Shown here one piece after another: positions 1-64,000 of a stretch of DNA of 64,000 bases (within the stretch, counting starts at the first letter, position 1; each line of letters begins with the position of its first letter). Location of the stretch: the NCBI GenBank assembly GCA_031291575.1, contig JARLIT010000052.1, forward strand, positions 1 to 64,000, written 5' to 3'. A program made the translations under genes and the position numbers. The notes under the pieces were generated by a model. That model saw nothing but the letters and a program-made list of their open reading frames with translations, was not told the origin of the DNA and searched no databases. This DNA comes from Ancalomicrobiaceae bacterium. Lineage in GTDB: Bacteria; Pseudomonadota; Alphaproteobacteria; Rhizobiales; Ancalomicrobiaceae.

Positions 1-617
1 AGCACCGTATACGAATCGGCGAGTTCCTTGGCGAAGTCGAAATACTGTTCGACCAGCAGAATCGCCATCGTGCCCTTGTCGCGAAGATAGGCGAGCGCCC
101 GGCCGATATCCTTGATGATCGACGGCTGGATGCCTTCGGTCGGCTCGTCGAGGACGAGGAGGCGCGGATTGGTGACCAGCGCCCGGCCGATCGCCAGTTG
201 TTGCTGCTGGCCGCCCGACAGGTCGCCGCCGCGCCGGCCCATCATTGATTTCAGCACGGGGAACAGGTCGAACACTTCCTCCGGGATTTTTCGCGCCTTC
301 GGGGGAAGGCAGGCGAAGCCGGTCTCGAGGTTCTCGCGCACGGTCAGGAGCGGGAAGATCTCGCGTCCCTGCGGCACGAAGGCGATGCCGCGACGGGCCC
401 GTTCGTAGGGAGCCAGCCGGCCGAGCACCTGGCCCTCCCACTCGATCGAGCCGGAGGCGATCGGCTGATGCCCGGTGATGGCCCTCAAGAGCGACGTCTT
501 GCCGACGCCGTTGCGGCCGAGCACGCAAGTGATCTTGGCCGTTTCAGCGGAAACCGAGACCGAGCGTAGCGCCTGCGCCGCGCCATAGTAGAGGTCGATG
601 GAAGAGACATTCAGCAT
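1..617 (-). CDS. urtE: Urea ABC transporter ATPase UrtE (3' end cut by window)
   Basis: Second ATPase (LivF-like) of the urea importer UrtABCDE; it hydrolyses ATP on the cytoplasmic face of the UrtBC channel. The reading frame starts MLNVSSIDLYYG at 617. It shows a Walker A (GRNGVGKTS), a Walker B region (LLVLDEPTEGI) and the switch-region LLVEQYF. About 205 codons are present; the family has roughly 230, so some 25 C-terminal residues lie outside the window. It is the last gene of urtABCDE and is separated from urtD by an unusually long 220-base gap containing a heptamer tandem repeat. Assignment to UrtE rather than a generic LivF rests on the complete urtA-D context. Confidence 0.93.
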   Translation of the reverse strand, partial: MLNVSSIDLYYGAAQALRSVSVSAETAKITCVLGRNGVGKTSLLRAITGHQPIASGSIEWEGQVLGRLAPYERARRGIAFVPQGREIFPLLTVRENLETGFACLPPKARKIPEEVFDLFPVLKSMMGRRGGDLSGGQQQQLAIGRALVTNPRLLVLDEPTEGIQPSIIKDIGRALAYLRDKGTMAILLVEQYFDFAKELADSYTV

Positions 618-738
618 GACAACCTCACGGAACGCGAATGGCCACGGGCGAACAGGGAGGAGAGAGCAGTGAGCAGCCAATATGAATTCTGAAAAGCATA
701 GAATGTCCTTGACGGGTATAGTGGATGGCTAAGTATCT

Positions 739-808
739 GCTCACTGCTCACTGCTCACTGCTCACTGCTCACTGCTCACTGCTCACTGCTCACTGCTCAC
801 TGCTCACT
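739..808. repeat. (GCTCACT)10 tandem heptamer repeat between urtD and urtE
   Basis: Ten perfect head-to-tail copies of GCTCACT (AGTGAGC on the transcribed strand), followed by a decayed copy at 809-815 and related fragments near 822-834. A single copy in the opposite orientation lies at 668-674. The array sits in the 5' region of urtE within the operon. Period-7 arrays of this kind change length by slippage. The unit is not a multiple of three, but it is not in a coding frame, so any effect would be on urtE transcript structure or translation. Confidence 0.95.
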
Positions 809-837
809 GCTCGCATTCCCCGTTCACTGCGCACTTG

Positions 838-1590
838 TTAGCGACCGAGATAGACTTCGATCACCTTCGGATCATTGGCGACGTGGTCGATCGAACCTTC
901 CGACAGGACGGATCCCTCGTGCAGCACGGTCACCTTGACGTCGAGTTCGCGCACGAAGGCCATGTCGTGTTCGACGACCACCACCGACTTGCCGGACTTG
1001 TGGATGTGGCGCAGCAGCGCCGCCGTCTCCATCGTCTCTGCGTCGGTCATGCCAGCCACCGGCTCGTCGACCAGAAGAAGCTTCGGCTCCTGGGCGAGGA
1101 GCATGCCGATCTCCAGCCACTGCTTCTGGCCGTGGGAGAGGTTGCGGGCGAGGTCCTTGGCGCGGTGGCTCAGCTTGATGGTCGACAGGAGTTCGTCGAT
1201 ACGGTTGTCCTCGTCCTTGGTATTGCGGTGGAACAGCGTCCAGAACGGCGTACGGTCCGCCTTCAGCGCCAGGAGAAGGTTGTCGCGGACCGTGTGGCTT
1301 TCGAACACCGTCGGCTTCTGGAATTTGCGTCCGATGCCGAGTTCCGCGATCTCCGCCTCGTCGAGGCGGGTCAGGTCGGTTGAGCCTTCGAACAGCACTT
1401 CGCCCTCGTCGGGCCGCGTCTTGCCGGTGATGATGTCCATCATCGTCGTCTTTCCGGCGCCGTTGGGCCCGATGATGGCCCGCATCTCGCCGGGGCCGAT
1501 CACCATGGAAAGACCGCGCAGCGCCTTGTAGCCGTCGAAGGAGACGGCGACGCCGTCGAGATAGAGGATGGAATTCTTGGCGATGTCCAT
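838..1590 (-). CDS. urtD: Urea ABC transporter ATPase UrtD
   Basis: First ATPase (LivG-like) of the urea importer, about 250 residues. It starts MDIAKNSILYLDG. It carries Walker A (GPNGAGKTT), an LSHGQKQWLEIG signature and Walker B (LLLVDEPVAGM) with the following H-switch (VVVVEHDM). A longer upstream open frame exists, but it overlaps urtC and lacks family similarity, so the ATG at 1590 is preferred. The gene follows urtC after 4 bases, so the two are probably translationally coupled. The LivG insertion typical of branched-chain and urea ATPases (KFQKPTVFESHTV) is present, which supports the HAAT-family call. Confidence 0.95.
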   Translation of the reverse strand: MDIAKNSILYLDGVAVSFDGYKALRGLSMVIGPGEMRAIIGPNGAGKTTMMDIITGKTRPDEGEVLFEGSTDLTRLDEAEIAELGIGRKFQKPTVFESHTVRDNLLLALKADRTPFWTLFHRNTKDEDNRIDELLSTIKLSHRAKDLARNLSHGQKQWLEIGMLLAQEPKLLLVDEPVAGMTDAETMETAALLRHIHKSGKSVVVVEHDMAFVRELDVKVTVLHEGSVLSEGSIDHVANDPKVIEVYLGR

Positions 1591-1594
1591 GGCC

Positions 1595-2731
1595 TCACTC
1601 CGCCGGTTCGGGAGATGTCGGAACGACCCGCGACGGGCGGTTGCCGAAGGAGAACAGGCCGCCGAGCGTGCCGACGATGCCCTTCGGCAAGAGGAGAGGG
1701 CCGGCGACGAACAGGGCGCCGAGCGCGAACAGCCAGAACTCCGGCAGGACGCCGGTGAACCAGGTTTTGCCCCAGTTGACCGCAACCGCACCGATGATCG
1801 CCCCGACGAGCGTACCGCGGCCACCGACCGCGACCCAGATGACCGCCTCGATCGAGTTGGCGGGCGAGAATTCCGACGGGTTGATGATGCCGACCTGCGG
1901 CACGTACAGCGCGCCGGCGACGCCGGCCATGCAGGCCGACACGGTGAAGACGACCGTTTTGTATTCGGCGACACGGTAGCCGATGAAGCGGGTGCGGCTC
2001 TCGGCGTCGCGGATGGCGATCAGCACCTTGCCGAGCTTGGAATTGACGATCGAGGAGGCGAGCCACAGGCCGACGGCGAGGAAGCCGACGGTCAGCGCGA
2101 ACAACACGCGCCGGGTCGAATCCGCCTGGATGTTGTAGCCGACGACATCCTTGAAATCGGTCAGGCCGTTGTTGCCGCCGAAGCCCATGTCGTTGCGGAA
2201 GAAGGCGAGGAGGAGCGCATAGGTCATCGCCTGGGTGATGATCGACAGATAGACGCCGGTGACGCGGCTGCGAAACGCGAACCAGCCGAACACGAAGGCG
2301 AGGAGCCCCGGGATGAGCAGCACCATCAGCATCGCGTAGGGGAAGTGGTCGAAGAATACCCAAGTGAACGGCAGTTCCTTCCAGTTGAGGAACACCATGA
2401 AGTCGGGAAGGATCGGGTTGGCGTAGACGCCGCGCGTGCCGATCTGCCGCATCAGATACATGCCCATGGCGTAGCCGCCGAGCGCGAAGAACGCCCCATG
2501 TCCGAGCGAGAGAATGCCGCAGTAGCCCCACACCAAGTCAAGGGCGACGGCGAGGAGCGCGTAGGCCGCATACTTGCCGAACAGCAGCATATTGCCGGTC
2601 GATACGTGCAGCGGGCTGGCGTCGGCGAGGAACGCGTTGGAATAGGTCACGCCGATGCCGATCAGGGCGAGGACGAGGATGGCGATGCCCGTCTTGCGAT
2701 CGAGGCCGCCGAGGAGGAATGAGGTGATCAT
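1595..2731 (-). CDS. urtC: Urea ABC transporter permease UrtC
   Basis: LivM-type inner-membrane permease of the urea importer, 378 residues, with about ten hydrophobic segments. It starts MITSFLLGGLDRK; the ATG overlaps the urtB stop (ATGA), indicating translational coupling. The LivM-family stretches GYCGILSLGHGAFFALGG and VFTVSACMAGVAGALY are present. The C-terminus (GLFSFGNRPSR) is slightly longer than in amino-acid LivM proteins, as is usual for UrtC. It pairs with UrtB to form the membrane channel. Confidence 0.95.
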   Translation of the reverse strand: MITSFLLGGLDRKTGIAILVLALIGIGVTYSNAFLADASPLHVSTGNMLLFGKYAAYALLAVALDLVWGYCGILSLGHGAFFALGGYAMGMYLMRQIGTRGVYANPILPDFMVFLNWKELPFTWVFFDHFPYAMLMVLLIPGLLAFVFGWFAFRSRVTGVYLSIITQAMTYALLLAFFRNDMGFGGNNGLTDFKDVVGYNIQADSTRRVLFALTVGFLAVGLWLASSIVNSKLGKVLIAIRDAESRTRFIGYRVAEYKTVVFTVSACMAGVAGALYVPQVGIINPSEFSPANSIEAVIWVAVGGRGTLVGAIIGAVAVNWGKTWFTGVLPEFWLFALGALFVAGPLLLPKGIVGTLGGLFSFGNRPSRVVPTSPEPAE

Positions 2732-4344
2732 GCTTCCACCGCCCGGCCCTTGAGGGCGAACAGGCCCCTCGGACGCTTCTGGATGAACAGGATGATGGCC
2801 ACGAGCACGAGGATCTTGCCCAAGACTGCGCCGGCCACCGGTTCGAGGAACTTGTTGACGATGCCGAGCGTCATGGCGCCGACGAGCGTGCCCCACAGAT
2901 TGCCGACACCGCCGAAGACGACCACCATGAAGCTATCGATGATGTAGCCCTGGCCGAGGTTGGGGCTGACGTTGTCGATCTGGCTCAAGGCCACGCCGGC
3001 GATCCCGGCGATGCCGCAACCGAGCCCGAAGGTTAAGGCGTCGATCCAAGGTGTCGGGATGCCCATCGCCGAGGCCATCGAGCGGTTCTGTGTCACCGCT
3101 CGCATCTGCAGGCCCAAGGGCGTCTTCTTCAGGATCAGGATCAGCCCGGCGAAGACGACGAGGGCGAAGACGATGATCCACATCCGCCCCCAGGTGATCG
3201 ACAATTGCCCGAGCTGGAACGAGCCGGACATCCAGGAAGGCGAGCCGACCTCGCGGTTGTTGGCGCCGAACGTCGTCCTGACCAGTTGCTGCAGGGCCAG
3301 CGAAATGCCCCATGTGGCGAGAAGCGTGTCGAGCGGTCGTCCGTACAGCCAGCGGATGACCGTACGCTCGATGGCGACGCCGACGAGGCCGGACACGATG
3401 AAGGCGAGCGGGATGGCGATCGGCAGGGAGAGGTCGAACAGGCTGGGGAAGTGATTGCGGATCACCTCCTGCACCATGAAGGTGACGTAGGCGCCGAGCA
3501 TCACCATCTCGCCGTGCGCCATGTTGATGATGCCCATCACGCCGAAGGTGATGGCGAGGCCGATGGCGGCCAACAGCAGCACCGAGCCGAGCGACAACCC
3601 GTACCAGGCGTTCTGCGCGGTTGACCACAGGGCGAGATTGTTCTCGATCGTCTTGGCCGAGGCTTGCGCGGTGTTGACGACGGTCTTCGGCGCGTCGGCT
3701 GGGAGCGAGCGCAGCAGCGCCACGGCATCCTGCGTGCCGGCGACCTGGATGGCCTGCGCGGCGACGACGCGGTCGGCCTCGGCTGCATCGGACTTGAACA
3801 GGACGATCGCGGCGCGGGCAATCTTCAACGCGGTCGCGACTTCCGGGACGGTTTCCTTGGCGAGCGATGCATCGATCGCCGGCAACGCATTTTCGTCGCG
3901 CGACTTGAACACCGCTTCCGCCGCCTCTCGGCGCTTCTGCGGATCGGGGTTGAACAGTGATAAGGCGCCGAGTGCTGCCTGCACGACGCCGCGCACCCGG
4001 TTGTTCTGACGGACGTCGCTGACATCGGCCGGCGGCGTGGCAACCGCATCGCCGGTCGCGGCATCGACGAGGCCGGCGCCTGTGTCGATGTAGACCTTCT
4101 TGGCGCTGTCGGAGAATTGCAGCTTGCCGTCGGAGAGGGCCTGCACGATGGCGAGTGCCCGCGGATGGCCCGATGTCGACAATTGCCCGATGGCCTCGAT
4201 CGTATCGGAATAGCCGTCGGTGGTGAGCAGCTGGATGGTGCCGTCGATATCGGCGGCCAGCACCGGCTGAACGATGGTGACAGCGACGATGGCGACGATC
4301 GTCAGCGATAGGCGGCGGATCGCGGCGGCAATCGACTTCAGCAT
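2728..4344 (-). CDS. urtB: Urea ABC transporter permease UrtB
   Basis: LivH-type permease, 538 residues. It has the hallmark of UrtB: an N-terminal signal/TM segment (residues about 12-30) followed by a roughly 200-residue periplasmic helical extension rich in Ala, and only then the LivH permease core (from about residue 245, LGSVLLLAAIGLAITFGVMG). Amino-acid LivH proteins lack this extension, so it helps to separate a urea transporter from a generic HAAT system. The gene follows urtA by about 250 bases, a gap that carries a REP palindrome pair. Its stop overlaps the urtC start. Confidence 0.95.
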   Translation of the reverse strand: MLKSIAAAIRRLSLTIVAIVAVTIVQPVLAADIDGTIQLLTTDGYSDTIEAIGQLSTSGHPRALAIVQALSDGKLQFSDSAKKVYIDTGAGLVDAATGDAVATPPADVSDVRQNNRVRGVVQAALGALSLFNPDPQKRREAAEAVFKSRDENALPAIDASLAKETVPEVATALKIARAAIVLFKSDAAEADRVVAAQAIQVAGTQDAVALLRSLPADAPKTVVNTAQASAKTIENNLALWSTAQNAWYGLSLGSVLLLAAIGLAITFGVMGIINMAHGEMVMLGAYVTFMVQEVIRNHFPSLFDLSLPIAIPLAFIVSGLVGVAIERTVIRWLYGRPLDTLLATWGISLALQQLVRTTFGANNREVGSPSWMSGSFQLGQLSITWGRMWIIVFALVVFAGLILILKKTPLGLQMRAVTQNRSMASAMGIPTPWIDALTFGLGCGIAGIAGVALSQIDNVSPNLGQGYIIDSFMVVVFGGVGNLWGTLVGAMTLGIVNKFLEPVAGAVLGKILVLVAIILFIQKRPRGLFALKGRAVEA

Positions 4345-4430
4345 GATGTCTCAATCCGTTGTCGACTTTGGGGAATGGGGTCAGCAAGTGCATCTGGTGC
4401 AAGGAACGTGCGAGCCCAGCCACGCTTGCC

Positions 4431-4529
4431 TTTGTCATCCCCGGGCTTGTCCCGGGGATCCAGCATCGACCGTACTGATGGCGGGATCCTCAAGTCTGGA
4501 TCCCCGGGACGAGCCCCGGGGATGACAAA
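4431..4529. repeat. Paired REP palindromes (family A) between urtA and urtB
   Basis: Two inverted copies, 4431-4463 and 4496-4529, of a palindromic element with core TGTCATCCCCGGG / CCCGGGGATGACA, separated by about 32 bases. Each half is itself a hairpin. In urt mRNA it lies directly after the binding-protein gene. Such stem-loops commonly stabilise the upstream message or reduce downstream expression, giving an excess of binding protein over permease. Confidence 0.9.
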
Positions 4530-4591
4530 TCTTGCCCGGTCCCGCGAAGGATTCGAAGCGGGCTACGTCACCCGCTTCGTCTGCCTGGAGA

Positions 4592-5884
4592 TCAGCCGCC
4601 GCACTTCTTGGTGACGGAGTTGTAGTTGCCGCACTTCAAGGTAACCCAATCGGCGACGAGGTCCTTGGAGCCTTCGAGGTAGGCGCTCCAGGCGGCGCCG
4701 GGGACAAGGTCCTTGGTCTTCCACACCACGTCGAACTGGCCGTCGGCCTTGATCTCGCCGATGAACACCGGCTTGGTGATGTGGTGGTTCGGCAGGACCT
4801 TGGCGATGCCGCCGGTCAGGTTCGGCGTCTCGATGCCCGGGAGGGTGTCGATGACCTTGTCCGGATCGGTGGTGCCGGCCTTTTCGACCGCCTTGACCCA
4901 GGCGCTGAAGCCGATGACCGAAGCTTCCATCGGGTCGTTGGTCGTGCGCTTCGGGTTCTTGGTGTACTCCTGCCACTTCTTGATGAACTCGGAGTTGGCC
5001 GGGTTCTTGATCGATTCGAAGTAGTTCCAGGCCGCCAGATGGCCGACGAGCGGCTTGGCATCCAGACCGGCGAGTTCTTCTTCGCCGACCGAGAACGCCA
5101 CGACCGGGATATCGGTCGCCTTGATGCCCTGGTTGCCGAGTTCCTTATAGAAGGGAACGTTGGCATCGCCGTTGATGGTGGAGACGACGGCGGTCTTCTT
5201 GCCGGCCGAGCCGAATTTCTTGATGTCGGCGACGATCGACTGCCAGTCGGAATGACCGAATGGCGTGTAGTTGATCATGATGTCCTCGGGGGCAACGCCC
5301 TTCGCCTTCAGATAGGCCTCGAGGATCTTGTTGGTGGTGCGCGGGTAGACGTAGTCGGTGCCGGCCAGCACCCAACGCTTCACTTCGCCGCCGTCCTTCG
5401 ACATCAGGTAGTCGACGGCCGGGATCGCCTGCTGGTTCGGCGCGGCGCCGGTGTAGAACACGTTGCGCTCGCTCTCCTCGCCCTCGTACTGCACGGGGTA
5501 GAACAGGATCGAGTTGAGTTCCTTGAACACCGGCAGCACGGACTTGCGCGACACCGAGGTCCAGCAGCCGAACACCACGGCGACCTTGTCCTTCTGGATC
5601 AGCTCGCGTGCCTTTTCAGCAAACAGCGGCCAGTTCGATGCCGGATCGACGACGACCGCCTCGAGCTTCTTGCCGAGAACGCCGCCCTTCTTGTTCTGCT
5701 CATCGATCATGAACAGAATCGTGTCCTTCAGCGTCGTCTCCGAGATCGCCATCGTGCCCGACAGCGAATGCAGGACGCCGACTTTGATCGTATCTTCCGC
5801 GTTCGCCACGGACACCGTCATCGCGGCGCCCGCGAGCGCAGCCGCCACGGCAGCGCTTGAGGCAATGGATTTCAACCAGGACAT
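4592..5884 (-). CDS. urtA: Urea ABC transporter substrate-binding protein UrtA
   Basis: Periplasmic urea receptor, 430 residues, the first gene of urtABCDE. An N-terminal Sec signal peptide is visible (MSWLKSIASSA..., cleavage near VANA-EDTIKVG). It belongs to the type I periplasmic binding fold of the LivJ/AmiC class. Diagnostic stretches include VGVLHSLSGTMAISE, FGCWTSVSRKSVLP and FYPVQYEGEE. The ATG at 5884 is chosen over an in-frame TTG 15 bases upstream because a strong ribosome-binding site (GGGGGAG) stands about 7 bases before it and overlaps that TTG. The C-terminus ends CGNYNSVTKKCGG. The UrtA length and motifs are close to the rhizobial and cyanobacterial proteins. Confidence 0.96.
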   Translation of the reverse strand: MSWLKSIASSAAVAAALAGAAMTVSVANAEDTIKVGVLHSLSGTMAISETTLKDTILFMIDEQNKKGGVLGKKLEAVVVDPASNWPLFAEKARELIQKDKVAVVFGCWTSVSRKSVLPVFKELNSILFYPVQYEGEESERNVFYTGAAPNQQAIPAVDYLMSKDGGEVKRWVLAGTDYVYPRTTNKILEAYLKAKGVAPEDIMINYTPFGHSDWQSIVADIKKFGSAGKKTAVVSTINGDANVPFYKELGNQGIKATDIPVVAFSVGEEELAGLDAKPLVGHLAAWNYFESIKNPANSEFIKKWQEYTKNPKRTTNDPMEASVIGFSAWVKAVEKAGTTDPDKVIDTLPGIETPNLTGGIAKVLPNHHITKPVFIGEIKADGQFDVVWKTKDLVPGAAWSAYLEGSKDLVADWVTLKCGNYNSVTKKCGG

Positions 5885-5892
5885 AGATCTCT

Positions 5893-5944
5893 CCCCCAAA
5901 GGCAGGATGGTCGTTCACGCCCCCTCAACGGGAGCGCTTGGGGG
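5893..5944 (-). promoter_or_regulatory. urtA leader with SD-sequestering complementary tracts
   Basis: In the urtA leader RNA a CCCCCAA tract (5944-5938) is perfectly complementary to the TTGGGGG tract (5899-5893) that contains the ribosome-binding site. A second GGGGG run (5924-5920) lies between them and could pair with the same C-tract instead. This gives two mutually exclusive hairpins, one hiding and one freeing the start region. Complementarity is seen; a regulatory role is inference. Confidence 0.35.
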
Positions 5945-5950
5945 AAACCT

Positions 5951-6511
5951 TCACGGCAATGCACCAAAAGCCCCATACGTCGATTGACGCAGTTTCGCGG
6001 GATGAGAGAAATTGATGCGAGGGGTGTTCACTGCGAGGGCGGAGCGATGAAGGAATAGGCAGGGAAGGTGCTCCGCGCCGTGGCGTCCGTACCGGCGGAA
6101 GCCCACCTTGCCCGCATGACGTGCCCCCCAGGGCCGCCGGCTGTCGTGGCAGAGGCGAGTGGGTCCTGGCTTTCGCCAGGATGACAACCGGGGCCGAGAC
6201 TGCGCTCTTGTCGATGGTTCGAACCAGTTTGCTGCGAGATCGACCCAGTCCGGGTTCGACGCCTCGATCAGTTCGACTTTCCAAGCCCGCCGCCAATTCT
6301 TAAGTGCCTTTTCCCGGGCTATCGCCTCTTCGATTAACGTGAAACCCTCAATGCGGACGAGACTATGCACCTTGTATCGCGAGGTGAACGACTTGGAGGT
6401 CTGTTGTCGGTGCTCCCAAATGCGACGCTCAAGATTGTTCGTCACCCCGATGTGGAGTGTGCCATTCTTGCGTGAGGCGAGGATGTAGACGAAGTAATTG
6501 GGATCGGACAT
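5951..6511 (-). CDS. GIY-YIG nuclease-like protein with read-through tail
   Basis: The N-terminal 95 or so residues form a compact GIY-YIG endonuclease domain of the small UPF0213/YhbQ-like group: FVYILASRKNGTLHIGV (the GIY..YIG equivalent is YIL..HIG), the conserved Arg in NNLERRIWEH, and AREKALKNWRRAWK. It starts MSDPNYFVYILAS at 6511. Family members normally stop near DWVDLAANW. Here the frame continues about 90 more residues straight through a REP palindrome, so the tail is probably not a functional domain and the natural stop has been lost or displaced. A second REP palindrome lies in inverted orientation just upstream. Catalytic competence is uncertain because the second motif reads HIG rather than YIG. 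Confidence 0.7.
   Translation of the reverse strand: MSDPNYFVYILASRKNGTLHIGVTNNLERRIWEHRQQTSKSFTSRYKVHSLVRIEGFTLIEEAIAREKALKNWRRAWKVELIEASNPDWVDLAANWFEPSTRAQSRPRLSSWRKPGPTRLCHDSRRPWGARHAGKVGFRRYGRHGAEHLPCLFLHRSALAVNTPRINFSHPAKLRQSTYGAFGALP
6160..6185. repeat. REP palindrome (family A), downstream flank of the GIY-YIG gene
   Basis: Hairpin-forming element gggtCCTGGCtttcGCCAGGatgaca, the same family as the elements at 6557, 11186, 27596 and elsewhere. It lies inside the extended reading frame of the GIY-YIG gene, after its conserved domain. Confidence 0.85.
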
Positions 6512-6556
6512 AGGCTGATCGCGATGCTTCGGCAACTTGCAATATATATCACAGGT

Positions 6557-6583
6557 TGTCATTCCGGCGAAAGCCGGGATCCA
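6557..6583. repeat. REP palindrome (family A), upstream flank of the GIY-YIG gene
   Basis: The element reads tgtcattCCGGCgaaaGCCGGgatcca, inverted relative to the copy at 6160-6185, so the nuclease domain is bracketed by oppositely oriented palindromes. The rest of 6512-6775 shows no recognisable gene. Confidence 0.85.
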
Positions 6584-6775
6584 CTCGCAGTGCAACGCTG
6601 CTTGCCTTTGCGACGGATTGCCGGTCGCGCGTCAGGCCCAATTTCCCTGTCCCCAACGGAAGGCGATCTTCACAACGCCGCAAGCACCCCGCCGCTCCCG
6701 ATTGGAACGCTCCTTGCGTGCTGAGGGAGAATCCCGGCCCGACCCCGGCCTGCATCCAATACCCCTGGGAGCCCC

Positions 6776-9700
6776 ATGGCCTCGCGTCAGCGCATCCTGC
6801 CGATCCGCCGGGAGTACAATCGGTTCGTCGCCAATCAGACGCTCGAAGACTATGCGCTCAGGTTCACAGCGAAATCAGCGCGGCGCTGGTCGCCGCTGCG
6901 CATCGCCCAGACCGCGATCGGCGCGATTTCGTTCCTGGCGCTGGAAGCCATCGGCGGGGCGATCACCCTGGCGCATGGGTTCGTCAATGCCGCCGCGGCC
7001 ATTGTCGTCGTCTCCCTGATCATGCTTGTTACCGGCCTGCCGATCGCCCGCTACGCGGCGCGCTACGGCGTCGACATCGACCTCCTTACCCGCGGCGCCG
7101 GCTTCGGCTACATCGGCTCGACGGTGACCTCGCTCATCTACGCGAGCTTCACCTTCATCCTGTTCGCCATCGAAGCCTCGATCATGTCGTCGGCCTTGTC
7201 GCTCGCCTTCGGCGTCCCCCTGTGGATCTCCTACATCCTCTCCTCGCTCGCCGTCATTCCGCTGGTCATCTACGGCATCACCGCCATCAGCCGCTTCCAG
7301 TTGTGGACGCAGCCATTCTGGATCTTCTTGAACATCGCGCCGATCGTCGTCATCGTCTGGTACGACTTCCCGCAGGTCACCGCCTGGCAGCAGTTCGGCG
7401 GGCTCAACACCGGCGGCCAGCCGGGAACGTTGTGGGAGAGTTTCGACATCGTCCGCTTCGGGCTGGCCTCGTCGGTGATCCTGTCGTTGATCGCCCAGAT
7501 CGGCGAGCAGGTCGATTTCCTGCGCTTCCTGCCCGCCGAGGGCGCCAAGGCGGGCGATCGCAACTGGTTCACCGCGCTGTTCCTGGCCGGCCCCGGCTGG
7601 GTGGTCTTAGGCGCGCCGAAACTCTTCGCCGGATCGCTCCTCGCCGTCCTGGCGCTGCGCTACGGCGTTCCGGCAGAACATGCCGGCGAGCCCGCCTACA
7701 TGTACGACGTGGCGTTCCAATACATGCTGTCGCCGAAGCTGGCGGTCGTCCTGACGGCAGCCTTCGTCGTCGTCTCGCAATTGAAGATCAACGTCATGAA
7801 CGCCTATGCCGGCTCGCTGGCGTGGTCGAATTTCTTCTCCCGGCTCACCCACAACCACCCCGGCCGCGTCGTCTGGCTCATCTTCAACGTGGCGATCGCG
7901 CTCCTCCTGATGGAGCTCGGCATCTACCGCGCGCTGGAAAAGACGCTCGGCCTGTTCTCGATCCTGGCGGTGTCGTGGCTCGGGGCGATCGTCGCCGACC
8001 TCGCCATCAACAAGCGGCTGGGCTTGGCGCCGCCCGGCATCGAGTTCAAGCGCGCCCATCTCTACGACGTCAATCCGGTCGGCGTCGGCGCCATGATCGG
8101 CGCGGCGACGCTCGGCATCGCCGCCGCCGCCGGTCAGTTTGGCATTCTGGCCGCGGCCTTCGCGCCCTTCGTGTCGCTGGCAACCGCGCTTGTCCTGGCC
8201 CCGCTGATCGCCTGGGGGACGCAAGGACGCTACTACCTCGCGCGCAAGCCGCGTGCCAGCTGGGCCAAGCTCACCACCATCCAATGCCGCATCTGCGAGC
8301 ACGACTTCGAGCCGGAGGACTCGGCCTTCTGTCCGGCCTACGGCGCGCCGATTTGTTCCTTGTGCTGCTCGCTCGATGCCCGCTGCGGCGACCTATGCAA
8401 GCCGCACGCCCGCGCCTCCGAACAGGCCCGCGTGGCGCTTTCCGCCATCATGCCGAAATTCCTGCGCCACCGCGTCAGCCAGCGGCTTGTCGAGTTCCTC
8501 GGCATGCTGATGCTGCTGACCGCCGTCATCAGCCTGGTGCTTCTCGTCATCCATTTCCAGGTCGGTGCGAGCGAGGACGGCGTGGTCTCGCGCGCCCTTT
8601 GGGCGGCCTTCTTCGTCGCGCTGATCGTTGCCGGCGTCATCGCCTGGTTCTTCGTCCTCGCCCACGAGAGCCGGCGCGTGGCGGAGGAGGAGAGCCGGCG
8701 GCAGACGGCGCTGCTGATGGCCGAGATCAAGGCGCACGAGAAGACCGACGCTGCGCTGCAGAAAGCCAAGGAGGCGGCGGAGGCGGCCAACTTCGCCAAA
8801 TCGCGCTATCTGGTCGGCCTCAGCCACGAACTCCGGACGCCACTCAACGCCGTCATGGGCTACGCGCAGGTGATGGAGCGCGATCCCGACTTGCCCGAGC
8901 CCCGTCGCGACAAGGCGGTGAAGGTGATCCGCCGTTCGGCCGAACACCTGTCAGGCCTGATCGACGGGCTCCTCGACATTTCCAAGATCGAAGCCGGGCG
9001 GCTGCAGCTGGCGCGTAATCATGTCCGGCTCTCGGAATTCCTCGCCCAGATCGTCGACATGTTTCGCTTCCAGGCGGAGGCCAAGGGCTTGCGCTTCCAC
9101 TTCCACCGGCCCGAGCGGCTGCCGGACGTGGTGGCGACGGACGAGAAGCGCTTGCGGCAGATCCTCGTCAACCTGATTTCCAACGCCATCAAGTTCACCT
9201 CGGAAGGCGAGGTCGAACTGACCATGACGTTGCGCAACCAGGTCGCGGCCTTCACCATCCGCGACACCGGGCCCGGCATCCCGCACGACGAACTGCAAAG
9301 CATTTTCGAGCCGTTCGGGCGCGGACGCAGCGCCTCGGGTCAGCCGGGACTGGGCCTTGGGCTGACGATCACCAAGATGCTGGCAACGCTGATGGGCGGC
9401 GACATTTCGGTATCGAGCCAGGAAGGCGAGGGGAGTTCGTTCCGCGTGCGCCTAATGCTCGGCACCGTCACCTCGCCCGAGGCGGCGCCGCTGGGGCCCT
9501 TGATGATCCGCGGCTATTCGGGACGGCGGCGCACCGTGATGGTGGTCGACGACAACGCCGAACACCGCGACCTGATCGCCGAGATCCTGGAGCCCCTGGG
9601 CTTCATCGTGCTGTCGGCCGAGGATGCGCCCTCCTGCCTGACGCTGGCCGCGGAAATCCCGCCGGACCTGTTCCTCCTCGACATTTCCATGCCGGGATTA

Positions 9701-10258
9701 AGCGGCTGGGAACTGGCGCGCGAACTCAGGAAGGCCGGTTTCGCCCAGGCTCGCATCATCATCCTCTCCGCCAACATCGGCGAGACGCGGCCGCCGGAAG
9801 TCGACGACCCCCAGCACGACGACGCCATTTCGAAGCCGTTCGATCTGAGGACGCTGGTGGAACGGCTTGGCACGCATCTGGGACTCGAGTGGCTCGACAA
9901 GCCACCCACCGAGGTCGCCGCTGCGGCGGATGTGCTTGACCGGCCGGCGGAACACGCGGCCGAACGCATCGAGCCGTCACTTGCCGCTCTCCCCGATAGG
10001 CCGCCGCTCGATCCGGCTGACATCCACGAGTTAATCGAGTTCGCCCGGATCGGCTACCGGCGCGGCATCGAGAAGAAGCTGGCCGAAATCGCTGCCGGTC
10101 GTGGTTCCGGCGCTGCGCTCGAACAGCTCGGCGACCACCTCGCCCGTTTCGACATGGGGGGGCTGATCGCCGCTCTCGAGGCTATGGCGGAACTCGGTGC
10201 CGAACGCCCTGTGGCCGCGGAGCGGCGGTCAGCGATGGGGGCCGACGTCGATGCGTGA
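6776..10258 (+). CDS. NCS1 transporter-histidine kinase-receiver hybrid sensor
   Basis: A 1160-residue membrane sensor. Residues about 20-480 resemble an NCS1 nucleobase/hydantoin/allantoin:cation symporter with about 12 hydrophobic segments. Residues 504-541 hold a cluster of eight Cys (C504, C507, C519, C527, C530, C531, C537, C541), probably metal-binding. Two further TM segments (about 575-630) and a short coiled coil follow. Then comes a histidine kinase with H-box SHELRTPLNAVMGY (His684), an N-box (NLISNAIKF) and a GLGLGLTI G-box. A CheY-like receiver has its phosphoacceptor at about Asp969 (LLDISMPG). A helical C-terminus (about 1045-1140) may be a phosphotransfer or docking region. 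The gene overlaps the next regulator by 8 bases and is divergent from urtABCDE. By analogy with transporter-fused kinases such as CbrA, the carrier domain probably senses or transports the signal. A urea- or purine-derived ligand is inference from context. Confidence 0.85.
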   Translation: MASRQRILPIRREYNRFVANQTLEDYALRFTAKSARRWSPLRIAQTAIGAISFLALEAIGGAITLAHGFVNAAAAIVVVSLIMLVTGLPIARYAARYGVDIDLLTRGAGFGYIGSTVTSLIYASFTFILFAIEASIMSSALSLAFGVPLWISYILSSLAVIPLVIYGITAISRFQLWTQPFWIFLNIAPIVVIVWYDFPQVTAWQQFGGLNTGGQPGTLWESFDIVRFGLASSVILSLIAQIGEQVDFLRFLPAEGAKAGDRNWFTALFLAGPGWVVLGAPKLFAGSLLAVLALRYGVPAEHAGEPAYMYDVAFQYMLSPKLAVVLTAAFVVVSQLKINVMNAYAGSLAWSNFFSRLTHNHPGRVVWLIFNVAIALLLMELGIYRALEKTLGLFSILAVSWLGAIVADLAINKRLGLAPPGIEFKRAHLYDVNPVGVGAMIGAATLGIAAAAGQFGILAAAFAPFVSLATALVLAPLIAWGTQGRYYLARKPRASWAKLTTIQCRICEHDFEPEDSAFCPAYGAPICSLCCSLDARCGDLCKPHARASEQARVALSAIMPKFLRHRVSQRLVEFLGMLMLLTAVISLVLLVIHFQVGASEDGVVSRALWAAFFVALIVAGVIAWFFVLAHESRRVAEEESRRQTALLMAEIKAHEKTDAALQKAKEAAEAANFAKSRYLVGLSHELRTPLNAVMGYAQVMERDPDLPEPRRDKAVKVIRRSAEHLSGLIDGLLDISKIEAGRLQLARNHVRLSEFLAQIVDMFRFQAEAKGLRFHFHRPERLPDVVATDEKRLRQILVNLISNAIKFTSEGEVELTMTLRNQVAAFTIRDTGPGIPHDELQSIFEPFGRGRSASGQPGLGLGLTITKMLATLMGGDISVSSQEGEGSSFRVRLMLGTVTSPEAAPLGPLMIRGYSGRRRTVMVVDDNAEHRDLIAEILEPLGFIVLSAEDAPSCLTLAAEIPPDLFLLDISMPGLSGWELARELRKAGFAQARIIILSANIGETRPPEVDDPQHDDAISKPFDLRTLVERLGTHLGLEWLDKPPTEVAAAADVLDRPAEHAAERIEPSLAALPDRPPLDPADIHELIEFARIGYRRGIEKKLAEIAAGRGSGAALEQLGDHLARFDMGGLIAALEAMAELGAERPVAAERRSAMGADVDA

Positions 10259-11162
10259 TGCGACGAGCCGCGACATCATCCTGGTCGTCGACGACAGCCC
10301 CGAGACGCTCGGCTTCCTGACCGAGGCGCTCGAGGCGACCGGCGCCATGGTGCTGGTCGCCGTCTCAGGTCAGGAGGCGCTCGACATCGCCCATCGCATC
10401 ACCCCCGATGTCGTGCTCCTGGATGCCGTCATGCCCGGCATCGACGGCTTCGAAACATGCCGGCGGATGAAAGCGTCGAGCGCCACCGCCCACGTGCCGA
10501 TCATCTTCATGACCGGTCTGACCGAGACCGAAGATATCGTGCGCGGCCTTGCTGCCGGCGGCGTCGACTACGTGACGAAGCCGATCGTCATCGATGAACT
10601 CATTGCCCGTATCCGCGTGCATCTGACCAATGCACGGCGCGAACTCTCCGCGCGTCTCGCTCTCGACAGCGCCGGCCGCTATCTGATGGCGGTCGACCGC
10701 ATCGGCCATATCCTGTGGGCGACGCCGCAGGCGGTCAGGCTGTTGCAGGAGGTAATGCCGGACGTCGGGGCGGGGCAGGCGCTGCCCGAGCCGGCGCGCT
10801 CCTCGGTCGCCGCCGGGCATCTGTCTGGCATGATCGTTCTCGGCGAAGTCGGCAGCCGCCGTCTGGCCCTGTCGGCCTTGGGCCGCGCCGGCGACGACGA
10901 GTTCCTGTTCCGCCTGATGAGCGACGATGTCGGCGGCGAGGAGGCGGTGTTGAGGCGGCGCTTCGCCGTGACCTCGCGCGAGGCGGAAGTCCTGGTGTGG
11001 ATCGCGCGCGGCAAATCCAACAAGGACATCGGCGACATCCTCGGCATGAGCCCGCGCACGGTGAACAAGCATCTGGAAACGATCTTCGCCAAATTGGGGG
11101 TGGAGAATCGCGCCTCCGCCGCGGTGCTGGCACTCCGGACCATTAATGAGACGGCGGGGTGA
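10251..11162 (+). CDS. Response regulator, receiver + LuxR-type HTH
   Basis: A 303-residue DNA-binding response regulator. The N-terminal receiver has acidic pocket VVDDS, phosphoacceptor Asp58 (LLDAVMPG) and a conserved Lys in VTKPI. A linker of about 90 residues (about 130-220) may be a degenerate PAS-like region. The C-terminal LuxR/GerE HTH reads TSREAEVLVWIARGKSNKD...GMSPRTVNKHLETI. The ATG at 10251 lies inside the end of the hybrid kinase gene (8-base overlap), so the two are translationally coupled and almost certainly cognate. Likely targets are the divergent urt operon and amide or purine genes nearby, but no binding site could be assigned. Confidence 0.9.
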   Translation: MRDATSRDIILVVDDSPETLGFLTEALEATGAMVLVAVSGQEALDIAHRITPDVVLLDAVMPGIDGFETCRRMKASSATAHVPIIFMTGLTETEDIVRGLAAGGVDYVTKPIVIDELIARIRVHLTNARRELSARLALDSAGRYLMAVDRIGHILWATPQAVRLLQEVMPDVGAGQALPEPARSSVAAGHLSGMIVLGEVGSRRLALSALGRAGDDEFLFRLMSDDVGGEEAVLRRRFAVTSREAEVLVWIARGKSNKDIGDILGMSPRTVNKHLETIFAKLGVENRASAAVLALRTINETAG

Positions 11163-11185
11163 GCGCGGTCCCGGCCTCTGGCCGG

Positions 11186-11314
11186 TGTCATCCCGGCGAA
11201 AGCCGGGATCCATTGGCGTCTCAACCAGATAGGGGTGGGCGTTAGGGCTCGTGACTAACCGCGCTGTCCTGCCTGATGCGCTGACATTGGATCCCGGCCT
11301 GTGCCGGGATGACA
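11186..11314. repeat. Inverted pair of REP palindromes (family A)
   Basis: Copies at 11186-11212 (tgtcatCCCGGCgaaaGCCGGGatcca) and 11287-11314 (the inverse, with a cctgt loop) face each other across about 75 bases downstream of the response regulator gene. They can act as a bidirectional barrier between it and the convergent uxaC gene. Confidence 0.9.
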
Positions 11315-11355
11315 CCCGCGGACCGATCACGCCTTATCCTGCCGAACATGCAGAA

Positions 11356-11383
11356 GCCGGCACCCCGTGCCCGAGGCGCCGGC
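11356..11383 (-). terminator. Possible terminator hairpin after uxaC
   Basis: GCCGGC arms at 11356-11361 and 11378-11383 with a 16-base loop lie 20 bases beyond the uxaC stop. No clear T-tract follows, so this is a weak call. Confidence 0.3.
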
Positions 11384-11403
11384 CATCCCGCATCAGAGAG
11401 ACA

Positions 11404-12849
11404 TCACAGCTTGTAAGCCTGTTTCGCCAGCCGGTAGCTGAGGTCGTAGGCGAGCTCGAACGCCTCGTCCTCTTCCATTCGGTGTTCGGCGACGAGGCGG
11501 GCGAGGAAGGCGCAGTCGCAGCGCCGGGCGACGTCGTGCCGCGCCGGGATCGACAGAAAGGCACGCGTATCGTCGTTGAAGCCGACGGTGTTGTAGAAGC
11601 CGGCCGTCTCCGTGACCTGCTCGCGATAGCGCCGGATGCCTTCCGGGCTGTCGTGGAACCACCAGGCCGGGCCGAGCTTCAACACGGGATAGTGGCCGGC
11701 GAGCGGGGCGAGCTCGCGCGAATAGCTCGTCTCATCAAGTGTGAACAGGATGATGGTGAGGGACTTCTCGTTGCCGAAGCGGGAGAGGAGCGGGCGAAGC
11801 GCGCCGACATAATCGGTCGGGGCCGGGATGTCGCAGCCCTTGTCCTTGCCGAAGGTCTCGAAGATCAGCCGGTTGTGGTCGCGCCAGGAACCGGGATGGA
11901 TCTGCATGACGAGCCCGTCTTCGAGGCTCATCCGCGCCATTTCGGTCAGCATCTGGGCGCGGAACAGTTCGGCATCGGCCGGGGTGGCGTTGCCTGACTT
12001 GATGCGGTCGAACAGATTTTCGGCCTCGAGCCCGTTGAGGTCGGCCGTTTGCGCGGTGCGGTGGCCGTGGTCGGTCGAGGTCGCGCCGACGGACTTGAAG
12101 TAGGCGCGACGGTCAGCGAGCGCAGCGAGATAGCCGGCAAAGGTTCCGGTATCGCGGCCGGTGATCGCGCCGAGATCGGCGAGGTTCTTGGCGAAATTCG
12201 GGAATTCGGGGTCGACGACCGAATCAGGCCGGAACGCCGTGACGACGCGTCCCTTCCAGCCGCTGGCCTGGATCTTGCGGTGATGCCTGAGATCGTCGAG
12301 CGGGGTCTCGGTGGTGGCGAGGACCTCGATGTTGAAGCGCTCGTAGAGCGCGCGCGGCCGGAATTCGGGCTTCGTCAGGCTCTCGGCGATGATGTCGTAG
12401 AGCTTGTCGGCATTGTCGGCCGACGGTCGCTCGGTGATGCCGAACACGGTCGAAAACGCATGGTTCAGCCACAGCCACGACGGCGTGCCGCGATAGAGAT
12501 GGAAGTTCTCGCAGAACTTGCGCCAGATCTTGCGCGGGTCGCCTTCGACCGGTCCGCCGTCGAGCCGCGGCACGCCGACTTCCTCCGGCCGAATGCCCTG
12601 ACTGTAGAGCATGCGATGCACGTAATGGTCGGGCACGATGAACAGTCGCGCCGGATCGGGGAACGGCTGATCTTCGGCAAACCAGGATGGATCGGTGTGT
12701 CCGTGCGGCGAGATAATCGGCAGGCCGGCGACGGTCTGATACAGCCGCCGGGCGATGTCGCGTGTCGTCGGATCGGCCGGGAACAGCCGATCGGGATGCA
12801 GCGCGAAGGGTTGCGTGGGGGAGGGGGGGCGGCGGACGGGCAGTGTCAT
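11404..12849 (-). CDS. uxaC: Glucuronate isomerase UxaC
   Basis: Uronate isomerase converts D-glucuronate to D-fructuronate and D-galacturonate to D-tagaturonate, the entry step of hexuronate catabolism. It has 481 residues, close to the family length of about 470. It belongs to the amidohydrolase-like TIM-barrel superfamily: PIISPHGHTDPSWFA near the N-terminus holds the metal-binding His pair, and the C-terminal KLGPAWWFHDSPEGIRRYR and FYNTVGFNDDTRAFLSIPARHD are characteristic. The ATG at 12849 has a good ribosome-binding site (AGGAAGG); an in-frame extension upstream has no family similarity. It stands alone on this strand, convergent with the LuxR regulator and divergent from mgsA. The FadR-type regulator at 13845 may control it. 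Confidence 0.95.
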   Translation of the reverse strand: MTLPVRRPPSPTQPFALHPDRLFPADPTTRDIARRLYQTVAGLPIISPHGHTDPSWFAEDQPFPDPARLFIVPDHYVHRMLYSQGIRPEEVGVPRLDGGPVEGDPRKIWRKFCENFHLYRGTPSWLWLNHAFSTVFGITERPSADNADKLYDIIAESLTKPEFRPRALYERFNIEVLATTETPLDDLRHHRKIQASGWKGRVVTAFRPDSVVDPEFPNFAKNLADLGAITGRDTGTFAGYLAALADRRAYFKSVGATSTDHGHRTAQTADLNGLEAENLFDRIKSGNATPADAELFRAQMLTEMARMSLEDGLVMQIHPGSWRDHNRLIFETFGKDKGCDIPAPTDYVGALRPLLSRFGNEKSLTIILFTLDETSYSRELAPLAGHYPVLKLGPAWWFHDSPEGIRRYREQVTETAGFYNTVGFNDDTRAFLSIPARHDVARRCDCAFLARLVAEHRMEEDEAFELAYDLSYRLAKQAYKL

Positions 12850-13274
12850 CGTGGAAGCCTTCCTGGGCCAGATCGCGAATGCGTATTCGCCCCTGGCCGC
12901 TTTTGCAATTGTGCCCTGGACATTCGTTCGGAATGTTTTCATGGTCAAGTGGTCAGGCCACCTGTCTGGTGTATCACTGAGCCGGCTGCCTCGTCCGGTG
13001 GTCGCTCATCGATGCCTTCGGCTCGCCCACGGCCTCCTGGGCCTGCCGAATGGCCGCCGGCGCAGCCGCGATCTCTGGTGGAACAGGCTTCAGGGGGCTT
13101 TTGTTCGCAAACCGGAATAGCGGCTGCGCCGTAGCCAAAAACTTGCTAGTGGTCCAGACGTTCCGATCCTGCGCCGTGACTCGGGTTCCCATCCGGCCAA
13201 GCGGGCGTCGGGCGTTCACTACCATGTCGCCGGGCACAGACGACCCGCGAGCAGCCGGGAGACGCCAGATCACC
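12850..13274. other. Intergenic uxaC-mgsA, 425 bp
   Basis: Divergent promoter region of uxaC (minus) and mgsA (plus). Open frames here have no family resemblance. A TTGCTAGTGGT segment at 13144-13154 also occurs in the hairpin repeat at 29692-29702, so a fragment of that repeat family may be present. No confident promoter was identified. Confidence 0.6.
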
Positions 13275-13664
13275 ATGCCTCTCACAATCGCTGTCATTGC
13301 CCACGACGAAAAGAAGGCCGAACTGGTCGAATGGGTCGCCAGCCACCGCAACCTGCTCGCCGGTCACCGCATGATCGGCACCGCAACGACCGGATCGCGC
13401 GTGCGAGCCCATTGCCCCGATCTCTACCTGGAGACGGTGAAATCCGGGCCGCTCGGCGGCGACCAGCAGATCGGCGCGATGATCGCGACCGGCAAGATTG
13501 ATCTGCTGATCTTCTTCCCCGATCCGCTGACCCCGATGCCGCACGACGTTGACGTCAAGGCGCTGCTACGCCTCGCCCTCGTCTATAACGTGCCCTGCGC
13601 TTTCAACCGCGCCAGCGCCGACCTCATTACCGAGACCTTGTTCAGTCTGAAGCGCGAGGCTTGA
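13275..13664 (+). CDS. mgsA: Methylglyoxal synthase MgsA
   Basis: Cytoplasmic lyase converting dihydroxyacetone phosphate to methylglyoxal and phosphate, an overflow bypass of lower glycolysis. It has 129 residues and starts MPLTIAVIAHDEKK after a GGGAGA ribosome-binding site. The active-site residues are visible with correct spacing: Asp63 in GPLGGDQQIG, His90 and Asp93 in MPHDVDVKALLR, corresponding to Asp71/His98/Asp101 of the E. coli enzyme. The phosphate-binding TATTGSR segment is also present. Its neighbours (uxaC, GntR regulator) suggest a role in balancing phosphate release when uronates or sugars flood metabolism; this is inference. Confidence 0.96.
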   Translation: MPLTIAVIAHDEKKAELVEWVASHRNLLAGHRMIGTATTGSRVRAHCPDLYLETVKSGPLGGDQQIGAMIATGKIDLLIFFPDPLTPMPHDVDVKALLRLALVYNVPCAFNRASADLITETLFSLKREA

Positions 13665-13844
13665 CGTCATGAGCCAGCTTAGTGTCCCTTATCCTCGGAC
13701 AGGATCGATGCCGCGTATCGCGGGTGCCGCTGCGGACCGGTCGTGCCGGCGCGACATGGCGGTGCGGCTTCGGTGACTACCCGGATGCCCGGCTGCGCCC
13801 GGATCAACTAGGCTGGCAGATGATTGGCCAGAAGGAAGTGATCG

Positions 13845-14558
13845 ATGCCGTTCCAACCCATCGATTCGCAGCGTCTCTATCAGAAGGTCGCCGACCAGAT
13901 CGGTGAACTGATCCGCGCAGGCGAATTCAAGCCGGGCCATCGTTTGCCGCCGGAGCGCGATCTGTCGAAGCAGCTGGGCGTGAGCCGACCGGTGGTGCGC
14001 GAGGCGATGATCGCCCTGGAGTTGGCCGGGCTGATCGAGGTCAGGACCGGGGCCGGGACCTTCGTGCGCGAGGCGGCGAACGGGGCGGAAGCGCTCGGCG
14101 ACGTCGGCCACAGCCCTTACGACATCCTATCCTCGCGCATGGTTATCGAGGGCGAGATCGCGGCGATCGCCGCCCGCGAGGCCGGACCGGACGCGGTCGC
14201 TACACTGTCGAGGCTGGTCGACGCCATGGCGCGGGCCGGTGTCGAGAGCGATCCCGACCTCGATCGGCAATTTCATGTCGGCATCGCCGACGCCACGGGC
14301 AGTGCGGTCCTGGCCGCCGTCGTCGGCTGGCTGTGGCAGATGCAGTACGCCCCCGTGTTTGCCATTCTCTCCGAGCGCGTACATCTGGCCGAGAACCTCG
14401 AAGCCACCGTACAGGGGCACCGGGCGATCGTTACGGCGCTCGAGGCGCACGACGCGGCGACCGCGAAAGCTGCGATGTGCGAACATCTCGCCCAGGTCCG
14501 CGACATCATTACCGGCGAATCCTTGGTTGCTGCGGCGCTGGCGGCAGAGGTTCAGTAG
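13845..14558 (+). CDS. FadR-subfamily GntR transcriptional regulator
   Basis: 237 residues. The N-terminal winged helix (residues 8-75, LYQKVADQIGELIRAGEF.. and LPPERDLSKQLGVSRPVVREAM) is a typical GntR HTH. The C-terminal all-helical FCD ligand domain is present, with the metal-site residues spread over D-x3-H (DRQFHVGIA) and later His positions. FadR-type proteins next to uronate genes (UxuR/ExuR, LldR types) usually respond to sugar acids or other carboxylates. Neighbouring uxaC makes a hexuronate-type ligand plausible but unproven. Its 3' end overlaps the convergent sugar-transferase gene by 7 bases. Confidence 0.88.
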   Translation: MPFQPIDSQRLYQKVADQIGELIRAGEFKPGHRLPPERDLSKQLGVSRPVVREAMIALELAGLIEVRTGAGTFVREAANGAEALGDVGHSPYDILSSRMVIEGEIAAIAAREAGPDAVATLSRLVDAMARAGVESDPDLDRQFHVGIADATGSAVLAAVVGWLWQMQYAPVFAILSERVHLAENLEATVQGHRAIVTALEAHDAATAKAAMCEHLAQVRDIITGESLVAAALAAEVQ

Positions 14559-16003
14559 GCGCGGCTGTCGGCGAGCACGGAAACGGCGGTCCTCAAGATG
14601 ATCTGGATGTCCAGCCAGATCGACCAATGCCGTATGTACCAGAGGTCGTAGGCGACACGGCGCTCCATGTCGGCCGTCTGGCGCGTCTCGCCGCGCGCCC
14701 CGTTGACCTGCGCCCAGCCAGTGATCCCGGGCTTGACGTGATGGCGGTAGGCATAGGCGGCGATGATCTCGGTATACTGGTCGTCGTGGGCGAGCGCGTG
14801 CGGGCGCGGACCGACGATCGACATGTCGCCGCGGATGACGTTGAAGAGCTGTGGCAATTCGTCGATGCTGGTCTTGCGCAACAGTCGGCCGAGCGATGTG
14901 ACGCGCGGATCGTTGCGGCTCGCCTGCGGCACGTCGGGGCCGTCCTGCATCACCGTCATCGAGCGGAACTTGACCATCTCGAACACCCGGCCGCCGAAGC
15001 CGCGCCGCCGTTGGCGAAAGAACACGGGTCGGCCGGTCTCGATCCATATGGCGGCGGCAGTCATCAACATCAGCGGAGCGAGGAGCACCAGCGCCGCGGA
15101 CGCCACGCCGAGGTCGATTGCGCGCTTCAACGCGCAGTCGAGCCGGCTCAACGGCGCGCGCTGCACTTCGAAGCCGTTCAGCCGGCCGTAACGGACGTGC
15201 CGCTGCTCGATGAGGGCATTGATCGGCGCATCCGCCACAAGCATGACCGGCGCCGGCAGCGGATCGAGCGCGCCGAGCAATGTATGCAGCCATGCCTGCT
15301 TCTGCCAGGGAACAAAAACCAGGATCGAGCTGGCCCTGGTGCGAGACAGCGCCAATTTGAGCGCGGCGGCGGCGGCGGAGCAATCGTCGGCGAAGGTGGT
15401 CGTCGTCGCATCGATCAGCTCGGAGGCGACGATTTCGATGCCCTCCCGCGCCAGGCCGCGTTGCATGTCGTCGAGCGCCTGGGCATCGCCGATCATCACC
15501 GCAAGTGAGCGCAGCACCGACAGTTTGCTTCCGGCGAGCCGTGCTCTCAGCCATCTGGCCGCCCGGTAATGCACGGCGAGGAGCATCAGCGCCCCGGAGG
15601 AAAAGAAGAATGCGATGCCGACCCGCGAAAAGGTGGAACTGACCTTCATCATGAAGGCGGTCACGGCAAGGAAGCCGAAAGTGGCGAACCAGGCGATCAG
15701 GATCTGGCGAATTTGCGCGTCTGGGTTGGACAGCCGGTCGAACCGGTAGGCGCCGCGCAAGCCCATGAAGGCCGTGAACGGCAGCGCGGCGAGCGCTGCT
15801 GCTCCGGCGAAGGAGCCGAACCACTCGTGATCCCACAGGATGTAGCGGTCGGTCAGCACCGCCAGCGCCAGAATGGCCGAGACGTCGATGAACACGACGA
15901 GTGACTGGATGAGTTCTTTCGTCAACCGGAGGCGCACTGGAGAGCGCAGCGAGCCAAGAACGCCCGCCCTCTCTTCGATCTGGCTGAAATCGCTATGGAA
16001 CAT
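14552..16003 (-). CDS. Undecaprenyl-phosphate sugar phosphotransferase (WcaJ/ExoY type)
   Basis: Membrane initiating transferase for exopolysaccharide or capsule: it loads a hexose-1-phosphate onto undecaprenyl phosphate. It has about 483 residues: four to five N-terminal TM segments (about 30-135), a CoA-binding-like/Rossmann middle domain (about 140-265), a further TM hairpin, and the catalytic bacterial sugar transferase domain (about 280-483) with KRAIDLG, FEMVKFRSM, KTSIDELPQL, MSIVGPRPH and VKPGITGWAQVNG. The ATG at 16003 is chosen; a TTG 15 bases upstream is the alternative. No other polysaccharide genes are adjacent, so it may serve a dispersed pathway. Confidence 0.92.
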   Translation of the reverse strand: MFHSDFSQIEERAGVLGSLRSPVRLRLTKELIQSLVVFIDVSAILALAVLTDRYILWDHEWFGSFAGAAALAALPFTAFMGLRGAYRFDRLSNPDAQIRQILIAWFATFGFLAVTAFMMKVSSTFSRVGIAFFFSSGALMLLAVHYRAARWLRARLAGSKLSVLRSLAVMIGDAQALDDMQRGLAREGIEIVASELIDATTTTFADDCSAAAAALKLALSRTRASSILVFVPWQKQAWLHTLLGALDPLPAPVMLVADAPINALIEQRHVRYGRLNGFEVQRAPLSRLDCALKRAIDLGVASAALVLLAPLMLMTAAAIWIETGRPVFFRQRRRGFGGRVFEMVKFRSMTVMQDGPDVPQASRNDPRVTSLGRLLRKTSIDELPQLFNVIRGDMSIVGPRPHALAHDDQYTEIIAAYAYRHHVKPGITGWAQVNGARGETRQTADMERRVAYDLWYIRHWSIWLDIQIILRTAVSVLADSRAY

Positions 16004-16493
16004 ACAAACACCACGCAAACCGAATTTAATATATTATTTACTTCTGATTTGGCTCCAGGTCACGTGCTGACGCGAAATTGTTGCCCTTAGGGTAAATCGG
16101 GAAATATGCGGATGCGCCACGGTCAGTTGAAGTCGAATGCCGTGGCAACGACAAGACCGTCGTCGCTGCATGAGCATTCCGTGAATCCGAGCCGTGAGGC
16201 GGCGACGCCCGGCAACGCCCTGACGTTCCACAAGGAGACGTTCGGCAGCCTGAGCCTCACGCTAAGCCTGAAGGGAAAGCTCTTCAGCGATTTCGATTTC
16301 GGCGCCATCGCCGGCAAGGTCGCCCCGTTCTTCAGGCCGAGTTGCAGCATGACCTGACCAACAAGACGACGGCGGGCGTCTCCCCCCGACGGGGCGCAGT
16401 CTCAAGCAAAACGGCCGGTTCGCATGGCGGGCGCCCCGCCACTGCGACCAGCCGTCGGGGCGTCCGGTCTTCACCGCGGCTGGATCAGAGACC
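16004..16493. other. Intergenic, 490 bp
   Basis: Contains the upstream region of the sugar transferase, with an AT-rich patch at about 16020-16050, and the tail region of the double-receiver gene. A small plus-strand open frame at 16106-16357 has no recognisable family and no clear ribosome-binding site. Nothing else could be assigned. Confidence 0.5.
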
Positions 16494-17354
16494 TCACGCC
16501 CGGCGGACTTCGTCAGTCGAATCGTCGTCGACGTCGTCGATCGTGTCCTCGTCGTTGATCGCGTCGGCGAAGCACACCAGCTGACGGGCCTTGACGAATT
16601 CCGTGTCGCGGATCTCGAACAGCGTGTGCAGCAGCGCATTGATGTCGTCGGCGTAGAACGGCTTGCGCATGAAATGCTTGATGCCGACGTGGATGGCTTC
16701 GCGCTCGACCTTCTCGTTGCCCTGCGCGCTGATGAGCACGATGATCGTCTCTGGGCGATCGTAGAGGATCGTCCCAGCCGTCTCGATACCGTCGATGCCC
16801 GGCATGTTCAGGTCGACGAAGACGCAGTCGAATTTCCGCTGGGTCGCCAGCGCGATCGCCGCGTGCCCGTCACTGGCCTCGACAGGGGTCAGGTTGAACA
16901 GGCTGCGGGCCACGACCTTCTTGATGATGGAGCGGCTGGTGGAGGAATCGTCGGTAACGAGGACCGTCCGAGGCTTTGCGATATGCAGGCTTTTCAACAG
17001 GATTTCGGCAATGCTGCGGGAACTGAACGGCTTCGGCAGAATTTCGTAGACGCCGAAACGCCTCAGGAATTCGACAGTCTTGTGCGAGGTGTCGGCGGAA
17101 ATCGACACGATGATCGGCGCCTTGCGGCCATCCAGGATCTTCGACAGACGTTCGATGAACTGGAACCCGCTGATTCCGGGCATGTTGAGGTCGACGAACA
17201 GGATTTCCGGAATGCGGCTGCCGAGGAAGCGCGCCGCTTCGAGTGCATTCGGACACTCGAAGACTTCGCACGATGGCATGATCTCGCTAATCGCCTTGCG
17301 CAAGACGTATCGAATTACGTCACTGTCATCGACAACCAAAGCAGCGAACGTCAC
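16494..17354 (-). CDS. Double receiver-domain response regulator
   Basis: 286 residues consisting of two tandem CheY-like receivers and no output domain. Receiver 1 (about 4-122) has VVDDSD, phosphoacceptor Asp55 (FVDLNMPG) and Lys in LPKPF. Receiver 2 (about 130-250) has VTDDSS, Asp181 (FVDLNMPG) and Lys in MRKPF. Both look active. An acidic tail (NDEDTIDDVDDDSTDE) ends the protein. The GTG at 17354 is preferred because an AGGAAA site stands just before it and the homology begins there; a TTG further upstream is possible. Such proteins relay phosphate or compete for a kinase. No kinase is adjacent, and the partner could be a chemotaxis-like or orphan hybrid kinase. Confidence 0.85.
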   Translation of the reverse strand: MTFAALVVDDSDVIRYVLRKAISEIMPSCEVFECPNALEAARFLGSRIPEILFVDLNMPGISGFQFIERLSKILDGRKAPIIVSISADTSHKTVEFLRRFGVYEILPKPFSSRSIAEILLKSLHIAKPRTVLVTDDSSTSRSIIKKVVARSLFNLTPVEASDGHAAIALATQRKFDCVFVDLNMPGIDGIETAGTILYDRPETIIVLISAQGNEKVEREAIHVGIKHFMRKPFYADDINALLHTLFEIRDTEFVKARQLVCFADAINDEDTIDDVDDDSTDEVRRA

Positions 17355-17752
17355 TGTTTCCTGCCTATGTTTCAATTTTGTGTGTCTATAAGATATTAAA
17401 ATGCAGCTCCGCGTCAATGAATTGTCCGAGGAGTGGCTACCGGTCGTTCTCGTTTAGGTGATATTGCACGCTAAAATAGAAAGTATGTACGTAGTTATAC
17501 AATCATTCCGAGTGTTCCGATCCACTGCCCGGAAGGATCGTCGGTCGACCGGTCGTTAATCGATCGTAGGTAGTATCCTGGAGGGCAATACGGCCGCGAA
17601 TCGGTCGATCGGATCGGACAGCCCAGCGCCGGAGACGGCCGCGCACAAAAGCCAGGCAGCGGCGGCCGCGGTCGTCTCTTTCAATTCCATCTCGATCTGG
17701 CATTATCGATCTGCAGTACGGTAAACCGCTTATTTCAGCTTCGGGATTTTGC
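17355..17752. other. Intergenic, divergent regulatory region, 398 bp
   Basis: Separates the double-receiver gene (minus) from the FHA gene (plus). It has an AT-rich stretch at about 17455-17510 and a cluster of CGGTCG/CGATCG words, including the 10-base palindrome CGGTCGACCG near 17542-17551. These could be operator material; no gene was seen. Confidence 0.4.
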
Positions 17753-19048
17753 ATGGCGCTGCGACTGGCGATCACCCAAGGCCATGATCTATTGAACGGA
17801 GTCCCGGACGCTGCCGTCGTCGGTCCGGACCGGCCGTTCGTCATTGGACGCGACGATCGCTGCGATTGGGCGCTGCCCGACGCGGCCAGGCAGATTTCCG
17901 GCAGGCATTGCGAGATCGGCTTCATCGACGGCGCCTTTCGCCTGCGCGACCTCTCCACCAACGGCACCTTCCTCGACAGCGCCGAGGAGCGCGTCGAGGG
18001 AACCCCGGTGCTGGCTCCAGCGGCGCGCATCCGCATCGGACCCTACGTCATCACCGTCACCGAGGTGTCGGCCGACGTCGCTGCGCAGCGCACCGATCCG
18101 CCGAGCCCGACCGAAGCGGCACAGGGCGCTCCTCCGGCGGCGCGTCCGGTGCTGCGCCGCAACGCCGACCCGGCGGCCGCCATCATGGCGGCACGGGCGC
18201 ATCTGGCCGAGGCCGCACCGAAGGCCGTCGACGACGATGATCCCGGCAGCCAGACCTATCTGACCAAGATCCGGCCGGCGCCGTCGCGTCCGACGCAGCC
18301 GTCGAGCGCGGTGAACCGGCCGGGCGAACCGGTGGCGGCCGCACGGACCGAGCGCCCCGTTACGACCGCCGCCAGCGCCCCGCCGGCTGCCCCGGCCGCT
18401 CCGGAGGTCGCCACCGCACCGGTATCAACTGAGCCGGCAGCCGCCCCACCTGTCGTCGCGCCGCCCTCTGCCGCATCTCCGGGTGCCGATCCGCAGGCGC
18501 TTATCCGCCGCGCCGCCGCCGGTCTTGGGATCGATCCCGCTCTGCTCACCGGCATTGATCCCGGCGATCTCGTCGAACGCCTCGGCGTGCTGGCGCGGTT
18601 CTCGGCGGAAAGCCTCAAGGCCCAACTCGACGAGAAGACCGCCCGGACACGCAAACTGCGCTTGCGGCTTCGCCTCGGCGGCCGCTCGGTCGGTGCCAAC
18701 CCGCTGAAAGTGCATGCGGTCGAACAGGCGCTGGCGCAGATGCTCAGGTCCGACGCCGCCAGCCCGGCGGGTGCGGCCAAGGTCATGGCGCGCTCGCTTG
18801 AGGAAGTGACGCGGTTCCGCGCCAAGGTCGATGCGGCAGTCGCCGCGGCCGTGGCGCAACTGGCGGGCGATCTCGCGCCGGACGCCATCGAGGTGCATTG
18901 CGCCGATTTTGCGCCGCCCGATCGGCTCGCCGAGACTGCTTGGGAGCTCTACCGCATTCTCTGGAACGAACTCGATGCCGATTGGCGGGCCGGCTTTGCC
19001 CAGGCGTTCGACTACCACGTCGCCGAAGCCTTCTCCGGCGAAGCCTGA
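17753..19048 (+). CDS. FHA-domain protein, TagH-like (type VI secretion-associated family)
   Basis: 431 residues. An N-terminal FHA phosphothreonine-binding domain (about 20-100) has FVIGRDDRCDWALPD, ISGRHCEI and LSTNGTFL. A long low-complexity Ala/Pro linker follows (about 105-245). The C-terminal domain (about 250-430) matches the TagH C-terminal domain: NPLKVHAVEQALAQML and WELYRILWNELDADW. TagH proteins normally help post-translational control of type VI secretion with a Ser/Thr kinase and phosphatase. None of the other T6SS genes, kinases or phosphatases are in this window. Instead the gene leads a co-directional run with a cyclic-nucleotide-binding protein and a redox fusion, so it may have been recruited to another phospho-dependent system. 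Confidence 0.85.
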   Translation: MALRLAITQGHDLLNGVPDAAVVGPDRPFVIGRDDRCDWALPDAARQISGRHCEIGFIDGAFRLRDLSTNGTFLDSAEERVEGTPVLAPAARIRIGPYVITVTEVSADVAAQRTDPPSPTEAAQGAPPAARPVLRRNADPAAAIMAARAHLAEAAPKAVDDDDPGSQTYLTKIRPAPSRPTQPSSAVNRPGEPVAAARTERPVTTAASAPPAAPAAPEVATAPVSTEPAAAPPVVAPPSAASPGADPQALIRRAAAGLGIDPALLTGIDPGDLVERLGVLARFSAESLKAQLDEKTARTRKLRLRLRLGGRSVGANPLKVHAVEQALAQMLRSDAASPAGAAKVMARSLEEVTRFRAKVDAAVAAAVAQLAGDLAPDAIEVHCADFAPPDRLAETAWELYRILWNELDADWRAGFAQAFDYHVAEAFSGEA

Positions 19049-19243
19049 ACGTCGCGGCGGTGGTGGACAGCCGACCGGACGGCGTTCGGGTTTGGAGGAT
19101 GCGGCCCGCCGAACCCGGTTGACGGGATTGATTTGACGATCGGACGTTTGCAGCCGCCAGCGCCGCGCATCGGCCCTTCGTCGGACCGGAATTGTGGCGA
19201 ACCAGTTTCAGATTGCATTGCGGCCACGCGGCAGGAGGCATCG

Positions 19244-19699
19244 ATGGCACTGGATTTCTTTGGCTATGATGGGGTGGAGGCACCGCAGCCCGTCGATTTC
19301 AACAAGAACATCCTGAAGGGCCTCGGCGAAGAGGATTGGGACAAGGTCCTCTCCTTCGGCGCGCACCGCCGCTACCCCGCCGGCAGCGCCATCCTCAAGG
19401 CCGGGAGCCGCGAGGCGCTGCTCTATTTCATCGTCACCGGCGCTGTCCGGCTGTCGGCCTCGGGTTTGCGCACCGACGAGATCCTCGGCGAAGGCAATGT
19501 CTTCGGGCTGCAGTCCTTCCTCGACGGAGAGCCGAGCGCGATCGAGGCGCTCGCCGACGGGCCGGTCGAACTCCTCCTTCTCGGCCCCGAGGCCTTCGAC
19601 CAGATGGCCGCCTGGCATCCACGCATCGCCATCCAACTGTTGCGCGATGTCGGCGCCGATCTGGCGAACCGCCTGCGCAAGCATAACGATTTGATCTGA
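19244..19699 (+). CDS. Cyclic nucleotide-binding domain protein
   Basis: 151 residues, essentially a single cNMP-binding beta-roll of the CAP family (about 20-140). It has YPAGSAILKAGSREALLYFIVTGAVRLS, GEGNVFGLQSFLDGEPSAIEALADG and a short C-terminal helix. There is no DNA-binding HTH, so it is not a transcription factor of the Crp/Fnr type. The phosphate-binding cassette deviates from the canonical GE..L...PR.A (here GLQSFLDGEPSAIEA), so true cNMP binding is uncertain. The ATG at 19244 follows a clear GGAGG site. It sits 46 bases before the redox fusion, probably the same operon, and may gate that enzyme or anchor it to a signal. Confidence 0.85.
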   Translation: MALDFFGYDGVEAPQPVDFNKNILKGLGEEDWDKVLSFGAHRRYPAGSAILKAGSREALLYFIVTGAVRLSASGLRTDEILGEGNVFGLQSFLDGEPSAIEALADGPVELLLLGPEAFDQMAAWHPRIAIQLLRDVGADLANRLRKHNDLI

Positions 19700-19745
19700 T
19701 TGATAAACCGCCCGAGCCTTCCCTCCATTTCAGAGCGAGCGGCAG

Positions 19746-22397
19746 ATGAGCATCGACGCAACGGCAGGTCCCCGCCCGGGCTTTTTCGACAATTACACCA
19801 AGTACAGGCGGCGGCTGCCGCAATGGTTCTGGCTTGCCGGGCGCGGCTTCGCCTTTCTCTACGGCCTCATCCTCATCGGCATGCTGGTGTTCGACGAGCC
19901 GGTCGGACTGAAACTCTTCTGGGGCATCACCATCCCGTCGCTGCCGATACTCCTGGTGGTCGCCCCGGGCGTGTGGCGGCAGGTCTGCCCGATGGCGTTC
20001 CTCAACCAGATCCCGCGGCAATACGGCTTCTCGCAAAGCCGCGACCTGCCGGAGGTCTGGCGCAGTGCTGCCTTCGGCATCGCCGTCGCCTTCTTCGTCG
20101 CGGCCGTCTCCCTGCGCGTACCGCTGTTCAATCACAATGGCTGGGCGCTGGCCGCCGGCCTCGTCTTCACCCTGGCGCTCGCCTTTGTCGGCGGCCTCGT
20201 GTTCAAGGGCCGTAGCGGCTGGTGCGGCACCTTCTGTCCCTTGGGGCCGATCCAGCGCACCTACGGGCAGGCGCCGCTTGTCGTCGTCTCCAACGGCTAT
20301 TGCACCACCTGCGTCGGCTGCCAGAAGGCCTGTTACGACTTCAATCCGCGCGCTGCCGTATTTTCGGACGTCTATGACGACGATCCGCGCTATGCCGGCC
20401 AGCGGCGGCTGTTCATGGGGCTGTTGCCCGGCCTGATCGCGGGCTTCTTCCTGCAGGGGCCGGCGCCCGATTATTCGATGCTCACCTACGTCGGCATCGT
20501 CATCGCCTCGTGCTTTGCCTCCTCCGGCTTCTATTGGGCGGCGGTGAACTTCCTACCCGTGCGGCCGTATCACCTCTCGGCCGCCTTCGGCGCCATCGCG
20601 CTCGCCCTGTTCTACTGGTTCTCCGGCCCGACCATCGTCCGGACCGTCGTCGATCTCGCCGGCGCCGCGCCGAGCGATGCCGCCATCATCGTTGCCCGCG
20701 CCATCGGCGTCGTCGCGGCCTTGGCGCTCGTCGCCAGCGGCCTCAGGAGCGAATGGCATTACCGCGCCAGCTTGCGCGAGGCCGCCGCCAAGACCGACGG
20801 CAGTCGGGCGGTGTTGAAGTCGCGCGCAGCGGCCGGCGGTGGTGCCGAAGTGACCGACCGCGAGACCGGCATCACCTTCAATGTCGCCGCCGATGCCTCG
20901 CTCCTGGACGCGGTGCAGGCGGCCGGCCTGAAGATCAATTACGGCTGCCGGGCCGGCGTCTGTGGCGCCGATGCGGTGGCGATCTGCGATGGGGCGGAGC
21001 ATCTCTCCGCCCCTTCCGAGGACGAACTGGCCACGCTCAGGCGCCTTGGCCTGGAGGGCAGGGCTCGTCTCGCCTGCGTCTGCCAGGTGAAGGGCCCCGT
21101 GGTGATTGATCGCGACCCGAATTCCGCCCCCGCCGCCAAGCCGAGCGCTCCGGCTGAAGCGAAGGAGGATCGCGGCCGTCTGGCCGGGGTGTCGCGCGTC
21201 GTCATCGTCGGCAACGGCGTCTCCGGCATGGGCGTCGCCGAGGCGCTCAGGCGCGAAAGCCCGTCGATGGCGATCGAGATCGTCACCAACGAGACGCTGC
21301 ATTTCTACAACCGCATGGCCATCGGCCGCCTGATCTACGGCACCTCCGGTCTCGACGGCATGCAGCTGGTGCCGGATAGCTGGTTCTCGCAGAACCGCGT
21401 CGACGTCCACCGCAATACCGTCGCCGCAGCCATCGACCGCGACCGGAAGCGGCTGATCCTAGCGACGGGCCAGGCGCTCGCCTACGACAAGCTGGTGCTG
21501 GCGACCGGTGCCCGCGCTTCCTCGCCCGACCCGGACTTCCTCGAGCGCGCCAACGCCTTCGTGCTGCGAACCGCCGACGATGCTCTCGCCGTCCGCGACT
21601 TCGTGCAGGCGCGCGGATGCCGGCGGGCCGTCGTCATCGGCGGCGGCGTGTTGGGCGTCGAGGCAGCCGACGCGCTGCGCCATCTGGGGCTGAAGGTGAC
21701 GCTGCTGCAGCGCGCCGACCGGTTGATGAACGCGCAATTGGATGAGGGCGGCGCCCAGAAGCTGACCAACTATCTGGAAGGGCTGGGCATCGAAGTGGCG
21801 CTCAATGCCTCGATCAAGCGTTTCGACGGCGAGGCGGCCATTTCGTCGGCCTGGCTGGCGCATGGGCCGCGCGTCCGCGCCGACCTCTACGTCGCTTGCC
21901 TCGGCGTCCAGGCCAACACCTATCTGGCCGAGACCGCCGGCCTCGATGTCGGCCGTGGCATCCGGGTGAATGGCTCGATGCGCACTTCCGATCCGCATAT
22001 CTATGCGGTCGGTGACGTCGCCGAACTGAAGGGTCCGAGCGGGTTGTGGCCGATCGGCGCCGCGCAGGCCCAGGCCGCCGCCGCCGACATCCTCGGCGAC
22101 CACAAGCCCTTCGAGATGCCGCGCATCGTGCTGCAACTAAAGTGCGACGGCATCGACCTGCGGTCCTACGGCGATCCCGGCCCGAAGCCCGGCGACGAGA
22201 TCTTCTCGTCGCACCCGGACGATCTCGCCTATTGGCGCATCATCCAGCGCGACAGCAAACTGTCCGGCGCGGTCTACGTCGGCCCGCCCGGCTCCTCGAA
22301 ACACTTCACCCGCGTCATCCAGAAGGGTTTCGATCTCGCGCCCTTACGCGACGATCTGCGCCGCGGCATCATCGACGGGATGAAGACGCTGCAGTGA
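19746..22397 (+). CDS. Membrane Fe-S / ferredoxin / FAD-NAD(P) oxidoreductase fusion
   Basis: 883 residues. Residues about 25-330 form a NapH/NosR-like polytopic module with a WCGTFCPLGP loop and a 4Fe-4S motif (CTTCVGCQKAC). Residues about 365-455 form a plant-type ferredoxin-like domain. Its ligand positions read C401, C406, D409 and C444/C446, so the expected third Cys is Asp. Residues about 480-800 form a two-dinucleotide-fold FAD/NAD(P)H reductase (VVIVGNGVSGMG, VVIGGGVLGVEAA, HIYAVGDVAELKG). A C-terminal tail (about 800-883) resembles the NirB-type reductase extension. The architecture suggests electron transfer between NAD(P)H, FAD, Fe-S centres and the membrane quinone pool. The substrate is unknown. 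It lies downstream of the cNMP-binding protein. Confidence 0.85.
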   Translation: MSIDATAGPRPGFFDNYTKYRRRLPQWFWLAGRGFAFLYGLILIGMLVFDEPVGLKLFWGITIPSLPILLVVAPGVWRQVCPMAFLNQIPRQYGFSQSRDLPEVWRSAAFGIAVAFFVAAVSLRVPLFNHNGWALAAGLVFTLALAFVGGLVFKGRSGWCGTFCPLGPIQRTYGQAPLVVVSNGYCTTCVGCQKACYDFNPRAAVFSDVYDDDPRYAGQRRLFMGLLPGLIAGFFLQGPAPDYSMLTYVGIVIASCFASSGFYWAAVNFLPVRPYHLSAAFGAIALALFYWFSGPTIVRTVVDLAGAAPSDAAIIVARAIGVVAALALVASGLRSEWHYRASLREAAAKTDGSRAVLKSRAAAGGGAEVTDRETGITFNVAADASLLDAVQAAGLKINYGCRAGVCGADAVAICDGAEHLSAPSEDELATLRRLGLEGRARLACVCQVKGPVVIDRDPNSAPAAKPSAPAEAKEDRGRLAGVSRVVIVGNGVSGMGVAEALRRESPSMAIEIVTNETLHFYNRMAIGRLIYGTSGLDGMQLVPDSWFSQNRVDVHRNTVAAAIDRDRKRLILATGQALAYDKLVLATGARASSPDPDFLERANAFVLRTADDALAVRDFVQARGCRRAVVIGGGVLGVEAADALRHLGLKVTLLQRADRLMNAQLDEGGAQKLTNYLEGLGIEVALNASIKRFDGEAAISSAWLAHGPRVRADLYVACLGVQANTYLAETAGLDVGRGIRVNGSMRTSDPHIYAVGDVAELKGPSGLWPIGAAQAQAAAADILGDHKPFEMPRIVLQLKCDGIDLRSYGDPGPKPGDEIFSSHPDDLAYWRIIQRDSKLSGAVYVGPPGSSKHFTRVIQKGFDLAPLRDDLRRGIIDGMKTLQ

Positions 22398-22432
22398 TCC
22401 CCTGCCGGCAAACGCGGAGAAATGGCTAGGTT

Positions 22433-22507
22433 CGTCATTGCGAGGCGAAGCCGAAGCAATCCAGGAATCTCGGAAAAGACGCTGGATCGCTTCGCTCGCA
22501 ATGACGG
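22433..22507. repeat. REP-like palindrome pair (family B)
   Basis: Inverted copies at 22433-22465 (cgtcattgcgaggcgaagcc...) and 22482-22507 (ctggatcgcttcgctcgcaatgacgg) form a long stem-loop between the convergent redox fusion and NCS2 permease genes. This family (ATTGCGAGGCGAAGC) differs from family A and recurs at 27469-27549. Confidence 0.9.
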
Positions 22508-22544
22508 CCATACATCGGGCTTTGCGGCCCAGGCATGCGTCGCC

Positions 22545-23942
22545 TCACGCGTGCTCGCTGCCCTTTGCCGCCTCGACCGCCGCGTCCGCTTCCACCTGAC
22601 TGCCGAAGCCGTTGTAGAAGGCGTTGAGGAGCACCGCCGCAATGGCAGCCAACAGGATGCCGGAATCCAGCAGCGGCTTGAGGACGGCCGGCAGCTGGTT
22701 GAAGAAGTTCGGCGCGACCAGCGTGATCATGCCGACGCCGACCGAAATGGCAACGATGAAGAGATTGTTGCGGTTGGCCTTGAAGTCGACGCCTGAGAGG
22801 ATGCGGGCTCCCGTCGCCGCCACCATGCCGAACATCACGATGCCGGCGCCGCCCAGAACCGTCTGCGGCACCGCTTCGGCCAGTGCCGAAAGCTTCGGGC
22901 AGAGGCCGAGCGCCAGCATGATCAGGCCGCCGGTCGCCGTCACCCAGCGCGAGCGCACGCCGGTGACGCCGACAAGGCCGACGTTCTGCGAGAAACTGGT
23001 GTAGGGGAAGGTATTGAACACGCCGCCGATGATGGTGCCGAGGCCGTCGGCCCTGAGGCCGGCGGTCAGCGCCGCACGGTCGATCTTGCGGTCGGTCATT
23101 TCGCCGAGCGCCAGGAACATGCCGGTCGATTCGATCATGACGACGATGAGCACCAGGCACATGGTCAGCGCCGGGATGATCTGCAGGGTCGGTACGCCGA
23201 ACTGGAACGGCAGGACGAGTGCGAACCACGGAGCGGCGGCGACCTTGGCAAAGCTCATCATGCCGAACATCGAGGCGATGAGACAGCCGACGACGATGCC
23301 GATCAGCACGGCGATGTTGGAGATGAAGCCGGTGGTCCACTTGGTGATCGCCAGGATCAGCAGCAGCACGAACAGCGCGATGCCCATGCCGTCGAGGGCG
23401 CCGTAGGCCGGATTGATGGGCAGCGCCAAGGTGCCCTCGAGCATCTTTGGAGCAAACGTCGGCAGGCCGCCGCCGGCCCAGTTGATGCCGATGCGCATCA
23501 AGGAAATGCCGATGACGAGGATGATCGTGCCGGTGACGACCGGCGGGAAGAAGGCGAGCAGGCGCGAGACCAGCGGCGCCACCAGGAAGGCAAAGATGCC
23601 GGCGACGATGACGGCGCCATAGATGCCGAGAATGCCGACGTCGGGGCTGTTGGCCATGGCGAGCATCGGGCTGACCGAAGCGAAGGTCACACCCATCATC
23701 ACCGGCAGCCGGATGCCGACCTTCGGCAGGCCGATGCTCTGGATCAGCGTGGCAATGCCGCAGGCGAACAGATCAGCGCTGATCAGCAGCGCCACCTGTT
23801 CCGGCGGCAGCTTCAGCGCGCGGCCGATGATCAGCGGCACGGCGACCGCACCTGCATACATGACGAGCACGTGCTGCAGGCCCAGTGCCAACAGGCGATG
23901 CGGCGCCAGAAACTGGTCTACCGGATGTCCTCTATCTTCCAT
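22545..23942 (-). CDS. NCS2 purine (xanthine/urate) permease
   Basis: Inner-membrane nucleobase:cation symporter-2, 465 residues with about 12-14 TM segments. Family marks include QHVLVMYAGAVAVPLIIG at the N-terminus, TPM-like SISLMRIGINWAGGG, and FNTFPYTSFSQNVGLVGVTGV (the NCS2 motif with the conserved N-x-G region). An N-x8-xGE-like segment MIESTGMFLALGEMTDR is also present. These fit the xanthine/urate subgroup (UacT, XanP) better than UraA. The ATG at 23942 follows GGGGGAC; an upstream extension is rejected. Substrate specificity cannot be fixed by eye. xdhC and a molybdenum hydroxylase at the window end could use an imported purine. Confidence 0.88.
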   Translation of the reverse strand: MEDRGHPVDQFLAPHRLLALGLQHVLVMYAGAVAVPLIIGRALKLPPEQVALLISADLFACGIATLIQSIGLPKVGIRLPVMMGVTFASVSPMLAMANSPDVGILGIYGAVIVAGIFAFLVAPLVSRLLAFFPPVVTGTIILVIGISLMRIGINWAGGGLPTFAPKMLEGTLALPINPAYGALDGMGIALFVLLLILAITKWTTGFISNIAVLIGIVVGCLIASMFGMMSFAKVAAAPWFALVLPFQFGVPTLQIIPALTMCLVLIVVMIESTGMFLALGEMTDRKIDRAALTAGLRADGLGTIIGGVFNTFPYTSFSQNVGLVGVTGVRSRWVTATGGLIMLALGLCPKLSALAEAVPQTVLGGAGIVMFGMVAATGARILSGVDFKANRNNLFIVAISVGVGMITLVAPNFFNQLPAVLKPLLDSGILLAAIAAVLLNAFYNGFGSQVEADAAVEAAKGSEHA

Positions 23943-24208
23943 GGCGTCCCCCAAGTCCGATGGCCTCGAATGTCGAATGAGATGCATTCACCGAGCCAAG
24001 TCCGATCATGATCGCATACGAACCGCAGCGATAGGTGTTCTGACTGCATCTGTTCAGGCGAGCCCGGCCCGCCCGCAAGTCTCTACGGATCGCGCGAATT
24101 TGCAAGCAAACGGGAATACTTACGAGCCCGGACGCGGCAGAGGCGGGGGAACGGCAGGGCAGGGGCACAAATTCGGCCGGACGGCGGCAGGCGGCTCAGC
24201 GGACCCGA

Positions 24209-24508
24209 TCACGCCGTCTCGTCGATGCCGCGCACGAGCAGTGAATCGCAACGGGCGCCCGCCAGACGGTGGGCCAGGATGGCCTGGTATTCGGGCGAAC
24301 GGTACCAGCGCAGAAGGTCGCTCTCGCTCGGAAAGCGGATGAGAATTGTCCGTCCCTGCGGCGGAGTTCCCTCGAGCACGATCGGATCGGTATCGACGGC
24401 CAAATATCTGCCGTTGAAGCGCGCGAACACCTCGTCGCAGCCTTCAAGGTATTTCCGATATTCGGCCGGATCGTCGATCCGGATGTGGGCGACAAAATAG
24501 GCCGTCAT
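24209..24508 (-). CDS. DUF1330 family protein
   Basis: A 99-residue single-domain protein of the dimeric alpha/beta-barrel (ferredoxin-like) superfamily. DUF1330 features are FVAHIRIDDPAEYRKYLEG, the beta strand GRYLAVD and the C-terminal LIRFPSESDLLRWYRSPEYQAI. Function is unknown across the family. It lies 78 bases downstream of aglR on the same strand, so it may be co-transcribed with the regulator; no functional link to glucosides is evident. Confidence 0.88.
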   Translation of the reverse strand: MTAYFVAHIRIDDPAEYRKYLEGCDEVFARFNGRYLAVDTDPIVLEGTPPQGRTILIRFPSESDLLRWYRSPEYQAILAHRLAGARCDSLLVRGIDETA

Positions 24509-24586
24509 GGATCCTGGGGCCGTTTGCGGCGTCGATCATAGTTTACGCCGAGGCATTCGCCCAATCGAGAGGGGCGTCGGGGCCGG

Positions 24587-25609
24587 TCACCCTTTTCGGC
24601 CGCGCGGTCGCTGGACTGAGCCGCGGAACACGATGTCGACCGGCCAGATTTCCTGGTGGTCGGCAACGTTCGCACCTGTGCCCAGCGCCCGCGCCACCGA
24701 CTCGATGTGTTCGCCCGCCTTTCTCAGCGACGAGAACGTGGTCGTCAGCGGCGGCACCATGGTGGTCGGACGGATCGAGGGCACGCCGTCGTCGTGGGCA
24801 ATCAACGAGACGTCGGCCCCGATCGTCAGACCGAGATCGGCGACGGCTCGGCCGATCCCGAGGGCCGACAGCATCGACGAGCACAGCAGGGCGGTCGGCG
24901 GTTCGGCAAGCGACAGGATATCGTGGGCGAAACGGTAACTCGATTCCTCGGTCAGAATGCCCGATCGGAGATACGACGGCGGTGCGGACAGGCCGCGCGC
25001 TTCCAGCGCCCGGCGCCAGCCCGCTTCGCGGTCGGCGGCGAAATTGAGCCACGGCGTGGCGTTGATCAGGCCTATCCGGGTGTGGCCGAGATCGATCAGC
25101 AGATCGGTTGCCCGCTGAAACGCGCCGTCATTGTCGATATCGAGGTAGGCGTAGGGTTCGATACTGTTGGTTCGTCCGTGCAGGACGAAGGGCACCTTCA
25201 TGCTGCGGAGCTGATTGACGAGAGGCTCTTCCCGCATCGGCGACGACACAATGATGGCATCGACCGATTTCAGCCGGGCCATGCGCTGGATCGGATCGGG
25301 CTCGGCTTTAACCGGGATGATCAAGAGATCGGATTCGTTTTCGGTAATCCCGACCGCTAGGCCACTGAGGAATTCGGCGAACAGCGGATCGATGGACATG
25401 CTGTGACCGAACGGCAACGTCAGGCCGATGGTGCCGGTGCGCCCCAGCGCCAGCCGGCGCGCATTGGAGTTCGGATGATAGCCATGGGTGAGGGCGGCCT
25501 CGGCGACGCGCTTGCGCGTCTCTTCGCCCACCTCCGGATAGCCGTTCAGCGCCCGGCTAACGGTTGTCTGCGACAACCCGAGATGCTCGGCCAACTGCTT
25601 CAGGTTCAT
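24587..25609 (-). CDS. aglR: LacI-family repressor of the alpha-glucoside operon (AglR)
   Basis: 340 residues. The N-terminal LacI HTH (MNLKQLAEHLGLSQTTVSRALNGYPEV) and hinge helix (NSNARRLALGRTGT) are followed by a periplasmic-binding-protein-like sugar-sensing core. It is transcribed divergently from aglEFGAK, as in Sinorhizobium. Two copies of the palindrome TCAAAGCGCTTTGA lie in the intergenic region and are of the form LacI/GalR proteins bind. Expected action: repression of agl genes, relieved by trehalose, maltose, sucrose or a related glucoside. Autoregulation is likely, since one operator lies nearer its own start. Confidence 0.9.
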   Translation of the reverse strand: MNLKQLAEHLGLSQTTVSRALNGYPEVGEETRKRVAEAALTHGYHPNSNARRLALGRTGTIGLTLPFGHSMSIDPLFAEFLSGLAVGITENESDLLIIPVKAEPDPIQRMARLKSVDAIIVSSPMREEPLVNQLRSMKVPFVLHGRTNSIEPYAYLDIDNDGAFQRATDLLIDLGHTRIGLINATPWLNFAADREAGWRRALEARGLSAPPSYLRSGILTEESSYRFAHDILSLAEPPTALLCSSMLSALGIGRAVADLGLTIGADVSLIAHDDGVPSIRPTTMVPPLTTTFSSLRKAGEHIESVARALGTGANVADHQEIWPVDIVFRGSVQRPRGRKG

Positions 25610-25735
25610 GCGTATTTCTCCCTCCGACGACCGGGGACCGAGGGGCGTTCGTTGGCGCCGGAGCTTCGGCGGCTCCGATTCATGCGCGTTTTGGAGGCTG
25701 CCTTCTGCCAGAGAGGCAGCTCGGCGTCATCGTAC

Positions 25736-25749
25736 TCAAAGCGCTTTGA
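25736..25749. promoter_or_regulatory. AglR operator O1 (palindrome)
   Basis: Perfect 14-base palindrome TCAAAGCGCTTTGA, about 127 bases upstream of aglR. It is identical to the site at 25931, with 195 bases between centres, a spacing that would allow looping. The LacI-type half-site AAAGCG/CGCTTT is evident. Confidence 0.85.
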
Positions 25750-25898
25750 AAAATCGAGTGCCATTATTCCTGTCACAGTGTGACATCAATTCCTCATATG
25801 AATGCCGATCGTGTTCGTTTCACCATAAGGTTAGCCGAAATATTCGGCGACGCGACCGCCTGTCGCAGGCAGTTGAAGCGACAAAATCGCGCAGAGCC

Positions 25899-25944
25899 TT
25901 GACAGTGACAGGTGATCACGTCAATCTGTCTCAAAGCGCTTTGA
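25899..25944 (+). promoter_or_regulatory. aglE promoter candidate with AglR operator O2
   Basis: A consensus -35 hexamer TTGACA at 25899-25904 is followed, after 17 bases, by a weak -10 (CAATCT, 25922-25927). The perfect palindrome TCAAAGCGCTTTGA at 25931-25944 then lies where the transcript should start, a classic repression position. The operator is certain as a sequence; the promoter boxes are tentative. Confidence 0.65.
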
Positions 25945-26091
25945 AGCGGATATCAAACCGCAATGGCGTCTTGAGAGAGGGATCGCCGCATTCGTGCCGG
26001 GCCAACGTGTTGGACCTGGGTGGCTGGCGACTCCTGTCGCAGCGGCTAAGCCGCTTCGGTCAAAGACGAAGACAATCGGGAGGCAGTCACG

Positions 26092-27405
26092 ATGACATCC
26101 GAGATTTCCCATCAGTCGCATTCCGCCCGCAGAATCGCGAGCAGCGGCGCCGCGGCTGCTGCAGCCGTGCTGTTGTCCGGCCTCGCCCTGTCGGTGAGCG
26201 CGCAAGCGGTCGAAGTGTCGATCTCCTGCGGCGCAGTCGGCCAGGAGCTGAAATTCTGCCAGGAAGGCGTCGACGCCTGGGCGAAGAAGACCGGCAACAC
26301 CGTTAAGGTCATCTCCACGCCGAACGAGACCACCGAGCGTCTGGCGCTCTACCAGCAGATCCTGGCGTCGGGCACCGGCGATATCGACGTCATGCAAATC
26401 GACGTCATCTGGCCGGGCATCCTCGGCAACCACTTCATCGATCTGAAGTCCTATTCGAAGGGCGTCGAGGCCGATCATTTCAAGCCGATCATCGACAACA
26501 ACACGGTCGGCGGCCGACTCGTCGCCATGCCGTGGTTCACCGACGCCGGCGTGCTGTACTATCGCAAGGACCTGCTGGAGAAGTACGCTCTGAAGGCTCC
26601 GGCCACCTGGGAAGATCTGATCGCGGACGCGACCAAAATCCAGGAAGGCGAGCGCAAGGCCGGCAACGACAAGTTCTGGGGCTTCGTCTTCCAGGGCAAG
26701 GCCTACGAGGGGTTGACCTGCGACGCGCTCGAATGGGTCGATTCCTACGGCGGCGGCGCTCTCGTCGACGACAAGGGCAACATCACCGTCAATAACCCCA
26801 AGGCCATCGCCGCCTTCACCATGGTGGCCTCGCTCGTCGGCAAGATCTCGCCCGACGGCGTATTGAACTATGCCGAGGAGGAGGCCCGCGGCGTGTTCCA
26901 GTCCGGCAATGCCGCCTTCATGCGCAATTGGCCCTATGCCTGGTCGCTCGGCAACGGCGCCGACAGCCCGGTCAAGGACAAGATCGGCGTTGTGGCTCTG
27001 CCGAAGGGTGGCGATGCCGGCAAGGCGACTGGCTCGCTCGGCGGCTGGGAACTGGCCGTTTCCAAATATTCCAAGCATCCGGCCGAAGCCGCCGATCTGG
27101 TCATGTATCTGACCAGCAAGGAAGAACAGAAGCGGCGCGCCATCGGCGGCAGCTACAATCCGACGATCGCCGCGCTCTATAAGGACCAGGAGGTCTTGAC
27201 TGCGGTGCCGTTCTTTGGAGCGCTCTACGACACCTTCACCAACGCCGTGGCGCGTCCCTCCAAGGTCACCGGCACCAACTACAACAAGGTGTCCAACGCC
27301 TTCTGGAACACTGCCCACGACGTGCTCGCCGGCAAGCTGAAGCCCGCCGATGCGGTTGTCCAGCTCGAGAGCGAATTGAAGAAGATCAAGCGGTCCGGTT
27401 GGTAA
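26092..27405 (+). CDS. aglE: Alpha-glucoside ABC transporter substrate-binding protein AglE
   Basis: Periplasmic receptor, 437 residues, extracellular solute-binding family 1. A long N-terminal signal sequence (about 1-41) ends near VSAQA-VEVS. Mature motifs include [20 protein letters not shown] and [17 protein letters not shown], typical of trehalose/maltose/sucrose/glucoside receptors. The start is supported by GGGAGG eight bases upstream. It is the first gene of the agl operon and is separated from aglF by 443 bases containing two different REP hairpin clusters. In Sinorhizobium AglE binds sucrose, maltose and trehalose; the exact ligand here is inferred. Confidence 0.93.
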
Positions 27406-27468
27406 TCGGCCGGTCGGGGCGGGGCTGGGCAGGCCAAGCATCCTGCCCGCCCGCTGCACCAATGGTTC

Positions 27469-27549
27469 CGTCCTTGCGAGGCGAAGCCGAAGCAATCCAG
27501 AGTACTACAGTCCGGCTTTCTGGATTACTTCGCTTCGCTCGCAATGACG
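27469..27549. repeat. REP-like palindrome pair (family B) inside agl operon
   Basis: Inverted arms at 27469-27500 and 27520-27549 (CTTGCGAGGCGAAGC / GCTTCGCTCGCAATG), the same family as 22433-22507. It forms a strong stem just after aglE. Confidence 0.9.
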
Positions 27550-27595
27550 AATGAGATGAATGACCCTTCCGCCTGACCCGTCCGTCCAGTTGGGG

Positions 27596-27724
27596 TGTCA
27601 TCCCGGCGAAAGCCGGGATCCAATGCCGGTACAACGGGGCAGACTGGCGCAGCAAGATCGAACGTTTTCGCGCTGTCCTGCCCGGCGGAAAGGATAGTGG
27701 ATCCCGGCTTTCGCCGGGATGACA
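27596..27724. repeat. REP palindrome pair (family A) inside agl operon
   Basis: Copies at 27596-27622 and 27697-27724 in inverse orientation. With the family B pair at 27469 they fill most of the 443-base aglE-aglF gap (27406-27848), in which no gene is seen. Such stacked stem-loops usually raise binding-protein levels relative to permease. Confidence 0.9.
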
Positions 27725-27848
27725 CCGGTTGGAGAGAGCGGTCAACGATCAGGGCCGCCAGTATGGGACAAGCTCGTGCTGGACGCGGAATGAGCCGGCG
27801 AGCTTGGGATGCGCGGCAGCAATCGAGAACATGACAGGGGGGGAATCC

Positions 27849-28769
27849 ATGTCCGGCCGATCTGCACTGACGCGGGCACGCGTTCGAGCTGCCTGGAGCT
27901 TTCTCGCCCCCATGCTCATCGTGTTGGCGCTGGTGGCCGGCTGGCCGCTCGTGCGCACCATCTACTTCTCCTTCACCAACGCCAATCTCTCCGATCTCTC
28001 GAACGTGAAGTTCATCGGCTTCGAGAACTATCTCGCCGTCTATGACGGCGAATGGGCGGGGCTCCTCGCCGACGGCTACTGGTGGCGCGCCGTCGCCAAC
28101 ACCATCCGCTTCACCATCGTTTCGATCGCCCTGGAGACCTTTCTCGGCTTCGTCGTGGCGCTGGTGTTGAATGCCGAATTTTACGGCCGCGGCTTGGTGC
28201 GCGCCGCCGTGCTGATCCCCTGGGCCATTCCGACCATCGTCTCGGCCAAGATGTGGGGCTGGATGCTGCACGACCAGTTCGGCATCATCAACGACCTGCT
28301 GATGCGCCTCGACCTGATATCGGCGCCGATCGCCTGGACGGCGGACCCCAATATCGCCATGTGGGCGGTCATTCTGGTCGACGTCTGGAAGACCACGCCG
28401 TTCATGGCGCTGCTGATCCTCGCCGGCCTGCAGATGCTGCCGGGCGACATCTACGAGGCCGCCTATATTGACGGCGTTTCGCCCATCCGCGTGTTCTTCA
28501 AGGTGACGCTGCCGCTGGTGTGGCCGGCGGTGATGGTGGCGGTGATCTTCCGCGCTCTCGACGCCATGCGCATCTTCGACCTGATCTACGTGCTGACATC
28601 GAATACGCGCGAAACCGCCTCCATGTCGATCTATGCGCGCCAGCAACTGGTCGACTTCCAGGAAGTCGGCATGGGGTCGGCCGCTTCGACCCTGTTGTTC
28701 CTGGTGATCGCGCTATTCACCATCATCGCCATTTTCGTCGGCAAGGTGAAACTCGGGCAGGAGAGCTGA
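27849..28769 (+). CDS. aglF: Alpha-glucoside ABC transporter permease AglF
   Basis: MalF-type inner-membrane permease, 306 residues, six TM segments. The EAA loop reads YEAAYIDGVSPIRVFFKVTLP, the docking site for the AglK ATPase. It starts MSGRSALTRARVR at 27849 behind GGGGGG; a longer in-frame extension overlaps the REP cluster and is rejected. It is followed by aglG after 4 bases and forms the heterodimeric channel with it. Confidence 0.93.
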   Translation: MSGRSALTRARVRAAWSFLAPMLIVLALVAGWPLVRTIYFSFTNANLSDLSNVKFIGFENYLAVYDGEWAGLLADGYWWRAVANTIRFTIVSIALETFLGFVVALVLNAEFYGRGLVRAAVLIPWAIPTIVSAKMWGWMLHDQFGIINDLLMRLDLISAPIAWTADPNIAMWAVILVDVWKTTPFMALLILAGLQMLPGDIYEAAYIDGVSPIRVFFKVTLPLVWPAVMVAVIFRALDAMRIFDLIYVLTSNTRETASMSIYARQQLVDFQEVGMGSAASTLLFLVIALFTIIAIFVGKVKLGQES

Positions 28770-28773
28770 TGCA

Positions 28774-29607
28774 ATGAAACCGGCAAAACTCTTCGGCAGG
28801 ATCGCCTTCTATGCCCTCGTGGTGGCGATCGTGGTGTTCGCCGTCTTTCCGTTCTACTACGCTATTCTGACATCGGTGAAGTCCGGTCAGGCGATGTTCG
28901 AGATCTCCTATTGGCCGAAGAGCTTCGATCTGGCCAACTACATTGCGGTATTTCGCGAGCAGCCGTTTGCCCTCAACCTGATGAATTCGATCGTGGTCGC
29001 GGTCGCGGTGGTGGCGATCTCGCTGTTCCTCGGTGTGACCGCCGCCTATGCCCTCGGCCGCATCAACTTCCGCGGACGCGGCGTACTGCTGCTCACCGTG
29101 CTCGCCGTGTCGATGTTCCCGCAGGTGGCGGTTCTCTCCGGCATGTTCGAGCTCATCCGCTTCTTCGGCATCTACAATTCGCTCCCCGGCCTGGTGCTGT
29201 CGAACCTGATCCTGACGCTGCCGTTCACGGTCTGGGTGTTGACCACATTCATGCGGGAGCTGCCGAAGGAGCTGGAAGAGGCCGCCTTCGTCGACGGCGC
29301 CACGCCGTGGATCGTCGTCCGGCGGGTGTTCCTGCCGCTGATGTGGCCGGCCCTGGTGACGACCGGGCTGCTCGCCTTCATCGCGGCCTGGAACGAATTT
29401 CTGTTCGCCTTGACGTTCACACTCTCCAACGAAATGCGCACCGTGCCGGTCGCCATCGCGCTCATCACCGGTGCCAGCCAGCACGAACTGCCGTGGGGCA
29501 ACATCATGGCGGCCTCGGTCATCGTCACCTTGCCGCTCGTCGTGCTGGTTCTCATCTTCCAGCGGAAAATCGTGTCGGGCCTGACCGCGGGTGCGGTGAA
29601 AGGCTAG
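28774..29607 (+). CDS. aglG: Alpha-glucoside ABC transporter permease AglG
   Basis: MalG-type permease, 277 residues, six TM segments. The EAA motif reads ELEEAAFVDGATPWIVVRRVFLP. The length and the C-terminal ending (GLTAGAVKG) are typical of MalG-like subunits. It pairs with AglF. The 208 bases following it contain a pair of hairpin repeats before aglA. Confidence 0.93.
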   Translation: MKPAKLFGRIAFYALVVAIVVFAVFPFYYAILTSVKSGQAMFEISYWPKSFDLANYIAVFREQPFALNLMNSIVVAVAVVAISLFLGVTAAYALGRINFRGRGVLLLTVLAVSMFPQVAVLSGMFELIRFFGIYNSLPGLVLSNLILTLPFTVWVLTTFMRELPKELEEAAFVDGATPWIVVRRVFLPLMWPALVTTGLLAFIAAWNEFLFALTFTLSNEMRTVPVAIALITGASQHELPWGNIMAASVIVTLPLVVLVLIFQRKIVSGLTAGAVKG

Positions 29608-29614
29608 CGGAGCG

Positions 29615-29770
29615 AATTTGACATTTGAGTCCCAGCGAGTTGCGCGACAAAACTCAAATGTCAAATTAAAAGCTCCACTAGAATCAATGAGTTGCTAGTG
29701 GTTCTGGGACTCCGACATTTGCGTAAGTGCGTCGGCAAGTGGGAAGCAAATGTCGGAGTCGGACCACTAG
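29615..29770. repeat. Twin hairpin repeat between aglG and aglA
   Basis: The left hairpin has perfect 16-base arms AATTTGACATTTGAGT (29615-29630) and its complement (29651-29666). The right hairpin has 15-base arms GACTCCGACATTTGC (29708-29722) and the complement (29746-29760), enclosed by CTAGTGGT...ACCACTAG (29695-29702 and 29763-29770). Both share the core GACATTTG, so they look like diverged copies of one intergenic repeat. A fragment (TTGCTAGTGGT) recurs at 13144. Confidence 0.88.
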
Positions 29771-29815
29771 CCGGTCGCCAGAGTGGTCGAGCGACCGCAA
29801 TGACAGGGATCTTTC

Positions 29816-31474
29816 ATGAATAGCAAGACAGAGACATCAGGTGAGATCGTCGGCCGCGACCCCGACTGGTGGCGCGGCGCGGTGATCTACCAGATCTATC
29901 CGCGCAGCTATCAGGACTCAAACGGCGACGGCATCGGCGACATTGCCGGCATCGTTTCGCGCCTCGACTATGTCGCTTCGCTCGGCGTTGACGCCATCTG
30001 GCTGTCGCCGTTCTTCACCTCGCCGATGCAGGACTTCGGCTACGACGTCGCCGACTATTGCGACGTCGATCCGATGTTCGGCACGCTCGCCGATTTCGAC
30101 CGGCTGGTCGTGGAGGCGGAAAAGCGCGGCATGCGCATCCTGATCGACCTGGTCCTCTCCCATACCTCCGATCTGCATCCCTGGTTCAAGGAAAGCCGCG
30201 AGAGTGCCGACAACGGCAAGTCCGACTGGTACGTGTGGGCTGACGCCAAAGCGGACGGTACGCCGCCGACCAACTGGCTGTCGATCTTCGGCGGCTCGGC
30301 CTGGGAGTGGGACACCCGCCGCTGCCAGTATTATCTGCACAACTTCCTCACCACCCAGCCGGACCTCAACTTCCACAATCCAGCGGTGCAGGACGCAGTC
30401 CTCGACGTCGCTCGTTTCTGGCTCAAACGCGGGGTCGGCGGCTTCCGTCTCGATACGGTCAATTTCTATTTCCACGACAAGGAGTTGCGCGACAATCCCG
30501 CAGCTCCGGCGGGAACCGAAGTTTCGACCGTGCCGAAGTCGAACCCTTACGGCTTTCAGTTGCATCTCTACGACAAGAGCCGGCCGGAGAACCTGACGTT
30601 CCTCGAGCGGCTGAGGGGCGTGATGGACGAATTTCCCGCCATCACTTCGGTCGGCGAACTCGGTACCGACAATGACGTCTATGCTCTGACCGCGGCCTAT
30701 ACCGAAGCGGGCAAGCGGCTGCACATGGCCTATTCGTTCGATCTCCTCAGCCCGCGCAACACCGCCGGCCACATCCGCGCCGCGACGTCCGCGATGAACG
30801 ACGGAATCGGCTCGGGCTGGCCGAGTTGGGCCCTGTCGAACCACGATTTTGCCCGTGTCGTTTCGCGCTGGGGCCACGCTGCGGAGGCCGACCGTTTCGC
30901 GCCGTTGGGCTTGGCGCTTGTCGCCTCGCTGCGCGGCAGCCCCTGCGTCTACGAAGGCGAGGAACTCGGCCTCACCGAAGCCGACGTGCCCTACGACAAG
31001 CTGCAGGACCCCTACGGCAAACGCTTCTGGCCGGCGTTCAAGGGGCGCGACGGCTGCCGCACGCCGATGCCCTGGACTGCGGAAGGCCCGAATGGCGGCT
31101 TTTCCTCCGGCGAATCCTGGTTGCCGGTGGCGGCCGAGCATCTCGCCCGCGCGGTCTCCATCCAGGACGGCGTGCCCGGGTCGGTCCTCGAACGGGCGCG
31201 TACCTTCCTAAACTGGCGCAAGACCCAGACAGCGTTGCAGAAGGGCAGCATGCGCTTCCTCGACGTGCCCGAACCGCTGATCGCCTTCGAGCGGTCTTGG
31301 GGCAACGAAAGCGTGCTCGTCGTGCTCAACCTGTCGGGCGCGCCGGCGACAGCCGAAATCGCCGGGCTGCCGGCAGCCAGCGCACTTGAGGGGCACGGCT
31401 TTACCGGCGCCCACGTCCAGGATGGTAGCCTGACGCTGCCGGGCTTCGGCGCCTGGTTCGGACGGACGGAGTAA
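29816..31474 (+). CDS. aglA: Alpha-glucosidase, GH13 (AglA)
   Basis: Cytoplasmic GH13 alpha-glucosidase, 552 residues, hydrolysing imported sucrose, maltose, trehalose-like or isomaltose-type glucosides. A (beta/alpha)8 barrel with the four conserved GH13 regions is present. The catalytic nucleophile is Asp213 (GGFRLDTVNFY), the acid/base Glu281 (SVGELGTD), and the transition-state stabiliser Asp344 (LSNHDFAR). The N-terminal WWRGAVIYQIYPRSYQDSNGDGIGD is typical of the oligo-1,6-glucosidase/alpha-glucosidase subfamilies 17, 23 and 30. No signal peptide is present. It lies inside the agl operon between permease and ATPase genes, as in aglEFGAK of Sinorhizobium. Confidence 0.95.
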   Translation: MNSKTETSGEIVGRDPDWWRGAVIYQIYPRSYQDSNGDGIGDIAGIVSRLDYVASLGVDAIWLSPFFTSPMQDFGYDVADYCDVDPMFGTLADFDRLVVEAEKRGMRILIDLVLSHTSDLHPWFKESRESADNGKSDWYVWADAKADGTPPTNWLSIFGGSAWEWDTRRCQYYLHNFLTTQPDLNFHNPAVQDAVLDVARFWLKRGVGGFRLDTVNFYFHDKELRDNPAAPAGTEVSTVPKSNPYGFQLHLYDKSRPENLTFLERLRGVMDEFPAITSVGELGTDNDVYALTAAYTEAGKRLHMAYSFDLLSPRNTAGHIRAATSAMNDGIGSGWPSWALSNHDFARVVSRWGHAAEADRFAPLGLALVASLRGSPCVYEGEELGLTEADVPYDKLQDPYGKRFWPAFKGRDGCRTPMPWTAEGPNGGFSSGESWLPVAAEHLARAVSIQDGVPGSVLERARTFLNWRKTQTALQKGSMRFLDVPEPLIAFERSWGNESVLVVLNLSGAPATAEIAGLPAASALEGHGFTGAHVQDGSLTLPGFGAWFGRTE

Positions 31475-31528
31475 CAACGTTTGGCCCGGCCTGAAGTCAG
31501 GGGCGGGTTACGGTGAATTGCATAGGAT

Positions 31529-31570
31529 GTCATCCCCTCGACTGGCTCCGCCAGTCTCGCCGGGGATGAC
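31529..31570. repeat. Palindromic element between aglA and aglK
   Basis: GTCATCCCC...GGGGATGAC with an inner stem GACTGGC/GCCAGTC forms one continuous imperfect hairpin. It is a variant of family A with a longer, internally paired loop. Confidence 0.85.
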
Positions 31571-31629
31571 GCTGAACAATCGTTGAGCCATTCGTGGTTC
31601 AGGCAAGAACAGGAATGGGGGAGGAAGCG

Positions 31630-32724
<1,095 letters not shown>

Positions 32725-32736
32725 AGCCAAACCGCA

Positions 32737-32756
32737 TCCGGCGGACGTGCGCCGGA
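32737..32756. terminator. Hairpin between convergent aglK and dctD
   Basis: Arms TCCGGCG (32737-32743) and CGCCGGA (32750-32756) with a six-base loop lie in the 37-base gap between the two stop codons. It is probably a shared terminator; no T-tract is visible. Confidence 0.5.
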
Positions 32757-32761
32757 CAGAC

Positions 32762-34093
32762 TCACTTGCCGGACAGACCGTATTTGCGGATCTTGTCGAA
32801 CAGCGTGGTCTTGGCCATTTGCAGATCCTCGGCTGTACGGGCGAGGCTCATGCCGTTGCGCCTCAAGGCCTCCGAGATCAGCGTGCGCTCGAAGGCTTCC
32901 ATCGTCTCGGCCAGGGGCCGACCCGGTGTGGTGTCGACGATGCCGGCGGGCAAGCCTCCCTCGACCCCGAGCACCCAGCGGTCGGCCGCATTTCTCAGTT
33001 CGCGCACGTTGCCTGGCCATTGGAAGGACATCAGCGCCTGCAGCCGCTCGCTGTCGAGCCGCGGCGGCGGCCGGCCGTAACGTCTGGCGGCGAGCCCGGC
33101 AAAATGCTCGAACAACAGCCCGATGTCGTCGCGGCGTTCCCGCAGAGGCGGCAGCGGCAGGGTGGCGACGGCGAGCCGGTAATAGAGATCGGCGCGGAAG
33201 CGCCCCTCGTCGCTGAGCGCCTTCAGGTCTGCCTTGGTCGCGGCAATGATGCGGCAGTCGAGCGCGATCAGTTGGTTCGATCCGAGCCGCTCGATCGTCC
33301 GTTCCTGCAATACCCGCAATAGTTTGATCTGCATGGCAAGCGGCATGGACTCGATCTCGTCGAGGAACAGCGTGCCGCCGTTGGCGTGTTCGATCTTGCC
33401 GATGCGGCGCTTGGCGGCGCCGGTGAACGCCCCGATTTCGTGGCCGAAGATTTCGCTGTCGATCAATGATTCCGGCAGGCCGCCGCAATTGATGGCGACG
33501 AAATGGCCGTCCCGGCGCGGGCTCGCCTCGTGCAGGCAGCGCGCCACTAGTTCCTTGCCCGTCCCGGTTTCGCCCTGGATCAGCACGTCGGCCGATGTCG
33601 GCCCGAGGTCGGCGATGCGTCGGCGCACGATCTGCATGGCGGCGGAATGGCCGATCAGGTGCGCCGCGCTGCCGGCGCTCTCGTCGAGCTTTTCGCGAAG
33701 CTCCCGAACTTCCAGCACCAGCCGCCGCTTTTCCAGCGCCCGCCGCGTCACCTCGACGAAATGGGCCGAGGAAAACGGCTTCTCGATGAAATCCTGCGCC
33801 CCCTCCTTCATCGCCTGCACGGCGAGTTGGATGTCACCGTGACCGGTCATCAACACGACAGGCAAATCGGGATCGAGTGCGCGGATACGGCCCATCAGCG
33901 CCATGCCGTCCATGCCGGGCAGGCGGATATCGGTGACGACGACGGCCGGGCCGGTGTCGGTGACGGCCCTCCAGCCGGCTTCGGCGCTGTCGACCGCTTC
34001 GGCAGCGATGCCGTCGAGCTGCAGCGCTTGCCGGCAGCCGCGCTGGACCGCCGGATCGTCCTCAACGATCAGCACCTTCAGCTCATCCGACAT
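32762..34093 (-). CDS. dctD: C4-dicarboxylate response regulator DctD (sigma-54 activator)
   Basis: NtrC-type activator, 443 residues. Receiver (1-120) has phosphoacceptor Asp55 (VTDIRLPGMDG). The central AAA+ domain (about 145-370) has Walker A GETGTGKE, the sigma-54 contact loop GAFTGA and Walker B GTLFLDEIE. The C-terminal Fis-type HTH (about 400-443) reads ALRRNGMSLARTAEDLQMAKTTLFDKI. When phosphorylated by DctB it should activate dctA from the sigma-54 promoter at 37580-37594. Its ATG overlaps the dctB stop by one base (TAATG), so the two are translationally coupled. Confidence 0.95.
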   Translation of the reverse strand: MSDELKVLIVEDDPAVQRGCRQALQLDGIAAEAVDSAEAGWRAVTDTGPAVVVTDIRLPGMDGMALMGRIRALDPDLPVVLMTGHGDIQLAVQAMKEGAQDFIEKPFSSAHFVEVTRRALEKRRLVLEVRELREKLDESAGSAAHLIGHSAAMQIVRRRIADLGPTSADVLIQGETGTGKELVARCLHEASPRRDGHFVAINCGGLPESLIDSEIFGHEIGAFTGAAKRRIGKIEHANGGTLFLDEIESMPLAMQIKLLRVLQERTIERLGSNQLIALDCRIIAATKADLKALSDEGRFRADLYYRLAVATLPLPPLRERRDDIGLLFEHFAGLAARRYGRPPPRLDSERLQALMSFQWPGNVRELRNAADRWVLGVEGGLPAGIVDTTPGRPLAETMEAFERTLISEALRRNGMSLARTAEDLQMAKTTLFDKIRKYGLSGK

Positions 34094-36015
34094 TAGGCCT
34101 CCTGCAACTCTGCCGCGGCGAGATCGAGGATGAACGTCGTGCCGCCCAACTGGCCGTCGGCGGCTGTCAGCGAGCCGCCGAAATCGCGTGCGATGCCCGC
34201 CGATATCGCCAGCCCCAGGCCGAGCCCGCCGCCCTTCTCCTTGGTGGTGAAGAACGGCTCGAACAGGCGCGCGCGCGCATCGTCGGACAGCCCGGGACCA
34301 TTGTCGATGACGGCGATGTGGATGCGATCGCCGAGGCGCTCTGCCGATACGACGAGGCGCGGTCCGACGAAGCCGTCGAGCGCATCGAGCGCGTTGGCGA
34401 TTAGGTTGACGAGGATCTGTTCGAGCCGGTTGGCGTCGGCAAGCACCGCGACGTCGGCCGGTTCGACCGCGACGCCGGGCTTGACGCCGCCGCGGGAGAG
34501 CCGCCGATCGAGGATCAGCAGGGCATTGTCGATGGCGCGGGCGACCGGCACCGGCCGGAGTTCACCCGACGATTTCCGCGCAAACGACTTCAACTGGTTC
34601 GTCAGCGCGCCCATGTGGGTGACGAGCTCGCCGATGAGGGCGAGGTTGCTCGTCGCGTCCGCCATCTGGCCGCGCTCAAGAAATATCACCGTATTGTCCG
34701 ACAGCGTCTGCAGGGCAGCGAGCGGCTGGTTGAGTTCGTGCGCCAGCCCCGCCGACATCTGGCCGATCACGGCCAGCTTGCCGGCATGGATGAGCTCGTC
34801 CTGAGCGGCTTTGAGCGTGCGGGTGCGCTCCTCCACCTTCAATTCCAATTCGTCGTGGGCGCGCTGCAACGCCTCGCGCGCCTTCAAGCGCTCGAGGATG
34901 CGCTGGCGTCGCTGCGTCCAGGCGACGCCGAGGATGGCGAGGAATGCCCCGCCGACGGCGGCGAGCGCCGCATGGGTCCATGCGGTGGCGGCAACGTCGC
35001 CGTAGGGCGAGAGGACGGTCAGCGTCCAGCCGTTGCCGATGAGCGGTTCGGTCTGTGCGACAAAGCGGCCGGAAACGGGGAACACCGGCGCTGCTTCAGT
35101 ATGCGGACGCACCAGCGCGACGAGTTCGGCGTGGCGACCGTCGAGCGACTGCTCGGTCGAGAGCCCCAGCGGCGGCAGCGGCCGGGCGTTGTAGTGCAGC
35201 GAATGGGCGAGGTCACGCCGGACCGCCTCGCTGAGCGGCCGCACGGCGGTGAATTTCCACGACGATACCGAGGCAAGGATGACGACACCGTTCTCGTCTG
35301 CGACGAACACCGGCGCCTCGACCGTGGTCCAGGATTGCTCGAGCTGTTCGAGGCTTACCTTCACTACAGCGACGCCCTGGGGCTTGCCGTCGATGAGGAT
35401 CGGCGAGGAGAGGTAATAGCCGGGCTCGCCCTTGGTGGTGCCGATGCCGAAGAAGCGGCCGTTGCGGCCGGCGATGGCATCGCCGAAGTACGAGCGATAA
35501 GTCAGCGTTTCGCCGAGGAAACTGTCCGGCCTGTTCCAGTTCGACGTGGCGATGACGTGGCCGCGCGCGTCGAGCACGTAGATCGACAGCGAGCCGGCGC
35601 GCTGATTGAGCTGCTCGAGATAGCGGTTGACCGCCGCGACGCGCGCGGCGTTGGCGTTGAGGATCAGATCGACGACGTCGTGTTCGAGGCCCAGGGTGGC
35701 CGGAAAGAAGGCGTATTTGTCGATTTCGCGCTCGAGGCTCGCCTCATAGAGATCGAGCCGCTGCCGGCCGCGTTCGATGAGGGCGTCGATGCCGCGGTGC
35801 TGGCTCAGTTCGAAGGCGCCGAGCCCAAGAATGAGCGCGAGCACAGCAATAGCCGGCATCAGCCAGCCAGAATGGCGTGGAAGGGGGCGGAGCGGCATCG
35901 GCGCGGGTGTCTCTGCAGGACGATCGGCACGGCGCGATGCAGAGAGCAGGGGACGCGTTCGTCTCGTCTGCCGCACCGTCGGCGCTGCGTTAGCCTGGAA
36001 TGCCGCTTGTTGCAT
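34093..36015 (-). CDS. dctB: C4-dicarboxylate sensor histidine kinase DctB
   Basis: Inner-membrane sensor, 640 residues. TM1 is at about 52-72 and a large periplasmic double-PDC (Cache) ligand domain follows (about 75-345). It contains SIYVLDARGHVIATSNW, FGIGTTKGEPGYYLSSPI and the dicarboxylate-binding region. TM2 (about 348-368), a coiled coil and the kinase core follow, with H-box LAHELNQPLAALQ, N-box NLIANALDAL, DNGPGLSD and GLGLGLAIS. It senses succinate, fumarate or malate, often with DctA. The first ATG at 36015 has a poor ribosome-binding site; an in-frame ATG at 35898 (MPLRPLPRHSGW) is an alternative start just before TM1. Confidence 0.94.
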   Translation of the reverse strand: MQQAAFQANAAPTVRQTRRTRPLLSASRRADRPAETPAPMPLRPLPRHSGWLMPAIAVLALILGLGAFELSQHRGIDALIERGRQRLDLYEASLEREIDKYAFFPATLGLEHDVVDLILNANAARVAAVNRYLEQLNQRAGSLSIYVLDARGHVIATSNWNRPDSFLGETLTYRSYFGDAIAGRNGRFFGIGTTKGEPGYYLSSPILIDGKPQGVAVVKVSLEQLEQSWTTVEAPVFVADENGVVILASVSSWKFTAVRPLSEAVRRDLAHSLHYNARPLPPLGLSTEQSLDGRHAELVALVRPHTEAAPVFPVSGRFVAQTEPLIGNGWTLTVLSPYGDVAATAWTHAALAAVGGAFLAILGVAWTQRRQRILERLKAREALQRAHDELELKVEERTRTLKAAQDELIHAGKLAVIGQMSAGLAHELNQPLAALQTLSDNTVIFLERGQMADATSNLALIGELVTHMGALTNQLKSFARKSSGELRPVPVARAIDNALLILDRRLSRGGVKPGVAVEPADVAVLADANRLEQILVNLIANALDALDGFVGPRLVVSAERLGDRIHIAVIDNGPGLSDDARARLFEPFFTTKEKGGGLGLGLAISAGIARDFGGSLTAADGQLGGTTFILDLAAAELQEA

Positions 36016-36141
36016 TGATCTAGGCAGGTCTCATCCGGTCGTTTGCATGCGTCCGTCGTCTCTCGCGCCGGAGCGGCGGCGAAGGGAGGTTGGAAGGCGG
36101 ATGGGTCGGAAGGCGCCGTCCTCGCCTTCCGCCCGACCGCG

Positions 36142-37443
36142 TCACGCCGTCTGGGTGAGCGGCTCTGCCTCGACTTCATCGCCAGCTTCCTCGGTGCCAA
36201 TGGCGTTCTCCCATTTGGCGATGACGGCGGTGGCGATCGAATTGCCGAGCACGTTGGTCGCGGTGCGACCCATGTCGAGGAACACGTCGATGCCCATGAT
36301 CAACAGGACGCCGGCCTCCGGCAGGTTGAACATCGGCATCACGGCGGCGACGACGACGAGGCCGGAGCGCGGCACGCCGGCGATGCCCTTCGACGACACC
36401 ATCAGCACCAGAAGCATGGTGATCTGTTGCCAGAAGCTCATCGGAATGCCGTAGGCCTGCGCCACGAACAGCGAGGCAAACGTCGTGTAGAGCATTGAGC
36501 CGTCGAGATTGAACGAATAGCCGAGCGGCAGGACGAAGCCGATGACACGCTCGGAAACGCCGAAGCTCCTCAGCCGTTCCATGACGAGCGGATAGGCCGC
36601 CTCGCTCGACGCCGTCGAGAACCCGAGGATCATCGGCTCGCGGACGGCGGACAGAAGCGGGAAAATCCTCGCCTTCAACACCAGGAAGCCGAGCCCTGAC
36701 AGCACGGCCCACAGGACGAGGAGCGCGATATAGAAGCTGCCCATCACCTTGCCGTAGACTGTCAACACGCCGAGCCCTTGCGTGGTGACCACATTGGCGA
36801 TCGCCGCGAACACGCCGACAGGAGCGAAGATCATCACATAGCCCGTGACCTTCAGCATCACCGGCACGCCGTCTTCGATGGCCTGGAACAGCACCCGCGC
36901 CTTGGTGTGGCGCAATTGGCCGAGCGCCAGGCCGAAGAACACCGAGAACACCACGATCTGGATGATCTCGTTGGTGGCCAGCGCCTCGAAGATGTTGCGC
37001 GGGAAGACGTGCGTCATGAAGTCCTTGAGGTTCAACGACGACGTCTTCAGATCGACCGCCGCATTGGCTGCCGGCAAGGGGATGCCGACATTGGCGCCGG
37101 GCTGCAGCACGTTGGCGATGACGAGGCCGATGAAGAGCGAGATCAGCGAAGCCATGATGAACCAGGCGAGCGCCCGCCCGCCGATGCGGCCGACCGTCCT
37201 GGCATCGCCCATGCCGGCGAGACCGGCAACCAGCGTGCAGAAGATCAAGGGCGCGATGATCATCTTGATCAGCCGCAGGAAAATGTCGGTCAGCATGGCG
37301 AAGTAGCCGGCGATCTCCTTCGCCTCAGCCGGCGTCGCCGCAAACTTGTTGCAGGCATAGCCAACGGCGATGCCGAGGATGAGGGAGAGAAGGATCCAGG
37401 TCGTTAGCCGACTTTTGGTCGGACTGGCTGGGAGCGCTTGCAT
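36142..37443 (-). CDS. dctA: C4-dicarboxylate:cation symporter DctA
   Basis: DAACS (GltP/DctA) family, 433 residues. Motifs: KMIIAPLIFCTLVAGLAG, a serine-rich reentrant loop near FSTASSEAAYPLVMERL, LPLGYSFNLDGSMLY and the C-terminal DMGRTATNVLGNS (the NxxGD-equivalent region). It imports succinate, fumarate and malate with protons or sodium. It starts MQALPASPTKSRL at 37443; an upstream in-frame extension covers the promoter region and is rejected. It is transcribed in the same direction as dctB and dctD, which lie downstream 126 bases away. In most rhizobia dctA is divergent from dctBD, so the tandem order is a local variation. Confidence 0.94.
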   Translation of the reverse strand: MQALPASPTKSRLTTWILLSLILGIAVGYACNKFAATPAEAKEIAGYFAMLTDIFLRLIKMIIAPLIFCTLVAGLAGMGDARTVGRIGGRALAWFIMASLISLFIGLVIANVLQPGANVGIPLPAANAAVDLKTSSLNLKDFMTHVFPRNIFEALATNEIIQIVVFSVFFGLALGQLRHTKARVLFQAIEDGVPVMLKVTGYVMIFAPVGVFAAIANVVTTQGLGVLTVYGKVMGSFYIALLVLWAVLSGLGFLVLKARIFPLLSAVREPMILGFSTASSEAAYPLVMERLRSFGVSERVIGFVLPLGYSFNLDGSMLYTTFASLFVAQAYGIPMSFWQQITMLLVLMVSSKGIAGVPRSGLVVVAAVMPMFNLPEAGVLLIMGIDVFLDMGRTATNVLGNSIATAVIAKWENAIGTEEAGDEVEAEPLTQTA

Positions 37444-37579
37444 GGTCTCGGGTTCCTTGGGCTGATGTGTCTCTTGTCGGACCGGATGATGTGGCCGGGC
37501 TGGAGTGGTCGGCCGGCGCCCGTTTCTGGGCCCGCCGCGCTCAGCGGACGGACCGTCATTGCGGGCTTGGCGGACCTGC

Positions 37580-37594
37580 GCAAGCTCCGTGCCA
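37580..37594 (-). promoter_or_regulatory. Sigma-54 promoter of dctA
   Basis: On the minus strand: TGGCAC at 37594-37589, five bases (GGAGC), then TTGC at 37583-37580. This is an exact match to the -24/-12 core TGGCAC-N5-TTGC. Transcription should start near 37568, giving a leader of about 125 bases. It fits activation by DctD. Confidence 0.85.
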
Positions 37595-37665
37595 GACGAA
37601 GCCCGTCGCGCCATCGGTTAACGTATTGATAACTTCGTGAAATTCGCAAGTGGCATGACACCTCG

Positions 37666-37679
37666 TTCGGGTTTCCGAA
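37666..37679. promoter_or_regulatory. DctD upstream activator site 1 (candidate)
   Basis: Inverted repeat TTCGG-GTTT-CCGAA, centred about 104 bases upstream of the expected dctA transcript start, the usual position for enhancer sites of sigma-54 activators. It has the same arms as site 2. Confidence 0.6.
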
Positions 37680-37794
37680 TGGCGCGGCCCGTCCGTTAAT
37701 CGGCTAGAGACCGTCCGGAGCCGGAGCGGATGGCATCCCGCGCGGCGGGAGTCCGGTAACTCTCTGGAAAGAGGCCGGTTTTCGCGAAGAGCGC

Positions 37795-37822
37795 AGCGTC
37801 ATTCGGATTTCCGAATGACGCT
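37795..37822. promoter_or_regulatory. DctD upstream activator site 2 (candidate), 13-bp perfect dyad
   Basis: Perfect 13-base arms AGCGTCATTCGGA and complement with a two-base centre; the core is TTCGG-ATTT-CCGAA. It lies about 240 bases upstream of the dctA start and about 155 bases before the divergent amidase gene, so it might also act on that gene. The rest of 37444-37977 holds no gene. Confidence 0.55.
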
Positions 37823-37977
37823 GGGCCTGCATTCGGTCGGGCGAACGCCGCTGCGACCGTCGTCCCTCGGGGCGTCCCGGGCGGCGCCGTCCGGCTCGCC
37901 TGCCATGCGGCGCCAATATGATGGCCGATATTGCACTTGCCGGCGGCCCCCGTCATGATCGGCGGGGAGGAACAACC

Positions 37978-38895
37978 ATGCCGCGCCACCTGTTTGAACC
38001 CAGTGGGTTCCACAATGTCCTCGGCTCGCTGGAGCCCGCCTTCACCATCGCCGACGGCGATACGGTGGTGACCACGACCATCGACGCCTGGGGATTCGAT
38101 GGGGCAGGGGTCAAGCGCGCCGAACAGCCCAATCCGATGACCGGACCGTTCTTCGTCTCCGGCGCCGCGCCCGGCGATACGCTCGCCGTGACGATTGACC
38201 GCATGACGCCGAACCGCGATGAAGGCTGGACGGGCGCGCCCGTCGCGCCGAACGTGGTGACGCCCATGGCCGCGACCGAGCTGCCGAAGCGCATCCATGT
38301 CCGTTGGAAGATCGAGCGCAATCGCGGCGTCGCCACATTGATCGATGCGCCGCCGGCGCTGAAGCGCCTGGAACTGCCGCTCGAGCCGATGCTCGGCTGC
38401 TTCGGCGTGGCGCCCGAACTCGGCCAGGCATTTTCCACCGCAACCTCCTCGGCAAACGGCGGCAACATGGACTACCGCCGTTTCGGGCCGGGCACGACGG
38501 CCTATTTTCCGGTGTTCGTGCCGGGGGCGCTATTCTTCCTCGGCGACGGCCACTTCTGCCAGGGCGATGGCGAGATCGTCGGCACCGGCATCGAGACCTC
38601 GTTCGAGGTCGAATTCACCGTCAGGGTGCTGAAGGGAAAGACCATTTCCTGGCCACGCGGCGAGACGGCCGAGGACATCTTCGCCGTCGGCAACGCCCGA
38701 CCATTGGATGAGGCGCTGCAGATCGCCACAACCGAGATGCTGGCTTGGCTGGCGAGCGATTACGGCCTCGACACGATGGCTGCGAGCCATCTCCTCGGTC
38801 AGGTGGTGCGCTACGACATCGGCAACGTGTTCGATCCGGCCTACACGGTCGCCTGTCGGGTCCCGAAACGCTGGCTTGCAGCGCTTGCCGGATGA
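37978..38895 (+). CDS. Acetamidase/formamidase family protein
   Basis: FmdA/AmdA family, 305 residues, slightly shorter than classical formamidases (about 400) but typical of the AmdA-like branch. Motifs: PGDTLAVTIDRMTPNRD, a central GCFGVAPELGQAFSTATSSANGGNMDYRRFGPG and FLGDGHFCQGDGEIVGTGIE, which hold the metal/active-site region. It releases ammonia from short amides. It starts MPRHLFEPSGF after GGGAGGAA. With urea uptake elsewhere in the window it fits a nitrogen-scavenging lifestyle. The divergent dctA promoter region is shared. Substrate (formamide, acetamide or a larger amide) is not decided by sequence. Confidence 0.88.
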   Translation: MPRHLFEPSGFHNVLGSLEPAFTIADGDTVVTTTIDAWGFDGAGVKRAEQPNPMTGPFFVSGAAPGDTLAVTIDRMTPNRDEGWTGAPVAPNVVTPMAATELPKRIHVRWKIERNRGVATLIDAPPALKRLELPLEPMLGCFGVAPELGQAFSTATSSANGGNMDYRRFGPGTTAYFPVFVPGALFFLGDGHFCQGDGEIVGTGIETSFEVEFTVRVLKGKTISWPRGETAEDIFAVGNARPLDEALQIATTEMLAWLASDYGLDTMAASHLLGQVVRYDIGNVFDPAYTVACRVPKRWLAALAG

Positions 38896-38929
38896 GCAGC
38901 CCCCGTCGGGGCGTCGCGACCTAGGTTTG

Positions 38930-38970
38930 CACCGGCCGCCCGCCTGACGCCGTCCGGCGGGCGGCCGGTG
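38930..38970. terminator. Strong hairpin after the amidase gene
   Basis: Perfect 15-base arms CACCGGCCGCCCGCC (38930-38944) and complement (38956-38970), 11-base loop. It is likely a terminator of the amidase transcript although a T-tract is lacking. The remaining bases of 38896-39230 show no gene and should hold the hyf promoter. Confidence 0.55.
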
Positions 38971-39230
38971 CGAATTTGGAAACCTACCATATTGACCGGG
39001 CGGTCCGAGGGCGTAGCCTGAACGGGCCGTCCGCGATCGACTTCGAGAGTCGGTGGGTGAATCGTCCTGAGCGACTCTACCGCACATTGTGGGTCGTCGA
39101 CGGCAGGAGCCGGGGAGTCCCGCCCCCGCTCGATGTCGGCCGCCTGAAGGGCCCACCCGGAAGCGCGTTCGGCGCTCGTTCGATTCCATCGGCCTGTGAG
39201 AGGCCGCTCACCGTGGCGAGGATGCCGCTG

Positions 39231-41240
39231 ATGCCATTGTCGGGCTATCTTATTGGCGTCGCGGCACTGTTGCTGCTGACGCTGGCGGCGCTTCTGCCCC
39301 GGCCCATCCGGGCCGGAACTGTCGTGATCTACGGTGGATCGCTCGGCGTCACGGCCGTGCTGTTTGCCTCGGCGCTTTGGCAACTCCTGTCGGGCGCCGA
39401 CTGGATGGCACTGAGCCTGCCGCTCGGCATTCCCTGGCTCGGGGCCAATTTCCGCCTCGATGCCCTCTCCGCCTTCATCCTGGCTGTCGTCGATTTCGGT
39501 GCCGTCGCGGCGAGCTTCTACGCGCTCGGCTACGGCCGGCACGAGCACGAGCCGGAGCGGGTGCTGCCGTTCTATCCCGCCTTCCTCGCCGCGATGAACC
39601 TTGTGGTTCTGGCCGACGACGCCTTCGTCTTCCTTCTGTCCTGGGAGATGATGTCGCTCAGTTCCTGGGCGCTCGTCATGTCGCACCATCAGGTTCCCGG
39701 CAATGCGCGCGCCGGCTTCGTCTACATCGTGATGGCGAGCATCGGCACCTTCGCGCTGCTTCTGGCCTTCGGCCTGATGGCGGGCGACGTCGGCGACTAT
39801 GCATTCTCGACCATGCGGGCGCACGCCTCCGAACGCACGGTGACCGGCGTCGTGCTGGCGCTCGCCCTGTTCGGGGCCGGCTCCAAGGCGGGACTCGCGC
39901 CCTTCCATGTCTGGCTGCCACTCGCCCATCCGGCTGCTCCGAGCCATGTCTCGGCGTTGATGAGCGGTGTCATGACCAAGGTTGCGGTCTATGGCTTCTT
40001 GAGGATCGTGTTCGACATTCTCGGCGCGCCCGCTTGGTGGTGGGGCCTGCCGGTCCTGGCCGTCGGCGCCATTACGGCGGTGATCGGCGCGCTTCTGGGG
40101 CTGACACAGAACGATCTGAAGCGCGTTCTCGCCTATTCGACCATCGAGAATATCGGCGTCATCTTCATCGCGCTGGGCCTTTCGCTCGCCTTCCGGGCGC
40201 ACGGCTACGGCGCGGCGGCGGCGCTGGCGCTGACGGCTGCCCTGTTCCACGTCTTGAACCATTCGCTGTTCAAGAGCCTCCTATTCTTCGGCTCCGGCGC
40301 GCTGTTGACGGCGACCGGCGAACGCAGTCTCGCCCGGCTCGGCGGTCTCCTCAACCGCATGCCGATGACCGGCTTGTTCATGCTCGTCGGCTGCGTGGCG
40401 ATTTCGGCGCTTCCCCCGTTCAACGGCTTCGTGTCGGAATGGCTGGCGTTCCAGGCGATTCTGTTGTCGCCGGTGCTGTCGTCCTGGGCCTTGAAACTGA
40501 TGATCCCGGCGGTCGGTGCCATGCTGGCGCTCGCCGCCGCACTCGCCGCGGCGGCTTACGTCCGCGTCTTCGGCATCGCCTTTCTCGGTCGGCCGAGGAG
40601 CGATGCGGCACGCAACGCCGTGGAGGTCGACCGTTTCTCCTTGATCGCCATGGGCACGCTTGGCGTCCTCTGCCTCCTGACCGGCGTCTTGCCCGGCCTC
40701 GTCATCGATGCCCTCGGCCCGCTCGTCAGCCAGCTCATCGGCACGGCCATGGCCAACCAGTCGCAGCTCGGCTGGCTGGCGATCGCCCCGATCGCCGAGA
40801 GCCGGTCGTCCTACGATGGCCTCCTGGTCTTCCTGTTCATCACGACGTCGGCGCTCATGGCAGCCGCCATCATCCATCGCTTCGCCTCAGACGTCTCGCG
40901 CATCGCGCCGCCCTGGGATTGCGGCTTCCCCGATCCCGATTCGGCGACCCAATACACCCCGGAGAGCTTTGCCCAGCCGGTTCGCCGGGTGTTTTCCGGG
41001 CTGGGCTTTGCCGCATCGGAAACCGTCGACATGCCGCGGCCGGGCGACCAGCGGCCGGCCCGTTTCGAGCTGCGGCTGAAGGATCTCGTCTGGGACTACG
41101 GCTATCAGCCCGTCGTCAGCACCGTTTTCACCATCGCCGACATACTCAACAGGCTGCAGTTCCTCACCATCCGGCAGTATCTGAGCCTCGTCTTCGCTGC
41201 GCTCGTCTTCCTTCTGCTCGCGCTCGCCATCTGGACCTGA
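39231..41240 (+). CDS. hyfB: Hydrogenase-4-like / Ehr membrane subunit HyfB (NuoL-like)
   Basis: Antiporter-like proton-translocating subunit, about 669 residues (E. coli HyfB 672), with some 14-16 TM helices. Motifs of the NuoL/MrpA family: LSWEMMSLSSWALVMSHH, SKAGLAPFHVWLPLAHPAAPSHVSALMSGVMTK (split here for length; conserved Lys/His channel residues) and LNHSLFKSLLFFGSGAL. The ATG at 39231 has GAGG nine bases upstream; ATG 39222 and GTG 39213 are alternatives. It is the first gene of hyfBCEFGI. The C-terminal part (WDCGFPDP...FAQPVRRVF) is the HyfB-specific extension. Confidence 0.9.
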   Translation: MPLSGYLIGVAALLLLTLAALLPRPIRAGTVVIYGGSLGVTAVLFASALWQLLSGADWMALSLPLGIPWLGANFRLDALSAFILAVVDFGAVAASFYALGYGRHEHEPERVLPFYPAFLAAMNLVVLADDAFVFLLSWEMMSLSSWALVMSHHQVPGNARAGFVYIVMASIGTFALLLAFGLMAGDVGDYAFSTMRAHASERTVTGVVLALALFGAGSKAGLAPFHVWLPLAHPAAPSHVSALMSGVMTKVAVYGFLRIVFDILGAPAWWWGLPVLAVGAITAVIGALLGLTQNDLKRVLAYSTIENIGVIFIALGLSLAFRAHGYGAAAALALTAALFHVLNHSLFKSLLFFGSGALLTATGERSLARLGGLLNRMPMTGLFMLVGCVAISALPPFNGFVSEWLAFQAILLSPVLSSWALKLMIPAVGAMLALAAALAAAAYVRVFGIAFLGRPRSDAARNAVEVDRFSLIAMGTLGVLCLLTGVLPGLVIDALGPLVSQLIGTAMANQSQLGWLAIAPIAESRSSYDGLLVFLFITTSALMAAAIIHRFASDVSRIAPPWDCGFPDPDSATQYTPESFAQPVRRVFSGLGFAASETVDMPRPGDQRPARFELRLKDLVWDYGYQPVVSTVFTIADILNRLQFLTIRQYLSLVFAALVFLLLALAIWT

Positions 41241-41244
41241 CGCC

Positions 41245-42201
41245 ATGAACCTCTTCGGCAATCTCACGATCCAGATCCTGCAGATGCTGCTGGTGCTGTT
41301 GCCGGCACCGCTGCTGACGGGGTTCATCCGCAAGGTGAAGGCACGGCTCTTGAGAAAGAAGGGGCCGCCGCTCCTCCAGCCTTATCGCGACATCATCAAA
41401 CTGGTCGGCAAGGAAGCGGTCGTCGCCGACAGCGCCTCCTGGCTGTTCCGCGCGGTGCCGTATCTGGTCTTCGCCGCGACCTGGGTAGCGGCGGCCCTGG
41501 TGCCGACGTTCGCCACCGGGCTGCTGTTCTCCTGGTCGGCCGACCTCATCGCCATCATTGCGCTGTTGGGCTCGGCGCGCTTCTTCCTGGCGCTCGCCGG
41601 CATGGACGTGGGGACGAGCTTCGGCGGTCTGGGCTCGAGCCGCGAGATGATGTTCGCGACGCTGGCCGAGCCGGCGATGATCATGATCGTTTTCTCGCTT
41701 GCCCTCATCGCCGGTTCGACCCAGCTTTCCAACGTCGCCGAATTCATGCTGTCGCCGGCCGTGGGCTTGCGCGTCTCGCTGGCGCTGGGCCTGATCGGTC
41801 TCGTCATCGTGGCGATTGCCGAGAACGCGCGCATCCCCGTCGACAATCCGGCGACGCACCTGGAGCTCACTATGGTGCACGAGGCGATGGTCTTGGAATA
41901 TTCCGGCCGCCACCTCGCCATGATCGAACTGTCGGCTGAGCTGAAGCTGAGCCTCTACGTCTCCCTGATCGCCTGCGTCTTCTTCCCCTGGGGGCTGGCG
42001 CCGGTCGGTGCCGGCATCGCGCCCCACCTGTTCGGCATCGCCGCCTATATCGGCAAGCTGGCGGTGGCCGGCGTGGCGCTCGCCGTATTCGAAACGTCGA
42101 TCGCCAAGATGCGTGTCTTCCGCGTGCCGGACTTCATCGGCGTCGCCCTGATGCTTGGGCTTCTGGCAACATTGTTGCGCTTCATGTCGGGGAGCCTGTG
42201 A
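41245..42201 (+). CDS. hyfC: Hydrogenase-4-like / Ehr membrane subunit HyfC (NuoH-like)
   Basis: Complex I subunit 1 family, 318 residues, eight TM helices. Conserved cytoplasmic loop features are LRKKGPPLLQPYRDIIKLVGKEAV and the acidic stretch ARIPVDNPATHLELTMVHEAMVLE, the proton-channel/quinone-side loop that contacts the hydrophilic arm. It links HyfG/HyfI to the antiporter subunits. It follows hyfB by 4 bases. Confidence 0.92.
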   Translation: MNLFGNLTIQILQMLLVLLPAPLLTGFIRKVKARLLRKKGPPLLQPYRDIIKLVGKEAVVADSASWLFRAVPYLVFAATWVAAALVPTFATGLLFSWSADLIAIIALLGSARFFLALAGMDVGTSFGGLGSSREMMFATLAEPAMIMIVFSLALIAGSTQLSNVAEFMLSPAVGLRVSLALGLIGLVIVAIAENARIPVDNPATHLELTMVHEAMVLEYSGRHLAMIELSAELKLSLYVSLIACVFFPWGLAPVGAGIAPHLFGIAAYIGKLAVAGVALAVFETSIAKMRVFRVPDFIGVALMLGLLATLLRFMSGSL

Positions 42202-42202
42202 G

Positions 42203-42865
42203 ATGGGCGGTCTTTATTTTGATATCGCACACCTCTTCGCCGGTGGGCTGGTGCTGATCAGCTTCATCCTGCTCTATCAGGATCGGCTCTATGCGCTGCT
42301 GAACGTCTTCGCGCTGCAAGCCTTCGTGCTCGCCCTGTCGGTGGCCTGGCAGGCCTACGTGCAGGATGCGCCGCATCTCTACATCACCGCCGGCATCACC
42401 ATCGCCTTCAAGGCGATCGCCATTCCTGTGGCGTTGCACCGCATGGTTTCCCGCCTCGGCGTCCACCGCGAGGTGGAGACGGTGGTGCGGCTGGTGCCGA
42501 CCATGCTCGCCGGCATCGCGCTGGTCGCGCTTTCCATGGTGGTGATGCTCAGGGTGACTGGCAGTGCCGATCCTCTGGCCCGCGAGGACCTCGCCTTCGC
42601 GCTGTCGGTCGTCCTGCTCGGCATGCTGATGATGGTGACGCGCTCGAACGCGGTGTCCCAGGTAGTCGGCTTCATGTCCTTGGAGAACGGCCTGATCCTG
42701 GCCGCCACCGGTGCCAAGGGCATGCCGCTGGTGGTCGAGATCAGCGTCGCCTTTTCCATCCTCATCGCGCTCATCGTCATCGGCATCTTCCTGTTCCGCA
42801 TTCGGGAAAGGTTCGATTCCGTCGACCTGCAGGTGCTCGACGACTACAGGGGCGAATCGCGATGA
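42203..42865 (+). CDS. hyfE: Hydrogenase-4-like / Ehr membrane subunit HyfE
   Basis: 220 residues (E. coli HyfE 216), about seven TM helices. It belongs to the HyfE/NuoK-like family, with FKAIAIPVALHRMVSRLG and SNAVSQVVGFMSLENGLILAATGAKGMP (only parts quoted in family terms), the latter typical of HyfE. It starts MGGLYFDIAHL right after the hyfC stop (one base between). Its stop overlaps the hyfF start in an ATGA, indicating coupled translation. Confidence 0.9.
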   Translation: MGGLYFDIAHLFAGGLVLISFILLYQDRLYALLNVFALQAFVLALSVAWQAYVQDAPHLYITAGITIAFKAIAIPVALHRMVSRLGVHREVETVVRLVPTMLAGIALVALSMVVMLRVTGSADPLAREDLAFALSVVLLGMLMMVTRSNAVSQVVGFMSLENGLILAATGAKGMPLVVEISVAFSILIALIVIGIFLFRIRERFDSVDLQVLDDYRGESR

Positions 42866-44310
42866 GCGGGTTGATGGTCTACAATGTCTACGTGATCTTG
42901 GGGCTTCCGGTCATCACGGCGGTTGCTCTGGTCATCCTGCAAGGCTACCGGCTGCTCGCGCGAATCAACGTCGTATCTTCCTTTCTCACCTTCGTCGCGG
43001 CGCTGACCCTGTTCGCCTATCGCCCGGAAACCGGCACCTACCTCCTCGTCGATGACCTCAACATCGTCTTCGTCGTGCTGAACACCTTCGTCGCCTTCAC
43101 CACCAGCGCCTTTTCCGCTTCCTATATCAGCCACGAACTGGAGACGCGCCGGCTGACGGTCGGGCACCTGCGCTTCTACCATGCGATGTATCAGCTCTTG
43201 CTCGGCGCGATGAACCTGGCGCTCGTCGCCAACAACATCGGCCTGATGTGGGTGTCGATCGAAGTGGCGACGCTGACGACCGTCGTCATGGTCGGCATCT
43301 ACCGCACCCCGGCGGCACTGGAAGCGGCGTGGAAATATTTCATCCTGGGGTCCGTTGGCATCGCCTTGGCGCTGTTCGGCACCATCCTCGTCTATATGGC
43401 GGCCCGGCCGGTGGTCGGCGAGGGCATGAACGGCATGGTGTGGACCGAACTGATCCAGCACGTGTCGAAGTTCGATCCGGCGATGCTCAATCTCGCCTTC
43501 GTGTTCCTGTTGCTGGGCTACGGTACCAAGGTCGGCCTCGCCCCGTTGCACGCCTGGCTGCCCGACGCCCACGCCGAGGGTCCGACGCCGATCTCCGCGG
43601 TGCTGTCCGGCCTGTTGCTGAACGTCGCGCTCTACGCGGTGTTGCGCTTCAAGCTGCTGATGTCGGCCAACCCGGGAGCCTTGGCGCCCGGACCGCTGAT
43701 GGTGTCGCTCGGACTGTTGTCGCTGATCTTCGCCGGCTTCATGCTCTACCGCCGCGGCGACATCAAACGGCTGTTCGCCTATTCCTCCATCGAGCACATG
43801 GGCATCATCGTCTTCGCCTTCGGCATCGGTGGCACACTCGCCAATTTCGCTGCGCTGTTGCACATGACCATGCACAGCCTGACGAAATCGGCGATCTTCT
43901 TCGCCGTCGGCCATGCCGCGCAGGCCAAGGGCACGCAACAGCTGGCCAAGATCCGCGGGCTGACCGTCACGCATCCTTTCCTCGGCTGGGGGCTGGTCAT
44001 CGGCGTGGCGGCCATTGCCGGTCTGCCGCCGGGCGGGGTGTTCATGAGCGAGTTCCTGATCGTCTCCTCGACGGTATCGCGCTCGCCGGTGCTGGCGCTG
44101 CTGACGGTGTTCGGCCTCGTCATTGCCTTCGGGGCGCTGCTGTTGCGCCTCCATAGCGTTGCCTTCGGCGAGCCGACCGGGTCGCGGGAGCCGATCAAGG
44201 CCTCCTACCTGCCGATGATCGCGCATCTGACGCTCGTCATAATCGCCGGCATCTATCTGCCACCGCCGCTGGTCGCCTGGTTCCAGCATATCGCCGCTTC
44301 GCTGCACTGA
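42862..44310 (+). CDS. hyfF: Hydrogenase-4-like / Ehr membrane subunit HyfF (antiporter-like)
   Basis: Second antiporter-like subunit, 482 residues, about 14 TM helices. NuoM/NuoN features: GLMWVSIEVATLTTVVM with the conserved Glu, GTKVGLAPLHAWLPDAHAEGP with the channel Lys, FAYSSIEHMGIIVFAFG and MHSLTKSAIFFAVGH. It is slightly shorter than E. coli HyfF (526). With HyfB it provides two ion pathways. The hyfD equivalent (a third antiporter-like subunit in E. coli) is absent here. Confidence 0.92.
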   Translation: MSGLMVYNVYVILGLPVITAVALVILQGYRLLARINVVSSFLTFVAALTLFAYRPETGTYLLVDDLNIVFVVLNTFVAFTTSAFSASYISHELETRRLTVGHLRFYHAMYQLLLGAMNLALVANNIGLMWVSIEVATLTTVVMVGIYRTPAALEAAWKYFILGSVGIALALFGTILVYMAARPVVGEGMNGMVWTELIQHVSKFDPAMLNLAFVFLLLGYGTKVGLAPLHAWLPDAHAEGPTPISAVLSGLLLNVALYAVLRFKLLMSANPGALAPGPLMVSLGLLSLIFAGFMLYRRGDIKRLFAYSSIEHMGIIVFAFGIGGTLANFAALLHMTMHSLTKSAIFFAVGHAAQAKGTQQLAKIRGLTVTHPFLGWGLVIGVAAIAGLPPGGVFMSEFLIVSSTVSRSPVLALLTVFGLVIAFGALLLRLHSVAFGEPTGSREPIKASYLPMIAHLTLVIIAGIYLPPPLVAWFQHIAASLH

Positions 44311-44324
44311 CGGGAAGGCCACCC

Positions 44325-45854
44325 ATGGAGACGTCCTTCCAAGAGTTTGCCGCGATCGAGGCCGTAGCGCACCACCATCCCTGGCCGCGCCGGCTGGTCG
44401 AGGCCGAAATGTGGCTCGATCTCGCCGCCCGGCTCGCTGCGGGCGAGGGGACGTTCCTCGCCTTGTGGGGTGACGTCGGCGCCGTGCATCTGGCGTTCCT
44501 CGATGCCGGCGCGACAGCGGTCCCGGCGGTCGCCAGCCTTGCCTGTCGCGACGGCACGTTTCCGTCGGTCGCGGCGCTGCTGGCCTGCGCCATCCGGCCC
44601 GAGCGCGCCATCCGCGATCTGTTCGGGCTGACACCAATCGGGATGCCCGACGAGCGGTATTGGCTCGATCACGGCCGCTGGCCCGAGGGGAGGCCGTTCC
44701 ATCCGCCGGAACCGGCCGAGGCGAGCGCGGCGGTCGTCCCGCCCTACCGGTTCCTTGCCTCGACCGGTCCTGGCCTGCACCAGATCCCGGTCGGGCCGGT
44801 CCACGCCGGCATCATCGAGCCCGGCCATTTCCGCTTCACCTGCAACGGCGAAACGGTGGTCCGCCTGGAGGCACGGCTCGGCTACGTGCACAAGGGGCTC
44901 GACCGGCTGATGGCCGGGGCAACGATCGAGCGCGCCGCCAAGCTTGCTGCCCGCACTTCAGGGGATTCGACCGTCGCCTACTCGTTTGCCTTCGCCCGCG
45001 CGGTCGAGGCTGCACTCTCCGTCGAGGCGCCGCCACGCAGCCAGTGGCTGCGCGCGCTGATGGCCGAGATCGAGCGTCTCGCCAACCACCTGGGCGATAT
45101 CGGCGGCATCTGCAACGACGCGGCCTTTTCGCTGATGTTGGCGCATTGCAGTTCCTTGCGCGAACAGGTGCTCCGGACGGCGGAGACGGCGTTCGGCCAC
45201 CGCCTGATGATGGATGCGATCTGTCCCGGCGGCGTGACGGTCGATGTGAAGAAGGATGGCATGGCGGCCGTGCGCGGTCTCCTGAAAGTGGTCCGGGCGC
45301 AATTCGCCGAACTCGTCGAACTCTACGATAATACCGCGAGCCTTGCCGACCGCACGGTGGCGACCGGGCGGCTCAGTGCGGCCCTGGCGCGCGACTTCGC
45401 CGCGGGTGGGTTCGTCGGCCGTGCCTCGGGCCGCTCGTTCGATGCGCGCCGTGATCTACCGTACGCCCCTTACGACCGGCTGCACTTCGAGGTGCCGGTG
45501 CTGACCGAGGGTGACGTCAATGCCCGCATCTGGATCCGCATCCGGGAAGTCGGCGAAAGCCTCGACCTGATCGAGCAGATCCTCGCCGGCATGCCGTCCG
45601 GACCGATCGCCGTAGATCTTCTCGGCCATATCATGGGGGTCAGCGAAGGTCTGGCGGTCGTCGAAGGCTTCCGCGGTGACATCCTCGCCTGGGTCCGGCT
45701 GGCTGCCGACGGCACGGTCGAGCGCGCTTACTTGCGCGATCCGTCCTGGGCGCATTGGCCGCTGTTGGAAGCCGTCATCGAGGGCAACATCGTCGCCGAC
45801 TTCCCCTTGTGCAACAAGTCGTTCAACTGCTCCTATTCGGGCCACGATCTGTAA
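44325..45854 (+). CDS. hyfG: Large subunit HyfG-like, lacking [NiFe] ligands (Ehr type)
   Basis: 509 residues: an N-terminal NuoC-like domain (about 1-125, RDLFGLTPIGMPDERYW) fused to a NuoD/large-hydrogenase-like domain (GHFRFTCNGETVVRLEARLGYVHKGLDRL). In true HycE/HyfG the N-terminal [NiFe] pair is in RVCGIC. Here the aligned segment reads RTSGDS (residues 210-215), with Ser at both Cys positions. The C-terminus ends LCNKSFNCSYSGHDL (Cys496, Cys502) instead of DPCxxC. No C-terminal cleavage peptide is present. It is therefore not a working [NiFe] hydrogenase and fits the energy-converting-hydrogenase-related (Ehr) class. The electron donor and acceptor are unknown. Confidence 0.9.
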   Translation: METSFQEFAAIEAVAHHHPWPRRLVEAEMWLDLAARLAAGEGTFLALWGDVGAVHLAFLDAGATAVPAVASLACRDGTFPSVAALLACAIRPERAIRDLFGLTPIGMPDERYWLDHGRWPEGRPFHPPEPAEASAAVVPPYRFLASTGPGLHQIPVGPVHAGIIEPGHFRFTCNGETVVRLEARLGYVHKGLDRLMAGATIERAAKLAARTSGDSTVAYSFAFARAVEAALSVEAPPRSQWLRALMAEIERLANHLGDIGGICNDAAFSLMLAHCSSLREQVLRTAETAFGHRLMMDAICPGGVTVDVKKDGMAAVRGLLKVVRAQFAELVELYDNTASLADRTVATGRLSAALARDFAAGGFVGRASGRSFDARRDLPYAPYDRLHFEVPVLTEGDVNARIWIRIREVGESLDLIEQILAGMPSGPIAVDLLGHIMGVSEGLAVVEGFRGDILAWVRLAADGTVERAYLRDPSWAHWPLLEAVIEGNIVADFPLCNKSFNCSYSGHDL

Positions 45855-45862
45855 GGACAGCC

Positions 45863-46384
45863 ATGCGTAGGATCTTGTTCGAAAACGTGTTTTCAAGAGC
45901 TCTGACGGAGCCGGCCCCCGCGGTCGACGATCCCGAACTGCTCACCCTGGCGGCGCAGCTGAAAGAGGGCATCGACCGCACCTTCGGCGGCTCGCTTTCC
46001 ATCCGTCAGGTCGATGCCGGCTCGTGCAACGCTTGCGAACTCGAGATCCATGCGCTCAGCAATCCCTATTACGACCTCGAGCGCTTCGGCCTGAAGTTCG
46101 TCGCTTCTCCGCGCCATGCCGACGTGCTGCTGGTCACCGGACCCGTCACCCACAACATGCGCGAGGCTTTGGAGCGGACCTACAACGCCACGCCCGCGCC
46201 GAAATGGGTCGTCGCATCGGGCGCATGCGCCATCGACGGCGGCGTCTTCGCCGGTTCCTATGCCGTCGTCGGCGCGGTCGACGCCGTCGTTCCTGTGGCC
46301 ATCCGCATTCCCGGCTGTCCGCCGTCGCCGAAGACGTTGATCAGGGGGCTTCTGGCGCTGATGGCCGCGCAACCGGCCGGCTGA
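45863..46384 (+). CDS. hyfI: Small Fe-S subunit HyfI-like (NuoB-like)
   Basis: 173 residues, NuoB/HycG family. The four Cys for the proximal (N2-type) 4Fe-4S cluster are intact: Cys55 and Cys58 (SCNACELE), Cys122 (SGACAIDGG) and Cys152 (PGCPPSP). So the complex can still carry electrons near the membrane although the large subunit has lost its metal site. It starts MRRILFENVFSR after AAGGAC. It is shorter than E. coli HyfI (252), lacking the C-terminal extension. It ends the hyfBCEFGI run, convergent with ybhR. Confidence 0.92.
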   Translation: MRRILFENVFSRALTEPAPAVDDPELLTLAAQLKEGIDRTFGGSLSIRQVDAGSCNACELEIHALSNPYYDLERFGLKFVASPRHADVLLVTGPVTHNMREALERTYNATPAPKWVVASGACAIDGGVFAGSYAVVGAVDAVVPVAIRIPGCPPSPKTLIRGLLALMAAQPAG

Positions 46385-46421
46385 ACCGGCGTGTCTCTTT
46401 GCGCGAGCGGCCGTCCGGCCC

Positions 46422-47528
46422 TCATTCGACCTTGCGGCGGAACATCCAGGCTGCCGCCGTCATGGTGACGATCGCCACCGCCGCCATCGGCCAGATCTGC
46501 TCGGCGACGAGGGAAAATGGCGTATCGCGCAGGAACACGCCCCTGACGATGACCAGCATGTGGGTCAAGGGATTGATGCCGGCGAGCGGCTGCAGCCAGT
46601 CGGGCATGTTCTGCACCGGCGAGGTGAAGCCGGACAGAAGCATCGCCGGCATCATCGTCACCATGATGCCCATCATCGCCTGCTGCTGGTTGGAGACGAG
46701 CGAGGAGATGAACAGCGCGATGCCGGTAATCGCGATCATGAACACGGTCAGGGCAGAGAACAGCACCACGATCGATCCGGTGGCGTGAATGCCGAAGCCG
46801 ACATGGATGATCGCCGTCATGATGGCGCACTGGGCGAGGCCGATGATCAGTCCGGGGATGGCCTTGCCGATCACGATTTCCAGCGGTTGCAGGGGCGAGA
46901 CGAGTAGCTGTTCGAAGGTGCCGAGTTCCTGCTCGCGCGCCACCGACATGCCGACGATCATCATGACGAGCGCCATCGGCAGGGTGGCGATGAGGATCGG
47001 CGCCATCGCCGCGCGGTAGTCACGGTTGGCATTGTACCAGGAGCGGTCGATGACCTCGCTCGGCAGTGTGATCTCGGCTCCGAGCCGCCGATCTGTGGAA
47101 AACTGGTTGACGATCAGACCGATGTAGTTGTTGACGATCTGGGCACTGTTGGACTTGCGGCCGTCGAGCAGCACCTCGATCGACGGGCTCGCGCCGGCCG
47201 CAAGCGCGCGCGAGAAGTCGTCGCCAATGTGGACGACCGCCATCACCTCCTGCGCGTCGATCGCCGCTTGCGCCTCTTTCACGCCGGTGTAGCGGCGGAT
47301 CTCGGAAAAGGCCGAGGCCCGCTCGAAGCGGCTGATCAGTTGGACCGAGGCGGCTCCCCAGTCGTTGTTGACGACGCCGATGGGGACGTTGGAGACTTCC
47401 ATCGTCGCGGCGAAGGCGAACAGAATGAGCTGCAGCAGGGGCGGGACGATCAGCGCCATCCGCGCCTTGGGCTCGCGGAACGAGGTGAGCAGCTCCTTGA
47501 TGACGAGGGCGATGAGGCGCGTCCACAT
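46422..47528 (-). CDS. ybhR: ABC-2 type permease YbhR-like
   Basis: 368 residues (E. coli YbhR 368). An N-terminal TM (about 22-42), a large periplasmic domain (about 45-175) and five C-terminal TM helices with the ABC-2 signature EQELGTFEQLLVSPLQPLEIVIGKAIPG (partly). It forms an efflux channel with YbhS, driven by YbhF and linked to the adaptor YbhG. It is the last gene of cecR-ybhGFSR, 18 bases after ybhS. Confidence 0.9.
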   Translation of the reverse strand: MWTRLIALVIKELLTSFREPKARMALIVPPLLQLILFAFAATMEVSNVPIGVVNNDWGAASVQLISRFERASAFSEIRRYTGVKEAQAAIDAQEVMAVVHIGDDFSRALAAGASPSIEVLLDGRKSNSAQIVNNYIGLIVNQFSTDRRLGAEITLPSEVIDRSWYNANRDYRAAMAPILIATLPMALVMMIVGMSVAREQELGTFEQLLVSPLQPLEIVIGKAIPGLIIGLAQCAIMTAIIHVGFGIHATGSIVVLFSALTVFMIAITGIALFISSLVSNQQQAMMGIMVTMMPAMLLSGFTSPVQNMPDWLQPLAGINPLTHMLVIVRGVFLRDTPFSLVAEQIWPMAAVAIVTMTAAAWMFRRKVE

Positions 47529-47546
47529 GTCAGTCGGGCCTCTCCA

Positions 47547-48686
47547 TCAGTCGAGCCGCTGTCGGGTTTTGAGCGCCGTCAGCACGAACAGGATCGTGCT
47601 CATCAGCGCTAAAACCGCTGCGCTCGGCACCAGCACCGAGGCGATATCGCCGGCGAGGAAGATCGTATTCAGCCCGCGCACGTAGTAGGTGGCCGGGATG
47701 ATCCTGGCGACGATCCTGAGGATCGTCGGCATGCTCGACACCTCGAACAGGAAGCCAGACAGGAAGACCCCCGGCAGAAACGCGACGATCATCGCCAACT
47801 GGCTGGCGAGGAACTGCGTGCGGGCGACGGTGGAGATCAACAGGCCGAGGGCGAGCGCCACGGCGAGGAAGACGGCGGTGAAGCCGACCAGCGCCAGAAG
47901 CGAGCCACGTAGCGGAATGCCAAACACGAACAGCGACGCGACGACGCAGACGCCCATCGCCATCAGCCCGAGGACAAAATTCGGCACCAATTTGCCGATG
48001 ATGAGTTCGAGACTGCCGACGGGAGTGGCGAGAAGCGCCTCCATCGTGCCACGTTCCCATTCGCGCGACACGACCAGTGCGGTCAAGAGCGAGCCGATCA
48101 TCATCATGATGAGCGAGATCGAACCGGGAATGAGGAAGCGGCGGCTTTCCAGTTCAGGATTGAACCAGAAGCGGGAGTCGACCGTTACCTGACCGGGCAT
48201 CGTTGCCGTCTGCCCGCTCGAACGCTGCATCTGCCAGACTTGCCAGGCGCCGTTGACGTAACCGGTGGCGAGCCCCGCGGTGTTGGGATCGCTGCCGTCG
48301 GTGATGATCTGGATGCCGGCGGTGTCGCCGCGCGCCAACCGTTCGGCGAAATCGCCGGAGACGACGACGATGCCGTTGAGGCGCCCGGCCGACAGCTTGT
48401 CGACGAAGGCGCGGCGGTTGTTGGCGCGTTCGACGTCGAAGTAGGGCGAATTCGCCAAGGTTGCAGCGAAGTCGCTGGCCTCCGGGCTCAACTCCTCGAC
48501 GACGAGACCGATCTTCAGGTGGCTGGCATCAAAGGAAATGCCGAAGCCGAACAGGAACAGGAGAAGCGCCGGCAGAACGAAGGCGACGACGAGGCTCGAC
48601 CGGTCGCGCGCGACCTGCAAAGTCTCCTTGCGGATCAGGGCCGCGATCCGCCTGAAGCTGCCGGATCGGGTGCGATATGCGCTCAT
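47547..48686 (-). CDS. ybhS: ABC-2 type permease YbhS-like
   Basis: 379 residues (E. coli YbhS 377). N-terminal cytoplasmic segment, TM at about 28-48 (SSLVVAFVLPALLLFLFGFG), a periplasmic domain, then five TM helices with REWERGTMEALLATPVGSLELIIGK. It starts MSAYRTRSGSF. Its ATG overlaps the ybhF stop (ATGA), so translation is coupled. It forms a heterodimer with YbhR. Confidence 0.9.
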   Translation of the reverse strand: MSAYRTRSGSFRRIAALIRKETLQVARDRSSLVVAFVLPALLLFLFGFGISFDASHLKIGLVVEELSPEASDFAATLANSPYFDVERANNRRAFVDKLSAGRLNGIVVVSGDFAERLARGDTAGIQIITDGSDPNTAGLATGYVNGAWQVWQMQRSSGQTATMPGQVTVDSRFWFNPELESRRFLIPGSISLIMMMIGSLLTALVVSREWERGTMEALLATPVGSLELIIGKLVPNFVLGLMAMGVCVVASLFVFGIPLRGSLLALVGFTAVFLAVALALGLLISTVARTQFLASQLAMIVAFLPGVFLSGFLFEVSSMPTILRIVARIIPATYYVRGLNTIFLAGDIASVLVPSAAVLALMSTILFVLTALKTRQRLD

Positions 48687-50419
48687 GCCGCCGCCTTTGC
48701 TTGGGTCTGCTCCTGCGCCTCGATCAAGGCGACGAACGCGTCTTCTAGCGTCGGGTTGGGCAAGGTGTCGGACCGGATCGAGGCCTGCAGCGCTTCCGGA
48801 GCGCCGATGGCGATGCATTTGCCACGGCTGATCAAGGCGACGCGATCGCAGTATTCGGCCTCGTCCATGAAATGGGTGGTGACCATGACGGTTACCCCGC
48901 GCCCGACCATGCCATTGATGAAGCTCCAGAATTCGCGCCGCGTCAGGGGGTCGACGCCGGACGTCGGTTCATCGAGGAAGAGGACCGGTGGCTCGTGCAT
49001 GACGGCGGCGGCGAGCGCCAGGCGTTGTTTGAAGCCGAGCGGCAGGCCGCCGGCGTTGTCGTTGACATGGCCGGCAAGATCGAAGGCGGCAATCACCCGC
49101 TCGACCGCGGCGCGCTTGCGTGCGCCCGACAATCCATAGGCGCCGGCAAAGAACTGGAGGTTCTGTTTGACCGAGAGATCGCCGTAGAGCGAGAATTTCT
49201 GTGCCATGTAGCCGAGGCGGGCGCGGGCGGCGGCCGGCGCCGAATAGAGATCGAGCCCGTCGACGCGTGCAGCTCCTGAGGTCGGACGCAACAGCCCGCA
49301 CATCATCTTGAATGTGGTCGACTTGCCGGCGCCGTTGGGACCGAGGAGGCCGAAGATCTCGCCGCGCCGGATCTCGAAGCTGATGCTGTCTGCGGCGGTG
49401 AAATCGCCGAAGCGCCGGGTCAGCGCCTTCGCTTCGACCGGCGGCGCGCCCTCGTGGTTTCCCCGGACGTTTGTCTCCAGCGTCAGCGTGCGTTTCGGCT
49501 GGCCGCCGAGGAGCGCGACGAAGGCGTCCTCGAAGCGCGGCGCGATCGGCGTCACCGTCACATCGCCGCCCGGCGCAAGTGCCTCTGCCGTCGGCGCTTG
49601 TTGTCCTTCGGCGATGACGAGGCGCACCGCCTCGCCCTGCATGACACCGTCAACGATATCGGGGCGGTGGATGGCGCTGGCGAGGAGGTCGCGCCGTCCG
49701 CTTCCGGCCCCGCGTACATGCACGACGCGGCCGGCCATGGTGGCGGTGAGCGCATGCGGATCGCCGGAATAGAGCACCTTGCCCTCGTTCATGACGATGA
49801 CTTCGGCGCAATTCTCCGCCTCGTCGAGATAGGCCGTCGACCAGACGACGCCGACGCCGTCCTCGACCAGCTGGTAGACCATGCGCCATAGTTCGCGCCG
49901 CGAAATCGGGTCGACGCCAACGCTCGGTTCGTCGAGGAGGAGGAGTCTTGGCGACTTCAGCATGGCGCAGGCGAGCCCGAGCTTCTGCTTCATGCCGCCC
50001 GACAGTTTGCCGGCGAGCCGGTCGGTGAAGCGGGCAAGATCGGTGAAGGCGAGGAGCCGTTCAAAGGTCGGCGCACGCTCCCGGCCGACGACCCCTTTGA
50101 GGTCGGCGTAGAGCGTCAGGTTTTCGAGAACGGTCAGATCCTCGTAGAGGCCGAAGCGCTGCGGCATATAGCCGATGGCGTCATGGACGGCAGTAGGATC
50201 CGCGATCGTGTCGAAGCCGCAAACCGTGATGTGGCCAGCAGAGGGGGTCAAGAGGCCGGCGATCAGCCGCATCAAGGTGGTCTTGCCGGCGCCGTCCGGG
50301 CCGACGAGGCCGGTGACCTGGCCGGGCAGGATGGCGGTCGACAGTTCGGTGATCGCCGGCTCGCCACTGGCGACGAAGCGCTTGGTGAGGCCGTCGATCT
50401 CAGCGAGGGAAGCGGTCAC
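48683..50419 (-). CDS. ybhF: Fused double-ATPase YbhF
   Basis: 578 residues, exactly the length of E. coli YbhF. Two ABC ATPase domains in one chain. The first (about 5-230) has GPDGAGKTT, LSGGMKQKLGLACAM and LLLLDEPSVGVD. The second (about 330-555) has GPNGAGKST and VLFLDEPTSGVD, but its signature (GGLPLGFKQRLALAAAV) is degenerate. It powers YbhSR. The start is GTG at 50419 (VTASLAEIDGL), 10 bases after AGGGAG; an N-terminal extension overlapping ybhG is rejected. Confidence 0.93.
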   Translation of the reverse strand: MTASLAEIDGLTKRFVASGEPAITELSTAILPGQVTGLVGPDGAGKTTLMRLIAGLLTPSAGHITVCGFDTIADPTAVHDAIGYMPQRFGLYEDLTVLENLTLYADLKGVVGRERAPTFERLLAFTDLARFTDRLAGKLSGGMKQKLGLACAMLKSPRLLLLDEPSVGVDPISRRELWRMVYQLVEDGVGVVWSTAYLDEAENCAEVIVMNEGKVLYSGDPHALTATMAGRVVHVRGAGSGRRDLLASAIHRPDIVDGVMQGEAVRLVIAEGQQAPTAEALAPGGDVTVTPIAPRFEDAFVALLGGQPKRTLTLETNVRGNHEGAPPVEAKALTRRFGDFTAADSISFEIRRGEIFGLLGPNGAGKSTTFKMMCGLLRPTSGAARVDGLDLYSAPAAARARLGYMAQKFSLYGDLSVKQNLQFFAGAYGLSGARKRAAVERVIAAFDLAGHVNDNAGGLPLGFKQRLALAAAVMHEPPVLFLDEPTSGVDPLTRREFWSFINGMVGRGVTVMVTTHFMDEAEYCDRVALISRGKCIAIGAPEALQASIRSDTLPNPTLEDAFVALIEAQEQTQAKAAA

Positions 50420-50423
50420 CGGC

Positions 50424-51446
50424 CTATCTCCCTGTGGCGGTATCGGCCAAGGCGGCAGTGGCGGTGGGGAATGTGACGGTGACCGGCATGCCTTGGCGCA
50501 AAACGCCCTGCGGATCGTCGGCGACGATGCGGATCCGGTAGACCAGTGCCGTGCGGAGTTCGCGCGTCTCGACCGTCTTCGGCGTGAATTCGGCCGTCGG
50601 CGAAACGAAGCCGACATGGCCCTTGATCAAGGCCAAGCCCGCGGTGTCGGTTTTGATCGACACGTCCTCGCCGGGACGGATGCGGCCGAGGTCGGTCTCG
50701 GAGACGTAGGTGCGTACCCACACGGGCGACGTCAGACTCAACACGAAGACCGTCTCCCCGGTGTTGACGATGGCGCCGGTCTCGCGCGCCCGGGTCAAGA
50801 CGATGCCCGCGCTCGGCGCATAGAGGCCGGCATCGGAGAGCTGGCGCTCGGCAATCTTCAGCTGCGCCTCGCCGCCGGCGAGCTGAGCGCGAGCCGCCGC
50901 GATGTCCTCCTTGCGGAATCCGGCCTGCATCAGGGTGAGGCCCTGACGGGCGGAATTGAGCTGCGCTTGCGTCTGGCTGTATGCGGCTTGCGCGTCGTCA
51001 TACGCCTTGCGCGTGCCCGATGCGGTCTGCATCAGGGATTGGGCGCGGTCGAGCCCCAGCCTGGCGTTGTCGAGCGCCGCCTGCCGTTCGGCGACGGCCG
51101 CTTCGGCCTGGGCGATCTCCTCCGGCCGGTTGCCGGCCTCCAGCTTGGCAAGATTGGCCCGGAGCTGGTCGCGCTGAGCCTTCAATTGGGTAATCGTGTC
51201 TTCGAAGTAGACGGGATCGAGCACGGCGAGCCGCTTGCCGGCGAACACGGGGTCGCCCTCGTCGACATCGAGCGTCTTGATGCGGCCGGCAACCTTGAAG
51301 CCGAGGTTGACCTGGCGGACCTCGACGTTGCCCTGCAGAGTGAGATCGCCGCCGGTCTCGGGCGGGCGCTGCCACCACCAATAACCGCCGGCGGCCGCGA
51401 CGATGAGGACCAGCACGATCAACGGGCGGGGAGGGCGTCCGGCCAT
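50424..51446 (-). CDS. ybhG: Membrane fusion protein YbhG (HlyD family)
   Basis: 340 residues. An N-terminal TM anchor (about 8-25), biotinyl-lipoyl-like halves (NLGFKVAGRIKTLDVDEGDPVFAGK and the C-terminal counterpart DAGLYAPSAGIVLTRARETGAIV), and between them a long alpha-helical hairpin of about 130 residues, Ala/Gln rich. A beta-barrel domain follows. It bridges the inner-membrane YbhFSR pump to an outer-membrane channel, probably TolC-like, which is not in the window. Confidence 0.92.
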   Translation of the reverse strand: MAGRPPRPLIVLVLIVAAAGGYWWWQRPPETGGDLTLQGNVEVRQVNLGFKVAGRIKTLDVDEGDPVFAGKRLAVLDPVYFEDTITQLKAQRDQLRANLAKLEAGNRPEEIAQAEAAVAERQAALDNARLGLDRAQSLMQTASGTRKAYDDAQAAYSQTQAQLNSARQGLTLMQAGFRKEDIAAARAQLAGGEAQLKIAERQLSDAGLYAPSAGIVLTRARETGAIVNTGETVFVLSLTSPVWVRTYVSETDLGRIRPGEDVSIKTDTAGLALIKGHVGFVSPTAEFTPKTVETRELRTALVYRIRIVADDPQGVLRQGMPVTVTFPTATAALADTATGR

Positions 51447-51448
51447 GG

Positions 51449-52081
51449 TCAATCCTCCTTCGGCTGGGCGGCGGCAGTGCGCATCAGGAGCTGCCGGTGG
51501 GTGTTGAGCAGATCCGCCACGTCGAGCGGCTGGTATTTGGCGAATAGCCCGTTCCAGATCAGCGCCATGATCAATGGCGCGAAAACGAGATGCGGGAACC
51601 GCACCAGCTCGTCCGACGAGATCTCGCCGCGCTTGTAGGCGTTCTCTGCGATGCGGCGGATGATGCCGAGCCCCTTCGAGATCACCATGCGGTGGTAGAT
51701 CTCGGCGATGCGCGGGAAACGGCGGCCTTCGGACAGTACCAGCCAGATCACGTCGCGGCGCCAAGTTGCGATGACCTCACTCTGGAAGAAGGCGAACACG
51801 GTCTCGAGCACCTGATCGAGCGGCATCGTCTCCGCCTCCGCCAGCGCCTCAAGGCGGGCGAGCACCGGCGAAATCGCGGCGACCACGATCTGCTCGAACA
51901 ACTCCTCCTTATCCTTGAAGAACAAATAGATCGTGCCCTTGGCGACGCCGGCCTTGGCGGCGACGTCATCGAGCCGCGCGGCGGTGAAGCCTTCCGCCGC
52001 GAATACGTCGAGTGCGGCATCGAGGATCGCCTGCCGGCGCTGTTCGGAGGCTTGCTGGCGCTTGGTTTTGGGGGCTGACAT
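51449..52081 (-). CDS. cecR: TetR-family repressor CecR/YbiH
   Basis: 210 residues. TetR HTH at 14-62 (RRQAILDAALDVFAAEGFTAARLDDVAAKAGVAKGTIYLFF; quoted in parts: AILDAALDVFAAEGF, AGVAKGTIYLFF). C-terminal ligand domain with the YbiH-type region ATWRRDVIWLVLSEGRRFP. It heads ybhGFSR as in E. coli, where CecR controls efflux genes and sensitivity to cefoperazone and chloramphenicol. It presumably binds the perfect dyad at 52168-52185, about 90 bases upstream of its start, repressing its own operon. Confidence 0.9.
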   Translation of the reverse strand: MSAPKTKRQQASEQRRQAILDAALDVFAAEGFTAARLDDVAAKAGVAKGTIYLFFKDKEELFEQIVVAAISPVLARLEALAEAETMPLDQVLETVFAFFQSEVIATWRRDVIWLVLSEGRRFPRIAEIYHRMVISKGLGIIRRIAENAYKRGEISSDELVRFPHLVFAPLIMALIWNGLFAKYQPLDVADLLNTHRQLLMRTAAAQPKED

Positions 52082-52167
52082 GGGCGATGCTCCGGCGAGG
52101 CTCCACCCGGGATCAGGACGCCCGAGGCCCCGGGGGATTGGCTGCGCAACGGTTTACGCCGAAGTTG

Positions 52168-52185
52168 ACTGACTGTCCAGTCAGT
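52168..52185. promoter_or_regulatory. CecR operator (perfect dyad)
   Basis: ACTGACTG-TC-CAGTCAGT, 8-base perfect arms with a two-base centre, upstream of cecR. TTGACT adjacent (52165-52170) could be part of a -35 element on the plus strand, so the site may overlap a promoter. TGACTGNCAGTCA-type sites are usual for this TetR group. Confidence 0.75.
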
Positions 52186-52364
52186 AAGAAAGTGGAGGTC
52201 AGGGCTGAGCGGGCATCCCCTCTGAGGGCGCCGTCGGGACGGGCGGATGGGGAAGGGGCGGGAGGCTTGGGGTGACCGTGGGCGGCATTGCAAACGCTCC
52301 ACCCTCGGACCGTCTGCGGATCCGGGGTGGAGGAGGCCGGAATTGGATCGGGTGCCGCCAGGGG

Positions 52365-53309
52365 TCAGCGCAGGCCGCGGCTGCGGATATTGTCGAGGAG
52401 GACGGCCAGAAGGAGGATCACGCCGCGCACCAGATACTGGTAGAACGCCTGAATATTAAGGAGATTCATGGCGTTCTCGGCAATTCCTAAGATCAGCACG
52501 CCGACGATCACGCCGGTAATCGCCGCACGCCCACCGGCGAGCGACACGCCACCGAGCACGCAGGCCGAGATGGCCGACAGTTCCAGCCCCGTCGCCGCAT
52601 TCGGCTGGCCGGAGGTGATGCGCGAGGCGAGCAGGATGCCGGCAACGCCGCACACCAGGCCCTGCAGCGCGAAGATCCAGATGCGGGTAGCGTCGACGTC
52701 GACGCCGGCGAGCCGGGACGCCTCGGGATTGCCGCCGATGGCCAGCGTATTGCGGCCGAAGACGGTGCGGTTGAGGACAAAGCCGAATATGGCGAACAGG
52801 ATCAGCATCACCCATACCGGTGTCGGCACGCCGAGGGCTTTCGACAGCGCCAGCCGGTAGAAGATGGGATCGTTGATGCCGACGGCGCGGCCGTCGGAAG
52901 ATATGAGTGCCAGCCCGCGCACGATCTGCATCGTGGCGAGCGTGGTGATCAGCGCGTTGATCCTGAGCTTGGCGATGACGACGCCGTTGACGAAGCCGAC
53001 GAAAGCGCCGCAGGCGAGCGCCGCTAAGAGGCCGAGCGGGATCGAGCCCGTCGCGTTCGATGCCATCACCGCCACCATGCCGGCAAATGCCACAATCGAG
53101 CCGACCGACAGGTCGAAGTCGCGCGAGGCAAGGCACAACATCATCGTGCAGGACACGATGCCGATGGTGACCACCGACTGGAACAGGCCCAGCATATTGC
53201 GGTCGGTCAGGAAGTTCGGCACCGTCGCGGAGACGAGCGCGAAGGCGGCGATGAAGATGACGACGAGACCCTGCTCGCCGAGCAGGAGACGTTTCAGAAA
53301 GCCGGCCAT
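52365..53309 (-). CDS. araH: Sugar ABC transporter permease AraH-like
   Basis: RbsC/AraH-type permease, 314 residues, eight to ten TM helices. Motifs: CLASRDFDLSVGSIVAFAG, RINALITTLATMQIVRGLAL and GNPEASRLAGVDV (the EAA-like cytoplasmic loop). It starts MAGFLKRLLLGEQG at 53309, overlapping the araG stop by one base (TGATG). An N-terminal extension within araG is rejected. The specific AraH rather than RbsC call comes from the operon, with AraF-like binding protein and AraG-like ATPase. Confidence 0.88.
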   Translation of the reverse strand: MAGFLKRLLLGEQGLVVIFIAAFALVSATVPNFLTDRNMLGLFQSVVTIGIVSCTMMLCLASRDFDLSVGSIVAFAGMVAVMASNATGSIPLGLLAALACGAFVGFVNGVVIAKLRINALITTLATMQIVRGLALISSDGRAVGINDPIFYRLALSKALGVPTPVWVMLILFAIFGFVLNRTVFGRNTLAIGGNPEASRLAGVDVDATRIWIFALQGLVCGVAGILLASRITSGQPNAATGLELSAISACVLGGVSLAGGRAAITGVIVGVLILGIAENAMNLLNIQAFYQYLVRGVILLLAVLLDNIRSRGLR

Positions 53310-54829
53310 CACGATGCTCTTCTTGTCGGTTCGGTCATTGAACGATCCGGCAGCGCCGCCGCCAGGATCGTATGCTCGTCGAAGTCGGCGCGCTCGAAGC
53401 TCGCGACGATGCGGCCCTCGCACATGACGCTGATCCGGTCAGAGATGCCCATCACCTCGGGCAATTCGCTGGAGACGACGACAATGGCGATCCCGCGCTC
53501 AGCGAGCGAATACAAGAGGTCGTAGATCTCCGCCTTGGCGCCGACGTCGATGCCGCGCGTCGGCTCGTCGACGATCAGCACCCGGATGTCGGATTCGGCC
53601 AGCCAGCGGGCGAGGACCACCTTCTGCTGGTTGCCGCCGGACAGATTGACGACGTCCTGGCGGGCGGACGGGGTGCGGATGCGGAGCGTCTTGATGAACT
53701 TTTCCGCCGTCTCCGTCTCCTTGGCCGGCCGCGTCACGCCGAAGGGTGAGAAGTGGCGCCGCGCCGAGACGACGATGTTCTCGGTCACCGACATGCCCTG
53801 GATGATGCCATCGTATTTGCGGTCCTCCGAACAGAGGACGAGGCCGGCCCGGATCGAGCGCTTTGGATCGCGGCCGGACAAGACGACGCCGTCGATGTCG
53901 ATCCGGCCGCCCCAGCGCTTGTCCGCGCCATAGACGAGCCGCATCAGTTCGCTGCGCCCGGAGCCGACGAGACCGAAGAATCCGTGGATCTCGCCAGCCC
54001 GCGCCGTGAAGCTCGCCGGCTGCGGCAGGTGCTTGCCGCTGATCTGATCAACGACGAGCCGCGGCTTACCCAGCGACCGGCCGCGCCAGCCCCAGATATC
54101 GACGATCGCGCGCCCAACCATCTCGGAGACCAGCATGTCGCGCGTCAGTCCGTCGATCGAGGTATGATGCGCGGCAAGCCGCCCGTCGCGCAGCACCGTG
54201 CAGCCGTCGCAAAGCCGGAAGATCTCGTCGAGACGGTGGGAAATGTAGACGACGACCTTGCCCTGCGCCTTCAGCCGGCCGATCAGGTCGAACAGAACCT
54301 CGCTTTCGCGCGAGGACAAGGACGAGGTCGGCTCGTCGAGGGCAATGACGCGGGCATCCATCATCACCGCCTTGGCGACCTCGATCATCTGGCGTTCGCC
54401 GAGCGAAAGTTGCGAGACCGGGGTCTTCGGATCGACGCTGATGCCAATTTCGCGCAGTTTAGCGCCGACATGCGCGATCATGCCGCGAAAATCGATGACG
54501 CCGGCGCGCGCCGGGAAGCGCCCGAGCGTGAGGTTCTCCGCGACCGTCAGGCTCGCCACCAGCTGCAATTCCTGATGCACGACGACGACCCTGGCGGCAA
54601 AGGCATCGCGGGTCGAGGAGAAATGCTGCACGTCGCCGTCGATGCGGATCTCGCCGTCGTCGGCTTCGGTGTCGCCGGAGAGGATGCGGATCAGCGTCGA
54701 TTTCCCTGCGCCGTTTTCGCCGACGAGGCCGTGGATGGTGCCCTTGGGCACTGAGAAGGAAATGTCATCGAGCGCCCGAACGCCGGGATAGGTCTTGCCG
54801 ATGTGGGAAAACGCCAGGAATTCGTCCAT
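53309..54829 (-). CDS. araG: Sugar ABC transporter double ATPase AraG-like
   Basis: 506 residues, two ABC domains in tandem. Domain 1 (about 5-235) has GENGAGKST, LSLGERQMIEVAKAVM and VIALDEPTSSL. Domain 2 (about 260-495) has the usual degenerate P-loop (GLVGSGRSE) but an intact LSGGNQQKVVLARWL and VLIVDEPTRGID. It imports a monosaccharide, probably L-arabinose or a related pentose/galactose, with AraH and AraF. The gap from araF (75 bases) carries a strong hairpin. Confidence 0.9.
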   Translation of the reverse strand: MDEFLAFSHIGKTYPGVRALDDISFSVPKGTIHGLVGENGAGKSTLIRILSGDTEADDGEIRIDGDVQHFSSTRDAFAARVVVVHQELQLVASLTVAENLTLGRFPARAGVIDFRGMIAHVGAKLREIGISVDPKTPVSQLSLGERQMIEVAKAVMMDARVIALDEPTSSLSSRESEVLFDLIGRLKAQGKVVVYISHRLDEIFRLCDGCTVLRDGRLAAHHTSIDGLTRDMLVSEMVGRAIVDIWGWRGRSLGKPRLVVDQISGKHLPQPASFTARAGEIHGFFGLVGSGRSELMRLVYGADKRWGGRIDIDGVVLSGRDPKRSIRAGLVLCSEDRKYDGIIQGMSVTENIVVSARRHFSPFGVTRPAKETETAEKFIKTLRIRTPSARQDVVNLSGGNQQKVVLARWLAESDIRVLIVDEPTRGIDVGAKAEIYDLLYSLAERGIAIVVVSSELPEVMGISDRISVMCEGRIVASFERADFDEHTILAAALPDRSMTEPTRRAS

Positions 54830-54855
54830 CTCGCGCGGACCCTTGGGGGAAAGGG

Positions 54856-54883
54856 CCGGCGCCGGACCCGAGCCCGGCGCCGG
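54856..54883 (-). promoter_or_regulatory. Hairpin in araF-araG gap
   Basis: Two copies of the self-complementary CCGGCGCCGG (54856-54865 and 54874-54883) separated by 8 bases form a strong stem after the binding-protein gene. It probably stabilises araF mRNA or partially terminates, so that receptor exceeds ATPase and permease. Confidence 0.6.
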
Positions 54884-54904
54884 TCAGGTTGCTTGGGAGA
54901 GATC

Positions 54905-55891
54905 TTACTCGATGCCGAGGCTCTTGCGGACTGCAACATAGTCCGTGCGAAGCGCCAACTGGCCAGCGGTCAGCGTCAGCTTCGGCGGCTCCTTGGCGTT
55001 GGCGATCCAGTCGTACATCAGCAGCGCGGTCTCGTAGCCGTGCCGCTTCGGCGAGATGATGACGGTGCCGAAGAAGCCGGTTGCCGTCGGCTTCTTGAAC
55101 TCGTTGATCGCCGATTCCGCTCCGCCGATGCCGACGCCGATGATGCTGTTAGTCGGGATGCCAACGGATTCCGAGGCCCGGACAGCGCCGAGCACTGCCT
55201 CGTCGTTGAGGCCGAAGGTGACCCAATGCTTGACGTCAGCGTGCTTGTTGAGGACGACGGTCGCAGCGTTGAGGGCAGCTTCCGTGTCGGTCTTGGCTTG
55301 CGGCGCATCGAAGATGTTGGCAACCGGCAGACCGGCGGCCTTCAGCGATGCGATGGCGCCTTCGACGCGATCGACCGCGGTCGGCAGCGCGTCATAGGAG
55401 ATGCGGGCCGCTCCAACGGTCTTCCAGTCCCAGCCGCGGTTCTTGACTTCGGCTGCGAGAGCTGCGCCGACCGCTTCGCCGATCTTGGCAGCGGAAATGC
55501 CCATGTGCGGCACGGCCTCGATCGGCTTGCCGTCAGCGCCGACGAGGCGATCGTCGACCGTCATCAATTTCAGATTGTTGGCAGCCGCCTTGGCGACGAT
55601 GCCCGGTCCGAGCTTGACGTCGGGGGTGCAGATGATGAAGCCCTGGGCTCCCTGCGCGCCGAGATTGTCGATTGCGGAGAGCACCTTCTCGCCGTCCTCG
55701 GCGCCGATCTTGACGAGGGTGAAACCCTTCTCCTTGGCGGCGACCTCGGCGAATTTCCACTCGTCCTGGAACCAGGGTTCCTCAGGCTGCTTGACGATGA
55801 AACCGATCTTGATGTCGGCGGCTTGCGCCGCGGTGACGAAAGCCTGGAACGCCAGACCGGCGATCGCCAGGCCCTTCAGAATGCGGATCAT
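54905..55891 (-). CDS. araF: Sugar ABC transporter binding protein AraF-like
   Basis: Periplasmic receptor, 328 residues (E. coli AraF 329). Signal peptide 1-24 (cleavage TAAQA-ADIK). The mature protein has KIGFIVKQPEEPWFQDEWKFAE, which is the arabinose-binding-protein signature (Lys-Glu-Trp-Phe ligand wall), and TVDDRLVGADGK with ligand-contact residues. The sequence pattern is much closer to AraF than to RbsB or MglB, so L-arabinose (or D-galactose/D-fucose as secondary ligands) is likely. The ATG at 55891 follows GAGGAGG. Confidence 0.9.
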   Translation of the reverse strand: MIRILKGLAIAGLAFQAFVTAAQAADIKIGFIVKQPEEPWFQDEWKFAEVAAKEKGFTLVKIGAEDGEKVLSAIDNLGAQGAQGFIICTPDVKLGPGIVAKAAANNLKLMTVDDRLVGADGKPIEAVPHMGISAAKIGEAVGAALAAEVKNRGWDWKTVGAARISYDALPTAVDRVEGAIASLKAAGLPVANIFDAPQAKTDTEAALNAATVVLNKHADVKHWVTFGLNDEAVLGAVRASESVGIPTNSIIGVGIGGAESAINEFKKPTATGFFGTVIISPKRHGYETALLMYDWIANAKEPPKLTLTAGQLALRTDYVAVRKSLGIE

Positions 55892-56398
55892 GATTTCCTC
55901 CTCGGTCGTTTTGTTGTCCGATCGTCTTCCAACCCCGCCGTTGACGGGCGGCAAACCTCAAGTGGAACGTGGGCGGCAGATCGCCGGGCGGGTCCGCCAG
56001 CCCGATCCCTGCCGCAGGTGCCAGCCGCGGACGCCGGCCGGTGCGCATGTCCCGGTCAGACGGGATCGTCTGCCGATCAGGGATATGCCCCGGATACAAT
56101 GGCTTGAGCGTGTTCCACCGCTCGGATCGCATCGATCCGGACGGAACGCTCTCTCCGCGACGGACGCTTCACGGGACGGAACGATCGCCTACCATTCGAA
56201 ATCGACCGTCCTCAGGATGCGAGGATAGGGGCAAGCCGCTAGGCCCGGAATGGCCTCAACCATCATTCCCATGGACGAAACTCTGATTATGACTGCACGC
56301 GAACGGGTGCAGCGCGGCAATCGCCGAATTGGTCGGGAACGACGCCGCCGAGCCGGAACGGCGGCTCGCCGGCTGCAATGCACGGCTCAAGGGCGGGA
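55892..56398. other. Intergenic, araFGH upstream region, 507 bp
   Basis: The araFGH promoter must lie here. One inverted repeat, CGGATCG-CAT-CGATCCG at 56123-56139, is a candidate operator (perhaps for the AraC protein at 60869). No convincing gene was seen. Confidence 0.45.
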
Positions 56399-57286
56399 TC
56401 AGCGCAGGATCTCGAACCGGATCGACCCGGCCAGTGTCTGGTCTCGGTCAAGCGGCACCAGCCCGCCGAGGTCGGGCAGGCGGAACGCTGCCGGCGAATG
56501 GCTCATCGGCTCGAAGCAGAACCAGTCGCCGGCTCCTGTCGGATCGAAGCGGGCATCCGGCCGGAACAGCTGATAGCGGCCAAACAGCGCATCGGCAGCG
56601 ATCCCGACGCCAAAGCCGCGCTCCGGCCAGCGGATTTTGGCAGACCCGCTCCAGCCCTCGAAGCCGTTGTTGATCCAGCGCTCCGGCAGGGTCTTCGGGC
56701 GGCAGAAGTCGAGTTCGTCCGGCAGTCCGGCCCGCTCCGTCGGCAGATAGCCGGGCCCCTCGAGCCAATAGCCGGCGGCGGGTGCCAGAAGCGTCGTGGC
56801 GGCCGTCAGCGGGAAATAGCCATGCAGCCCCAGCCCGAACGGCAGACGCCGACCGCGATTGGTAACCGAGAGCGCCACGACGATCTTATCGGCCTCGACC
56901 GAGACGATCTGATGCGCCTCATAGGCGTAAGGGCTGGCGGCCGACGCGGCGACGGAAAGCGCCAGATCGACGAAACGCGGCGACACCGCGGCCACCGTCC
57001 AGTCGGCGAGCCAGCCGTCGCCATGCAGGCGGCAGGGATCAGCGGTGTTCGGTGCCAGCCGAAATTCCTGGTCTTCAAATGCAAAACGGTTGCCGGCCAA
57101 CCGATTGCCGAAGGGGACGAGCGGAAAGCATCCGGCGGCCGTCGCTGTGACCGCTGCCTCCGGTCCGGCCGGCCGTAACACCGGCAGTCGGCGGCCGGCC
57201 ACGAGCCAATCGCAGGCGAGGATCGCGGCGAACCGAGTCGAGACGGTGACCTCGAGATCTCCAGCGCCAATGCGGATTTCGGGCAT
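56399..57286 (-). CDS. Aldose 1-epimerase family protein
   Basis: 295 residues, galactose-mutarotase-like beta-sandwich. Recognisable pieces: PLVPFGNRLAGNRFAFEDQEF (N-terminal Asn-Arg substrate region), RLHGDGWLADW (His of the catalytic pair), LPFGLGLHGYFPL (second His) and a C-terminal WFCFEPMSHSPAAF with the catalytic-type Glu. It interconverts sugar anomers, here presumably of an arabinose- or galactose-type sugar released nearby. The ATG at 57286 has GAGG in front; ATG 57301 is also possible. It is 63 bases downstream of the DUF5107 gene, same strand and probable operon. Confidence 0.85.
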   Translation of the reverse strand: MPEIRIGAGDLEVTVSTRFAAILACDWLVAGRRLPVLRPAGPEAAVTATAAGCFPLVPFGNRLAGNRFAFEDQEFRLAPNTADPCRLHGDGWLADWTVAAVSPRFVDLALSVAASAASPYAYEAHQIVSVEADKIVVALSVTNRGRRLPFGLGLHGYFPLTAATTLLAPAAGYWLEGPGYLPTERAGLPDELDFCRPKTLPERWINNGFEGWSGSAKIRWPERGFGVGIAADALFGRYQLFRPDARFDPTGAGDWFCFEPMSHSPAAFRLPDLGGLVPLDRDQTLAGSIRFEILR

Positions 57287-57349
57287 ACGGCACCTCGTCA
57301 TCTCTGCCGGGCGGGCGCGATCGGGCGCCCGGCGGCAATGGCATTCCGC

Positions 57350-60300
57350 TTAAGGAGCTGCGCCGCCGATGTCAGCGAGAAGCTCGGCTGCCAGCGCGTG
57401 GCTCGGATCCTTCTCCAGCACGCCAACGAGCTGTTGGCGCGCCGCCATCGGATCGCCCGCGGCAATCGCGGCCTCGGCGAGCATGATGTCGGCGGCGATC
57501 GTCTGGCGCAACTGCGGGTCATCCTCGAACAGCAGCATGGTCGGCAGCGAGGTGGCGAAATAGTCGATCTTCGCCGGCGTCTCCTTCAGCGCCTCGGCAT
57601 AGGATTTCAAATCGCCGATCAACCGGTCGGCGGCCTCGGTCCGCCCGAGCCGGCGCATCGCCAGCGCCGAAAAGTAGGTCTTGTCGGAGAAGGCACGTAC
57701 CTCCATGCCGAGGAAGTCGCCGGCGAAATCGGCTGCCCGCGCCCAGTGGCGGCTGGCGGCCGCCGTGTCGCCGGCAGCCGAACACGCTTCGCCCAACCAG
57801 TAGTGGACGTCGCTCTGATTGGCGAGGAGATGCCGGGCTTCGCCGAGGGAGTGGGGTGCCGAGAGTGCGGTCTCGAGGAGCCGGCGTGCCGTCGCGGCAT
57901 TGCCCGCCTGGAGTGCCCGCCGCCCGAGGATCGAATGGGTTCTGACCCATTGATCGAGCGCCAGCCCTTCGCCGCCCTCCCAAGGCTGGAAGCGTCGGCC
58001 GGCAAGAAGCTCTGCCGCCTCGCCGGAGCGTCCAAGCCGGTTGAAGAGGGCCGACAGTTCGATGGTGAGGTCGTCCCGCCGGTCGACCAGATCACGGCGG
58101 CGCTCCAATTCGGCGAGCCGGATGCCGGGAGTCCGGCCGACCCGCTTCCACAATTGGTCGCGCTCGTAGAAGACGCGGCCGTCGTCAGGGGCTGCCTGAT
58201 GCGCCCGTTCGTAGCAGGCAAGCGCGCGCTCCGGATCGGCCAGCACGTTGAAGAAACCGATGCCGAGGTTGCGCCAGGCGATCGAGAATGTCGGATCGAG
58301 TTCGACCGCGCGCTGCCACAGGCTGATGGCCTCGACGTGACGGCGTCGGTCGTAATAGAGATTACCAAGATAATATAATGAGTTGGAGTCGTTTATTCGA
58401 GTCTCGATGGCCGCTTCCAGCGCGATCGCATCCTCGATGCGGCTGGGGAAGCAATAGTCGCTCGGGGCTCTCGCCGCCGCGTCGCGCAGGCGCTGTGCCT
58501 CGACCGTGGCGCCGAGGCCGTCGGCGATGAGGGCGGCATGGTAGAGCGGCATCGGCTCTGCCGCCGCGCCGTTCACTTCGGCATAGGTGCTGAGGACGTC
58601 GAGCGCGGTCTGCCGCTCGCCGGCGCGGGCGTAGTCGAGGGCGAGATCGAGGGCGAGCTGCGCGTCGGTGGCAACCGGTCGGCCCGCCAGATGCCGTGCC
58701 CAGGCATCGAGCGGATCGAGCGCCAGCGTTGCGGCGAGCCGCGTGGTCGCTTCCGTCCCCCGACCGAGATGTCTCAGGCAGATCACCTCGATGTCGCGAG
58801 CCCGCAGGTTGTCGGCGTCGCGCCGGAGCGCGGCACGGATATGGTCGAGCGCCTTGGCATGATCGCCGCGCGCGGCGTCGATCTCGCCGAGCGCCAGCCT
58901 GGCGGGACCGACCCAGGCGGCATTCCAGCAGGCCTTGTAGAAGGCATCATAGGCCTCCTCGATGCGGCCGACGTACCTGAGCACCAGCCCAAGGCCATAG
59001 AAGGCCTCGCCGTCATAAGGGTTCGGATTGCGCCGGGTCAGTCGCTCGATGGCGCGGCGGAAACAGGCCTCCGCGGCAGCGAATTCCACCCGTCTGAGGT
59101 GCCATTTGCCCATGGCGACGTTACAGCGGATGTCGAGGGGATCGCGGCGGAGCGCCTCGCGCCAATAGGCGTCGGGCGCGCGGGTGGCGTGCCGGTATTG
59201 ATCGAGATGCACGCCGGTGATCCACAGTTCGTCGGCGCTCGCGATGTCTTCGGGCGGTGGCGGTTCGTCGGCTGGCTCGATCGGTTCGGCGTCGCGAGCC
59301 GTCTCCGGGCGATGGGCGGCGAGTTCGCGGCCCGCGCCGTCGCGCACGGTCACGCTGAGGCTCTCGGCATCGGTGCCGTCGGGAAGCGCAACAGTCTCGA
59401 TCACCGGCTCGGCAGGATCGAGGTCGCGCTGCCAGGTCACCAGGATCCTGCCGGCTGCAGCAACTTCGATCTCGGCGCCCACCTGGGCCTCGACCACCTG
59501 CACGCCAATCCGCGCGCGATCGTTGCGGACGCCGACACTGATTGCGGCTTGGGTCGTCGCTGCCGTCGCCGGGCCGATGCGGCGCAGCGGATACCAGTGT
59601 TGGCTGAACGTCTTGGTCTCGCCCGGCGCCAGGAACGAGAAGTCCGGCTGGTTGTCGGTGAAGGCCCCGGCCATGATCTCGATGTAGGGGTGATAGACAC
59701 CGGCCTCGTCCGGATCGGTCAAATTGCGGTCCCAGGCGTAGCCGAAGTCGTGATTGCCCCAGGTCCACTGCTTCTTGCCCGGCGCGATGTGATGGTCGGC
59801 AATATGGACGATTCCGGCCTCAAGGCCGTGGTCATAGCCGCCGAAGAAATCGCCGCGGCTGCCGACGCACATGTAGCTGGTCGGCACCGGGATATTGGCG
59901 TACCAGCGCAGATCGTTGGCGGCATAGTCGCCCGGCGGCACGAATTGCGCCGGCACTTCGTCTGCCGGCACACCGTCGCGGCCGCGCCGTGCATAGTCGA
60001 CGCCGTAGTAGCGGTCGGCACAGTGGGGAAAAGCGCTGGTCGCCCGCTTGGCGTGATCGGCGATGGTGGTGACGTCGCCGGGGAAGAAGCTCTGGTAGCG
60101 CTCGTTGACGTCGGTCGCCACATTGGCCCACCACAGGAACGTCTGCGGCAGGTCGGTGCGGTTGTAGAGGCGGACGCGAAGTTCGACCGCTGCCCGACCG
60201 GGCTTCAGCCTGATGCCGTGCATGCCCTTCATCCGGTTCATCGGTTCGTGCTCCGACAGCCAGACCGTGCGGCTGCCGTCGGCCTCCTCCTCGATCGCCA

Positions 60301-60736
60301 CTTCGACTGGCATGTAGGTCGAGGGGCGGTGATGCTGCGGCCAGTTGAACTCGATGCCGCCGGACACCCACGGACCCGCGAGCCCGACCAGCGCCGGCTT
60401 GATCACCGGATTGCGGTAGACGAGGTCATAGCCGTTGAGCTTGTCGAGGATCGCGTAGATGCGGCCGCCGAGTTCGGGAAGGATGACGACGCGGAGGAAC
60501 TCGTTTTCGATATGGACGGCCGACCAGGCCCGCAGCACCGGCGTCTCGGCGATCCGGTCGATGAAGGGGAGGGGATAGACCCGGCCGCTCGATCCCTGGA
60601 ACACGCGCTTTTCCAGAAACATCGGATTGAGATCGGCCGGCGCCGGTTCGTAGGTCGGCAGCGTCAGCGGCGCGAACCAAGCCTTGACCGGCCCGTCAAC
60701 GGTCGCCGGGGGCTCGGGGAGGGCAGCGCGGGTCAT
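57350..60736 (-). CDS. DUF5107 domain protein with TPR C-terminus
   Basis: 1128 residues, no signal peptide. Residues about 40-345 match DUF5107, a beta-rich carbohydrate-associated domain (VVILPELGGRIYAILDK, GGIEFNWPQHHRPSTYMPV, ADRYYGVDYARRG). Residues about 350-500 continue a beta-sandwich. From about 520 to the end lie a dozen or more TPR-like helical repeats (YLGNLYYDRRRHVEAISLWQ, YERAHQAAP). Family members sit in glycoside-utilisation loci. The aldose-epimerase-like fold and the neighbouring mutarotase, AraFGH and AraC regulator suggest processing of an arabinose/galactose-containing saccharide. The precise reaction is not known to me. The start at 60736 follows GGAG. It is divergent from the AraC gene. 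Confidence 0.8.
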   Translation of the reverse strand: MTRAALPEPPATVDGPVKAWFAPLTLPTYEPAPADLNPMFLEKRVFQGSSGRVYPLPFIDRIAETPVLRAWSAVHIENEFLRVVILPELGGRIYAILDKLNGYDLVYRNPVIKPALVGLAGPWVSGGIEFNWPQHHRPSTYMPVEVAIEEEADGSRTVWLSEHEPMNRMKGMHGIRLKPGRAAVELRVRLYNRTDLPQTFLWWANVATDVNERYQSFFPGDVTTIADHAKRATSAFPHCADRYYGVDYARRGRDGVPADEVPAQFVPPGDYAANDLRWYANIPVPTSYMCVGSRGDFFGGYDHGLEAGIVHIADHHIAPGKKQWTWGNHDFGYAWDRNLTDPDEAGVYHPYIEIMAGAFTDNQPDFSFLAPGETKTFSQHWYPLRRIGPATAATTQAAISVGVRNDRARIGVQVVEAQVGAEIEVAAAGRILVTWQRDLDPAEPVIETVALPDGTDAESLSVTVRDGAGRELAAHRPETARDAEPIEPADEPPPPEDIASADELWITGVHLDQYRHATRAPDAYWREALRRDPLDIRCNVAMGKWHLRRVEFAAAEACFRRAIERLTRRNPNPYDGEAFYGLGLVLRYVGRIEEAYDAFYKACWNAAWVGPARLALGEIDAARGDHAKALDHIRAALRRDADNLRARDIEVICLRHLGRGTEATTRLAATLALDPLDAWARHLAGRPVATDAQLALDLALDYARAGERQTALDVLSTYAEVNGAAAEPMPLYHAALIADGLGATVEAQRLRDAAARAPSDYCFPSRIEDAIALEAAIETRINDSNSLYYLGNLYYDRRRHVEAISLWQRAVELDPTFSIAWRNLGIGFFNVLADPERALACYERAHQAAPDDGRVFYERDQLWKRVGRTPGIRLAELERRRDLVDRRDDLTIELSALFNRLGRSGEAAELLAGRRFQPWEGGEGLALDQWVRTHSILGRRALQAGNAATARRLLETALSAPHSLGEARHLLANQSDVHYWLGEACSAAGDTAAASRHWARAADFAGDFLGMEVRAFSDKTYFSALAMRRLGRTEAADRLIGDLKSYAEALKETPAKIDYFATSLPTMLLFEDDPQLRQTIAADIMLAEAAIAAGDPMAARQQLVGVLEKDPSHALAAELLADIGGAAP

Positions 60737-60868
60737 GTCGGTCTCCTGCCGGTCGGCCCTTGCGTACGGGGCTCTCGCATTGCCGGTGACGCTACCCGCC
60801 GGACCCGGGCAGCGGAATAGCTGGAACGATGGACATCATAGACGATCCTCTGGTAATTTGAGGTTGCG

Positions 60869-61762
60869 ATGAACGATCAAGACCCCAGGATCAAAGAAGG
60901 TTTTCCCGGCCAGCGTTCGGTCGTGCTGCCGCGCCCGGTGGTGGCGGCATGGCTCGACAGCGATCCCTTATGGGGCCTGTTGCCGAGCGACGTCGGCTAT
61001 TATCCCCGCGCGCAATGGCATTTCGTCGCCCGTCCGGAAGGTATTGCGCAGGCGGTGATGATCTATTGTACCGATGGCGAGGGCTGGGCCCGCTTCGGCG
61101 AGACTTTGGTGCGCGTCCGCCCTGGCCAGATCCTGATAACGCCGCCGGACGTCGGCCATAGCTACGGCGCGCACGAATCGATGCCATGGACGATCTACTG
61201 GGTTCATCTGGCCGGGCCGAAGGTGGCGACGCTCACCCGACTGTTCGAACTCGAGGCCGGCGCGACGGTGCTCACTCCCGGCCGCGACCCGGCGATCCCG
61301 CCGATGTTCGAGCGGATCATGGCGATCCTCGGCGCCGGCTATACGCCGGACAATCTCCTCTCCGCCTCGATGACACTCGGTCAGTTGGTGACCCATCTCG
61401 TCGTTACGCGCCATCGGGATACGCATGAGGACGACAATCTCGACGTCCGCATCGGTCGGGTCATCGAGACCATGCAGGCCAACCTGGCCAAGGCGCTGCG
61501 GGTTACCGATCTCGCCGCCGCGGCGAACCTGTCGCCGTCGCATTTCTCGGCCATATTCAAGAAGCGCACCGGCTTTTCCAGCCTCGACTTCTTTACTCGG
61601 CTGAAGATGCAGCGCGCCTGCTTCCTGCTCGACACGACGGAGAAGTCGATCAAGGCGGTCGCCGCCGAACTCGGCTTCGACGATCCCCTGTATTTCTCGC
61701 GCTGCTTCCGGCGGGTGCACGAGTGTTCGCCGCTGCAGTACCGCGCCATCCGCAAGGGCTGA
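60869..61762 (+). CDS. AraC-family transcriptional regulator
   Basis: 297 residues. N-terminal cupin-like arabinose-binding fold (about 20-160; ARFGETLVRVRPGQILITPPDVGHSYGAHESMPWTIYWVHL in parts, a typical AraC sugar-binding face). C-terminal double HTH (about 195-297) with KALRVTDLAAAANLSPSHFS, FTRLKMQRACFLLDTTEKSIKAVAAELGF (in parts) and DDPLYFSRCFRRVHECSPLQYR. It is transcribed away from the DUF5107 gene with 132 bases between, which must contain both promoters. Likely a sugar-responsive activator of the DUF5107-epimerase operon and perhaps araFGH. Confidence 0.92.
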   Translation: MNDQDPRIKEGFPGQRSVVLPRPVVAAWLDSDPLWGLLPSDVGYYPRAQWHFVARPEGIAQAVMIYCTDGEGWARFGETLVRVRPGQILITPPDVGHSYGAHESMPWTIYWVHLAGPKVATLTRLFELEAGATVLTPGRDPAIPPMFERIMAILGAGYTPDNLLSASMTLGQLVTHLVVTRHRDTHEDDNLDVRIGRVIETMQANLAKALRVTDLAAAANLSPSHFSAIFKKRTGFSSLDFFTRLKMQRACFLLDTTEKSIKAVAAELGFDDPLYFSRCFRRVHECSPLQYRAIRKG

Positions 61763-62371
61763 CCCCGCTCGTCGCGCCGACGGAGCCGTAGCTGCGGCGC
61801 CGCGCTGTCGGGCCGATCGCCTTCTGGGTTGAACTTCAGCGAACGCTGATTTGATGCGCGCCAAGGTCGCGCAGGGAGGGACTCTCTGGCGCACTCGTAT
61901 CGTCACTTTATTTGATCGATTGGCGTCTATTGTTGGAGAGGAGATGGTAAATATACGTATTACTCAGACGAGTTAGAGATTTCGAGCCTCGCAATACCGC
62001 AACTGACCGAATTGCGGTGCTGTCCGGCAGGGGCTAAGATTCACCAAGAAGCTGAAAACAGCTCGAAACGACGAGATCAACCGATGGCGCTTTTCCGCCC
62101 AAACAGCGGGAAGACGGAGATCTCTCGGAAAACGGGAGTAAAACGAACAAGAGGGCAGACATGTCCCGTGACAACCTGCACACCGCTAAAAGCAACCGTA
62201 CCCGCAGAGGTCCGGTGGAGTGTGATTGTCGGTGCCGGCGGAGCCAAGTCCGCCGGGCGGATCGCGTCGCCGACGCCTCATCGAACGATTCCAATTCGTT
62301 GATTGCCGGCTGGCCTGCCGAGTGCCCGTCTGTCCGGTATTCGACAGGCGAGGCGGGCACGGGAGGCCTGG
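61763..62371. other. Intergenic, 609 bp
   Basis: Upstream region of xdhC. It has an AT-rich patch (about 61905-61990) unlike the surrounding DNA and an inverted repeat ACCGCAA-N9-TTGCGGT at 61996-62018, a candidate operator or stem-loop. Small open frames (e.g. 62012-62302) lack any family resemblance. Confidence 0.45.
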
Positions 62372-63220
62372 ATGGCTGAAGCGCTCTATGAAGATCTGGT
62401 CCGGGAAGCGAAAGCCGGGCGGTCGTGCGCCATGGCAACGATCGTTGCCTATCAGGGCTCGATCCCGTCGCACGGCAACGCCAAGATGCTGGTGCATGAG
62501 GACGGCTCGATCGTCGGCACCGTCGGCGGCGGCGCGGTCGAGGCGGAAGTCATTCTCACTGCCCGCGACGTCATCGCGTTCGACAAGCCGACCATGCTGT
62601 CGTTTTCGCTCAACGACAATCCGCGCCTCGATACCGGCATGGTGTGCGGCGGCAACCTCGACATCTACATCGAGCCGATCTGTCCCAAGCCCGCCGTCTA
62701 TCTGTTCGGCGCCGGCCACGTCGGCCTGATGGTCGACCGCGCCGCCCGCTTGGCCGGCTTCGACACCGTCGTCATCGACGACCGTCCCGAGTTCGCCAAT
62801 ATCGAGCGTTTTCCCGAGGCGGCGCGTGTGATCGCCGAGCCCAGCTTCGCCGACGCCTTCGCCGAGCTCGATGTCAATGCGCGCTCGTTGGTGTTCATTG
62901 CCACGCGCTGCCACGAACTCGACGCCGAGGTGCTCGGCTGGGCGCTGACAACGCCGGCCGGCTACATCGGCATGATCGGTTCGCGCCGCAAGGTCACGAC
63001 GGTGTTCACGCAACTGCAGAGCCGCGGCGTGCCACCGGAGGCTTTCGAGCGTGTGCATGCGCCGGTCGGCCTCGATATCGGCGCCGACACGCCGGAGGAG
63101 ATCGCCATTTCGGTCGTCGCCGAATTCATCGCCTGGCGCCGCCGGGCCAAAGCCGTAATGCCGATCATGCGCACCATGCGCGCATCCGCCGATCAAGCGC
63201 GCCGAAAGGAGGTCTCGTGA
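62372..63220 (+). CDS. xdhC: XdhC/CoxI family molybdenum-hydroxylase accessory protein
   Basis: 282 residues. The N-terminal XdhC_CoxI domain (about 1-95) has GSIPSHGNAKMLVHEDGSIVGTVGGGAVEA (in parts) and MVCGGNLDIYIEP with the conserved Cys. The C-terminal Rossmann domain (about 105-255) has VYLFGAGHVGLMVDRAARLAGF and IGMIGSRRKVTTVF. It binds molybdenum cofactor and supports its sulfuration and insertion into xanthine-dehydrogenase-type enzymes. The ATG at 62372 follows GGGAGG. The target enzyme is probably the adjacent gene at 63450. Confidence 0.9.
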   Translation: MAEALYEDLVREAKAGRSCAMATIVAYQGSIPSHGNAKMLVHEDGSIVGTVGGGAVEAEVILTARDVIAFDKPTMLSFSLNDNPRLDTGMVCGGNLDIYIEPICPKPAVYLFGAGHVGLMVDRAARLAGFDTVVIDDRPEFANIERFPEAARVIAEPSFADAFAELDVNARSLVFIATRCHELDAEVLGWALTTPAGYIGMIGSRRKVTTVFTQLQSRGVPPEAFERVHAPVGLDIGADTPEEIAISVVAEFIAWRRRAKAVMPIMRTMRASADQARRKEVS

Positions 63221-63449
63221 GCAATCCGTGCCGAGCGGAGAGACATCCGACGACACACGATAGGTCGCAAATTCAATAATTTGAACAAGTTGCGATCGGG
63301 CTCGGCGGACCGATCGACAAGAGCCGGCTCAACGGCCATCCAGCCGATCAGGCTGAACCGCCACTAGCGGCTCGGCCCCATAAATCGACCACATAAAACT
63401 TCCTGTGGCGACGCGTCGGAAACGCAAGCCACAACCAAGGAGACGGGAG

Positions 63450-64000
63450 ATGAAACGCATATCCCTCAACGTGAATGGAATCGACCGTTGGGTCATGGTC
63501 GAGCCGGACGCCAGCCTAGCCGACGTCTTGCGCGAGCAGATGCTGCTGACGGGCTGCAAAGTCTGCTGCGAGGATGGTCAGTGCGGTTCCTGCACGGTGA
63601 TCGTCGATACCAAACCGGTCCGCGCCTGTACGACGGAGATCGAGAAGGTCGCTTCGGGTGCGAAAATCACCACGATCGAGGGGCTGGGCACGCCGGACAA
63701 TCTGCATCCGCTGCAGGTTGCCTGGATGGCGCATGGCGGCGCCCAGTGCGGCGTCTGCACCCCCGGCTTCATCATGTCGGCCAAGGCGCTGCTCGACGCC
63801 AACAACAACCCGACGCGCGAACAGGTTCGCGCCTGGTTCAACCGCAATCGCAACCTCTGCCGCTGCACCGGCTATCAGCCGCTGGTCGACGCGGTGATGG
63901 ATGCCTCCGCGGTGCTGCGCGGCGAGAAGACCGCCGCATCGCTGCTGGCCAAGCCGAAGGACGACGGCTCGATCCTCGGCACGTGGTTTGCCCGTCCTTC
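63450..64000 (+). CDS. Molybdenum hydroxylase, [2Fe-2S] N-terminus (3' end beyond window)
   Basis: 183 codons present and still open. It contains a plant-type [2Fe-2S] domain with ligands Cys40, Cys45, Cys48 and Cys60 (CEDGQCGSC...C) and the second all-helical [2Fe-2S] domain with Cys100, Cys103 (QCGVCTPGF), Cys137 and Cys139 (NLCRCTGY). The residues after this (DGSILGTWFARPS) look like the junction into a fused molybdopterin domain, as in single-chain aldehyde oxidoreductases (Mop type), rather than the end of a separate small subunit. With xdhC just upstream it is a xanthine-dehydrogenase/aldehyde-oxidase family enzyme; the substrate cannot be told from this part. The start MKRISLNVNGIDR follows GGAGACGGGAG. 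Confidence 0.88.
   Translation, partial: MKRISLNVNGIDRWVMVEPDASLADVLREQMLLTGCKVCCEDGQCGSCTVIVDTKPVRACTTEIEKVASGAKITTIEGLGTPDNLHPLQVAWMAHGGAQCGVCTPGFIMSAKALLDANNNPTREQVRAWFNRNRNLCRCTGYQPLVDAVMDASAVLRGEKTAASLLAKPKDDGSILGTWFARP

Follow-up and report, generated by a model that had tools for sequence, protein, structure and literature searches.

What does a hybrid histidine kinase sense when its N-terminal part looks like a membrane transporter and its gene is divergent from a urea importer operon? This question is raised by a locus in the 64,000-nucleotide stretch of DNA analyzed here (hereafter, the window), in which such a kinase is followed by a response regulator. Fusions of SLC5 transporters to kinases are known, namely CbrA, CrbS and RpuS (PMC13022988). 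An NCS1-kinase fusion has not been described in the literature searched, beyond a passing mention of the Sinorhizobium meliloti protein SMb20609, and no bacterial kinase devoted to urea is described in the open-access literature searched. In this work, the anatomy and fold of the kinase, its gene linkage, its relation to free-standing permeases and the recurrence of an operator before urea and amide genes have been computed.

A hybrid kinase and its partner regulator

The features of the locus are collected in Table 1. The Pfam scan delineates HisKA at kinase residues 675-741, HATPase_c at 788-895 and Response_reg at 921-1031, and a position check placed His684, Asp925, Asp969 and Lys1020 in the kinase and Asp58, Thr88 and Lys110 in the regulator. 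With a HisKA domain bearing the histidine, a HATPase_c domain and a receiver bearing the aspartate, the protein is a hybrid HisKA kinase, and the REC and GerE domains detected in the downstream protein make it a regulator of the NarL/FixJ (LuxR) type. An earlier note on this DNA had reported an overlapping pair of ORFs, a kinase with His684 and receiver Asp969, a regulator with Asp58 and a cluster of eight cysteines; the numbered residues are found exactly at the positions given there, and the eight cysteines and both ORFs are present. The most likely start of the regulator is the ATG at 10251, which gives the 8-base overlap with the kinase and the Asp58 numbering. Because this architecture recurs in dozens of genomes, it is far beyond chance.

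The C-terminal helical domain was considered as an HPt and rejected for want of a conserved histidine: after residue 1035 no position carries His in 40% of the 61 homologues, and the scan of the window proteins gave no Pfam match to HPt in this tail.

Table 1. Genes, domains and predicted operator of the urt-kinase locus in the window
Feature	Coordinates	Strand	Basis
urtD ATPase (start uncertain)	838..1974	-	PF00005, PF12399
urtC permease (start uncertain)	1595..2896	-	PF02653
urtB permease	2728..4344	-	conserved position and similarity across loci; annotated UrtB in related L118 locus
urtA, urea ABC substrate-binding protein	4592..5884 (ORF open to 5899)	-	PF13433; TIGR03407, 552 bits (cut-off 492.75)
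predicted operator TACGTCGATTGACGCA, deviating from TACGY-N6-RCGTA by one mismatch	5976..5991	.	precedes the ATG of urtA by 92 bp
hybrid histidine kinase with NCS1-like sensor, 1160 aa	6776..10258	+	ORF, Pfam, alignment, model
NCS1-fold (12-TM) domain, residues 22-483	6839..8224	+	AlphaFold model; CodB Z 36.6 over 397 residues; transitive homology via L103 (passes PF02133)
eight-Cys cluster, residues 504-541 (CxxC...C...CxxCC...C...C)	8285..8398	+	8/8 Cys invariant, 68 homologues
two extra TM helices and signaling helix, residues 569-659	8480..8752	+	model secondary structure, hydrophobic sequence
HisKA/DHp, phospho-acceptor His684	8798..8998	+	PF00512, position
HATPase_c	9137..9460	+	PF02518
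receiver, Asp969	9536..9868	+	PF00072, position
C-terminal helical domain, without conserved His	10013..10237	+	homologue alignment
LuxR/NarL-type response regulator, REC and GerE, Asp58	10251..11162	+	Pfam; adjoins kinase 3' end in nearly all homologues

The sensor domain has an NCS1-like fold

Kinase residues 1-640 have no convincing match to any Pfam model, the Pfam profile PF02133 (Transp_cyt_pur) gave no match above cut-off in the window kinase or in 67 homologues, and the sensor domain returned no NCS1 match when used as the query of Pfam and PDB sequence searches. Residues 1-660 were modeled with AlphaFold from an alignment of 68 sequences, and the model is confident (mean pLDDT 88.5, pTM 0.88). 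The top Foldseek matches of the sensor model are CodB and Mhp1, with structural Z scores of 36.6 (397 residues) and 31.2, compared to 25.4 for the best non-NCS1 structure; amino-acid/Na+ symporters score 25.4 or lower, and SLC5 transporters about 22-24, a rank by which SLC5 membership was rejected. Since sequence searches gave no NCS1 match, homology to NCS1 rests on the fold and on an intermediate, L103, a free-standing permease of another genome that matches the kinase sensor domain with an E value of 1e-30 and passes PF02133 with 36.4 bits. In the model, residues 22-483 adopt an NCS1-like fold, a term preferred to NCS1 membership because PF02133 is unmatched. The NCS1-type carrier of about 12 TM segments proposed in the earlier note has thus been recovered by structure prediction, with CodB and Mhp1 as the best matches, and not by the NCS1 Pfam profile.

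The cysteine module and the linker

Between the sensor and the kinase core, Cys 504, 507, 519, 527, 530, 531, 537 and 541 are invariant in 68 homologues, and all strong matches to this module in 398 genomes fall within the transporter-fused kinase family. The cluster is likely a zinc-binding module, the metal being putative. In the model, it is followed by a TM helix at 569-595, a second TM helix from residue 598 and a continuous helix that runs into HisKA; the two TM helices between the Cys cluster and HisKA are absent from the earlier note. The free-standing permeases most closely related to the sensor end in half of the Cys motif (CxxC...CSLC), which has been lost in Arthrobacter. No part of the linker is more invariant than the Cys cluster, which could itself sense the general nitrogen state or the membrane or redox state, with the gene linkage described below reflecting a shared nitrogen regulon. 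We regard this as quite improbable, since the linkage is restricted to urea and amide genes of several unrelated protein families, and the half motif of the free permeases, or its loss, argues that the cluster is not a separate sensor.

Linkage to urea and amide genes

The kinase-regulator pair is common in Pseudomonadota. In a phylum sample of 398 genomes, the sensor domain was matched in 60, and removal of seven or eight weak free-standing permeases from the count leaves the kinase in 52-53; in the class sample, 27 of 385 genomes match the sensor domain. The partner regulator adjoins the kinase almost everywhere, and receiver-less members of the family (~885 aa) occur with AmiS/UreI and FmdA.

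As the earlier note had proposed, the window kinase is divergent from a urea importer operon, the UrtA of which passes TIGR03407, and nearly all homologous kinases are likewise divergent from a UrtA-type ABC operon. Among the 63 kinase loci with a long 5' flank (three loci of free-standing permeases were left out), urea or amide genes, that is, urt, urease, FmdD-like ABC/formamidase or AmiS/UreI, lie beside the kinase in 57, which bears out the adjacency to nitrogen genes; the other six have no recognized urea/amide enzyme or ABC gene, and one of these faces an NCS1 permease. One class of loci contains true urt genes, with UrtA 70-90% identical to that of the window and often with ureD/ureC, and another contains an ABC importer, the UrtA-like protein of which is 37-42% identical, together with the formamidase FmdA and sometimes an amidase; in a further clade, the kinase faces ureABC. 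The genome to which the window belongs has two kinase copies, the window copy at urt and a paralogue on contig C95 that faces a formamide cluster composed of a UrtA-like ABC importer and the FmdA formamidase. The UrtA-like protein of this amide-linked paralogue also passes TIGR03407 (537.8 bits), so the model does not separate urea-type from amide-type binding proteins. The kinase is absent from 64 of the 88 urtA-bearing genomes of the class sample, and urt thus does not require it.

Among the ligands suggested in the earlier note, these neighborhoods favor urea, along with short-chain amides, and not hydantoin or allantoin. Hydantoin, allantoin or a nucleobase as the main ligand was set aside because no such pathway gene was recognized in the examined loci and an aromatic pair of the substrate site is absent (see below).

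Several loci depart from the common arrangement. In three loci of one genus (L064, L073 and L074), the kinase has an exact operator ~160 bp upstream and no urea/amide genes nearby. On S. meliloti pSymB (L122), the kinase pair adjoins dctABD, and urtA, 8 kb away, keeps its own operator.

A conserved operator upstream of the importer

An unbiased dyad search found TACGT-N6-ACGTA in 11 of 16 urea-type divergent intergenic regions; for the amide-type regions it was ATACG-N8-CGTAT, in 16 of 30, and shuffles gave at most 2 in either case. Of the 60 distinct divergent intergenic regions, 45 contain an exact match to the combined pattern TACGY-N6-RCGTA, compared to 0.045 expected from shuffling and none for the reversed pattern; the other 15 have no exact site. 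The window site deviates by one mismatch; such sites are expected by chance about twice per 64 kb and ~0.03 times in the urtA-kinase intergenic region of the window. The distance from the operator to the start of the importer hardly changes between regions (58-107 bp in most), whereas that to the kinase varies; this points to the importer promoter as the target. The operator is absent from the earlier note, and its conservation upstream of urtA supports the control of urt that the note had claimed.

An 18-bp stringent form of the motif has 12 sites in 9 of 12 kinase genomes, 11 of these 12 sites at the kinase locus, and three sites across twelve kinase-less genomes. The genome of the window (5.58 Mb) contains three exact sites, one of them in the intergenic region of the paralogue; those in C204 and C376 (near carD/rpoH) look like chance occurrences and were rejected as operators, as was a second site in G225. 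Sites in trans occur in S. meliloti before a urtA gene that is 8 kb away from the kinase; in other species, at 6-10 kb from the kinase, before urtA or before an operon leading through a porin gene into urtA; and in Methylovirgula before an aliphatic amidase gene. In Niveispirillum (L067 1720-7202), an exact operator lies 70 bp before the allophanate hydrolase-urea carboxylase genes, directly 3' of the regulator gene. When all urt genomes were compared for sites up to 700 bp from urtA, kinase and kinase-less genomes did not differ, likely because urtA is often preceded by a porin gene and urt need not be a target of amide-type kinases. When 1.5 kb upstream of urtA is included, sites are found in 5 of 16 kinase genomes versus 0 of 14 kinase-less genomes, a comparison partly confounded by kinase adjacency, so that the trans examples carry the weight.

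Additional ORFs were noticed around these sites. A porin-like gene lies between operator and urtA in L067 (11684-12853), and a secreted-protein-like ORF occupies the same place in L055 (1159-2526); the former may be an amide/urea porin like FmdC, and the latter possibly also a porin like FmdC. In the window, a GIY-YIG-type ORF (MSDPNYFVYILASRKNGTLHIGVTNN...) at 5951-6595 on the minus strand, absent from the earlier note, stands between urtA and the kinase gene and extends their intergenic region to 876 bp; it has palindromic repeats that translate as WIPAFAGMT/VIPAKAGIH, and the predicted operator overlaps its 3' end.

Sister permeases and the binding pocket

The nearest free-standing relatives of the sensor are annotated as allantoin or cytosine permeases, and the closest of them form the sister clade of all kinases in the tree. 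The Acinetobacter permease adjoins ureEFG-D-ABC, that of Klebsiella lies directly 3' of a urease operon, that of Moraxella adjoins fmdA and that of Arthrobacter an aliphatic amidase gene; given these neighbors, the most likely origin of the sensor domain is a branch of urea/amide permeases. A single Methylovirgula cluster comprises kinase, regulator, permease, formamidase and amidase. In Acinetobacter baumannii (L127 3379-9611), the kinase-regulator pair is divergent from an NCS1 permease of the sister clade, with an exact operator in between, and the sensor is a paralogue of the transporter probably under its control. This arrangement resembles the UhpB/UhpC-UhpT system, in which a transporter paralogue senses for the genes of its own transporter; UhpC, however, is a separate MFS protein, whereas sensor and kinase are one chain in the NCS1-kinase family. 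Two NCS1 proteins annotated as cytosine/allantoin permeases beside urease operons (L123 6956-8563 and L120 5663-7270) are candidate urea permeases.

The substrate and sodium sites of NCS1 proteins, including an aromatic pair of TM3 and TM6 that sandwiches a ring substrate, have been assigned previously (PMC9379551). In the sequence alignment, Glu133 of the kinase corresponds to Gln121 of Mhp1, and Lys337/Ile338 replace the threonines of the Na2 sodium site. As a lead, under a CodB numbering that we assume, Thr126 presumably corresponds to CodB Gln105, Phe/Leu129 to the ring-stacking Trp108 and Asn339 of TM8 to Asn280. The aromatic pair is missing from the family consensus: position 129 is Phe or Leu, not Trp, and no aromatic residue is found at 233 or 238, the TM6 register being uncertain and the aromatic absent in either register. 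Judging from the alignment, this loss would fit a small non-ring ligand.

The NCS1 domain could still be a working permease, with the kinase reading transport flux and not static occupancy, a possibility to which we give some credence while leaning against it. The pocket residues of TM3, TM6 and TM8 match those of free-standing permeases, and the precedent of CbrA, which retains histidine transport (PMC7096432; PMC13022988), points the same way; against this, every kinase has Glu57 in TM1 where the transporters have Phe, and Ks-Amt5, the Amt-histidine kinase precedent, has lost transport (PMC5764959).

The pocket bears also on ligand identity. It is nearly identical between urea-linked and amide-linked kinases, which interleave on the kinase tree with at least five switches of linkage, and the binding proteins of both classes pass the UrtA model; the sensor might accordingly answer to short-chain amides (formamide, acetamide) or broader carboxamides, and urea would then be a secondary ligand, or one among several, even for the window copy. 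This seems unlikely to us, since the window copy groups with the clade of true urtA at 70-90% identity, often with ureDC, and the formamide cluster of its genome has a paralogue of its own. Furthermore, all 34 amide-linked kinases have Phe at position 129; of the 26 urea-linked ones, 18, which belong to two separate clades, have Leu there, and this Leu state, shared by the window kinase, occurs only in urea-linked clades. The repeated change of linkage on one scaffold provides a natural series for locating specificity residues.

Proposed mechanism

We consider it probable that the pair is a urea-responsive two-component system, in which an NCS1-fold transceptor kinase acts through a LuxR-type regulator that activates urt. 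Urea would bind at the transporter substrate site of the window sensor, and amides would be the ligands of the paralogue in the same genome. The resulting conformational change would reach the DHp helices by way of the Cys (probably zinc) module and the extra TM hairpin, and set autophosphorylation at His684. The phosphoryl group would then pass to Asp58 of the regulator, directly or under modulation by Asp969 of the fused receiver, which, as no HPt is present, is assigned the role of a modulator or sink. The regulator is predicted to bind the TACGY-N6-RCGTA dyad, which precedes urtA by ~60-110 bp, and to activate the import of urea and, in certain species, also the degradation of urea or amides; activation, as opposed to repression, of urt is inferred from operator position and precedent. 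On a broader proposal our judgment is evenly balanced: NCS1-fold urea/carboxamide sensor kinases may be a new transceptor class, sister to an unrecognized NCS1 branch of bacterial urea/short-chain-amide permeases, and a single operator code may govern the genes of urea import, urea carboxylase and amidase throughout Pseudomonadota.

Relation to known systems

Like the window kinase, CbrA, CrbS and RpuS consist of a LeuT-fold transporter fused N-terminally to a kinase that controls nutrient uptake or use, and CrbS is also a hybrid kinase. They differ in having an SLC5 fold and a four-helix STAC linker, whereas the window kinase has an NCS1 fold (Z 36.6 versus about 24), an eight-Cys linker, an extra TM hairpin and urea/amide targets; the Pfam scan of its linker gave no recognizable STAC match, the presence of a STAC model in the library being unchecked. 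Ks-Amt5 is also a nitrogen-compound transporter turned into a sensor by fusion to a HisKA kinase, but with an Amt/Rh fold, a trimeric state and ammonium as the ligand, and without a receiver or a Cys linker. CodB and Mhp1 share the fold over residues 22-483; unlike them, the window kinase fails to match PF02133, has Phe/Leu in place of the TM3 Trp, no TM6 aromatic and Lys337/Ile338 at Na2, and is fused to a kinase. NCS1 thereby becomes the third transporter scaffold in kinase fusions, after SLC5 and Amt, and the dyad operator TACGY-N6-RCGTA is new here. The family supplies candidates for the ligand, the regulator, the operator and the regulon together, which makes the idea directly testable, and points to the probable substrate of the NCS1 branch annotated as allantoin/cytosine permeases beside urease operons.

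Two previously reported clusters can be connected to this family. The kinase and regulator SMb20609/SMb20610 of S. meliloti pSymB, functionally uncharacterized in 2025, share a proteomic module with UreA and UreB (PMC12542648), and are very probably orthologous to the window pair, having been matched to the pSymB copy by position and not through the sequence of that strain. Among the plasmid records, 530 match the sensor domain, 342 of these from Klebsiella. The Klebsiella cluster with the kinase and regulator resembles the plasmid-borne urea transport cluster of CG307, and the available part of the account of the latter (PMC13060141) does not mention the kinase or the regulator; as far as this part goes, the analysis reveals an overlooked regulator in a cluster of the CG307 type. 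On the Klebsiella pneumoniae plasmid pTHO-017-1 (L119), an amide/urea ABC cluster with amiF carries both the kinase and the regulator.
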